Under the pieces are notes generated by a model. The model worked only from the letters and a program-made list of their open reading frames with translations. It was not told the origin of the DNA and did not search any database. Shown here one piece after another: positions 1 to 38,163 of a DNA stretch of 38,163 nucleotides. A program made the translations under genes and the position numbers. This DNA is from Sterolibacterium sp. GTDB lineage: Bacteria > Pseudomonadota > Gammaproteobacteria > Burkholderiales > Rhodocyclaceae. The DNA lies in the NCBI GenBank assembly GCA_018062105.1, contig JAGOSV010000020.1, positions 1-38,163 of the forward strand. The letters are read 5' to 3'. The stretch's first letter is position 1; each line of letters begins with the position of its first letter.

Positions 1-125
1 GCACGTTTTTCCGTCGGCCTGACTGCGTTGCTCCTCCTTGCAGGCATCGGGCATGCAGCGTCGTCGCGTCTTGTCAGATCACCGGAAAAACGCACACTCG
101 AAGGCTTCCAACTGCGGTTTCTAGG
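1..125. repeat. Dispersed repeat (type A), cut by the window's left edge
   Basis: Read on the minus strand, positions 31-100 closely match the stretch at 30997-31072 (same order, scattered substitutions; both contain GCGTTTTTCCGGTG-like, GCGACGACGC and CCTGCAAGGAGG blocks). Positions 1-23 and 73-96 are imperfect inverted copies of one another (both read as CGTTTTTCCG..., then CTGAC), so the unit looks like a small palindromic element whose outer right arm lies beyond the window. The 17 bases at 109-125 (CAACTGCGGTTTCTAGG) recur exactly at 19458-19474. No convincing protein is encoded. It looks like a MITE-type or REP-type repeat; no transposase is visible. Confidence 0.7.
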
Positions 126-142
126 ATTACTCTTCTTACTCT

Positions 143-3100
143 TCAGGCCCAGACATCCTTGTGATAGCGACCGGCGGCAGCGAGGGCATCAAGATAGGCG
201 CGGGCGGCTCCCCGGCTTTTGTTGCCTTGCTGGATGATGATGTCGAGCAGTGTTTGTTCGACATCACCTGCCATGTGGGTGGCATCACCGCAGATGAAGA
301 ATTGTGCGCCACCTTCCAGACGTTGCCAGATCAGGGCGGCTTCGTCGCGCAGGCGATGCTGGACGTAGATCTTTTCGGGTTGGCTGCGCGAAAAGGCGGT
401 AAACAGGCGGATATCGCCGGCAGCGTCGAGGGCTTGCCATTCCTCGCGGTAGAGGAAGTCGCGGTCGGGGTGGCGGCAGCCGAAGAACAGCAGGGGGGTA
501 TTTTCTTGTGGCCAGATTTCGGCGAGTCTTTTGCCGTGGCTGGCGGCCTGTTTTGCCAGGTGTTGCACAAAGCCGCGAAATGGCGCCACGCCGGTGCCGG
601 GGCCGATCATCACGCAGCCGACCGGGGTGTCGAGAGGAGGCGGGCGAAAGGATTTATTGGTTTGCAGAAAGACATCGCATTCGTCGCCGGTGTTGAGTTG
701 TGCGGCGAGATAGTTCGAGGCCAGGCCGCTGCGTGTCCGGCCGTGTGTCTGATAGCGCACCCGTGAGACGCACAGTGTGAGCTGTTCGGTGTCGGTCAGC
801 GGTGAGGAGGCAATCGAGTAAAAACGTGGCTGGATGGAGGGCAGCAGCTTGAGCCAGTCTGCCACGTCGAGCTGGCAGGCGGTTTGCGGGTAGTCTTCGA
901 GCAGGTCGATGAGCTCGCGTCCTTGGGCGTATTCACGGGCAGCGGCGGCTTCATCGCCGGCATGTGTGGCGAGAGATGACTGCCATTGCCGATGTTCCTT
1001 GTCATCCTTGATCCGGGCAAGGAATTTTTCGACCCGGGCGCGGCTGAGTGGTTTGATGTCGAGACGTGTTCGCAGTGCATCTTCGAGGCTCAGGGTGTCC
1101 GTGCCGAGGGTGATGGGGGTGTCGCCTGCCAGCGCCATCAGCTCGAGGATGCGGGTGACGAGATCGGCCGGGTTGTGCGGTAGCACGCCCAGCGCATCCC
1201 CTGGCTGCCAGTCCATGCGCCGCGGGTCGGGGAAGTGGCGCAGGTCGAGTTCCAGCGACACGGTTTCCTGCGAGTCATGTGCCTCATCGCTGGCGGTGAG
1301 CCGGGTGTGGGCCAGGATGCGTGCGCGGCGGGGATGCTGGCGTGATATCCGGCGGTGGTCGTCCTGACCAGCGTAATGAGCTTGTACGGCGGCTTGCAGA
1401 TAGTCGCCGGCACTGTCCTGGGGGACGGGTGGTGGTGATTGTTTCAGGAGTGTGTGCACCGTATCGAACCAGGCGGCGAGCTGGTCTTCGTCCTCCTGAT
1501 CCACGTCATGTGCCTGGCTCAGGGCGTGTGCGCCGGCCTGTTGCAGCAGGGTGTGCAGATGGTGGCCGGCACGGCAGAAATTCGGATAGGTGCTGTCGCC
1601 GCAGGCCAGCAGTGCGTAGGCAGTGTGCCCGAGGGTGTTGCCCGTGGCCTGGCTCAGCCAGCGGGCAAAATCCTGGGCGTTGTCCGGGAAGTCACCGTCA
1701 CCGGCGGTGGCGCAGAGAAGCAAGACCAGGGGCTCACGCGACCAGTCGATCAGTGTGTGTGCGGCGAGGTCGAGCACCCGTGGCGAGAGTGGCGCATCCG
1801 CTACGGTCAGCGTGGCAAGCTCCTCGGCCAGATGCAGCGCGGCGTTCTTGCAGTAGCCATACTCGGAGCCGTAGAGGATCAGCAGTGGTCGTGCTTCGGG
1901 GTCATCGCTGGCGAAGCGGAACAGCTCTTCGGCCGGGTTTGTCCGGTTTTTCTGTGCCCAGGCATCTGCGACCGAGCGGGCGGAAATTTTTGGATCACGC
2001 AGGCAGACGGTACTGAATGCGCTCGATCGTGCGGGATTTTCTTCGGCACGCTTGCGGTAGGCGGTTTCGCCGGCGGCCTGGCGCAGGATTTTCTGCTTGA
2101 AGAACTGCTTGCTGACTTCCCAGCCGAGCGGGAAGGCGATGTCCGGGCGGGCGTAGGTCGATTTTGGCTTGACGCCGGTCATGATGGCGCCGAATTCGTT
2201 CATGAAGCGGTCGCCGCTGCGCTCGGCCAGTTTGGCGGCAGCATCGAGGAAGAACGGGAAGCGGAAGGACATTCGGGCCGATAGCGCCGAGGCGTTGAAG
2301 TCCTTGCCGAAGGCCTCCATCCAGCGCTGGTGGTAGAGCGCGCTGGCGGCTTCGTCGAACTGGCAGGCTGCGAACATTTCCAGTACGCGACGGGCAGCAA
2401 TGCGGCCGCCGATCATGGCGGTATGGATGCCCTCGCCAGTCAGCGGATCGGTCTGTCCGGCCGCATCGCCGACGGCCATGAAGCGCCGTCCCGTACTGCG
2501 GGCGACCCCGCCCATGCGCAGCGAGGCAGTGCGTACCGGTTCGAGAAACTCGACCCGTGGGCCGAGTACCCGCTGGATGAAGGGATCGTTGTAGATCCGG
2601 TCATCGTAGATGCGGGCGGCATCCTCCACACGTGCCGCGCCGCCGGGGATGATGTAGGCACCCAGGTCGATGTCGTCGTTGTAGTGGCGGAACAGGGCAA
2701 CATAGCCGGGCAGGATGTATTCCGGGAACAGCAGCACGCCACCGGCCTTGAAGTTGTGTGTGCCGCCCTTGACGTACCGGCGTGCGGCGGCCGCCGTGGG
2801 GGCATCCGGGATGATTCCGAGGGAACGTGCCAGCCGGCTGGTGGCACCGTCGGCGGCGATCAGCATCGCGCTGCGAAAGCGTCGCCCATCGGCACAACGC
2901 ACCTGCCAGCAGTCGCCGCTCAGATGTGCCTCGCTGACCTGGGCGTCCTCTATCAGGTCAGCGCCCACTTCTGCGGCACGCCTTGCAATGCGTTCATCAC
3001 AGATCATGCGACGGATGGCAAAGGTGCGGTTTTCCTTGCGTACCTGGACATCGCCACTTTCGCTGGTCATGTAATTTTCACCGCTGGGCGAAACGAATCC

Positions 3101-3364
3101 CCCCGAGGTGGTGTCCTGGTACAGGCCTTCGGCGATGAGCTTTTGCAGCACGCCCATGTCTTCGAGAATGTCGAGTGCCGGTGCGCACCAGGCATCGCCG
3201 CAGTACTTGTCACGCGGGAAGCGTGCCTTGTCGAGCAGGGCGACGCGCAGTGGACGGCCCTGCTGGCGGCTTTCATGTGCCAGGTAGTAGGCCGTGGTCG
3301 CACCGGCCGGGCCGGCACCGACGACGATGGCGTCAAACTCCTGTTCCTGCGGTACGTGGGACAT
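143..3364 (-). CDS. Geranylgeranyl-reductase-like flavoprotein fused to a flavodoxin/FAD/NADPH diflavin reductase
   Basis: This 1073-residue protein joins two complete enzymes. Residues 1-430 form a geranylgeranyl-reductase-family FAD oxidoreductase: GAGPAG dinucleotide motif at 17-22, CGDAWC near 55-60, and GDAAGQTDPLTGEGI at 299-313. A linker (about 430-490) leads to a flavodoxin FMN domain (LLILYGSEYG, 494-503). A CysJ/cytochrome-P450-reductase-like FAD domain follows (RFYSIASSP, about 845), then an NADPH domain (IGPGTGVAPF) ending in YHKDVWA, typical of that family. The family inference is that NADPH electrons pass FAD to FMN and then to the N-terminal flavin, which would reduce a C=C bond of an isoprenoid or similar substrate. 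The substrate is unknown. The start ATG has GAGG 9 bases upstream. It is divergent from narK1 across about 285 bases. No frameshift separates the halves, so the fusion appears genuine. Confidence 0.85.
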   Translation of the reverse strand: MSHVPQEQEFDAIVVGAGPAGATTAYYLAHESRQQGRPLRVALLDKARFPRDKYCGDAWCAPALDILEDMGVLQKLIAEGLYQDTTSGGFVSPSGENYMTSESGDVQVRKENRTFAIRRMICDERIARRAAEVGADLIEDAQVSEAHLSGDCWQVRCADGRRFRSAMLIAADGATSRLARSLGIIPDAPTAAAARRYVKGGTHNFKAGGVLLFPEYILPGYVALFRHYNDDIDLGAYIIPGGAARVEDAARIYDDRIYNDPFIQRVLGPRVEFLEPVRTASLRMGGVARSTGRRFMAVGDAAGQTDPLTGEGIHTAMIGGRIAARRVLEMFAACQFDEAASALYHQRWMEAFGKDFNASALSARMSFRFPFFLDAAAKLAERSGDRFMNEFGAIMTGVKPKSTYARPDIAFPLGWEVSKQFFKQKILRQAAGETAYRKRAEENPARSSAFSTVCLRDPKISARSVADAWAQKNRTNPAEELFRFASDDPEARPLLILYGSEYGYCKNAALHLAEELATLTVADAPLSPRVLDLAAHTLIDWSREPLVLLLCATAGDGDFPDNAQDFARWLSQATGNTLGHTAYALLACGDSTYPNFCRAGHHLHTLLQQAGAHALSQAHDVDQEDEDQLAAWFDTVHTLLKQSPPPVPQDSAGDYLQAAVQAHYAGQDDHRRISRQHPRRARILAHTRLTASDEAHDSQETVSLELDLRHFPDPRRMDWQPGDALGVLPHNPADLVTRILELMALAGDTPITLGTDTLSLEDALRTRLDIKPLSRARVEKFLARIKDDKEHRQWQSSLATHAGDEAAAAREYAQGRELIDLLEDYPQTACQLDVADWLKLLPSIQPRFYSIASSPLTDTEQLTLCVSRVRYQTHGRTRSGLASNYLAAQLNTGDECDVFLQTNKSFRPPPLDTPVGCVMIGPGTGVAPFRGFVQHLAKQAASHGKRLAEIWPQENTPLLFFGCRHPDRDFLYREEWQALDAAGDIRLFTAFSRSQPEKIYVQHRLRDEAALIWQRLEGGAQFFICGDATHMAGDVEQTLLDIIIQQGNKSRGAARAYLDALAAAGRYHKDVWA

Positions 3365-3394
3365 GACATCCGCCTCGTGATCTTGAAAGTGTGC

Positions 3395-3400
3395 ATTGTA
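3395..3400 (-). promoter_or_regulatory. Possible -10 element for the diflavin fusion gene
   Basis: On the minus strand these bases read TACAAT, one mismatch from TATAAT, 30 bases before the start codon. No good -35 hexamer sits 16-18 bases upstream, so an activator would be needed or the site is fortuitous. Confidence 0.3.
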
Positions 3401-3453
3401 CGCAAGGTAGCCGAGATTGCAGGGAGATCGTGCCCGGCAGCGGCCGTGGCCTG

Positions 3454-3477
3454 TGACTAGTTAATAAGTACTAGTCA
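3454..3477. promoter_or_regulatory. Perfect 8-bp inverted repeat between the divergent genes (candidate operator)
   Basis: TGACTAGT and ACTAGTCA form perfect 8-base arms around the AT-rich spacer TAATAAGT. The repeat lies in the divergent intergenic region, about 90 bases upstream of the fusion gene and 170 bases upstream of narK1. It does not match the FNR/ANR box (TTGAT-N4-ATCAA) or the NarL 7-2-7 heptamer arrangement. A dimeric regulator site is plausible but the regulator is unknown. Confidence 0.4.
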
Positions 3478-3649
3478 GCGGCTTGTGAATAGTCCTTAAG
3501 ACATAGCGCGGCTTAGGTCTAAAAATATGGCGCACATCAACCTGTGGCGGATGTTCGTGGTTGCTGTATTTACCTAGACTGCGCAGCATCGCCATCCAGG
3601 TTTTTGTGCCGGATGGTCTGGGGTTTCCAACTTCGCAAAGGGGCATATC

Positions 3650-4900
3650 GTGGCATCGCAGAAGACGAAACAGTGGTCGGTCGTCGCCATGAGTACCATC
3701 GCATTTACCGTGTGTTTCATGGTCTGGATGATGTTTGCCGTCATTGGTATCCCGATCAAGAAAACGCTGAACCTCAACGAGACCCAGTTTGGTCTGCTGG
3801 TGGCCATGCCGGTGCTGACGGGCTCCCTGATCCGTTTGCCCATGGGGATGCTGACCGACCGGTTTGGTGGTCGCATCATTTTTGCCATCCTGATGGCTGC
3901 CACTATCGTGCCGATCTACCTCATCCAGTACGGTACGGAGTTCTGGCACTTCCTCGTCACTGGTCTGTTCGTCGGCGTGGCTGGCGGCTCGTTTACCGTC
4001 GGGATTGCTTACTGCGCGCGCTGGTTCCCGAAGAACCAGCAGGGCTTGGCGATGGGGATTTTTGGCGCGGGTAATTCCGGTGCGGCGGTGACCAAGCTGG
4101 TCGCCCCCTCGCTGGTGCTGGCTTATGGCTGGCAATATGTCCCTACGGTATACGCCGCCATCATGCTGGGGACGCTGGTACTGTTCTGGCTGTTTACCTT
4201 CGATGATCCGTCCCACAAGGTTGGGGCGAAGGTGACGGTGGCCGAACAGCTCGCTGCCCTGAAGGATCCGCAGGTCTGGCGGTATTGCCAGTATTACTCC
4301 ATCGTCTTTGGCGGCTATGTCGCCTTGTCGCTGTGGATGACCAAGTATTACGTTGCCGAATACGGCTTCGACATCAAGGATGCGGCTTTCCTGGCAGCTT
4401 GTTTCTCATTGCCGGGTGGTGTGCTGCGTGCCCTGGGCGGGTATTTCTCCGACAAGTTCGGGGCGCACAAGGTGACCTGGTGGGTGCTGTGGTTCTCGTG
4501 GATTTGTCTGTTCATCCTGTCCTATCCGCAGACCGATCTGGTGGTACAGACAGTCAGCGGCCCGCAGAGCTTTCACATCGGTTTGAATGTCTGGGTGTTT
4601 ACCGCGCTGATGTTTGGCATGGGCATCGCCTGGGCCATTGGCAAGGCATCGGTCTTCAAGTACATCTCGGATGACTACCCGCACAACATCGGCGTCATCT
4701 CCGGCATCGTCGGTCTGGCGGGTGGCATGGGTGGCTTCCTGCTGCCCATCATGTTCGGCGCGCTGGTTGATTGGACGGGCGTGCGTTCGAGCTGCTTCAT
4801 GCTGATGTATGGGGTGGTCTGGGTGTCGTTGATCTGGATGTACTGGGCGGAAGTACGCAAGATGGATACGGTGGGTGGTCATCACCCGCTCGCCGCTTGA
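3650..4900 (+). CDS. narK1: NarK1-type nitrate transporter (MFS, nitrate/proton symporter)
   Basis: A 416-residue inner-membrane major facilitator protein with about twelve hydrophobic helices. Family marks are the N-terminal RLPMGMLTDRFGGR loop (MFS motif A), the nitrate-signature glycine-rich helix GIFGAGNSGAAVTKL, and the second one GIVGLAGGMGGFLLP. Short length and sequence fit the NarK1 subgroup, believed to import nitrate with protons to start respiration before nitrite is available for exchange. The start is GTG, chosen because AAAGGGG lies just upstream and the protein begins at the usual point. It is followed after 19 bases by narK2 and probably begins the nar operon. The upstream region has an isolated palindrome but no clear FNR box. 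Confidence 0.92.
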   Translation: MASQKTKQWSVVAMSTIAFTVCFMVWMMFAVIGIPIKKTLNLNETQFGLLVAMPVLTGSLIRLPMGMLTDRFGGRIIFAILMAATIVPIYLIQYGTEFWHFLVTGLFVGVAGGSFTVGIAYCARWFPKNQQGLAMGIFGAGNSGAAVTKLVAPSLVLAYGWQYVPTVYAAIMLGTLVLFWLFTFDDPSHKVGAKVTVAEQLAALKDPQVWRYCQYYSIVFGGYVALSLWMTKYYVAEYGFDIKDAAFLAACFSLPGGVLRALGGYFSDKFGAHKVTWWVLWFSWICLFILSYPQTDLVVQTVSGPQSFHIGLNVWVFTALMFGMGIAWAIGKASVFKYISDDYPHNIGVISGIVGLAGGMGGFLLPIMFGALVDWTGVRSSCFMLMYGVVWVSLIWMYWAEVRKMDTVGGHHPLAA

Positions 4901-4919
4901 CAAAGGATTTTTGGAGATC

Positions 4920-6617
4920 ATGAAAATGAGCAATGCATCTTGTGCAGCACCGGGACAAAATGCCCAGGCCGCGACTGCCATGACCCCGCAGGTCACCTCA
5001 GGTGTCGATATCGTTGATTGGCGTCCTGAAGACAATACCTTCTGGGCATCTACCGGTCGCCGTATCGCCAACCGCAATCTGTGGATTTCCATTCCCAGCC
5101 TGCTGTGCGGCTTCGCCGTCTGGCTGATGTGGGGCATCATCACGGTGCAGATGGCCAATGCCGGCTTTCCCTTCAAGCCCGATGAGCTGTTTACCATCGC
5201 GGCAATTTCTGGCTTGTCCGGTGCCACCTTGCGGATTCCGGCCTCCTTCTTCATCCGCATCTGTGGCGGTCGCAATACCGTCTGGCTGACTACGGCGCTG
5301 CTGATGGTGCCGGCGGTGCTGACGGGCATTGCGCTACAGGACAAGACTACGCCGCTATGGTTCTTCCAGCTGTGCGCCCTGCTCTCCGGCATTGGTGGTG
5401 GCAACTTCGCCTGCTCGATGGCCAATATCAGCACCTTCTTTCCCAAGCGGCTGCAAGGTACGGCGCTGGGGCTGAACGCCGGCCTGGGCAACTTCGGGGT
5501 GACCACCATGCAGATACTGATTCCGCTGGTGGTGGCCACGGGGCTGTTCGGGGCGATGGCCGGTGATCCAATCCCTCTGGTCAAGGAGTCTGGCTCCCTG
5601 ATCGGCAAGATTGCCGCGGGTACCCCGGTCTTTCTGCAAAATGCCGGCTTTATCTGGCTGCTGCTGTTGGTGCCGCTGGCCGTGATTGGCTGGTTTGGCA
5701 TGAACAACCTGCTGACGGTGTCGCACAGCATCGGTTCGACTGCTGCGGCGCTGTTCAAGGTGTTTTTCTTCTACCTGCTGGCGCTGGTGATTTCCGCCAT
5801 CGCCCTTTACCTCTATCTGCCCGCGCCGCATGGCAGCGGCCTGCTATCGGGTAATGGCATGTGGATCATGCTGCCGCTGGTGATGTTCGCGACGCTCTAC
5901 GCCATGAAACTCACCGCCACGGGCGAGATGAAGACCAACCTGACCAAGCAGTTTGCCATCTTCAAGAACAAGCACACTTGGTCGATGACCGCCCTGTATG
6001 TCGTGACCTTTGGCTCCTTCATTGGCTTCTCGATGGCGTTGCCGCTATCCATCACCGTTATCTTCGGCAGCACACATACGCTGGACCCGGTGACCAACAC
6101 CTGGGTACATGCCAAGAACCCGAATGCGCCGCTGGCCCTGATGTATGCCTGGATCGGCCCCTTCGTCGGTGCGCTGATTCGTCCGGTCGGTGGCTGGGTT
6201 TCTGACAAGGTGGGTGGCTCCATCGTGACCCAGGTCATTTCCGTCGTGCTGGTGGTGGTCTCGATTGCCACTGGTCAGGTGATGTTGCAGGCTTATCACT
6301 CGGCCACGCCGGAACAATACTTCTTGACCTTCATGGTACTGTTCGTGATCCTGTTTGCCGCTTCCGGCATTGGTAACGGCTCGACTTTCCGTACTGTCGG
6401 CTATGTTTTCGACCAGGATCAGCGTGGCCCGGTGCTGGGCTGGACTTCTGCGGTGGGTGCCTATGGTTCCTTCATTGCGCCGGTCATCATCGGTGCCCAG
6501 ATCAAGGCCGGCACACCAGAGAATGCCATGTACGGCTTTGCCGTGTTCTATGCCGTTTGTGTTGTCGTCAATTGGTGGTTCTACCTGCGCAAGGGTGCCT
6601 ACATCAAGAATCCGTAA
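4920..6617 (+). CDS. narK2: NarK2-type nitrate/nitrite antiporter (MFS)
   Basis: A 565-residue MFS transporter of the NarK/NarU class. Nitrate-signature segments are visible: LLSGIGGGNFACSMANISTF with the following FFPKRLQGTALGLNAGLGNF region, and near the C-terminus the NGSTFRTVGYVF segment. Length exceeds that of E. coli NarK (about 463) because of loops between helices and a hydrophilic N-terminus of about 50 residues. Family knowledge points to exchange of incoming nitrate for the nitrite made by NarG. The frame stays open upstream into narK1. I place the start at ATG 4920; ATG 4926 is the alternative and has better spacing (9 bases) from GGAG at 4913-4916. A tandem NarK1/NarK2 pair before narGHJI is common in denitrifying betaproteobacteria, where the two are sometimes fused. 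Confidence 0.9.
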   Translation: MKMSNASCAAPGQNAQAATAMTPQVTSGVDIVDWRPEDNTFWASTGRRIANRNLWISIPSLLCGFAVWLMWGIITVQMANAGFPFKPDELFTIAAISGLSGATLRIPASFFIRICGGRNTVWLTTALLMVPAVLTGIALQDKTTPLWFFQLCALLSGIGGGNFACSMANISTFFPKRLQGTALGLNAGLGNFGVTTMQILIPLVVATGLFGAMAGDPIPLVKESGSLIGKIAAGTPVFLQNAGFIWLLLLVPLAVIGWFGMNNLLTVSHSIGSTAAALFKVFFFYLLALVISAIALYLYLPAPHGSGLLSGNGMWIMLPLVMFATLYAMKLTATGEMKTNLTKQFAIFKNKHTWSMTALYVVTFGSFIGFSMALPLSITVIFGSTHTLDPVTNTWVHAKNPNAPLALMYAWIGPFVGALIRPVGGWVSDKVGGSIVTQVISVVLVVVSIATGQVMLQAYHSATPEQYFLTFMVLFVILFAASGIGNGSTFRTVGYVFDQDQRGPVLGWTSAVGAYGSFIAPVIIGAQIKAGTPENAMYGFAVFYAVCVVVNWWFYLRKGAYIKNP

Positions 6618-6684
6618 TCCTGTTTTTACCATCCACCGCGGTCGTCCCCTCGATGTTTCTTGTGGCGGCCGAGTGTTTTATCCC

Positions 6685-6718
6685 GGAACCTGAAAGGGCT
6701 CCGTTCCATGAGAGGAGC
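6685..6718 (+). promoter_or_regulatory. Overlapping hairpins covering the narG ribosome binding site
   Basis: GGAAC (6685-6689) can pair with GTTCC (6703-6707), and GCTCC (6698-6702) can pair with GGAGC (6714-6718), the latter covering the narG Shine-Dalgarno GAGGAG. The two stems interleave, so they form either a pseudoknot or exclusive alternatives. Each is only five base pairs, so a role in translation control is speculative. Confidence 0.2.
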
Positions 6719-6726
6719 AACAAGAG

Positions 6727-9700
6727 ATGAGTCATTTTCTTGACAGACTGAAGTTTTTCGAGCGCGTCCAGAGTACGTTCTCCGGTGGTCACGGTGTCGT
6801 GACCAACGAAGATCGCAAGTGGGAAGACTCCTACCGTAACCGTTGGCGCCACGACAAGGTCGTGCGCTCGACGCACGGCGTGAACTGTACGGGTGGCTGC
6901 TCGTGGAAAATCTTCGTCAAAAGCGGGCTCGTGGCTTTTGAAATGCAGCAGACCGACTACCCGCGCACGCGCGACGATCTGCCCAACCATGAGCCGCGTG
7001 GTTGCCAGCGCGGCGCATCCTTTTCCTGGTATCTCTACAGCCCGCACCGCATCAAGTACCCGCTGGTGCGTGGTCGTCTGCTCGATCTTTATCGTGCCGA
7101 GCGCAGCTCGGGCAAGGATCCGGTCGAAGCCTGGGAAGCCATCCAGAGTGATCCGGCCAAGCGCATCCAGTACACCGCCGTGCGCGGCCTGGGTGGCTTT
7201 GTCCGCACCAACTGGGAAGAAGTGACGGAAATTTCTGCTGCAGCCAACGTCTACACCATCAAGAAATGGGGCCCGGACCGCATTTACGGCTTCTCGCCGA
7301 TCCCCGCCATGTCCATGCTGTCCTACGCGGCTGGCTCGCGCTACCTCTCGCTGATCGGCGGTGCTTGCGGTTCCTTCTACGACTGGTACTGTGATCTGCC
7401 GGCCGCCAGCCCGCAGACCTGGGGTGAGCAGACCGACGTGCCGGAAGCGGCCGACTGGTACAACTCGACTTACCTCATCATCTGCGGTGCCAACCTGCCG
7501 ATGACCCGTACGCCGGATGCCCACTTCGCCACCGAAGTGCGCTACAAGGGTGCCAAGGTAGTTTCCATGGCGCCGGATTACGCCGAGTTCGTCAAGTTCG
7601 CCGACCTCTGGATGCCGGTCAAGCAGGGTACCGATGCCGCAGCCTTCCTGGCCATGGGGCATGTCGCCCTGAAAGAGTTCTTCATCAAGAAGCAGGACGC
7701 GTACTTCCAGGAATATGCCCGCAAGTACACCGACCTGCCGATGCAGGTGCTGCTGCGCAAGACCGGCGAAGGCTATGCATCTGACCGCACCCTGCGCGCT
7801 TCCGACTTCGATGGCAACCTTGGCGAAGCCAACAATCCCGAGTGGAAGACCATCGTTTATGACGAGAAGAGCAAGAGCTTCGTGGCACCGAATGGTTCGG
7901 TCGGCTTCCGCTGGGGTGAGGATGGCAAGTGGAATCTGCTGCCGAAGAATGCCGCCAATCAGCAGGAGATCCTAGCTGAACTCACCTGCATCGACGGCAA
8001 GGATGAGGTGGTTTCCGTCGGTTTCCCGCACTTCAACGCCGGCGAACCGGGTTTGCTGTACCGCAATGTTCCGGCACGCAAGATCAAGCTCGCCAGCGGT
8101 GAAGAAGCACTGGTGTCTTCGGTGTTCGACCTGCAAGTGGCGCAATACGGCATCGACCGTGGTCTGGGCGGTGGCAATGTTTCTGACTCTTATGACGACG
8201 ACAAGGTGGCCTACACCCCGGCCTGGGCCGAGAAGGTCACCAACGTCAAGCGTGCCGACCTGATCCGCACCGGCCGTGAGTTTGCCGAGAATGCCTCGAA
8301 GACCAAGGGCAAGTCCATGGTCATCATGGGCGCGGCGATCAATCACTGGTACCACAACGATCTGTCGTATCGCGCCATCATGAATCTGCTGCACATGTGC
8401 GGCTGCGTCGGCCAGACGGGTGGTGGCTGGGCGCATTACGTCGGCCAGGAAAAGCTGCGTCCGCAGGCCGGCTGGGCACCGATTGCCTTCGCCACCGACT
8501 GGCACCGTCCGCCGCGTCACATGAACTCGACCACCTTCTGGTACTTCCAGACCGACCAGTGGCGTTACGAAAAGGTCTCGGCTGACGGCCTGCTGGCGGA
8601 TAACGCCAAGGGCAAATACAAGGGTTATCAGCTGGCCGACTACAACGTCGTCTCGCAACGCCTGGGCTGGTTGCCTTCCGCTCCGCACTTCAACAAGAAC
8701 CCGATCGACGTGGTGACCGAGGCCGAGAAGGCTGGTGCCACGGACGAGGCAGCGGTGGCCAAGTACATGATTGACCAGCTCAAGTCCGGCAAGCTGGCCT
8801 TTGCCAGCGAGGACATCGATGCGCCGGAAAACTTCGTGCGTAACCTGTTCGTCTGGCGTTCCAATCTGCTCGGCTCCTCGGCCAAGGGTCATGAATACTT
8901 CCTCAAGCACCTGATCGGCGCGCAAAACGGCGTGTTGCAGGAGGGTGTCGAAGGTCGTGCCTGCAAGGAAATCAAGTGGCACGAAAATGGCCCGACGGCC
9001 AAACTCGACCTGATGGTGGACATCAACTTCCGGCTGAATTCGACGGGGGCTTACTCCGACATCGTTCTGCCGACGGCGACCTGGTACGAGAAGCACGATC
9101 TGAACACCACCGACATGCATCCCTTCGTGCATCCGCTGTCCGAGGCCGTCAGCCCGGGCTGGGAGTCGAAATCCGACTGGCAGATTTTCCAGAACATCGC
9201 CCGCGCGTTCTCCAAGCTGGCCGAGAAGCATCTGGGCACGAAGAAGGATGTCGTTGCCCTGCCGATGCAGCACGACTCGCAGTTCGAGCTGGCCCAGGCC
9301 GTGGGCGTCAAGGACTGGAAGCGCGGCGAATGCGAGCCCATTCCGGGCAAGACTCTGCCGCTCTTGAAGGTGGTGACGCGCGACTACCCGAATACGCTGA
9401 AGAAATTCCAGGCCATCGGCCCGTTGTTGAACAAGCTGGGCAATAACGTCAAGGGCATCGACTGGAATACCGATCAGGAACTCAATGAGCTCAAGTCGCT
9501 CAACGGTGAAATTCTCGAAGAGGGCATCACCAAAGGCATGCCCAGCATCGCTGCCGACATCGCCGCCTGCGAGGCCGTGCTGCGCATGGCGCCGGAAACA
9601 AACGGTGAAGTGGCGCACAAGTCCTGGTCGGCGCTGTCGGTCAAGACCGGCATCGATCACCATCATCTGTACGCCGGTCGTCACGAGGACAAGATCACCT

Positions 9701-10479
9701 TCCGCGACATCCAGGCTCAGCCGCGCAAGATCATCACCGCGCCGACCTGGTCGGGGATCGAGTCGGAAACGGTGTCCTACACCGCCGGTTACACCAACAT
9801 CCATGAGCACATCCCGTTCCGCACCCTGACCGGTCGTGCCCAGTTTTATCAGGATCATGAATGGATGCTGGACTTCGGTGAGGGCTTCTGTGCCTTCCGT
9901 CCGGGGCTGGACATGAAGGCCGTGGAAGCCGCGCCCGCTTCGGTCAAGGCCAAGCCGCACCTGGTGCTCAACTGGATCACGCCGCACTCCAAGTGGGGCA
10001 TCCACTCGACCTACCAGGACAACCTGCGCATGCTGAATCTTTTCCGTGGCGGCCCGTACTTCTGGATCGCCGAGGATGATGCCAAGAGTATCGGTCTGGA
10101 AGACAACGACTGGGTCGAGGCGGTCAATGGCAACGGTGCGACGGTGGCCCGTGTCGTCGTCTCGCAGCGTGTCCCCAGGGGGATGGCTATGATGTATCAC
10201 GCTCAGGAAAAGATCGTGAACGTCCCGGGTTCACCCACCACCGGCAAGCGCGGCGGCATCCTCAACTCCGTGACGCGCGTCGTGGTCAAGCCGACCAATA
10301 TGGTCGGCGGCTATGCCCAGCTCGCGTATGGCTTCAACTACTACGGAACGGTCGGTACGCAGCGTGATGAGTTCGTTGTTGTGCACAAGATCGAGGACAA
10401 GGATGTGGATTGGCTCGAACGTCCGCTGACGCCGGAGCGCGAAGGCAAGCGCAACCCGCCTGGCGTCGGCCCGCGCTAA
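6727..10479 (+). CDS. narG: Respiratory nitrate reductase alpha subunit, molybdopterin catalytic chain
   Basis: A 1250-residue membrane-bound nitrate reductase catalytic subunit; the E. coli protein is of similar length (1247). It reduces nitrate to nitrite at a bis-MGD molybdenum centre on the cytoplasmic side. The FS0 iron-sulphur ligands are visible as His50, Cys54, Cys58 (HGVNCTGGC) and Cys93 (RGCQRG), one position beyond E. coli His49/Cys53/57/92. The molybdenum-ligating aspartate is Asp223 in FYDWYCDLPAASPQTWGEQT, matching E. coli Asp222. No twin-arginine export signal is seen, so it is the cytoplasm-facing Nar type and not Nap. The ATG follows GAGGAG at 6712-6717. It is 109 bases from narK2 and 109 bases from narH. 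Confidence 0.98.
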   Translation: MSHFLDRLKFFERVQSTFSGGHGVVTNEDRKWEDSYRNRWRHDKVVRSTHGVNCTGGCSWKIFVKSGLVAFEMQQTDYPRTRDDLPNHEPRGCQRGASFSWYLYSPHRIKYPLVRGRLLDLYRAERSSGKDPVEAWEAIQSDPAKRIQYTAVRGLGGFVRTNWEEVTEISAAANVYTIKKWGPDRIYGFSPIPAMSMLSYAAGSRYLSLIGGACGSFYDWYCDLPAASPQTWGEQTDVPEAADWYNSTYLIICGANLPMTRTPDAHFATEVRYKGAKVVSMAPDYAEFVKFADLWMPVKQGTDAAAFLAMGHVALKEFFIKKQDAYFQEYARKYTDLPMQVLLRKTGEGYASDRTLRASDFDGNLGEANNPEWKTIVYDEKSKSFVAPNGSVGFRWGEDGKWNLLPKNAANQQEILAELTCIDGKDEVVSVGFPHFNAGEPGLLYRNVPARKIKLASGEEALVSSVFDLQVAQYGIDRGLGGGNVSDSYDDDKVAYTPAWAEKVTNVKRADLIRTGREFAENASKTKGKSMVIMGAAINHWYHNDLSYRAIMNLLHMCGCVGQTGGGWAHYVGQEKLRPQAGWAPIAFATDWHRPPRHMNSTTFWYFQTDQWRYEKVSADGLLADNAKGKYKGYQLADYNVVSQRLGWLPSAPHFNKNPIDVVTEAEKAGATDEAAVAKYMIDQLKSGKLAFASEDIDAPENFVRNLFVWRSNLLGSSAKGHEYFLKHLIGAQNGVLQEGVEGRACKEIKWHENGPTAKLDLMVDINFRLNSTGAYSDIVLPTATWYEKHDLNTTDMHPFVHPLSEAVSPGWESKSDWQIFQNIARAFSKLAEKHLGTKKDVVALPMQHDSQFELAQAVGVKDWKRGECEPIPGKTLPLLKVVTRDYPNTLKKFQAIGPLLNKLGNNVKGIDWNTDQELNELKSLNGEILEEGITKGMPSIAADIAACEAVLRMAPETNGEVAHKSWSALSVKTGIDHHHLYAGRHEDKITFRDIQAQPRKIITAPTWSGIESETVSYTAGYTNIHEHIPFRTLTGRAQFYQDHEWMLDFGEGFCAFRPGLDMKAVEAAPASVKAKPHLVLNWITPHSKWGIHSTYQDNLRMLNLFRGGPYFWIAEDDAKSIGLEDNDWVEAVNGNGATVARVVVSQRVPRGMAMMYHAQEKIVNVPGSPTTGKRGGILNSVTRVVVKPTNMVGGYAQLAYGFNYYGTVGTQRDEFVVVHKIEDKDVDWLERPLTPEREGKRNPPGVGPR

Positions 10480-10529
10480 GATCGATGAGACGAGGGGAGG
10501 GCGGCTTGCCTGCTCTCCCTGATGAATTC

Positions 10530-10571
10530 AGAACACCGAATACTGAACACTGAACACCGAACACCGAACAT
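10530..10571 (+). repeat. Heptanucleotide tandem repeat in the narG-narH gap
   Basis: Six consecutive 7-base units of the form YGAAYAC (AGAACAC, CGAATAC, TGAACAC, TGAACAC, CGAACAC, CGAACAT) fill the stretch just before the narH Shine-Dalgarno (GTAAGGAG). A heptamer array changes spacing in steps not divisible by three but lies outside coding sequence. Similar GAACACCGAATACT-like strings occur as intergenic filler in other genomes, so function is uncertain. Confidence 0.8.
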
Positions 10572-10588
10572 TCCGTAAGGAGAAACGC

Positions 10589-12136
10589 ATGAAAGTTCGC
10601 GCACAATTCGCCCTTGTCTTCAACCTCGACAAGTGCATTGGCTGTCACACCTGCTCCGTGACGTGTAAAAACGTCTGGACCAACCGCAAGGGCGTGGAAT
10701 ACGCCTGGTTCAACAACGTCGAATCCAAGCCCGGCATCGGTTACCCGAAGCAATGGGAAAACCAGGAAGTCTGGAAGGGTGGCTGGGAGCTGGTCGACGG
10801 CAAGCTGCAGCTCAAGTCCGGCAGCAAGCTCTCCCGCCTGCTCAATATCTTCGCCAATCCGGACATGCCGGAGATCGACGATTACTACGAGCCCTTCACT
10901 TTCGACTACGCCCACCTGCAGAACGCGCCGCTGTCCGAAGCCGCACCGACGGCACGTCCTGTCTCGCAGATCACCGGCGAAAAGATGGACAAGATCACCT
11001 GGGGCCCGAACTGGGAAGACGATCTGGCCGGCGAGTACGACAAGCGCGCCAAGGACGTCAATATGAAGAACATGGAGAAGGAGATTTACTCGAAGTTCGA
11101 GAATACCTTCCACATGTATCTGCCGCGCATGTGCAACCACTGTCTGAACCCCGCTTGTGTGGCCGCCTGTCCATCCGGCTCGATCTACAAGCGCGAAGAA
11201 GACGGCATCGTCCTGGTCGACCAGGACAAGTGCCGTGGCTGGCGTCAGTGTGTTTCGTCCTGCCCGTACAAGAAGGTGTATTACAACTGGGAATCGGGCA
11301 AGGCCGAGAAGTGCATCGGCTGCTACCCGCGTGTCGAATCCGGCATGCCGACCATCTGTTCCGAGTCCTGCGTCGGCCGCATCCGTTACAACGGCATCAT
11401 GCTGTATGACGCCGACAGGATCGAGGAGCTGGCCTCGCTGCCTAACGAGCAGGATCTCTACGAAGCGCATCGCAGCATCTTCCTCGACCCGAACGATCCG
11501 CAAGTCATCAAGGCCGCGCGTCGTGATGGTGTGCCGGAGGACTGGATCGAAGCTGCCCGCAAGTCGCCCATCTGGAAGATGGCGATGGAATGGAAGATCG
11601 CCTTCCCGATGCACCCCGAGTTCCGCACCTTGCCGATGGTCTGGTATGTGCCACCGCTCTCGCCGGTGCAGTCCGCGATCGACCAGGGGCAGCTGCCGAC
11701 CGAAGCCGATGGTGTGATTCCCCGCGCCGACGCGCTGCGCTTCCCGCTGCAATACCTGGCCAGCCTGCTGACCGCCGGCAAGGAACAGCCGGTGTTCGAC
11801 GCCATTGCCAAGATGATGGCCATGCGCTCTTACCAGCGTTCGGTGCACGTCGACGGCAAGGCTGACACGACCGCGCTGAAGAAGGTGGGGCTGACCGAGC
11901 AGCAGGCCAAGGACATGTACAAGCTGATGGCCATCGCCAACTACGAAGACCGTTTCGTCATTCCGACCGGCCATGCCGAATTGACCGAGGACGACTTCTA
12001 CGGCTTCCAGGGTCAGAACGGCTTCACCTTCGGTAATGATTCCTCGGCCGGCATCAGCGGCAACTCGCTGTTCCCCGAGCGCCGCAAGGGTACGGTTGAG
12101 TCGCGCGAGCCGGCACCGTCTGCCGACGAACGTTAA
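10589..12136 (+). CDS. narH: Respiratory nitrate reductase beta subunit, iron-sulphur electron transfer chain
   Basis: A 515-residue protein carrying electrons from NarI haem to NarG through one [3Fe-4S] and three [4Fe-4S] clusters. The first cysteine cluster is Cys16, 19, 22 and 26 (CIGCHTCSVTC). A second begins with MCNHCLNPACVAACP around residue 184. A third motif, CRGWRQCVSSCP, has tryptophan in place of one cysteine, the hallmark of the [3Fe-4S] site in NarH. The set is completed by KCIGCYPRVESG. The ATG has AAGGAG at ideal spacing. narJ follows after 12 bases. The C-terminus (SREPAPSADER) is short and polar as usual. No sign of damage. Confidence 0.98.
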   Translation: MKVRAQFALVFNLDKCIGCHTCSVTCKNVWTNRKGVEYAWFNNVESKPGIGYPKQWENQEVWKGGWELVDGKLQLKSGSKLSRLLNIFANPDMPEIDDYYEPFTFDYAHLQNAPLSEAAPTARPVSQITGEKMDKITWGPNWEDDLAGEYDKRAKDVNMKNMEKEIYSKFENTFHMYLPRMCNHCLNPACVAACPSGSIYKREEDGIVLVDQDKCRGWRQCVSSCPYKKVYYNWESGKAEKCIGCYPRVESGMPTICSESCVGRIRYNGIMLYDADRIEELASLPNEQDLYEAHRSIFLDPNDPQVIKAARRDGVPEDWIEAARKSPIWKMAMEWKIAFPMHPEFRTLPMVWYVPPLSPVQSAIDQGQLPTEADGVIPRADALRFPLQYLASLLTAGKEQPVFDAIAKMMAMRSYQRSVHVDGKADTTALKKVGLTEQQAKDMYKLMAIANYEDRFVIPTGHAELTEDDFYGFQGQNGFTFGNDSSAGISGNSLFPERRKGTVESREPAPSADER

Positions 12137-12148
12137 TCGGAGGACACC

Positions 12149-12796
12149 ATGATGTTCTATCGCATCGTTTCATCACTGCTGGAATATCCCGATGTCGGAT
12201 TGCGTGCTGCCCTGCCTGAAATCCGGGCGGCCGCCATCGGCGCGGATGACCTGACACCGGAGGAGCGCACAACACTGCTGGCTTTCCTCGACAAGCTGGA
12301 GGCGCGCGTCACCCGCGAGCCGCTGGTGCTCGAGGAAGAGTATGTGCGTACCTTCGACATGGTGCCGGAACACAGCATGCACATGACGCACCACCTGATC
12401 GGCGAGGACAAGAATCGTGGTCCGGCGCTGATCGACCTGGGCGAGTATTACAAGGGGTATGGTTTCGAGCTCAATGCCGAGGCCAAGGAACTGCCGGACT
12501 ATCTGCCGCTGATGCTGGAGTTTGTCAGCCTGCTGGATGCGGAAGAGGCCAAGCTGTTCCTGTCGCGTTGGACCAAGGTGCTGCGCCAGCTGCGCGTCAA
12601 TCTGGAGGACGGCGGTAGCCCGTATGCCGACCTGATCCAGCTGGTCGAGCAGCGCAGCCAGCTCGTGGCCGCCCCGGATGACATGGTTGAGCCTGTGCCT
12701 GCCGTGAAAACTGATCCCTGCCTCGATGATGGCGATTTCGATCCGCCGGTGGACTGGAGCAGTCCGCCCAAGGTGGACCGCCCCCACACGCCCTGA
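12149..12796 (+). CDS. narJ: Nitrate reductase molybdenum cofactor assembly chaperone
   Basis: A 215-residue TorD/DmsD-family chaperone. It is not part of the final enzyme; it binds apo-NarG and promotes insertion of the molybdenum and FS0 centres before NarGH docks to NarI. Family features are the N-terminal helical core beginning FYRIVSSLLEYPD, the RTFDMVPEHSMHMTHHLIGE segment (His-rich loop, residues about 68-87) and DLGEYYKGYGFE. The C-terminal tail is acidic and proline-rich and ends in PKVDRPHTP, with low conservation expected. The first of two adjacent ATG codons lies seven bases after GGAGG, which supports this start. It is 12 bases after narH and 37 bases before narI, within the same operon. 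Confidence 0.95.
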   Translation: MMFYRIVSSLLEYPDVGLRAALPEIRAAAIGADDLTPEERTTLLAFLDKLEARVTREPLVLEEEYVRTFDMVPEHSMHMTHHLIGEDKNRGPALIDLGEYYKGYGFELNAEAKELPDYLPLMLEFVSLLDAEEAKLFLSRWTKVLRQLRVNLEDGGSPYADLIQLVEQRSQLVAAPDDMVEPVPAVKTDPCLDDGDFDPPVDWSSPPKVDRPHTP

Positions 12797-12833
12797 GCGC
12801 CACATCCTATAACGTACCATCACGGAGACATTC

Positions 12834-13538
12834 ATGGATAATTTCCTGCATAACTTCATCTTCGGCGTGTATCCCTACATCGCCACCACCGTGTTCCTGC
12901 TGGGTAGCTGGATCCGCTTCGATACGGAACAGTACACCTGGAAAAGCGACTCCAGCCAGCTGCTGTCCAAGAGTGGCATGCGTGCCGCCAGCAACCTGTT
13001 CCATTACGGCATCCTCGGCTTGTTTGGTGGTCATATCGTCGGTCTTCTGACGCCCCACGCCGTCTTTACTACCATCGGTCTGTCTGACCTCACTCACCAG
13101 TGGATCGCCATCACGGCGGGTGCGGTGTTCGGGACGGCTTGCCTGATCGGTGCCGTCATGCTCTGGCTGCGTCGCATGACCAACCCGCGTGTCCGTGCGG
13201 CCTCGCGCTGGATCGACATCAACATTCTCGGCTGGCTGGTACTGACCGTCGCCGCTGGCCTGTCGACGTTGCCCACATCGATCGGTCACGCCAATCATGG
13301 TGATGCTGCCGTGATGATCAATCTGGCCGACTGGGTACAGAGCATTCTTTATCTGCACCCGGATCCCAGCCTGGTGAAGAACGTCGATGCCGTCTACAAG
13401 TTCCACATGTTCCTCGGCATGTCGGTGTTCCTGTTCTTCCCCTTCACCCGTCTGGTGCATATCTGGAGTGCGCCCATCGGCTATCTCACCCGTGCCTATC
13501 AGGTCGTCCGTACCAAGCGTCGCACGGCAGTTCGCTGA
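12834..13538 (+). CDS. narI: Respiratory nitrate reductase gamma subunit, cytochrome b
   Basis: A 234-residue integral membrane subunit with five hydrophobic helices that oxidises quinol and anchors NarGH. The four haem b ligands can be placed at His57 and His67 (LFHYGILGLFGGHIVG) and His191 and His209 (FHMFLGMSVF...RLVHIWSAP), matching E. coli His56/66/187/205. The N-terminus lacks a cleavable signal, as usual. A good Shine-Dalgarno (ACGGAGA) precedes the ATG. It is the last gene of the operon; a strong intrinsic terminator begins 20 bases after the stop codon. Confidence 0.97.
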   Translation: MDNFLHNFIFGVYPYIATTVFLLGSWIRFDTEQYTWKSDSSQLLSKSGMRAASNLFHYGILGLFGGHIVGLLTPHAVFTTIGLSDLTHQWIAITAGAVFGTACLIGAVMLWLRRMTNPRVRAASRWIDINILGWLVLTVAAGLSTLPTSIGHANHGDAAVMINLADWVQSILYLHPDPSLVKNVDAVYKFHMFLGMSVFLFFPFTRLVHIWSAPIGYLTRAYQVVRTKRRTAVR

Positions 13539-13557
13539 TCCTTGCAGGATGAACCGG

Positions 13558-13597
13558 TCTGGCGCATGGAGTGAGGCTCCATGCGCCAGATTTTTTT
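13558..13597 (+). terminator. Rho-independent terminator of the nar operon
   Basis: A perfect 14-base-pair stem (13558-13571 with 13577-13590) with loop TGAGG is followed by seven T residues. This is the clearest intrinsic terminator in the window and marks the end of narK1K2GHJI. Confidence 0.95.
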
Positions 13598-13730
13598 GGC
13601 GGGCACTTCGGCGTTGGTCATCCCCTTGGCGTAACTGCGTATAAAACTTCCTGTATGCTCACCTCCTCGCCGGAGGCTGAAACTGTGGCCTTGAACCGGA
13701 GTCCTGTCCCTTTCCTTGCAAGGTAAAAAC

Positions 13731-14852
13731 ATGCAGCGTGTCGTCATCAGCGGTACGGGGATGTATGTTCCCCGCGAAGTCATCAGCAATCAGGAGTTGG
13801 TGGCCTCCTTCAATGAGTATGTGGCACGCGAGAATCAGCGCCATGCCGCAGCCATTGCGGCGGGCAGCATGGCGCCTCTGGCTGAGTCCAGCGTTGAATT
13901 CATCGAGAAGGCTTCCGGCATCCAGCGCCGCCATGTGCTCGACAAGGCCGGCATCCTCGATCCGCAGCGCATGCGCCCGCATTTTGCGCCGCGCGCCAAC
14001 GACGAGCTTTCGCTGATGGCCGAAATCGCCGTGGCAGCGGCGCAGGAAGCTCTGGCGCAGGCGGGCAGGCAGGCTGCCGATATCGATGCCGTGATCTGTG
14101 CGGCTGCCAACATGCAGCGCCCCTATCCGGCCATGGCGGTGGAAATCCAGCAGGCGCTGGGGGCAGGCGGTTACGGGTTTGACATGAACGTGGCCTGTTC
14201 GTCGGCTACCTTCGCCATCGAGCAGGCCGTCAATGCCGTGCGCTGTGGTACGGCGCGTACCGTGCTGGTGGTCAATCCGGAAATCACCTCGGCGCACCAT
14301 TGCTGGTACGACCGCGATTGTCATTTCATCTTTGGCGACATCTGCACAGCACTCGTCATCGAGCGGGCGGAGCATGCCCGTCCGGGGAGCTGGGAGGTGC
14401 TTGGCACGCGGCTGGCCACCCGGTATTCCAGCAATATCCGCAACAATGCCGGTTTCCTCAACCGTTGTGAGGACAGCGACCCGCAGGCACGCGACAAGCT
14501 GTTCGTGCAGGAGGGGCGCAAGGTATTCAAGGAAGTCTGCCCGATGGCGGCCGAACACATTGCCAGCCATCTGGCTCAGCTGGCACTGGCGCCGGCCAGC
14601 GATGTGCGGCGTTACTGGCTGCATCAGGCCAACCTGTCGATGAACCAGCTGATCGCCCGCAAGCTGCTCGAACGCGATGCCACGGCAGATGAGGCGCCGG
14701 TGATCCTCGACGAATATGCCAACACCGCCTCGGCCGGTTCCATCATCGCCTTTCACCTGCATCGTGCCGATCTGGCAGCGGGGGATGTCGGCGTGCTCTG
14801 TTCGTTTGGGGCGGGCTATTCCATCGGCAGCGTGGTGGTGCGGAAATGGTAA
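13731..14852 (+). CDS. Beta-ketoacyl-ACP synthase III family protein (FabH-like)
   Basis: A 373-residue thiolase-fold condensing enzyme. The catalytic triad is Cys156 (NVACSSATF), His298 (WLHQANLSMN) and Asn331 (EYANTASAGS), as in FabH, which condenses an acyl-CoA with malonyl-ACP. It is about 55 residues longer than classical FabH (about 317). The additional length is partly an insertion after the first strand (residues about 30-60), as in the larger FabH-like paralogues. It is therefore probably not the housekeeping FabH; the acyl substrate cannot be told from sequence. I chose ATG 13731 (AAGG seven bases upstream) over an in-frame TTG at 13716. It stands alone between the nar terminator and the SNF2 gene, with no fab operon partners. 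Confidence 0.85.
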   Translation: MQRVVISGTGMYVPREVISNQELVASFNEYVARENQRHAAAIAAGSMAPLAESSVEFIEKASGIQRRHVLDKAGILDPQRMRPHFAPRANDELSLMAEIAVAAAQEALAQAGRQAADIDAVICAAANMQRPYPAMAVEIQQALGAGGYGFDMNVACSSATFAIEQAVNAVRCGTARTVLVVNPEITSAHHCWYDRDCHFIFGDICTALVIERAEHARPGSWEVLGTRLATRYSSNIRNNAGFLNRCEDSDPQARDKLFVQEGRKVFKEVCPMAAEHIASHLAQLALAPASDVRRYWLHQANLSMNQLIARKLLERDATADEAPVILDEYANTASAGSIIAFHLHRADLAAGDVGVLCSFGAGYSIGSVVVRKW

Positions 14853-14974
14853 CTGGCAATCTGTAACCGCCCGCCTGGATGCCAATTATTTGGCAGTGCG
14901 TGCCGTGGAACGGGACGGCGGGCGGTGGAGTCTGGTAATCTTGGCGGTTTCGTCGGCAACCTTGGACAGACAAG

Positions 14975-17900
14975 ATGACGGACGATGTCCGACGCCTGCA
15001 ACTGAGCTTCGATGAGCATTTTCAGCCGTTCCTGGCGCAGCGTGGTCACGCCCTGGCGGGTGAGGGTGGTGCTCATGTCGAGCGCATCCGCAATGCGCCG
15101 GGCAAGCTGCGTATCCAGGGCCATTGTCTGGGCAGCCGGGGCAAAAAGTTCCAGCAGGATATACAGCTCAGCCACAACAGCAAACGGATTACTCACGTCA
15201 CTGGTGCCTGTTCCTGCCCGGACGGGCTCAATTGCGAACATGTGGCTGCCGTACTGGCGTGCTGGCAAAACGAGCGCTCCAGTGCCGCAGCCACCGTGCT
15301 GGCCGCCGGCGGGGCACAGATGGCATCGGGTGAGACGCTCGGCTGGCTGCAAGGACTGGAGCAGCTGGGGCAGCCCGCAGCATCGGTCGGAGCGGTCGGA
15401 GCGGTCGAAGAGGGCGTGCGCCCGGCGGCCGTGGTCGAGATCCGCTATGTGCTGAATGCGGCAGACAGCTGCCTGACGCTCTACAAAACCCGTTTGCTGA
15501 AGGATGGCTCGCAAGGCAGGCCGGAGTTGCTGCGCCCCGATCTGCATCAGCTGACCTGGGGCAACGTGCCGGCCTGGTTCAAGCCTGAGGACATGCCCAT
15601 CCTGCGCCTGTTCCTGGCCTTGCAGGACAGCATCGTTTTTGCCCAGGATGCGTCGCAGCCGCTACGTGATGAGGAGGGCGCGCAGTTGCTGCGCCTGGCC
15701 TTGCGTACTGGCCGCCTGCATCTGGATTCTCTTGACCGGCCCGTGCTGCACCAGGGGCCGGGCTGTCGGGCGGTGCTGGTCTGGCAGACACAGGAAGATG
15801 GCCGGCAGAAGCTGCGTGCGCAGTTGCCGGAGGATCAGGGTCAGGTGCATGTCTTGCTGCCTACCTGGCCGGTCTGGTACGTGAATGCGGCCGGGCAGAC
15901 GATTGGTCCGGTCGAGTTTGACCTACCGGAAGACATGGTGCGCCGCCTGCTGGCGGCGCCGCCGCTGGACGAGATCGATGCGCTGCTGGTGCGTCTGCGG
16001 CTGGCCGAGCTGGGCGCGCGCTACCAGCTCGAGCTGCCCTTGCCCGAGGCGACACCTCCCGAACAGGCCACCGGCAAACCGCTGGCCATCCTGCGCCTGC
16101 AGGCAGTACGCCTGCGTTTGCCGCCGCTGGGGGCGGAGGCACGGCAGGGTGCGGCCACCTTGTGGTTCGAGTATCCGGGGCTGGCGCGGACACCAGCCGT
16201 GGAACCGCCGCCACCGCTGCTGCGCGGTGAGCGTCAGCGTGATGGTGCCGTGGTGACGGTGATGCGTGACCAGGATGCGGAGTCTGTCGTCTGGTCACTG
16301 CTGCATGCCCATGGGCTGGAGAGTTATCAGCGGCGTTTGCCCCGTACCGAACGTCTGACGCACGATGCGGCGACGGATTATCTGATGCCGGCCATGCCGG
16401 ATGCGGCGGGCTGGCTGCTGTTTCTCGAATTGTCGCGGCCGGCGCTGGCGCAGGCCGGCGTGCTACTTGAAATCAGTGACGATTTCCCGTTTCAGGCGGC
16501 CGAGGCGGAAGACTGGTTTGTCGAAGTGCTGGAAGATGATCTGGCCGACAACAGCGAGTGGTTCAATCTCGATCTGGGTGTCATCATCGAAGGCAAGCGG
16601 GTCAGCCTGGTCGAGCCGTTGGCACGCCTGATTGCCCAGCGCCCTCTGCTGCTGGAGGAGTTGCGCCGGCTGGATGATGAGGAGCGGGTACCGCTGCCGC
16701 TGGATGATCGTCGCATTCTGCCCGTGCCGGCGCGACGCTTGCGTCTGTGGCTGGGGCCGTTGCTGGAGTTTGCCGGCGAAGGGGGTGCGCCACGTCTGTC
16801 GCGGCTCAACGCGGGCAGTCTGTGCGAGCTGGAGACCTTGCCCGGACGCTGGTTTGGTGGCGAGAAGCTGCGTCTGTTGGGGCAGCGTCTGCGCAACTTT
16901 ACGGGGATCGAACAAAGTCTGCCGGCGGCAGGCTTCAAGGCAACGCTGCGTGGCTATCAGCAGGCCGGCCTCGACTGGCTGCAATTCTTGCGCGCCTATG
17001 ACTTGTCCGGCATCCTGGCCGATGACATGGGGCTGGGCAAGACCATCCAGACGCTGGCGCACCTGCATCTGGAGAAGGCCAGCGGTCGCGCCAACCTGCC
17101 GAGCATGATCGTCATGCCGACCAGTCTGATTACCAACTGGTGCAGCGAGGCGGAGCGTTTTGCGCCTGATCTCGCGGTGCTGACCCTGCATGGCCCCGGG
17201 CGTTCTGCGCATTTTTCGGATATCGCCCGGGCGGATGTCATCTTCACGACCTACCCTTTGTTGGTGCGCGATCAGGAAGTATTGCTGCAGCAGGAGTTTC
17301 ATCTGCTGGTGCTGGATGAGGCGCAATTCATCAAGAACCCCAAGGCACACGCTCACCGCGTGGCGCGGCAGCTGAAGGCGCGTCATCGCCTGTCGCTGAC
17401 CGGAACACCGCTGGAAAATCATCTGGGCGAGCTCTGGGCACAGTACAACTTCCTGATGCCCGGCCTGCTGGGGGATGTGCGTCGTTTCGCAGCCGCCTTC
17501 CGCACGCCGATCGAGAAACAAAATGATGCCGAGCGTCGCCAGCAACTGGCCGAGCGGGTGCGTCCGTTCCTGTTGCGTCGCACCAAGGAACAGGTGCTGG
17601 CCGAATTGCCGCCGAAGACCGAAGTGGTGCGCTGGGTCGAGCTGACCGGCGAGCAGCGTGACATGTATGAATCGTTGCGCCTCATCTTCGATCGCAAGCT
17701 GCGCCAGGTGCTGGCCACTCGTGGCGTGGGGCAAAGCCAGATCATGATTCTCGATGCGCTGCTCAAGCTGCGCCAGGTATGTTGTGATCCGCGTCTGGTC
17801 AAGCTGTCGACAGCATCTACTGTGGCTTCGCCGGCCTTCAATCTGCCGACGGGCGAGATTGGCGACCCGTCCACTTCGGCCAAGCTGGGCCTGCTGATGG

Positions 17901-18394
17901 GTATGTTGCCGGAGTTGATCGACGAAGGCCGCCGCATCCTGCTGTTCTCGCAATTCACCAGCATGCTGGCCCTGATCGAGGAAGCCTTGCGACAACGTGG
18001 CATCGATTACGTCAAGCTGACCGGCCAGACCAAGGATCGGGATACGCCTATCAACCGCTTCCAGCAAGGCGAGGTATCGCTGTTCATGATCAGCCTCAAG
18101 GCGGGCGGTACGGGGCTCAACCTGACGGCGGCCGACACGGTGATCCATTTCGATCCGTGGTGGAATCCGGCCGTCGAGGAGCAGGCTTCGGCACGCGCCT
18201 ACCGGATTGGTCAGGACAAGCCGGTGTTCGTCTATAAGCTGCTGACCAAGGGCACCGTGGAAGAAAAAATCCTGGCCTTGCAGGATCGCAAGCGCAATCT
18301 GGCGGATCAGCTGCTTTCGGGGGCAGCCCCTCAGCAGCATCTGATTACCGCCGAGGATATCGACCTGCTGTTCCAGCCACTGGAGCCGGCATGA
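14975..18394 (+). CDS. SWIM zinc finger, SNF2-family helicase (HepA-like)
   Basis: An 1139-residue SF2 ATPase. The N-terminal SWIM zinc finger is Cys79-x-Cys81-x5-Cys87-x-His89 (CSCPDGLNCEH). A long middle region of about 550 residues, rich in Leu and Arg, has no recognised catalytic motif. The SNF2 core follows: Walker A DDMGLGKT near 682, DEAQ near 781, TGTPLENHLGELW, and the C-terminal lobe with SLKAGGTGLNLTAADTVI, FDPWWNPAVEEQA and AYRIGQ. Bacterial relatives translocate on DNA and may affect transcription or repair; the role here is undefined. The ATG lacks a strong Shine-Dalgarno. A 9-base tandem repeat (15384-15410) lies inside the frame. oxyR starts 17 bases after the stop, so the two may be cotranscribed. 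Confidence 0.9.
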   Translation: MTDDVRRLQLSFDEHFQPFLAQRGHALAGEGGAHVERIRNAPGKLRIQGHCLGSRGKKFQQDIQLSHNSKRITHVTGACSCPDGLNCEHVAAVLACWQNERSSAAATVLAAGGAQMASGETLGWLQGLEQLGQPAASVGAVGAVEEGVRPAAVVEIRYVLNAADSCLTLYKTRLLKDGSQGRPELLRPDLHQLTWGNVPAWFKPEDMPILRLFLALQDSIVFAQDASQPLRDEEGAQLLRLALRTGRLHLDSLDRPVLHQGPGCRAVLVWQTQEDGRQKLRAQLPEDQGQVHVLLPTWPVWYVNAAGQTIGPVEFDLPEDMVRRLLAAPPLDEIDALLVRLRLAELGARYQLELPLPEATPPEQATGKPLAILRLQAVRLRLPPLGAEARQGAATLWFEYPGLARTPAVEPPPPLLRGERQRDGAVVTVMRDQDAESVVWSLLHAHGLESYQRRLPRTERLTHDAATDYLMPAMPDAAGWLLFLELSRPALAQAGVLLEISDDFPFQAAEAEDWFVEVLEDDLADNSEWFNLDLGVIIEGKRVSLVEPLARLIAQRPLLLEELRRLDDEERVPLPLDDRRILPVPARRLRLWLGPLLEFAGEGGAPRLSRLNAGSLCELETLPGRWFGGEKLRLLGQRLRNFTGIEQSLPAAGFKATLRGYQQAGLDWLQFLRAYDLSGILADDMGLGKTIQTLAHLHLEKASGRANLPSMIVMPTSLITNWCSEAERFAPDLAVLTLHGPGRSAHFSDIARADVIFTTYPLLVRDQEVLLQQEFHLLVLDEAQFIKNPKAHAHRVARQLKARHRLSLTGTPLENHLGELWAQYNFLMPGLLGDVRRFAAAFRTPIEKQNDAERRQQLAERVRPFLLRRTKEQVLAELPPKTEVVRWVELTGEQRDMYESLRLIFDRKLRQVLATRGVGQSQIMILDALLKLRQVCCDPRLVKLSTASTVASPAFNLPTGEIGDPSTSAKLGLLMGMLPELIDEGRRILLFSQFTSMLALIEEALRQRGIDYVKLTGQTKDRDTPINRFQQGEVSLFMISLKAGGTGLNLTAADTVIHFDPWWNPAVEEQASARAYRIGQDKPVFVYKLLTKGTVEEKILALQDRKRNLADQLLSGAAPQQHLITAEDIDLLFQPLEPA
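15384..15410 (+). repeat. In-frame 9-bp tandem repeat inside the SNF2 gene
   Basis: Three units CGGTCGGAG, CGGTCGGAG, CGGTCGAAG encode a small Val-Gly-Ala type repeat in the linker after the SWIM finger. A gain or loss of a unit would keep the frame. Confidence 0.7.
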
Positions 18395-18410
18395 CGGGGG
18401 GCGGGTAGTC

Positions 18411-19325
18411 ATGACACTGACCGAGCTGCGCTATCTCGTCGCCCTGGCGCGTGAGCGTCATTTTGGTCGGGCGGCAGAGAAATGCTGCGTGGCGCAGCCG
18501 ACGCTATCGGTGGCGGTAAAAAAGCTGGAAGACGAGCTGGGCGTGGTGCTGTTCGAGCGCGGTGTCGAGGTCAGCCCGACACCCATCGGCGAGCAGATCG
18601 TCGCGCAGGCCAGCCGGGTGTTGGCCGAGGCCGGGCGGATCACGGAAATGGCGGCACAAGGGCGCGATGCCTTGAGCGGCGCCCTGCGTATCGGCGTGAT
18701 CCACACCATCGCCCCTTATCTGTTGCCGCATCTGGTGCCTTTGCTGCGTGAGCGCGCGGTGCAAATGCCACTCATCATCCAGGAGGGCTTTACCGAAACC
18801 CTGCTGGCGGCCGTCAAGGCGGGTGAGCTCGATATCCTCATCCTCGCCCTGCCGGTGTCCGAGCCCGGGCTGGTGGCGCAGCCGGTGTATGACGAGGCTT
18901 TTCGTGTGTTGCTGCCGGCCAGCCACGGCTGGGTGAAGCGGAAAGCCATCGAGCCGGTGGCCTTGCTCGATGAGCCCTTGCTGCTGCTGGGCGCAGGTAA
19001 CTGCTTTCGCGACCAGGTACTCGATTTATGTGCGCATCATCACAACCCGGATGCAGCACAGATTTTCGAAGGCAGCTCGCTGGAAACCATCCGTTACATG
19101 GTGGCCTCGGGGATCGGCATTTCCGTCATGCCTTCATCATGTGCCGACCGGATTCCGAAACCAGATGCCCTGCTGTGCGTGCGGCCGTTCGTCGAGCCGA
19201 CACCGACTCGCTGCGTCGGGCTGGTCTGGCGCAGCAGCTTTCCGCGCCACAAAGCCATCGACCTGCTGCGCCGCGCCCTGCTCGACTGCAAGCTGCCGGG
19301 GACACGTCCGGTACGCAAAAAGTAG
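18411..19325 (+). CDS. oxyR: Hydrogen peroxide-sensing LysR-type regulator
   Basis: A 304-residue LysR-family activator. The N-terminal winged helix-turn-helix (about 1-60) contains FGRAAEKCCVAQPTLSVAVK. The effector domain has the OxyR redox pair Cys198 and Cys207 (GNCFRDQVLDLC), with the same eight-residue gap as E. coli Cys199/Cys208, so peroxide-driven disulphide formation is expected. An extra CC pair lies at 25-26 in the helix-turn-helix. The ATG follows a G-rich sequence. It is only 17 bases downstream of the SNF2 gene. No catalase or peroxiredoxin gene is adjacent in this window. The redox cysteines make oxyR much more likely than another LysR regulator. Confidence 0.9.
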   Translation: MTLTELRYLVALARERHFGRAAEKCCVAQPTLSVAVKKLEDELGVVLFERGVEVSPTPIGEQIVAQASRVLAEAGRITEMAAQGRDALSGALRIGVIHTIAPYLLPHLVPLLRERAVQMPLIIQEGFTETLLAAVKAGELDILILALPVSEPGLVAQPVYDEAFRVLLPASHGWVKRKAIEPVALLDEPLLLLGAGNCFRDQVLDLCAHHHNPDAAQIFEGSSLETIRYMVASGIGISVMPSSCADRIPKPDALLCVRPFVEPTPTRCVGLVWRSSFPRHKAIDLLRRALLDCKLPGTRPVRKK

Positions 19326-19372
19326 CCGGGCACAGAGGCATCCGGGCAGTGTCTCAATGCTGGATCTTGGTG

Positions 19373-19407
19373 GATTAGCGTTCTCACCCAAAAGGTGAGG
19401 GCTAATC
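19373..19407 (+). terminator. Long hairpin after oxyR
   Basis: GATTAGC (19373-19379) pairs with GCTAATC (19401-19407), and CTCACC (19383-19388) pairs with GGTGAG (19394-19399), giving a two-part stem. There is no T run on the plus strand, so it may be a weak or Rho-assisted terminator, or the edge of a repeat. Confidence 0.4.
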
Positions 19408-19469
19408 AAAGCCAAAATGTTTAGAAAAACAAGGACTTCATACTGGAAATCAGCGGTCAACTGCGGTTT

Positions 19470-19587
19470 CTAGGGAACCGCTGATTAAATCAAATCCGTT
19501 CGGGCTGAGCCTGTCGAAGCCATTGTTTTTAAAGGTAGTACCCTTCGACAGGCTCAGGGCGAACGGAATAAATCAGTGTTTCCCTAG
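19470..19587. repeat. Palindromic MITE/REP-like element (type B) reaching into trpC
   Basis: The outer ends CTAGGGAA (19470-19477) and TTCCCTAG (19580-19587) are inverted, each followed inward by a CTGATT block. The inner arms, 19496-19519 and 19543-19566, are inverted copies agreeing at 22 of 24 bases (CCGTTCG..CTGAGCCTGTCGAAG). The left arm recurs at 30940-30978. No open reading frame is present inside. The inner 24-mer belongs to a sequence type repeated in many proteobacterial genomes. The right end contains the trpC stop codon and its last four sense codons. Confidence 0.85.
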
Positions 19588-20382
19588 GTTAAACAGCCGG
19601 GCCAGTTCCGCCCCCGGGCTGGCGGCACGCATGAAGGCTTCGCCGACGAGAAAACCGTGCACCTCGTGGCGGCGCATCAAGGCCACATCTTCGCTGGTCA
19701 GGATGCCGGATTCGCTGATGACCAGACGGTCGGCCGGGATGCGTTCGAGCTGGCGCAAGGTGGTGTCGAGGCTGACCGTGAAGGTACGCAGATCACGGTT
19801 GTTGATGCCGATCAGCGGGGTGGTCAGTTGCAGTGCCTGTTCCGTTTCGGCTTCGTCATGCGCCTCGACCAGCACCGCCATGCCCAGCTCGTGGGCGATC
19901 CCCTCCATGTCCTGCATCTGCGACAGGCTCAGGGCGGCGACGATCAGCAAAATGGCATCGGCACCCATCATGCGTGCTTCATGCACCTGATAGGCATCGA
20001 TCAGAAAATCCTTGCGCAGTACTGGCAGATGGCAGGCCGCACGCGCCTGTTGCAGATATTCCGGCAGGCCCTGGAAATAGTGGCGATCGGTCAGCACCGA
20101 CAAGCAGGCGGCACCGTGTTGCGCGTAATCACGGGCAATTGCCGCCGGCTCGAAGTCGGCACGCAGCACGCCTTTCGACGGGCTGGCCTTCTTGATTTCG
20201 GCAATCACGGCAGGCTGGCGGGCGTTGCTGCGCTGACGCAATGCGGCCGTGAAGTCACGCAGTTCGCCCCGCTCACGGGCAGCAGCACGCACTTCGGCGA
20301 GCGGCAGGCGGGTGCGGGCAGCAGCGACTTCTTCTTGCTTGGTGGCAAGGATTTTTTGCAGGATGTCCGGAGGATTGTTCAT
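19573..20382 (-). CDS. trpC: Indole-3-glycerol phosphate synthase
   Basis: A 269-residue TIM-barrel enzyme that closes CdRP to indole-3-glycerol phosphate in tryptophan synthesis. Motifs include [13 protein letters not shown] (phosphate and catalytic lysine loop), [20 protein letters not shown] and VISESGI, in order and complete. It is a standalone TrpC with no fused TrpF. Its ATG overlaps the trpD stop by four bases, indicating translational coupling. The last residues, Leu-Gly-Lys-His and stop, lie inside the type B palindromic repeat. The native end has therefore been replaced or extended by the element, apparently without touching the barrel. Confidence 0.97.
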
Positions 20383-21419
20383 GTGGAGGTATTGCTGTGG
20401 ATGGCGCGGGTGAAGGCGACGAAGGCCTCGAGTTTTGCCCGTGCGGCACCGCTGGCCAGTGCTTCACGCGCCCGCGCGATGCCGGTGGCGATGGTGTCGA
20501 CGACATCAGCGGCATACAGCGCCGCACCGGCATTGAGCAGCACGATGTCCTGCGCCGGGCCGGGCTCGTTGTCCAGCACGCGCAGCAGCATGGCTTTCGA
20601 TTCTGCGGCACCGGCGACCTTCAGCTGGCGTGTGGATGACATGGCCAGACCAAAATCTTCCGGGTGGATTTCGTACTCATGGATTTCACCATTCCGCAGT
20701 TCGCCAACCAGGGTCGCCGCCCCCAGCGAGATTTCATCCAGTCCATCCTTGCCATGCACCACCAGCACATGCTGTGCCCCCAGCCGTTGCATGACGCGCA
20801 CCTGGATGCCGACGAGATCGGGATGGAACACCCCCATCAGGGTGTTGGGCGCACTGGCCGGATTGGTCAGCGGGCCGAGGATGTTGAAGATCGTGCGGAT
20901 GCCCATTTCGCGCCGCACGGCGGCGACGTTTTTCATGGCTGGGTGGTGCGTCGGGGCAAACATGAAGCCGATGCCGGTCGCGGTGATGCACGCGCCCACC
21001 TGATCCGGCGTGAGCTGGATGTTGGCACCCAGCACCTCCAGCACATCGGCACTGCCCGAACTCGACGAAACGCTACGGTTGCCATGCTTGGCCACCTGTC
21101 CGCCAGCGGCCGCGACAACGAACATCGCGGCGGTGGAGATGTTGAAGGTGTGGGCACCATCGCCACCGGTGCCGACGATGTCGATGAAATGAGCGTTGCT
21201 GGCTACCGGCACCTTGGCCGACAGCTCGCGCATGACCTGCGCGGCAGCAGAGATTTCACCGATGGTTTCTTTCTTGACGCGCAGGCCGGTGAGGATGGCC
21301 GCTACCATCAGGGGTGAGATTTCTCCCTGCATGATCTGCCGCATCAGATGCAGCATCTCGTCGTGGAAAATTTCACGGTGCTCGAGCGTGCGCTGGAGTG
21401 CCTGCTGTGGCGTGATCAT
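20379..21419 (-). CDS. trpD: Anthranilate phosphoribosyltransferase
   Basis: A 346-residue enzyme that transfers phosphoribose from PRPP to anthranilate. The PRPP-binding GTGGDG loop is at 83-88, followed by [25 protein letters not shown] and the [20 protein letters not shown] segment, all diagnostic of the family. Its start overlaps the trpG stop by four bases (ATGA), and its end overlaps trpC, so trpG-trpD-trpC is a tightly coupled unit. This order is usual in betaproteobacteria and pseudomonads. There is no fused glutaminase domain. Confidence 0.97.
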
Positions 21420-22006
21420 GGCCGAATCCCCGTGCCTGGCGTCGATTGGTCGAGAAAATTCTTCAGCATGTCATGGCCACATTCAGTGAGGATGGACTCG
21501 GGATGGAACTGCACACCTTCGACCATCAGCGTCTTGTGGCGCACCCCCATGATCTCGCCATCCTCCGTCCAGGCCGTGATTTCCAGACAATCCGGTAAGG
21601 TCTCGCGGCGAATGGCCAGCGAGTGATAGCGCGTCACCGTGAGCGGATTGGGCAGGCCATGAAAAACACCAGCATCGGTGTGATGCACCGGCGATGTCTT
21701 GCCGTGCATCAGTTGTTGGGCATGAACGATGTCGCCGCCAAATGCCGCACCAATGCTCTGATGCCCGAGGCAGACCCCAAGCAGCGGAATCCTGCCTGCA
21801 AACATCTGGATCGCCGGAACAGAGATCCCCGCCTCGTTCGGCGAGCAAGGCCCCGGCGAAATGACGATGCGTGCCGGCTGGAGCGCCGTGATTTCCTCCA
21901 GCGTGATCGCATCGTTGCGATACACCCGCACCTCTTCCCCCAGCTCGCCAAAGTACTGCACAAGGTTGTAGGTGAAGGAATCGTAGTTGTCGATCATCAG
22001 CAGCAT
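21416..22006 (-). CDS. trpG: Anthranilate synthase glutamine amidotransferase subunit
   Basis: A 196-residue class I glutaminase that supplies ammonia to TrpE, and possibly also to PabB for folate synthesis. The nucleophile is Cys79 in [12 protein letters not shown]; His168 and Glu170 lie in GVQFHPES. The N-terminus [20 protein letters not shown] is typical. AGAGGAT precedes the ATG. trpE is not present upstream, where nirD ends instead, so trpE must lie elsewhere, or pabB uses this subunit. The upstream region holds an inverted repeat with GATACCCGCT repeats between its arms. Confidence 0.96.
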
Positions 22007-22038
22007 ATCGTGGCTATCCTCTTGTTCTGTACGGCCAT

Positions 22039-22117
22039 GGTTCCAGAGAATCCGCCTTGATACCCGCTCAGATACCCGCTATTTCTTTTGATACCCCCGC
22101 GCCGATGGTCTGGAACC
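22039..22117 (-). promoter_or_regulatory. Inverted repeat enclosing direct repeats upstream of trpG
   Basis: GGTTCCAGA (22039-22047) and TCTGGAACC (22109-22117) are perfect 9-base inverted arms. Between them GATACCCGCT occurs twice (22059-22068, 22071-22080), and GATACCC appears once more (22090-22096). The set lies 33-111 bases before the trpG start codon. It could be an mRNA structure or a set of operator half-sites. No tryptophan-rich leader peptide is seen, so classical attenuation is not supported. Confidence 0.35.
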
Positions 22118-22230
22118 GAATGCACGAAAGCCGCCATTTTCCCCCATATCGGCCCCGACTCAAACCACCCCGCGTCGATCAGTCACTGGCCAGCCGCCGA
22201 TTCATCAGCCCAAGCCGTTGCATCAGCTGT

Positions 22231-22271
22231 AGCGGGTGCCATGCACCCGCTCATTCTTCAAGCTGTTGAAG
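22231..22271 (-). terminator. Paired hairpins downstream of nirBD
   Basis: AGCGGGTGC (22231-22239) pairs perfectly with GCACCCGCT (22243-22251) around a 3-base loop. Beside it CTTCAA and TTGAAG form a second short stem (22256-22271). They sit 20-60 bases after the nirD stop on the minus strand. There is no T run on that strand, so a terminator role is only probable. Confidence 0.4.
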
Positions 22272-22291
22272 AGGCTCCCCATGATGCTTTG

Positions 22292-22600
22292 TCACAGTTT
22301 GAGGTAGACGTGCTCTTCGGCCAGTTTGATTTCGATGCAGGGCGTGTGGCCAGTGTCGGGTGCGATGGCTTGTCCATCGTCGAGGCGGATGTTCATGCCA
22401 TGCAGCGGGCAGGTGACACTGCGGCCATGCACGATGCCTTCGGACAGCGGCCCACCTTTGTGCGGGCATTTGTCGTGCATGGCAAATACTTCATTTTCAG
22501 CGTTGCGAAAGAGCGCGATATCCGGGCCCTTGTTCTTGATGAGGCGACTGCCGAGTGGGGGGATGTCGTCGATGTGGCAAATGAGTTTCCAGCACTTCAT
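22292..22600 (-). CDS. nirD: NADH nitrite reductase small subunit with Rieske motif
   Basis: A 102-residue Rieske-fold protein that partners NirB in cytoplasmic reduction of nitrite to ammonium. Both Rieske ligand pairs are present: Cys45-x-His47 (KCPHKGG) and Cys64-x2-His67 (TCPLHG). E. coli NirD has the fold but lacks these ligands, so this protein probably carries a [2Fe-2S] cluster. The frame is open further upstream, but AAGGAG eight bases before ATG 22600 fixes the start at MKCWKL. It lies 38 bases after nirB and is clearly in the same operon. Confidence 0.93.
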   Translation of the reverse strand: MKCWKLICHIDDIPPLGSRLIKNKGPDIALFRNAENEVFAMHDKCPHKGGPLSEGIVHGRSVTCPLHGMNIRLDDGQAIAPDTGHTPCIEIKLAEEHVYLKL

Positions 22601-22638
22601 GTTGTTCTCCTTGGTTGTTTCAGTCTTGCAGACATTGA

Positions 22639-25098
22639 TCAAGCATCAATTCGGATGATTTCGAATTGCCGGCGCAATGGTTGATCTGGGTTCTGATGAG
22701 CTGCTTTTTGCCACGGGTCTTCATAATCCTTCAGGGTATCGAGCAGGCGTTCGCTGAGTTCCTTGCGCCGAGCGGCGTTTTCGACGATGCTTTTTTTGAT
22801 GTAATCGAGACCGACCCGCTGTACGTAGTGCACGGTACGGTCGAGGTACCAGGCCTCTTCACGGTAGAGCTGGAGGAAGGCTGCCGTGTACTCGAGGACT
22901 TCTTCACGCGTTTTGACCTTGCAGAGAAATTCGGCAACTTCGGTCTTGATACCGCCATTGCCGGCAATGTAGAGCTCCCAGCCTGAGTCGACACCGATCA
23001 CTCCGACATCCTTGATGCCAGCTTCGGCACAGTTGCGCGGGCAGCCGGAGACGGCCAGCTTGACCTTGTGTGGGCTCCACATGCCGAACAACATTTCTTC
23101 GAGATCGATGCCCATCTGGGTCGAATTCTGCGTGCCGAAGCGGCAGAACTCGGAGCCGACGCAGGTTTTGACCGTGCGGATGCTTTTGCCATAGGCGTGG
23201 CCGCTGGGCATGCCCAGGTCTTTCCAGACGGACGGCAGGTCTTCTTTTTTTACGCCGAGCAGGTCGATACGCTGGCCGCCGGTAACCTTGACCATGGGAA
23301 TGGCGTATTTGTCGGCAACATCCGCGATACGCCGCAGTTCCGCCGGCGTGGTGACGCCACCCAGCATGCGCGGCACGACCGAATAGGTGCCATCTTTCTG
23401 GATGTTGGCGTGACCACGCTCATTGATGAAGCGCGATTGCGGATCGTCTTTTGCCTCGTGCGGCCAGGTCGAGATCAGGTAGTAGTTGAGTGCCGGACGG
23501 CAGCCGGCGCAGCCATTGGGGGTGTTCCATTCCAGGAAGTGCATGGCTTGCGGGATGGATAGCAGCTTGTGTTCGCGGATTGCCTGCCGCACTTCGTGAT
23601 GGCTGCGCTCGGTGCATGCGCACATTGGTTTGGTCTTGCTGTCGGCCGGAGTGTAGGCGCCACCGATGGTCGAGGCGAGAATCTGCTCGACGAGGCCGGT
23701 GCATGAGCCGCAAGAGCTGGAGGCCTTGGTGTGTTTGCGGACTTCGTCGAGGGTGAATAGCCCCTGTTCCTTGATCGCCTTGACGATGGTGCCCTTGCAG
23801 ACACCATTGCAGCCGCACACTTCGGCGGTGTCGGGCAGGCTGGCGGCGTGATTTTGACCGGCGTGGCCGGCATCACCGCTGTGCCGGTTGCCGGCGCTGG
23901 CACCGAACATCAGCTGTTCCCGGATTTCGTGGATGTCCTGGCCGTCGCGCAGCATCTGGAAATACCAGGAGCCGTCGCTGGTATCGCCATACAGAACGCC
24001 GCCGACCAGCTTGTTATCCTTGAGCACCAGTTTTTTGTAGATGCCGCCGGCCGGATCGCTGAGGATGATTTCTTCGGTATCGTTGCCACCGCTGAAATTG
24101 CCGGCCGAGAATACGTCGATGCCGGTGACCTTGAGTTTGGTCGAAGTCACCGAGCCAGCGTAGCGGCCAATGCCAAATTCGGCGAGATGATTGGCGCAGA
24201 CCTTGGCCTGTTCGAACAGTGGTGCCACCAGGCCATAGGCTGTGCCGCGATGGTTGGCACATTCGCCAACGGCGTAGATGCGTGGGTCATAGGTTTGCAG
24301 GGTGTCATTCACCACGATGCCGCGTTCGCAATGGATACCGGCCGACTCGGCAAGTTCGGTGTTGGGGCGGATACCGACGGCCATGACCACGAGATTGGCC
24401 GGGATCTGGCTGCCATCCTTGAAGACGATAGCAGCGACCCGGCCATCCGCACCTGCCCGCAGTTCTTGCGTGTGTTTTTCGAGCAGGAAGTGCATGCCTT
24501 TGGTTTCGAGTGATTTTTGCAGCATTCTGGAGGCGGCCGGATCGAGCTGGCGTTCCATGATGCAATCGGAGACATGTACCACGCTGACCTCCATGCCGCG
24601 CAGCTTGAGACCATTGGCGGCTTCGAGTCCCAGCAGTCCACCACCAATGACGACTGCATGGCCACCACGCTGGGCTGCGTCGATCATGGCATCGGTGTCC
24701 TTGATGTCGCGGTAAGCGATGACACCGGGCAGATCCTTGCCAGGTACTGGCAACATGAAGGGGTTGGAGCCTGTTGCCAGCAGCAGGCGGTCATAGCTTT
24801 CCTCGCTGCCGTCTTCGGCCAGCACCTTGCGGGCACGCCGGTCGATCCTGACCACCTTTTTGTTCAGGTGCAGCCGGATGTTGTTGTTCTGGTACCAGAC
24901 GTGATCGTTGAGGATGATGTCCTGCACGGTCATTTCGCCGGCCAGCACCGGCGAGAGCAGGATGCGGTTGTAGTTCGGATAGGGTTCGGCGCCAAATACG
25001 CTGATGTCGTAGAGATCGGGTGCCAGCTTGAGCAGCTCTTCCAGGGTACGGCAGCCTGCCATGCCATTGCCGACGAGTATCAGTTTGGGTTTTTTCAT
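22639..25098 (-). CDS. nirB: NADH nitrite reductase large subunit, sirohaem/[4Fe-4S]
   Basis: An 819-residue cytoplasmic enzyme reducing nitrite to ammonium with NADH, either to detoxify nitrite from NarG or to supply nitrogen. The N-terminal FAD/NAD domains show GNGMAG (10-15), the second nucleotide motif VVIGGGLLGLEAA and the FAD-closing AVGECANHRG. A BFD-like [2Fe-2S] region has CGCNGVC near 428 and CGSCTG near 463. The sirohaem/[4Fe-4S] ligands are CVGSEFC near 646 and SGCPRNC near 686, both complete. GAGG lies 9 bases before the ATG. It is divergent from rplM. No nitrate assimilation reductase (nasA) is adjacent. Confidence 0.97.
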   Translation of the reverse strand: MKKPKLILVGNGMAGCRTLEELLKLAPDLYDISVFGAEPYPNYNRILLSPVLAGEMTVQDIILNDHVWYQNNNIRLHLNKKVVRIDRRARKVLAEDGSEESYDRLLLATGSNPFMLPVPGKDLPGVIAYRDIKDTDAMIDAAQRGGHAVVIGGGLLGLEAANGLKLRGMEVSVVHVSDCIMERQLDPAASRMLQKSLETKGMHFLLEKHTQELRAGADGRVAAIVFKDGSQIPANLVVMAVGIRPNTELAESAGIHCERGIVVNDTLQTYDPRIYAVGECANHRGTAYGLVAPLFEQAKVCANHLAEFGIGRYAGSVTSTKLKVTGIDVFSAGNFSGGNDTEEIILSDPAGGIYKKLVLKDNKLVGGVLYGDTSDGSWYFQMLRDGQDIHEIREQLMFGASAGNRHSGDAGHAGQNHAASLPDTAEVCGCNGVCKGTIVKAIKEQGLFTLDEVRKHTKASSSCGSCTGLVEQILASTIGGAYTPADSKTKPMCACTERSHHEVRQAIREHKLLSIPQAMHFLEWNTPNGCAGCRPALNYYLISTWPHEAKDDPQSRFINERGHANIQKDGTYSVVPRMLGGVTTPAELRRIADVADKYAIPMVKVTGGQRIDLLGVKKEDLPSVWKDLGMPSGHAYGKSIRTVKTCVGSEFCRFGTQNSTQMGIDLEEMLFGMWSPHKVKLAVSGCPRNCAEAGIKDVGVIGVDSGWELYIAGNGGIKTEVAEFLCKVKTREEVLEYTAAFLQLYREEAWYLDRTVHYVQRVGLDYIKKSIVENAARRKELSERLLDTLKDYEDPWQKAAHQNPDQPLRRQFEIIRIDA

Positions 25099-25129
25099 TG
25101 GGTAGCCTCAAATGCGAAGAAAGACCCAA

Positions 25130-25153
25130 GTGCCATAGCAATTGCTGTGCCAT
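25130..25153. promoter_or_regulatory. Direct repeats flanking a 10-bp palindrome upstream of nirB
   Basis: GTGCCAT (25130-25136), the perfect palindrome AGCAATTGCT (25137-25146) and GTGCCAT again (25147-25153) form a compact 24-base motif, 32-55 bases before the nirB start codon. The position suits an operator or a leader feature. It is not a NarL or FNR consensus site. Confidence 0.35.
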
Positions 25154-25295
25154 AAAGATAATGCATTGATATTTCATTGGTTATCACTGACTGGTGGCGT
25201 TTTGTCGCCCCTGTCGGAGGCAGGGTTGTGGCTGCCGGGATGCGGCCTGCACCAGAAGCGGGCAGGCACCCAGGAAACATAACGTTCCGGATGGA

Positions 25296-25325
25296 TTGAC
25301 AGTGGTTGCGCATCTTGTTTAGAAT
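25296..25325 (+). promoter_or_regulatory. Sigma-70 type promoter of rplM-rpsI
   Basis: A perfect -35 TTGACA (25296-25301) is separated by 18 bases from TAGAAT (25320-25325), one mismatch from the -10 consensus. Transcription would start near 25332, leaving a leader of about 67 bases before rplM. Confidence 0.75.
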
Positions 25326-25398
25326 GCACGGTTTCCGTAATGAAGCTGCCTGCCATCGGCATGTGTCGGTGTGGGGCGGTGTGGGGTTCGAGGGTTTT

Positions 25399-25827
25399 AT
25401 GAAAACTTTTTCTGCCAAGCCGCATGAAGTCAAGCGCGACTGGTTCGTGGTTGATGCTTCCGATCTGGTGCTGGGTCGCCTGGCCACCGAGGTTGCCCGC
25501 CGTCTGCGTGGCAAGCACAAGACTGAATACACGCCGCACGTCGATACCGGCGATTACATCGTGGTCGTGAATGTCGAGAAGCTACGCGTTACCGGCAACA
25601 AGGCACAGGACAAGATGTATTACCGCCATACCGGCTTCCCGGGTGGTATCCGTGAAACCAATTTCACCAAGCTGCAGCAGCGCTTCCCGGCGCGTGTGCT
25701 GGAGAAGGCCGTCAAGGGCATGTTGCCCAAGGGGCCGCTGGGCTACGCGATGCTGAAGAAGATGAAGTGCTACGCCGGCGCGGAGCATCCGCATACGGCA
25801 CAGCAGCCGAAAACGCTGGTCATCTAA
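25399..25827 (+). CDS. rplM: 50S ribosomal protein L13
   Basis: A 142-residue protein, exactly the length of E. coli L13. Landmarks are [20 protein letters not shown] at the start, [28 protein letters not shown] and the C-terminal [15 protein letters not shown]. It binds 23S rRNA early in large-subunit assembly. The frame extends upstream, but ATG 25399 with GAGGG just before it matches the family start exactly. rpsI follows after 19 bases, the universal rplM-rpsI pair. Confidence 0.98.
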
Positions 25828-25846
25828 AGGTCTAAAGGTCTAAATC

Positions 25847-26239
25847 ATGGCAGTGAGCTACAACTACGGTACGGGGCGTCGCAAGACGGCGGTAGCCCGG
25901 GTATTCATGAAGAAGGGCAGTGGCAAGATCGTGGTCAACGACAAGCCGCTGGACGAATTTTTTTCGCGTGAGACGGGGCGCATGGTCGTGCGTCAGCCGC
26001 TGGAGCTGACCGAGCATATCGAAACGTTCGACATCATGGTCAATGTGGTCGGTGGCGGTGAATCCGGCCAGGCCGGTGCCGTTCGCCATGGCATCACCCG
26101 TGCCCTGATCGATTATGACGAGTCGCTCAAGCCGGCTCTGTCCAAGGCTGGTTTCGTGACGCGCGATTCGCGCGAGGTCGAGCGCAAGAAGGTTGGTCTG
26201 CACAAGGCACGTCGCCGCAAGCAGTTCTCCAAGCGCTAA
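25847..26239 (+). CDS. rpsI: 30S ribosomal protein S9
   Basis: A 130-residue protein, the same length as E. coli S9. It has [14 protein letters not shown] near the N-terminus, the central [15 protein letters not shown] segment, and the basic tail ending QFSKR, whose last residues contact P-site tRNA. The gap from rplM contains AAGGTCTA-like repeated blocks (GGTCTAAA twice), providing two AAAGG Shine-Dalgarno copies before the ATG. Confidence 0.98.
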
Positions 26240-26313
26240 GTACGCAAGCTACGCAAGCTACACAAAGCTATACAGGCGAAATCCCGGCGCACTCTGGCCG
26301 GGGCTCGCGCCGC

Positions 26314-26357
26314 AGCAAAGCCGCCGGTTACTTCGTGCCTGGCGGCTTTGCTTTTTT
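26314..26357 (+). terminator. Rho-independent terminator after rpsI
   Basis: AGCAAAGCCGCC (26314-26325) pairs with GGCGGCTTTGCT (26341-26352) around a 15-base loop, followed by a run of T to 26357. It separates the ribosomal operon from narX, whose start codon is only 34 bases further on. Before it, TACGCAAGC is tandemly repeated near 26241-26258. Confidence 0.92.
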
Positions 26358-26390
26358 GCGTATCCCCTTCATCCGGGAGATTCACGCCCC

Positions 26391-28313
26391 ATGTTTTTCC
26401 GTAAGCTCAGCGCCAAGATCATCGGCATCCTGGTGGCCTTCTTTCTGGTGGCCCTGATCGCCATCAGCCTGACACTCTATCTTTCCTGGCAACTCGAGGG
26501 CAATGCGGCCGCCATCAATGATGCAGGCAGCCAGCGCATGCGGACGTACCGCATCGTTTTCCTGTTGTCGCGCCCCCAGTCGACACCGGCCGAGGATGAG
26601 GCGCTGAGGGCCAGCATCGTCAAGGAAGTCGATACTTTCGAACGGATCATGCAAACGCTGGAACAGGGCGACCCGAATCGTCCCTTGTTCCTGCCGGATG
26701 AGGCCGAGATCGGCCGTCTGGTCAAACAGATGCGCAAGGAATGGAACGAGGAGATGCGGCCGCGCATCGAGAGCATGTTGCAGATGCCACCAGGACAGCG
26801 CACGTCGCAACTTGTCCATTACCGCGCCTCGGTCGAGCAGTTCGTCTCGCACGTCAATCAGCTGGTGGCCGCGGTGGAACACAGCGGCACGCGCAGTGCG
26901 ACCTGGCTGCGGCTGTTGCAGATTGGCCTGATCGTGCTGGCCATGATCGGTACGACCTTGCTGATTGCGTTCTTCTTCGTCATGGTGATTCGCCCGCTCG
27001 AGGAAATGCGCGATGGCATCCGGCGCATGAGTGGCGCAGATTTTCAGGTGCGTTTGCCGGTGCGGCGCAATGATGAGTTCGGCGAAGTCGGGCAGGGCTT
27101 CAACAGCATGGCCGATCAGCTTGAAGGGTATTACGGCCAGCTTGAGCAGCGTGTCGAGGAAAAGACGCGCGATATCGAGATCAAGCACCGTGAGCTGACC
27201 TTGCTCTACGAGGTGGCGGCTTATCTGAGTGTGCCGGTGCCGCGCGATGTGGCCTGCTATGCTGTGCTCGACAAGGTCATGCAACTGCTCGATGCCCAGG
27301 CCGGGCTGGTGCGCTTTGTCGATGGCGATGGTGGGCAGATGCGTATCGGGGTGCATCGCAACCTGTCTGAAGAATTTTTGCGCTGCGAAGGCTGTTTGCC
27401 GGTGGGTGCCTGTCTGTGTGGCGGAGCGGCCAGTAGCGGTCTGGCGGTGACTTCACAACTGGTGCAAAAGCCGGCCATCGACATGGCGATGGCCTGTCGT
27501 GATCGCGAAGGTTATGCCGCGATGGTGGCGATTCCGATTTCCTCGAAGAACCAGATTCTCGGTGTTTTCAACCTGTTTTTTTACAGCCCGCGGGCACTGC
27601 GGAGCAATGAAGTACGGTTGCTGGAAACCGTGGGGCAGCATCTGGGGGTGGCCATCGAAAACCAGCGGCTGGTGGAGCGGGAGCGCGAGCTGGCGGTATC
27701 CGAGGAGCGCAATCTTCTAGCCGAGGAGCTGCATGACAGCATCGCCCAGTCACTGGCTTTCCTTAATATCCAGGCGCAGATGTTGCAGGATTCGCTGCGC
27801 CGCGAGGACATGCAGGAAGCTCAGGACGAGCTGGCGCGGATCCGTGAAGGCATTCAAGAGAGCTATGACGATGTGCGCGAGCTGCTGGTGCATTTCCGCA
27901 CCCGGGTCGTTGCCGGCAATGTCGAAATCGCCATCGCCAGTGCGCTGGAAAAATTCGAGGGCCAGACCGGCATTGTGACGCAGCTGGCGCGGCAGGGCGA
28001 CGATCGCGAAATTCCGACACAGAATGCCATCCAGATCCTGCATATCGTGCAGGAAGCCTTGTCCAATGTGCGCAAGCATGCCCGCGCCAGCAAGGTGCAG
28101 GTCGTCATCGAGCGTGCCGCCGGGCTGGTCATTTCGGTGCGGGATGATGGTTGCGGCTTTGATGCAGCAACGGCGGCGGATGAGGGTGATGTGCATGTCG
28201 GCATCAAGATCATGCGCGAACGTGCCCACCGCATCGGCGGCCAGTTCGACATAAAATCCACGCCGGGTGCGGGAACGACCGTGACCCTCCGGCTGCCGCG
28301 CGAAACAAACTGA
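26391..28313 (+). CDS. narX: Nitrate/nitrite sensor histidine kinase
   Basis: A 640-residue membrane sensor of the NarX/NarQ class. TM1 is about residues 11-32 and TM2 about 176-200, bracketing a periplasmic four-helix domain. That domain has the nitrate-binding P-box NDAGSQRMRTYRI (43-55). Then come HAMP (about 200-252), a coiled signalling helix, and a GAF-like central module containing the cysteine cluster Cys332, Cys335, Cys341 and Cys343. The HisKA_3 phosphoacceptor is His448 (LAEELHDSIAQSL), followed by an ATPase domain with VRDDGCGFD. The frame is open further upstream; ATG 26391 gives a typical NarX N-terminus and has GGGAGA upstream. It is followed after 24 bases by narL. There is little room for a promoter after the rpsI terminator. 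Confidence 0.94.
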   Translation: MFFRKLSAKIIGILVAFFLVALIAISLTLYLSWQLEGNAAAINDAGSQRMRTYRIVFLLSRPQSTPAEDEALRASIVKEVDTFERIMQTLEQGDPNRPLFLPDEAEIGRLVKQMRKEWNEEMRPRIESMLQMPPGQRTSQLVHYRASVEQFVSHVNQLVAAVEHSGTRSATWLRLLQIGLIVLAMIGTTLLIAFFFVMVIRPLEEMRDGIRRMSGADFQVRLPVRRNDEFGEVGQGFNSMADQLEGYYGQLEQRVEEKTRDIEIKHRELTLLYEVAAYLSVPVPRDVACYAVLDKVMQLLDAQAGLVRFVDGDGGQMRIGVHRNLSEEFLRCEGCLPVGACLCGGAASSGLAVTSQLVQKPAIDMAMACRDREGYAAMVAIPISSKNQILGVFNLFFYSPRALRSNEVRLLETVGQHLGVAIENQRLVERERELAVSEERNLLAEELHDSIAQSLAFLNIQAQMLQDSLRREDMQEAQDELARIREGIQESYDDVRELLVHFRTRVVAGNVEIAIASALEKFEGQTGIVTQLARQGDDREIPTQNAIQILHIVQEALSNVRKHARASKVQVVIERAAGLVISVRDDGCGFDAATAADEGDVHVGIKIMRERAHRIGGQFDIKSTPGAGTTVTLRLPRETN

Positions 28314-28337
28314 GCGTTTTTTGTCCTTTGTTCCCTC

Positions 28338-29015
28338 ATGAATACCGAAAACCGCATCCGTGTCCTGTTGATTGACGATCACACGCTGTTTCGCAGTGGC
28401 ATCCGGGCGCTGCTGCAGCGGCAACCTGGCTTCGAGGTGGTTGGCGAGGCCGGTGATGCTCTGGAAGGCGTCAAGCGTGCCAAGACCTTGCAACCGGATG
28501 TCGTTCTGCTCGACATTCACATGCCGGGCATCACCGGCCGCGAAGCGGTGGGGCTGGTGGCGGATGAGGCACCGGATGCGCGCATCCTGATGCTGACGGT
28601 GTCCGAGGATGTTGAAGACCTGTTGCAGGCGCTGCGTGCCGGGGCTCATGGTTATCTGCTGAAAAACATTGAGACGGATTTTCTCGTCAATGCCATCCGC
28701 AGTGCGGTCGAGGGCGAGTCGGTGATGTCGCCGCAGATGACCAGCAAGCTGATGAAGAGTGTCAGTGCCCCGCCGGTGGCAGTAGCGGCAGCGCCCATCG
28801 ACAAGGAGCGTCTGTCGCCGCGCGAGCGCGAGATCCTCGGTTTTCTGGCGCGTGGTGCCAGCAACAAGGAAATCGCCCGCGATCTGGATCTGGCCGAGAG
28901 CACGGTCAAGATACATGTCCAGAACATCCTCAAGAAACTCAATCTAGCGTCACGGGTGCAGGCCGCTATCTATGCGGTCGAGCATGGGCTGGTGGTACGC
29001 AGCGAGGCCACCTGA
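28338..29015 (+). CDS. narL: Nitrate/nitrite response regulator, NarL family
   Basis: A 225-residue two-component regulator. The receiver domain has acidic residues Asp13 and Asp14 (LIDDHTLF), phosphoacceptor Asp59 (VVLLDIHMPG), and the MLTVSEDVEDLLQAL and LLKNIE segments. A linker rich in Ala and Val leads to a LuxR-type helix-turn-helix (LSPREREILGFLARGASNKE, then IARDLDLAESTVKIHVQNIL). It is paired with narX and is expected to act on nar and nir promoters. I could not identify clear NarL heptamer pairs upstream of narK1 or nirB by eye. Confidence 0.94.
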   Translation: MNTENRIRVLLIDDHTLFRSGIRALLQRQPGFEVVGEAGDALEGVKRAKTLQPDVVLLDIHMPGITGREAVGLVADEAPDARILMLTVSEDVEDLLQALRAGAHGYLLKNIETDFLVNAIRSAVEGESVMSPQMTSKLMKSVSAPPVAVAAAPIDKERLSPREREILGFLARGASNKEIARDLDLAESTVKIHVQNILKKLNLASRVQAAIYAVEHGLVVRSEAT

Positions 29016-29059
29016 GCCGGCAAGGTAGGCTATGTTTGTCGCACGTCACGGAGATCATC

Positions 29060-30544
29060 ATGAGTACCGAAGCATTGTCATCCTGCACACCTTCACGCCC
29101 CCTGCGCCTGGCCGATGTCCGACAGTGGGCGGGCGAGGCGGATGTCCTGATCGCCGGATTCGGGGTGGCGGGTGCCTGTGCGGCGCTGGAAGCCGCCGCC
29201 GGCGGGGCGCAATGCCGGATTTTTGAAGCCGCGGCCGCGGCCGGCGGTAGTTCGGCGCTGTCCGGGGGCGAATTCTATTTCGGGGGCAACGGCGGGACAC
29301 CGGTGCAGCGGGCGCATGGCTATGAGGATCGCACCGAGGATTTTCAGACCTACCTGACGATGGCCGGCGGCCCGGGAGCGGATGAAGACAAAGTGCGCCT
29401 GTATGCCGGGCAAGCCGTGGCACATTACGAATGGCTGGTGGCGCAGGGGGTGCCGTTCAAGGGGACGTATCACCCGATCCGGACGGTCGAGCCGGTGACA
29501 GATGACACCCTGGTCTGGACAGGCAGCGAAGCGGCCTGGCCGTTTCTGGCACATGCCAAACCGGCGCCCCGCGGCCATGCCGTACAGAAAACCGGCCCTG
29601 GTGCCGGCAAGGTGCTGATGGAAAAACTGGTCGAGCGCATCACGCAGCAGCCGGAAATTGCGGTCGACTACAACAGCCGGGTGCTGGCACTGATCGCCGA
29701 TGAAGCAAACCGGGTGCATGGGCTGGTAGTGCGCATGGACGGCGTTGCGCAGTGCTGGCGGGCACGCAAGGGCGTGTTGCTGTGTGCCGGCGGCTTTATC
29801 TGCAACGAGACGATGGTGCGCCATTACGCGCCGGATGCGCTGCGCCTGAAAGTGCCGGTCAGTGGCGGAGGAGATGATGGCTCGGGCATCCGCATGGGGC
29901 TGTCGGTGGGGGCGGCGGCCATCCACATGGACGAATTCATGGCCACCCGTCCCTTCCTGCCGCCGGAAGGTCTGATGAAAGGTGTTTTCGTCAACGAGCG
30001 CGGCCAGCGCTTCATCAACGAGGATGCCTACCATGGCCGTATCGGTCGCTATTGCCTGCGCCAGCCCAATGGCAAAAGCTGGTTACTGGTCGATCAGGCC
30101 ATCTTTGCCCGGCCGGTGCTGTTTCCCGGGGTCGAGATTGCTGCAGTCGGCGAGAGCTGGAGTGAGATCGAGGCGGCACTGGGCATGCCGGCGGGTGAGC
30201 TGGTGACGACCCTGGATCACTACAACCACCATGCCGCAGCGGGGAACGATCCGGTCTTGCACAAGCAGCCGCCCTGGCTTCAGCCGCTGGTCGAAGCGCC
30301 GTTCGCCGCTCTGAGTTTTTGCGATGCCGACTGGCCGCCTGCCGGTTTTACGTTGGGCGGGCTGCTGACTTTGCCGACCGGCCAGGTGCTCGATCCGGAA
30401 GGCTCGGTCATTCCGGGGCTGTACGCGGCTGGTCGCACGGCTTGTGGCCTGCCGCGCTGGGGCGAGGGTTACAGCTCCGGCATGTCGCTCAGCGATGCCA
30501 GTTTTTTTGGCCGTCTTGCCGGCCGGCATCTGGCACAGGCATGA
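29060..30544 (+). CDS. FAD-dependent oxidoreductase, fumarate reductase/KstD-like family
   Basis: A 494-residue flavoprotein of the FAD_binding_2 family, which includes fumarate reductase flavoproteins, 3-ketosteroid dehydrogenases and urocanate reductases. The dinucleotide motif is GFGVAGACAALEAA (33-46), with SSALSGGEFYFGG further on. The C-terminal FAD-closing region is GLYAAGRTACGLPRWGEGYSSGMSLSDASFFGRLAG. No haem-binding CxxCH, no signal peptide and no FMN-attachment sequence are seen, so it is probably soluble and cytoplasmic. I chose ATG 29060 with GGAG seven bases upstream, not the earlier in-frame alternative start at 29036. The substrate is unknown. It lies 44 bases after narL and may be cotranscribed with narXL. 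Confidence 0.8.
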   Translation: MSTEALSSCTPSRPLRLADVRQWAGEADVLIAGFGVAGACAALEAAAGGAQCRIFEAAAAAGGSSALSGGEFYFGGNGGTPVQRAHGYEDRTEDFQTYLTMAGGPGADEDKVRLYAGQAVAHYEWLVAQGVPFKGTYHPIRTVEPVTDDTLVWTGSEAAWPFLAHAKPAPRGHAVQKTGPGAGKVLMEKLVERITQQPEIAVDYNSRVLALIADEANRVHGLVVRMDGVAQCWRARKGVLLCAGGFICNETMVRHYAPDALRLKVPVSGGGDDGSGIRMGLSVGAAAIHMDEFMATRPFLPPEGLMKGVFVNERGQRFINEDAYHGRIGRYCLRQPNGKSWLLVDQAIFARPVLFPGVEIAAVGESWSEIEAALGMPAGELVTTLDHYNHHAAAGNDPVLHKQPPWLQPLVEAPFAALSFCDADWPPAGFTLGGLLTLPTGQVLDPEGSVIPGLYAAGRTACGLPRWGEGYSSGMSLSDASFFGRLAGRHLAQA

Positions 30545-30561
30545 AGCCATGTCGTGGCTTC
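30543..30561 (+). terminator. Hairpin at the end of the oxidoreductase gene
   Basis: GAAGCCA (30543-30549) pairs with TGGCTTC (30555-30561) around TGTCG, overlapping the stop codon. No T run follows, so an intrinsic terminator is doubtful. Confidence 0.3.
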
Positions 30562-30664
30562 GCGTAAAGCAGAAAAACAGGGAAATTTGTCTGTGATTTC
30601 GGCGATTGCCCGACCCTGATTCAGGCGCAGGATGGCGTGGCTCAACACGTCACAGGAGTCTGCC

Positions 30665-30880
30665 ATGATTATCGAAACCGTCGAACTCGTCAGCCTGCCG
30701 AATGCTCCGGTCTGGCAGGAGAAGGTCTATCGCGCCCATCTCGATACGGGCGATGATGTCGATCTGTTCCAGCAGTTGTGGGATGTGCCGCTGGCACCGG
30801 AGAGTCTGGTGGGGCTGACCGTCAGCGAGGCGCGGGCACGGCGTATGGCCAGAATCCTGGCGGTGGCGACCGCCCACTGA
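30665..30880 (+). CDS. Small conserved-looking protein of unknown function (71 aa)
   Basis: A 71-residue soluble protein starting MIIETVELVSLPNAPVWQEK. AGGAG lies eight bases before the ATG, which is the best reason to regard it as a gene. It is acidic in the middle and ends with an Arg-rich helix (VSEARARRMARILAVATAH). I do not recognise a family and see no cysteine or metal motif. It lies 120 bases after the oxidoreductase on the same strand and ends about 60 bases before the mosaic repeat at 30940. Confidence 0.55.
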   Translation: MIIETVELVSLPNAPVWQEKVYRAHLDTGDDVDLFQQLWDVPLAPESLVGLTVSEARARRMARILAVATAH

Positions 30881-30939
30881 ATCGCCGAGGCGACATCGGT
30901 CGTGTTGACCGAAGCGCCCGGAAAACCAGCATTAAACCC

Positions 30940-31072
30940 AGGGAGCCGCTGATTAAATCAAATCCGTTCGGGCTGAGCTGTGCCCAAAGGAAACCTCCGA
31001 GTGTACGTTTTTCCGGTGGTCTGGTCAGGCGCGACGACGCGGCATGCGGGGTACGGAGTACCTGCAAGGAGG
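30940..31072. repeat. Mosaic dispersed repeat: type B half-element joined to type A fragment
   Basis: Positions 30940-30978 match the left arm of the type B element at 19473-19510 with one substitution (AGGGARCCGCTGATTAAATC and on to GGGCTGAGC). Positions 30997-31072 match the type A repeat at the window's left edge in inverted orientation. The junction between them is about 31 bp that I cannot assign. The right boundary, after CCTGCAAGGAGG, cuts directly into helicase coding sequence. Confidence 0.75.
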
Positions 31073-32841
31073 CCAGGCGGTTGCTCAGCTCTTTGGGGTC
31101 GAATTGGCCGTTACGCCAGGGGATTTCGCGGTAGTCGACCGTTTCGTCGAGCAGCCCGTAATAGTGAAAGGGGGCAAGCAGACCAGCGCGGATGGCGGTG
31201 AATAGGTGGGTGTTGAAGACGAGGTTATCGTCACACAGGGAAAGAATGTCGGATTGATCGGTCCGGTTCGGCGTGGCGGTGAGCCCGAGCAGAAAGCGTG
31301 GTTGAAAGTGATTGAGCAGGGCGCGATAGGTGGCTGCGGCGGCGTGGTGAAATTCGTCGATGACGATGTAGTCGAAATGATCCGGCGCGAACTGGGAAAG
31401 GTGATGGATTTTTCCCAGGGTTTGAACCGAAGCACAGAGGATGTCGGCATCGCGGTCGCGCTGGCGTCCGGCGTAATAGCCCAGGCGGGATTGAGGGCGG
31501 ATACGCAGGAAGGTGCTGGCTGCCTGGTTGAGAATTTCTTCCCGGTGGGCGACGAAAAGAACCCGTCGGACCTGCATTTGCTGGCTGTCGAAGGCGGCCA
31601 GCCAGGTTTTCCCAAGGCCTGTGGCCAGAACGACCAGCCCCCGGCGAAAGCCCTCTTCGCGGGTTTGTTTCAAGGCGGCCAAGGCTTCCACTTGAACGGA
31701 GGTGGGCTCGGGCGGCGTAGGCGTCGATCCAGTCGTGGGTCAGCGGGACGGTGTTGGGGTGGGCGAACAGGATTTCAAAACGGCTACGCGCTTCGAGAAA
31801 ACCGGCGTCTTCCGGGTATTCGATGCGGTAATTCCATTCAAGGCCGTCGGTCAGGGCTTGTCGGCTGATGTTGCTGGAACCGATGAAGCCGGTGCCATTT
31901 ATCTGGCCTTTGTCCGGAAAATGGGCAAATAGATAGGCTTTCAGGTGAAAGCTGCTACCGGATGTTTCGAAAGCCCGTATCTGCGCGCCCTGTTCTTGCA
32001 GGAGCATCAAGAGACGCAAGGCTTCAGGGTCCGTGATGCCGAGATAATCGCTGGTCAGGATGCGCAGGCGGGCAGCTTGAGTCGGCCGTGAGGCCGCATC
32101 GTGGAGATCGGGGAGGAGCAGGCGCAGGCCGGTGAGCTTGATGAAGGCGACGGCAAAGTCGATTTCATCGGCGCGATGAATGGCCGCAGACAGTTGCGGC
32201 AAAAAGGGGTGTTCACGGCTGCCCGTAATGAGGCGGGCCGGGGGCGGCAAGCGGCGTTCGACCAGCGCATTGAGCCAGGATTCTTCACGTCCGGGCCGCT
32301 GATCCTGGGTGATCCAGCATTCGAGGGTGCCGAGTTCAGGCAAGCCTTCAAGCCATCGTTGCAGGCGGGCTTCGGTGGCATCGGTGAAATGACGGCCCTG
32401 GTGCTGACGTTCGGATTCGCCGAGTTTGAAACTGAAATAGGCCGTGCCGCCGGGTTTCAGGCTGCGCCAGAGGCGAGCCAGCACGGCGGGTATTTCCGCT
32501 TCGGGGATGTGTAGCAGGCTGGCGCATGACCACAGGCCGTCGTAGCAGGCGACTTCTTCGACTTCCTGAAAGCGTCGAACAGGGACGGGTTGGCCAAGGT
32601 GTTGGCTGGCCAAGGCAGCAATCTTGATGGAGGCATCAAAGGCATGGATGCGAAAGCCGCGTTGGAGGAAGGCTTTGCTGTCTCGACCCGAGCCGCAACC
32701 CGCATCCAGAATCAGCCCGCCAGCCGGAATCCGGGGCAGGAAACGCTCGTACAACGCCGCCATATCGACATCGACCGTATCGGTAAAAAACTGCGCGGCC
32801 TGGTTGTCGTAATAAGCCAGCGTGTTGTGGGCAGCGGTCAT
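31073..32841 (-). pseudogene. Methyltransferase-PLD-SF2 helicase fusion, frameshifted and 3'-truncated
   Basis: The N-terminal part is a class I SAM methyltransferase (LILDAGCGSGRDS at about 43-55, then SCASLLHIPEAEI). It continues into a phospholipase-D-like nuclease region with HLKAYLF near 300 and GSSNIS. Near 31710-31712 the frame shifts: one surplus C in a CCC run (minus strand) would restore the join. The helicase then continues in the other frame with ATGLGKT (Walker A), DEFHH and LTATP. Helicase homology stops at about 31073 where the mosaic repeat begins, so lobe 2 and anything after it are missing; the shifted frame runs through repeat sequence to 30822. The ATG lacks a good Shine-Dalgarno. 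An alternative is two separate proteins plus a truncated helicase, but the continuous homology argues for one broken gene. Confidence 0.75.
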
Positions 32842-33047
32842 GTCGGGAGCGAGAGGGCTATTGTGCGGAATTTTAACGGATATTCCTGAGGCTCCATCTG
32901 CAGTCGCATGCCCTCGATTTCAGGACTGCCAGCAGTCGTCAGCGTTGCAAGGTTTCCAGGCGGATCTTCCACCGGAAGGCGAGCTGTCTTCCAGTCATCA
33001 CGGGATAGTGCCTCTTCTTCTCCAAGACGGGTGCCCACATGAGCCAT
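32838..33047 (-). CDS. Possible small ORF overlapping the methyltransferase start
   Basis: A 69-residue frame starting MAHVGTRLGEEEALSRDDWK ends with TGA overlapping the methyltransferase ATG as ATGA, which suggests translational coupling. There is no clear Shine-Dalgarno and no recognised family. It could equally be a chance frame in the 352-base gap between the broken methyltransferase gene and the diguanylate cyclase gene. Confidence 0.25.
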   Translation of the reverse strand: MAHVGTRLGEEEALSRDDWKTARLPVEDPPGNLATLTTAGSPEIEGMRLQMEPQEYPLKFRTIALSLPT

Positions 33048-33115
33048 GACAACGCTGTTCGTTATCGAGGCCAAGCGTTACGGCTTGATGCCAGCGGTGA
33101 ACTGCTGCAAGCGCA

Positions 33116-33155
33116 GCCCCTGTCCCTTTCCGGAGCGGGCAGGGGCGTGATTTTT
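33116..33155 (+). terminator. Possible intrinsic terminator upstream of the diguanylate cyclase gene
   Basis: GCCCCTG (33116-33122) pairs with CAGGGGC (33140-33146), with three additional inner G-C pairs after a bulge, followed by GTGATTTTTT. It points to transcription arriving from the left on the plus strand, but no convincing plus-strand gene precedes it. The rest of the gap holds only the weak minus-strand frame. Confidence 0.4.
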
Positions 33156-33193
33156 TGGCCAGGGCGGGGCAGATACGGTAGGATGCTGGTTCC

Positions 33194-34366
33194 ATGTTTG
33201 AAATCCAGACTTTTGCCCTGACGCTGCTGCCTTTGCTGTTGGCGTCGCTGACTGTTTTGCTGGTCAATTGGCGCATCCATGCGCGGATGCGTGGCCCTGG
33301 CTACTGGGCCGCCGGCGCGGCCGGGCGGCTGGCCGGGGTGGCGCTGATTGCCATCGGCAGCCCGTTACCGGAATTTCTGACCAGTGTGGCTGGCTACTGG
33401 CTGATCCTGGCCGGAGATTTTCTGGCGATCAAGGGACTATGCCTGTTTGCTGCCCGACCTTTTTACAAGCGAACCACCGCCATCGTCCTGACGGGCGTCT
33501 TTCTGGGCATCAGCTATTTCTCCTACGTCCGCCCCGAACCTTATGGCCCCATCATCCTGCTGGTAGCCGGGCATGCGGTCAGTATTTTCCTGCTGGTACT
33601 CTTGCAATGGCAGCTGCGCCACGAGGGTTTTGGCGGCATCCTGATCCTGGCGCTGTCCTCATTCTGGGAAATCTTCCTGAGCCCCACGCTGCTGTGGGTC
33701 ATGCACCAGGCGACCAATGATGTCGATTTTGAGGTGTTGCTCAGCAACATGGGCTGGGGTTGGGTACAGCCGATGAGTGCCATGGCCATGATCGGCATCC
33801 TGCAAACCTTTGGCTTCATGCTGCTGGCAGCCAACCGGACGCAGCGCGAGCTGCGCGACATGGCCTTGCTCGATACCCTGACCGGCATACCCAACCGGCG
33901 CTCCTTCGATGCGACGGTCAAGCGTGCTGTCGAAGCTACCAAGCGCAACGGCAGCCGCCTTGGGCTGGCGGTCATCGACATCGACTTCTTCAAGAAAGTG
34001 AATGACACCCATGGTCATGGCGTCGGTGACGAATTGTTGCGCCATGTCGCCCGGACGATCTCCGGCACGCTGCGCGACAGCGACTTTTTTGCCCGTATCG
34101 GTGGTGAGGAATTCGCCCTGCTCGTTCAGGACGCCACCCCAGAATCGCTGACAGAAGTCGTCGAACGTTTCCGGCAGGCCGTCGAGAGCACACCGCTGAC
34201 GCGCTCCGGCGAGCCGCCATTGGGCTGCACCATTTCAGCCGGGCTGGCCTTGTCCCGACCGGGCTGTGATCCGGATTGCATCAATGCCACCCAGCTATAT
34301 GCCCAGGCCGACGCAGCGCTCTACCGTGCCAAGGGCAATGGCCGCAACCGGGTTGAGATGGGGTAG
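33194..34366 (+). CDS. Membrane-bound diguanylate cyclase
   Basis: A 390-residue protein with an N-terminal membrane module of about six or seven hydrophobic helices (residues 5-213) and a C-terminal GGDEF domain making cyclic di-GMP. The active motif is GGEEF at 303-307, an accepted active variant. An inhibitory RxxD site (Arg294 to Asp297) sits exactly five residues before it. TLTGIPNRRSFD marks the domain start at about 228, and IDIDFFKKVNDTHGHGVGD holds the metal and substrate residues. The membrane part is not a known named sensor domain to me. The ATG matches the onset of the first hydrophobic segment. It is convergent with the MFS exporter gene, with 25 bases between them. Confidence 0.9.
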   Translation: MFEIQTFALTLLPLLLASLTVLLVNWRIHARMRGPGYWAAGAAGRLAGVALIAIGSPLPEFLTSVAGYWLILAGDFLAIKGLCLFAARPFYKRTTAIVLTGVFLGISYFSYVRPEPYGPIILLVAGHAVSIFLLVLLQWQLRHEGFGGILILALSSFWEIFLSPTLLWVMHQATNDVDFEVLLSNMGWGWVQPMSAMAMIGILQTFGFMLLAANRTQRELRDMALLDTLTGIPNRRSFDATVKRAVEATKRNGSRLGLAVIDIDFFKKVNDTHGHGVGDELLRHVARTISGTLRDSDFFARIGGEEFALLVQDATPESLTEVVERFRQAVESTPLTRSGEPPLGCTISAGLALSRPGCDPDCINATQLYAQADAALYRAKGNGRNRVEMG

Positions 34367-34391
34367 AGATGGGTCAGGACGAAGCCTGAGG

Positions 34392-35819
34392 TTAGTGCTT
34401 GCTCTTGTGGGGTGTTGCAGATTTCTTGTGCATCCCCCTGGCAGCCAGGGTGGCCAGGGCAAAGATCGCGGTTGAGATCAGAAAGGCTTCAGCGAAGGCG
34501 TGGGCATGGGCGATCTGGCTGCTGCCACCCAGGGTAGCACTGCGCCAGGCGATGTAGACCGCCACCGCCGCCACGCCCAGCACGCCGCCCAGTTGCCGCA
34601 CATAGCCGATGAACATTGCCGATTGTGCCAGCAGGGCACCATGAATACCGTGCAGGGCGGATTGGTTCAGCGAGGCGATGATGAGCCCGGAACCGACACG
34701 ACCGAGCACGGTCAGCTCGATGAAATAGTCATAGCTGCCCTGGTTGGCCACCGCCGCCATGCCGGCAAAGGATAGCGTCAGCATGACCAGCCCGATCAGC
34801 ACGACCAAACGGGGCGAGGTGCGGTCGGCCAGCCAGCCGGCCAGCGGCAGGCTGAGTGCCAGCCCGATGCCGCCGGGTACCAGGATGGCACCGGCATGGG
34901 TGGCGCTCAGCCCCATGATGGTTTGCAGGTAGAGCGGAATCAGGTAGGTCGAGCCGTAAATGCCGAAGCCATAAATGGTGGAGATGGTCAGCCCCAGTGC
35001 CAGGCTGGGTTGGCGAAACATCTCGATGCTGATGAGGGCGCGTGGGCTGCGGGCAGCGTGGCGCAGGAAGCCGGCAATGGCGGCCACGGCCAGCAGCAGT
35101 TCGCCATAAAGCAGCAGGTTCGCACCGGCCGTCCCGCCGCCTTGCAGGTGGGTGACACAAGCGAGGAGCGCCAGGGTCATGGTCGATAGCAGCACCATGC
35201 CGTAGCCGTCGAAATCGTGAGGCTGTCCCGCAACCTGTGCGGGCAGCCGCCGCCAGCCGCCGACCAGGGCGATCAGGCTGAAGGGGATACTGACGTAGAA
35301 CACGGCTGCCCAGCCGAAGTGGTCGATGATGAGGCCGCCTAGCGCGGGTGACAGAGCCGGTGCCAGCACGATGGCAAAGCCCATCAGCCCGGAAGCACGC
35401 CCTTGCTGCTCGGGTGGAAAGAGGGTCATCACGGCATAGGTGCCGAGGGGATAAAGGACACCGGCACAGATGCCTTGCAGCGTGCGTGCCACCAGCAGCC
35501 AGGAGAAGGTGGTGCTGAAGCTGCCCATCAGGCTGGAGGCGATGAGCAGCAGGACTGCACCGAGAAAGGAAGCGCGCAGGCCAAAACGCTGGATCAGCCA
35601 GGGGGTCGGCAACATGGCGATGGTGCTGGCCACCATGAAGGTGGTGACGGCTAGTTGCACTTCGTCGTTGCCGACATGAAAGTGCGCCATCAGAGCCGGG
35701 ACGGCGACGTTGAAGCTGGTGCTGAGGATGACCGCACCGATGGTGCCCAGGGCGATCACGAACATCACCACCCACTTGTGGCGTTCCTCCGTGTGGCGGG
35801 AGACGGGGGGTAGCGTCAT
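34392..35819 (-). CDS. MFS drug exporter, DHA2 family (EmrB-like)
   Basis: A 475-residue inner-membrane transporter with about fourteen helices. DHA2 marks are TSFNVAVPALMAHF in helix 1, the motif A-like LIQRFGLRASFLG, and the antiporter motif C around APALSPALGGLIIDHFGWA. It probably exports hydrophobic compounds using protons. No EmrA-like membrane fusion partner is adjacent. The start ATG lies eight bases after the thioesterase stop, so the two are in one operon. The C-terminus ends in a Lys-rich tail (KKSATPHKSKH). The substrate is unknown. Confidence 0.88.
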   Translation of the reverse strand: MTLPPVSRHTEERHKWVVMFVIALGTIGAVILSTSFNVAVPALMAHFHVGNDEVQLAVTTFMVASTIAMLPTPWLIQRFGLRASFLGAVLLLIASSLMGSFSTTFSWLLVARTLQGICAGVLYPLGTYAVMTLFPPEQQGRASGLMGFAIVLAPALSPALGGLIIDHFGWAAVFYVSIPFSLIALVGGWRRLPAQVAGQPHDFDGYGMVLLSTMTLALLACVTHLQGGGTAGANLLLYGELLLAVAAIAGFLRHAARSPRALISIEMFRQPSLALGLTISTIYGFGIYGSTYLIPLYLQTIMGLSATHAGAILVPGGIGLALSLPLAGWLADRTSPRLVVLIGLVMLTLSFAGMAAVANQGSYDYFIELTVLGRVGSGLIIASLNQSALHGIHGALLAQSAMFIGYVRQLGGVLGVAAVAVYIAWRSATLGGSSQIAHAHAFAEAFLISTAIFALATLAARGMHKKSATPHKSKH

Positions 35820-35827
35820 GTCGTCGA

Positions 35828-36565
35828 TCAGCGCTGGGTGTCGTCCTGCATGGCGGCAACGAGGTTGTATTGCTCGTCGGTCAGCATGATGAATACACCA
35901 CGCGCTTCAGCCAGCAGGCGCTCGCCGGCAAACAGGCGGCCGGAAGTCAGGATCTTGCGTCCTTCCGTTCCTTCGTATTCTCCTTCGAGGCGCAGCTCGG
36001 TGAGCAGGGGGGTTGGGGCGCGGTAGGTGATGGTCAGGGTGCCGGTCATGCCGGGACGTTTGGAAAAGCCCTGCACGAAGCCGAGCAGCTCGTCAAAAAT
36101 GGCCGCGACATGGCCGCCGTGGACGACCCCCGGCGCACCTTCAAAGCTGCGGCCAAAACGGATGCTGCCATGGGCGCGACCATTTTCGGCCCACAGATTG
36201 AGCGGTGGGGCGACCGGATTGGCACGTCCGGTGAGCGGGCTGAATTCGATAAAATCGCGAACATCCTCGGGGCTGATGCGATGACCAAAACTGGTCCGGG
36301 TTGGCTTGTCGGGAGACTGTTCCAGGGTGGCCGCCAGGGTTTCCAGTTGTCCGGCCAGATGATGAACCTCTGTCAGATCGGGCTGCTTCATGATGAGGCC
36401 GTCGATGATGCGTCGCAAGGCTTCACCGGCGCGGCGTTTTTCCAGCAGCAGCGGTGTTTCTGCCGCCGGCTCGGGAAAGGCGATGCGGGCACTATCTTCC
36501 GGTGTCGAGTGGGTCGAGTGGGTCGAGTGGGTCGAGTGGGTCGAGAAGGGCGGGGGCGTGTTCAT
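35828..36565 (-). CDS. PaaI-type hotdog thioesterase with N-terminal STH repeats
   Basis: A 245-residue protein. The C-terminal half is a hotdog-fold acyl-CoA thioesterase; the active-site signature is GVVHGGHVAAIFDELLG. The N-terminus has about five Ser-Thr-His units from a 9-base tandem repeat. A helical segment of about 60 residues (RAGEALRRIIDGLIMKQPDL onward) precedes the hotdog fold. ATG 36565 is the only ATG in the right region; a longer frame upstream has only a remote start, and no strong Shine-Dalgarno is seen. It leads the exporter operon, which suggests release or export of an acid, but that is inference. Confidence 0.8.
   Translation of the reverse strand: MNTPPPFSTHSTHSTHSTHSTPEDSARIAFPEPAAETPLLLEKRRAGEALRRIIDGLIMKQPDLTEVHHLAGQLETLAATLEQSPDKPTRTSFGHRISPEDVRDFIEFSPLTGRANPVAPPLNLWAENGRAHGSIRFGRSFEGAPGVVHGGHVAAIFDELLGFVQGFSKRPGMTGTLTITYRAPTPLLTELRLEGEYEGTEGRKILTSGRLFAGERLLAEARGVFIMLTDEQYNLVAAMQDDTQR
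36504..36548 (-). repeat. In-frame 9-bp tandem repeat coding Ser-Thr-His units
   Basis: Four perfect copies of GTCGAGTGG (plus strand) and a fifth with two changes. They are read on the minus strand as Thr-His-Ser repeats at the thioesterase N-terminus. The unit length keeps the frame when copies are gained or lost. Confidence 0.9.
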
Positions 36566-36652
36566 CGCAGGGGCTTTCTTGATGGGCAGGCCAGGAGCAT
36601 GGCCAGGAGCGCAGGCAGAGGGAGGGTTCCCCGGGGCGCAGATAAATGTGAA

Positions 36653-36658
36653 ATTATA
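36653..36658 (-). promoter_or_regulatory. -10 element for the thioesterase-exporter operon
   Basis: On the minus strand this is a perfect TATAAT about 88 bases before the thioesterase start codon. No good -35 hexamer is present 17 bases upstream, so strength is uncertain. Confidence 0.4.
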
Positions 36659-36735
36659 GGGCGTGACACCGGATGCGCCGTGCGGTTTCCTGCCGCTTCC
36701 GGATTGTTCAATAACAAGGAACAAGGAGAATGGAT

Positions 36736-37506
36736 ATGGGCGCAGGCAACATCGTTTCCACGCAGGCCGGTCAGGAGCGCGTGGCCATCGTCAGCGGCGG
36801 TGGTACCGGCATCGGGCGAGCCATTTGTCTGCGTCTGGCGCGTGACGGACTGCGCGTCGTCGTCGGCTATTCCCGTTCGGCAGAAGGCGCATTGCAGACC
36901 GTGCGGCGGATCGAGGCCGCCGGTGGTGTGGCCTGTGCGCTGCTGGTCGACATCACCAGCGAGACGGCGGTGCAGGCGCTGTTTGCCGCTGCCCGCCAGC
37001 ATTACGGGCGCATCGATGTGGTCATCAACAATGCCGGCATCGGCTACATGAAGTCCTTTGACCAGATCGACATGGTGGCCTACGACCGCATCTTCAATGT
37101 TAACGCCCGCGGCACCTTCATGATGTGCCGCGAAGCTGCCCGCACCATCGAAGACCACGGTCGCATCATCAACATCTCGAGCGGCATTACCATGTCCAAC
37201 AGTGAAGGCATGGCCCTGTATGCCGGTAGCAAGGCCGCACTGGAAGCCTTCGCCAAGGTGCTGGCCCGCGAGCTGGCTCCGCGCGGCATCACGGTCAATA
37301 TCGTCTCACCCGGCATGACCGACACCCCCATGCTGGAAGGGGGCGATGCCGTCATGCTGCGTAAGGTCGGTGCCAGCCTCGCCGCCATGCGCCGCCTCGG
37401 CCAGCCCGAAGATGTCGCCGACGGTGTCGCCGCCCTTGTTTCCACCGACGGCCGCTGGATCACCGGCCAGAACATCCATGTCGATGGCGGTACGATTATT
37501 GTATGA
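36736..37506 (+). CDS. Short-chain dehydrogenase/reductase (FabG-like)
   Basis: A 256-residue NAD(P)-dependent SDR. The cofactor motif is GGGTGIG (21-27), with NNAG at 98-101, NISSG around 146-150, and the catalytic Tyr162-x3-Lys166 (YAGSK). The C-terminus GRWITGQNIHVDGG is typical of classical SDRs and FabG. Two ATG codons are in frame at 36730 and 36736. AAGGAG at 36723-36728 sits one base from the first and seven from the second, so I choose the second. It is divergent from the thioesterase operon. The substrate is unknown, though a ketoacyl or hydroxyacyl thioester is plausible. Confidence 0.88.
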   Translation: MGAGNIVSTQAGQERVAIVSGGGTGIGRAICLRLARDGLRVVVGYSRSAEGALQTVRRIEAAGGVACALLVDITSETAVQALFAAARQHYGRIDVVINNAGIGYMKSFDQIDMVAYDRIFNVNARGTFMMCREAARTIEDHGRIINISSGITMSNSEGMALYAGSKAALEAFAKVLARELAPRGITVNIVSPGMTDTPMLEGGDAVMLRKVGASLAAMRRLGQPEDVADGVAALVSTDGRWITGQNIHVDGGTIIV

Positions 37507-37554
37507 TGTTGTTCTTTTTATTCGCACTGCTTATCGGCGGGATGCGTGGTGAAG

Positions 37555-38160
37555 ATGGAATTTGTTGCACATCGGAAGCAAGGGTGCGGCGGCATAGCGG
37601 AACATTTACTGGAGGAGCATCTGAAAGCAGTGGCTGCACTGGCCACTGGCTTTGCTCCTTCAGGTTTTGGGGAATGGTCATATCTGGCCGGTCTTTGGCA
37701 TGATCTTGGCAAATACCGCCCGGGCTTCCAGCGTTATATCCGTCAGGATGCCGATGCCTCCGCCCACGATACCGTCGCCTCGCACGACAAGACCCATTCG
37801 GCCGCAGGAGCAAGGCTGGCGATCGATCGTTTTGGCGTTGCAGGGCATGCGCTGGCCTATCTGATTGCCGGACATCACGCCGGGCTGTCGGATTGGCGCG
37901 ATCTGGATTACCGCCTGCAAAGCGATGCTGCACGGTGCGAGCTGAACGAGTCTCTGGAGTCGATCCCCGGCGACATTCAGCAAGCCTCTTTGGTGTCGGA
38001 TCTGTGTCGGGTTCCTGGCGGTTCAAAAGGCTTTGCCCTGTGGCTGCGTCTCTTGTTCTCCTGTCTCGTCGATGCCGACTTTCTGGACACCGAGCGCTTC
38101 ATGGAGGCAGGCAAGGCCGATTCACGATCGCGCCCGCCAGCAATGGCGGGCGAGGATTGA
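37555..38160 (+). CDS. Standalone Cas3-type HD nuclease, ending inside a CRISPR repeat
   Basis: A 201-residue protein equal to the HD nuclease domain of type I Cas3, with no helicase part. Metal-binding residues are all present: His22 (EEHLKAV), His49-Asp50 (WHDLGKY), His81 (THSAAGA), His107-His108 (AGHHAG) and an Asp at 173 or 175 (LVDADFLDTE). In full Cas3 proteins the helicase follows about here. Instead the frame enters a CRISPR-like repeat, which encodes the last eleven residues and the TGA stop. Start ATG 37555 gives MEFVAH, the usual Cas3 start; two GTG codons just upstream are alternatives. The gap from the SDR gene is 48 bases, so cotranscription is possible. It could be a deletion remnant or a functional Cas3''-like nuclease. 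Confidence 0.8.
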   Translation: MEFVAHRKQGCGGIAEHLLEEHLKAVAALATGFAPSGFGEWSYLAGLWHDLGKYRPGFQRYIRQDADASAHDTVASHDKTHSAAGARLAIDRFGVAGHALAYLIAGHHAGLSDWRDLDYRLQSDAARCELNESLESIPGDIQQASLVSDLCRVPGGSKGFALWLRLLFSCLVDADFLDTERFMEAGKADSRSRPPAMAGED

Positions 38161-38163
38161 AAC
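38128..38163 (+). CRISPR. Single CRISPR-like repeat at the window's right edge
   Basis: The last 36 bases have the architecture of a type I-C-like CRISPR repeat. Perfect 8-base arms CGCCCGCC (38131-38138) and GGCGGGCG (38145-38152) flank the loop AGCAAT. They are followed by AGG and the terminal ATTGAAAC, the typical crRNA 5' tag. In this orientation spacers would continue to the right, beyond the window. Only one copy is visible, so the array itself is inferred. There is no AT-rich leader on the left; coding sequence of the HD nuclease runs straight in. Confidence 0.65.

Follow-up and report, generated by a model that had tools for sequence, protein, structure and literature searches.

A type I-C cas3 fragment that runs into a CRISPR repeat at a contig end in Sterolibacterium sp.: a probable deletion remnant

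In some type I CRISPR-Cas systems other than type I-C, a stand-alone, HD-only protein (Cas3'') works with a separate helicase (Cas3'). In type I-C, Cas3 comprises HD, helicase and C-terminal domains, of which the helicase unwinds DNA; the protein cleaves DNA with or without ATP, and a helicase-site mutant retains some activity (PMC11417383, available part). Solitary repeats carried by viruses are described as RNA anti-CRISPRs, one of them of type I-C, in the accessible portion of a second article (PMC10651486), and isolated cas loci and CRISPRs have been regarded as possible remnants (PMC5294841, in the section at hand). Among the matches listed by narrow term searches, which are no proof of absence in print, no title deals with the fusion of an HD domain to a CRISPR repeat.

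The window analysed here is an entire contig (G000:C45) of 38,163 bases. It belongs to a genome of Sterolibacterium sp. that is a bin of 156 contigs, 88.5% complete. At its right end, the 5' part of a cas3 gene, its first quarter, is directly joined to a CRISPR repeat (Table 1).

Table 1. Features at the right end of the window
Feature	Position	Strand	Basis or remark
Gap of 39 bp between the SDR gene (36730-37506) and cas3	37507-37545	+	
HD stub ORF: GTG start, 204 aa, open to TGA 38158-38160	37546-38160	+	ORF listing
5' part of type I-C cas3: 194 codons, HD nuclease domain	37546-38127	+	
CRISPR repeat: positions 2-37 of the 37-nt type I-C repeat of the genus	38128-38163	+	Exact match to the G001 repeat
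TGA within the repeat, closing the HD frame after 10 repeat-encoded codons	38158-38160	+	ORF listing, direct reading

The SDR gene that precedes cas3 is also present in three genomes of the same genus (G001, G002 and G003), where other genes follow it in two arrangements. As far as gene names can be read from the sequence, a LemA-like neighbourhood follows in two of these genus-mates and yebC-ruvC-ruvA-like genes in the third (L164, L165 and L166, from G002, G003 and G001, respectively). Since different genes follow the SDR gene in the genus-mates, the type I-C locus lies at different places within the genus and was seemingly placed separately. A plasmid-borne origin was considered and rejected: in a distant search with 36700-38163, the matches of the best 20 of 90 records are all confined to the SDR gene. 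Two further observations concern the DNA to the left: (i) on the minus strand (30822-32841), a methyltransferase-like ORF (31231-32841) overlaps, in two frames, a helicase ORF (30822-31691) whose match to a type I restriction R-subunit model is partial, as would be seen if a fused gene had been broken; and (ii) a 9-bp tandem repeat, GTCGAGTGG, which may vary in copy number, is found at 36504-36548, close to the beginning of an ORF on the minus strand (35828-36724) that is thioesterase-like by reading.

The ORF at the contig end matches the NCBIfam model TIGR01596 (cas3_HD) over residues 22-182 with 86.4 bits, the cut-off being 43.45 bits. In Pfam, it matches Cas3_HD (31.7 bits) and HD (30.4 bits), both over their cut-offs. 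Two solved structures were matched, both of them Cas3 chains: 8zns_A (E 4.5e-31) and 8g9u_P (E 9e-31). The entry 8g9u we take to be Neisseria lactamica Cas3. When the ORF was aligned with the HD sequences of 36 of 37 surveyed loci (in the remaining one, G066, a contig edge cuts the HD domain, and no sequence was obtained), it had the consensus residue at 48/48 of the columns conserved at 90% or more; these residues include H9, H25, H52, D53, H84, H110, H111 and D178. Which of the conserved H and D residues of the HD domain bind metal is known from the family. By sequence homology, the identity of the domain may be taken as settled, while the contig carries neither the helicase nor the C-terminal domain of Cas3. 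The initial annotation had described an intact HD nuclease with all metal ligands and no helicase; the domain and its conserved H/D residues are borne out by the TIGR01596 match and the 48/48 columns.

The same HD query matched 22 of 150 relatives and, in an order-wide search at a stricter E-value, 27 of 399 genomes, the own genome included in both cases. As the own genome is the sole overlap between the two lists, there are 47 related matches, 44 of them in open frames of at least 753 aa. The shorter ones are those of G066 (676 aa), which its contig edge truncates, G081 (336 aa), close to such an edge, and G085 (158 aa), itself a deletion or truncation. Judged by open frames, a native HD-only gene is not among the 47 related matches. 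In the genus-mate G001 (Sterolibacterium sp. Gw_Eff_bin_535, JAGOVA010000002.1), the open frame has 1012 aa and leaves cas3 near its end; its Cas3 is 62% identical to the ORF of the window over query residues 8-195. Homology to these longer proteins continues up to arginine 194, directly before the junction and conserved in 35/36 sequences, and then the repeat begins. Hence, the ORF can be read as a cut cas3 (an HD stub), and a native HD-only protein at this place appears unlikely. Viral carriers of an HD gene were limited to three loci (36, 36 and 27% identical) in the viral collection, which, like the distant and the GTDB/IMG/VR repeat collections, may omit records near the own genome.

The repeat has an 8-bp hairpin and a ATTGAAAC end, and its last base is also the last base of the contig. 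It is identical to the 37-nt repeat of G001 at 36/36 shared positions; G001 has 12 exact copies of it and 13 at up to two mismatches of the 33-nt core. At position 1, where some other genomes vary, the window has A and all 12 exact copies of G001 have G. A search of 395 family genomes, the own one among them, found the core at up to two mismatches in two, namely the own genome and G001. A reversed-pattern control of the search in the own genome gave 0 matches. The GTDB collection contains 49 stretches with a broader form of the repeat, mostly from records with betaproteobacterial names; taking the commonest repeat of each stretch, A before GGATTGAAAC is seen only in G001 and in one Geobacteraceae-labelled bin. 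Seven copies of the broader form make up an array at L097:9691-10156 (IMGVR_UViG_3300002220_000093), the contig being classified as viral.

Given that the 36 letters equal the genus's own repeat, two candidates are ruled out: (i) a chance hairpin; and (ii) native cas3 codons taken for a repeat, an idea raised because the residues at the junction resemble G001 Cas3. The exact match to G001 and the ORF listing confirm, besides, that the reading frame runs into a genuine CRISPR repeat and is terminated there by a TGA, as had been annotated at the outset. By direct reading, two of the three frames of the repeat have no stop; with the three frames read, a stop inside the repeat is an ordinary outcome for the HD frame that enters it. 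A CRISPR array comprises at least two repeats plus spacers. What is found here is one repeat at the contig end with no second one in the own genome, either at up to three mismatches in 33 nt or at up to one mismatch in the 3' 19 nt; the array is presumed to follow it.

In the rest of the bin, no Cas3 helicase (cas3_core) reached the cut-off of 102.45 bits; there were weak matches of 24.9 and 23.5 bits, similar to those found in 14/14 control genomes. Csd1 and Csd2 gave 0 matches (TIGR01863 and TIGR02589). Two cas1 genes are present: a type II one beside Cas9 (775 bits, contig C136) and another on C29, which adjoins ORFs that are Cmr-like by sequence reading, the one tested having no NCBIfam match. 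A type I-C Cas1 was not detected in the bin, the non-type-II cas1 scoring 168.6 bits against a cut-off of 385. The Cas9 locus lies at L028:6526-11218 (G000:C136), where the contig ends approximately 430 bp past cas1, and the locus with the Cmr-like ORFs at L027:11029-17972 (G000:C29). The bin thus holds other CRISPR systems, whereas of the type I-C parts sought beyond the HD stub and its repeat (Cas3 helicase, Csd1, Csd2, Cas1 and a second repeat) none was found. As to other cas genes with a matching repeat, for which the initial annotation had proposed to look, the repeat was found in a single copy and no type I-C Cas1 reached the cut-off. In any case, since 11.5% of the genome is missing, the absence of type I-C genes is weak evidence.

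The way in which type I-C loci decay can be seen in their relatives. Of the 47 related matches, 37 entered the survey; the six weakest matches among the 150 relatives and the four weakest of the order-wide search were left out. Eight Cas segments from the complete locus of G065 served as queries against the DNA downstream of each. The contig ends before cas1 in four loci (G520, G562, G698 and G513), and 33 were judged. In 30 of these 33, the cas3 helicase, cas5, cas8c, cas7, cas4 and cas1 are all present in type I-C order; in five of the 30 (G066, G709, G519, G688 and G456), an array was not seen in the fetched stretch. In intact loci, the array begins some 8 kb past the HD domain (e.g., G065, 8.5 kb; G039, 7.9 kb). 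At least six of the 37 loci (G038, G053, G009, G015, G621 and G467) have a contig edge in the array or within 50 nt of it, from which it follows that arrays break assemblies.

The other three loci show internal deletions that removed interference genes but kept cas1, cas2 and the array. In G001 (L026:3663-3669, G001:C130), the end of cas3 is joined directly to cas7 from about residue 16 (Csd2, 378 bits), with no cas5 or cas8c match; cas4, cas1, cas2 and the 12 exact repeats follow. In the single-contig genome G085 (L098:6062-12473, G085:C1), the deletion extends from the middle of the HD domain to a point before cas4, and the order is: truncated HD stub, a short ORF that reads as antitoxin-like, cas4, cas1, cas2 and a long array; two frames are needed to match this cas1. 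This locus gave no match to the cas3 helicase, cas5, cas8c or cas7. In G740 (L139:11206-11543, G740:C52), where the deletion spans cas5 to cas4, 39% of cas5 and 24% of cas4 are found in overlapping matches, neither cas8c nor cas7 was matched, and cas1, cas2 and the array are kept.

With these loci in view, the site in the window is probably best explained as a type I-C locus that lost approximately 8 kb between cas3 and its array. The deletion would begin near codon 194 of cas3 and end at one of the repeats in the array downstream, and would have removed the Cas3 helicase, Cascade (cas5, cas8c and cas7), cas4-cas1-cas2 and the leader. The frame of the HD stub would then be closed by the TGA of the repeat, and the contig would stop there because the array to the right failed to assemble. 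We infer the loss of cas5, cas4, cas2 and the leader, and likewise the existence of the junction as real DNA. Several observations favour this reading: (i) the orientation, cas3 and repeat standing to each other as in five related loci with arrays; (ii) the identity of the repeat; (iii) the missing genes; (iv) the contig end; and (v) the relatives with comparable losses. The HD stub and the repeat, each with type I-C kin, together qualify as the remnant of a type I-C locus. Against a deletion, the contig provides no right flank, spacer or second repeat, and the missing genes may be unbinned; moreover, the three precedents keep cas1 and cas2, both of which the locus of the window would have lost. 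The deletion joining cas3 to an array that was first proposed is therefore the best-supported account, by orientation, repeat, missing type I-C genes and 3/33 precedents, whereas the array and the presence of the junction in cells are unproven.

Without the helicase and Cascade, crRNA-guided interference would be dead, and without Cas5 crRNAs would not be processed. The HD stub is most likely without a role. Nevertheless, the ATP-independent cleavage by type I-C Cas3 (PMC11417383, part available) makes an unguided nuclease activity of the HD stub conceivable.

The main rival to a deletion is an assembly or library chimera: cas3 would be intact in the cell, the rest of the locus would lie on unbinned contigs, and the assembler, a gap closer or chimeric reads would have attached a collapsed repeat to the end of the cas3 sequence. 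This is possible, though it is given less credence than a deletion. Provided that the other genes of the locus are simply unbinned, it covers the facts that a deletion explains; the join sits at the extreme end of a contig and on a repeat, the bin comprises 156 contigs, and arrays broke the assembly in the six or more surveyed loci mentioned above. The bin, however, gave no match to the Cas3 helicase over the cut-off, to Csd1 or to Csd2, and the positions at which the nearest known cas3 resembles the repeat are scattered. At the homologous place, G001 cas3 agrees with the repeat at 12/20 positions, a level attained in 0.43% of 2080 offsets (1.9% over 27 positions and 1.3% over 36). If the own cas3 is alike, an exact k-mer overlap would require more than this, and junction-spanning reads were, in consequence, probably needed.

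This in-register similarity was tested in 11 Cas3 genes. In the ten other than that of G001, the fraction of offsets over 20 positions ranges from 0.05 to 0.83; over 27 positions, G072 (0.018) is at the level of G001 (0.019) and the nine other genes are not. There are, hence, weak hints, which may be due to chance, that a short similarity between cas3 and the repeat guided the join, either in the cell or in the library reaction. That the repeat has a different first base speaks against a usual boundary between spacer and repeat. For this reason, a self-targeting spacer that was acquired from cas3 and led the assembler astray is disfavoured, although it is conceivable in principle and some other genomes do vary at this base.

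A very improbable alternative is that the repeat is not part of an array and is instead a solitary unit, of the anti-CRISPR RNA type, on a mobile element inserted in cas3. Such a unit (Racr) is characterised by one repeat within a mobile element and no partial repeats in its vicinity. Solitary repeats do occur in phages (PMC10651486, in the portion available), and a phage-like contig, L096 (IMGVR_UViG_3300006037_000112), carries at 3115-3151 one full 37-nt copy of a Rhodoferax-type relative of the repeat, with no other copy on that contig; but no sequence of a mobile element stands beside the repeat of the window, which is where the contig ends and which lies on the strand that a native array would have with respect to cas3. 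In L096 itself, terminase- and portal-like ORFs can be read, and one ORF enters the repeat in frame and stops at its TGA; that copy is compatible with an attachment site or with a candidate anti-CRISPR of the solitary-repeat kind.

Even less credible is the minimal nuclease-array unit proposed in the initial annotation, that is, a stand-alone HD nuclease whose mRNA runs into the array and serves as pre-crRNA: the intact HD columns, the clean end of the frame inside the repeat and the published in vitro cleavage without ATP (PMC11417383, available text) speak for it, but a recent truncation of any sort would be expected to keep the conserved residues, the repeat contributes ten codons only, neither Csd1 nor Csd2 was matched in the bin, and 0/47 related matches are native HD-only genes by open frame (the three short ones being at or near a contig edge or, in G085, which has cas4, cas1 and cas2 before its array, another deletion). 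Equally remote is a fixed and expressed junction in which the transcript of the HD-only nuclease continues into a type I-C array and borrows the processing enzymes of the genome's other CRISPR systems.

Taken alone, the site where the HD stub meets the repeat carries little weight, being either another decayed CRISPR-Cas locus or a fault of assembly. More useful than the window itself is the survey: 3/33 type I-C loci lost interference genes, each by a different internal deletion. If the junction is real, the window adds a further and more drastic loss of interference with the memory left behind.

Compared with known systems, four likenesses can be drawn. The type I-C locus of G001 (L026/L068) shares with the window the repeat, the orientation and the 62% identical HD domain, but it keeps most of cas3, most of cas7, cas4, cas1, cas2 and the 12 exact repeats. 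Like the window, the decayed type I-C locus of G085 has a truncated Cas3 HD stub as its sole interference remnant with an array downstream, whereas it retains cas4, cas1 and cas2 between the stub and the array, its stub is cut earlier in the HD domain, and its repeat is different. Stand-alone Cas3'' resembles the HD stub in having an HD domain with no helicase in the same polypeptide; in contrast, no separate helicase over the cut-off (cas3_core) was found in the bin, and the relatives of the window are HD-helicase fusions with no native HD-only gene among them. Finally, the type I-C Cas3 of Neisseria lactamica shares its HD nuclease domain with the HD stub but is full-length, with RecA-like helicase domains and a C-terminal domain (PMC11417383, available part).
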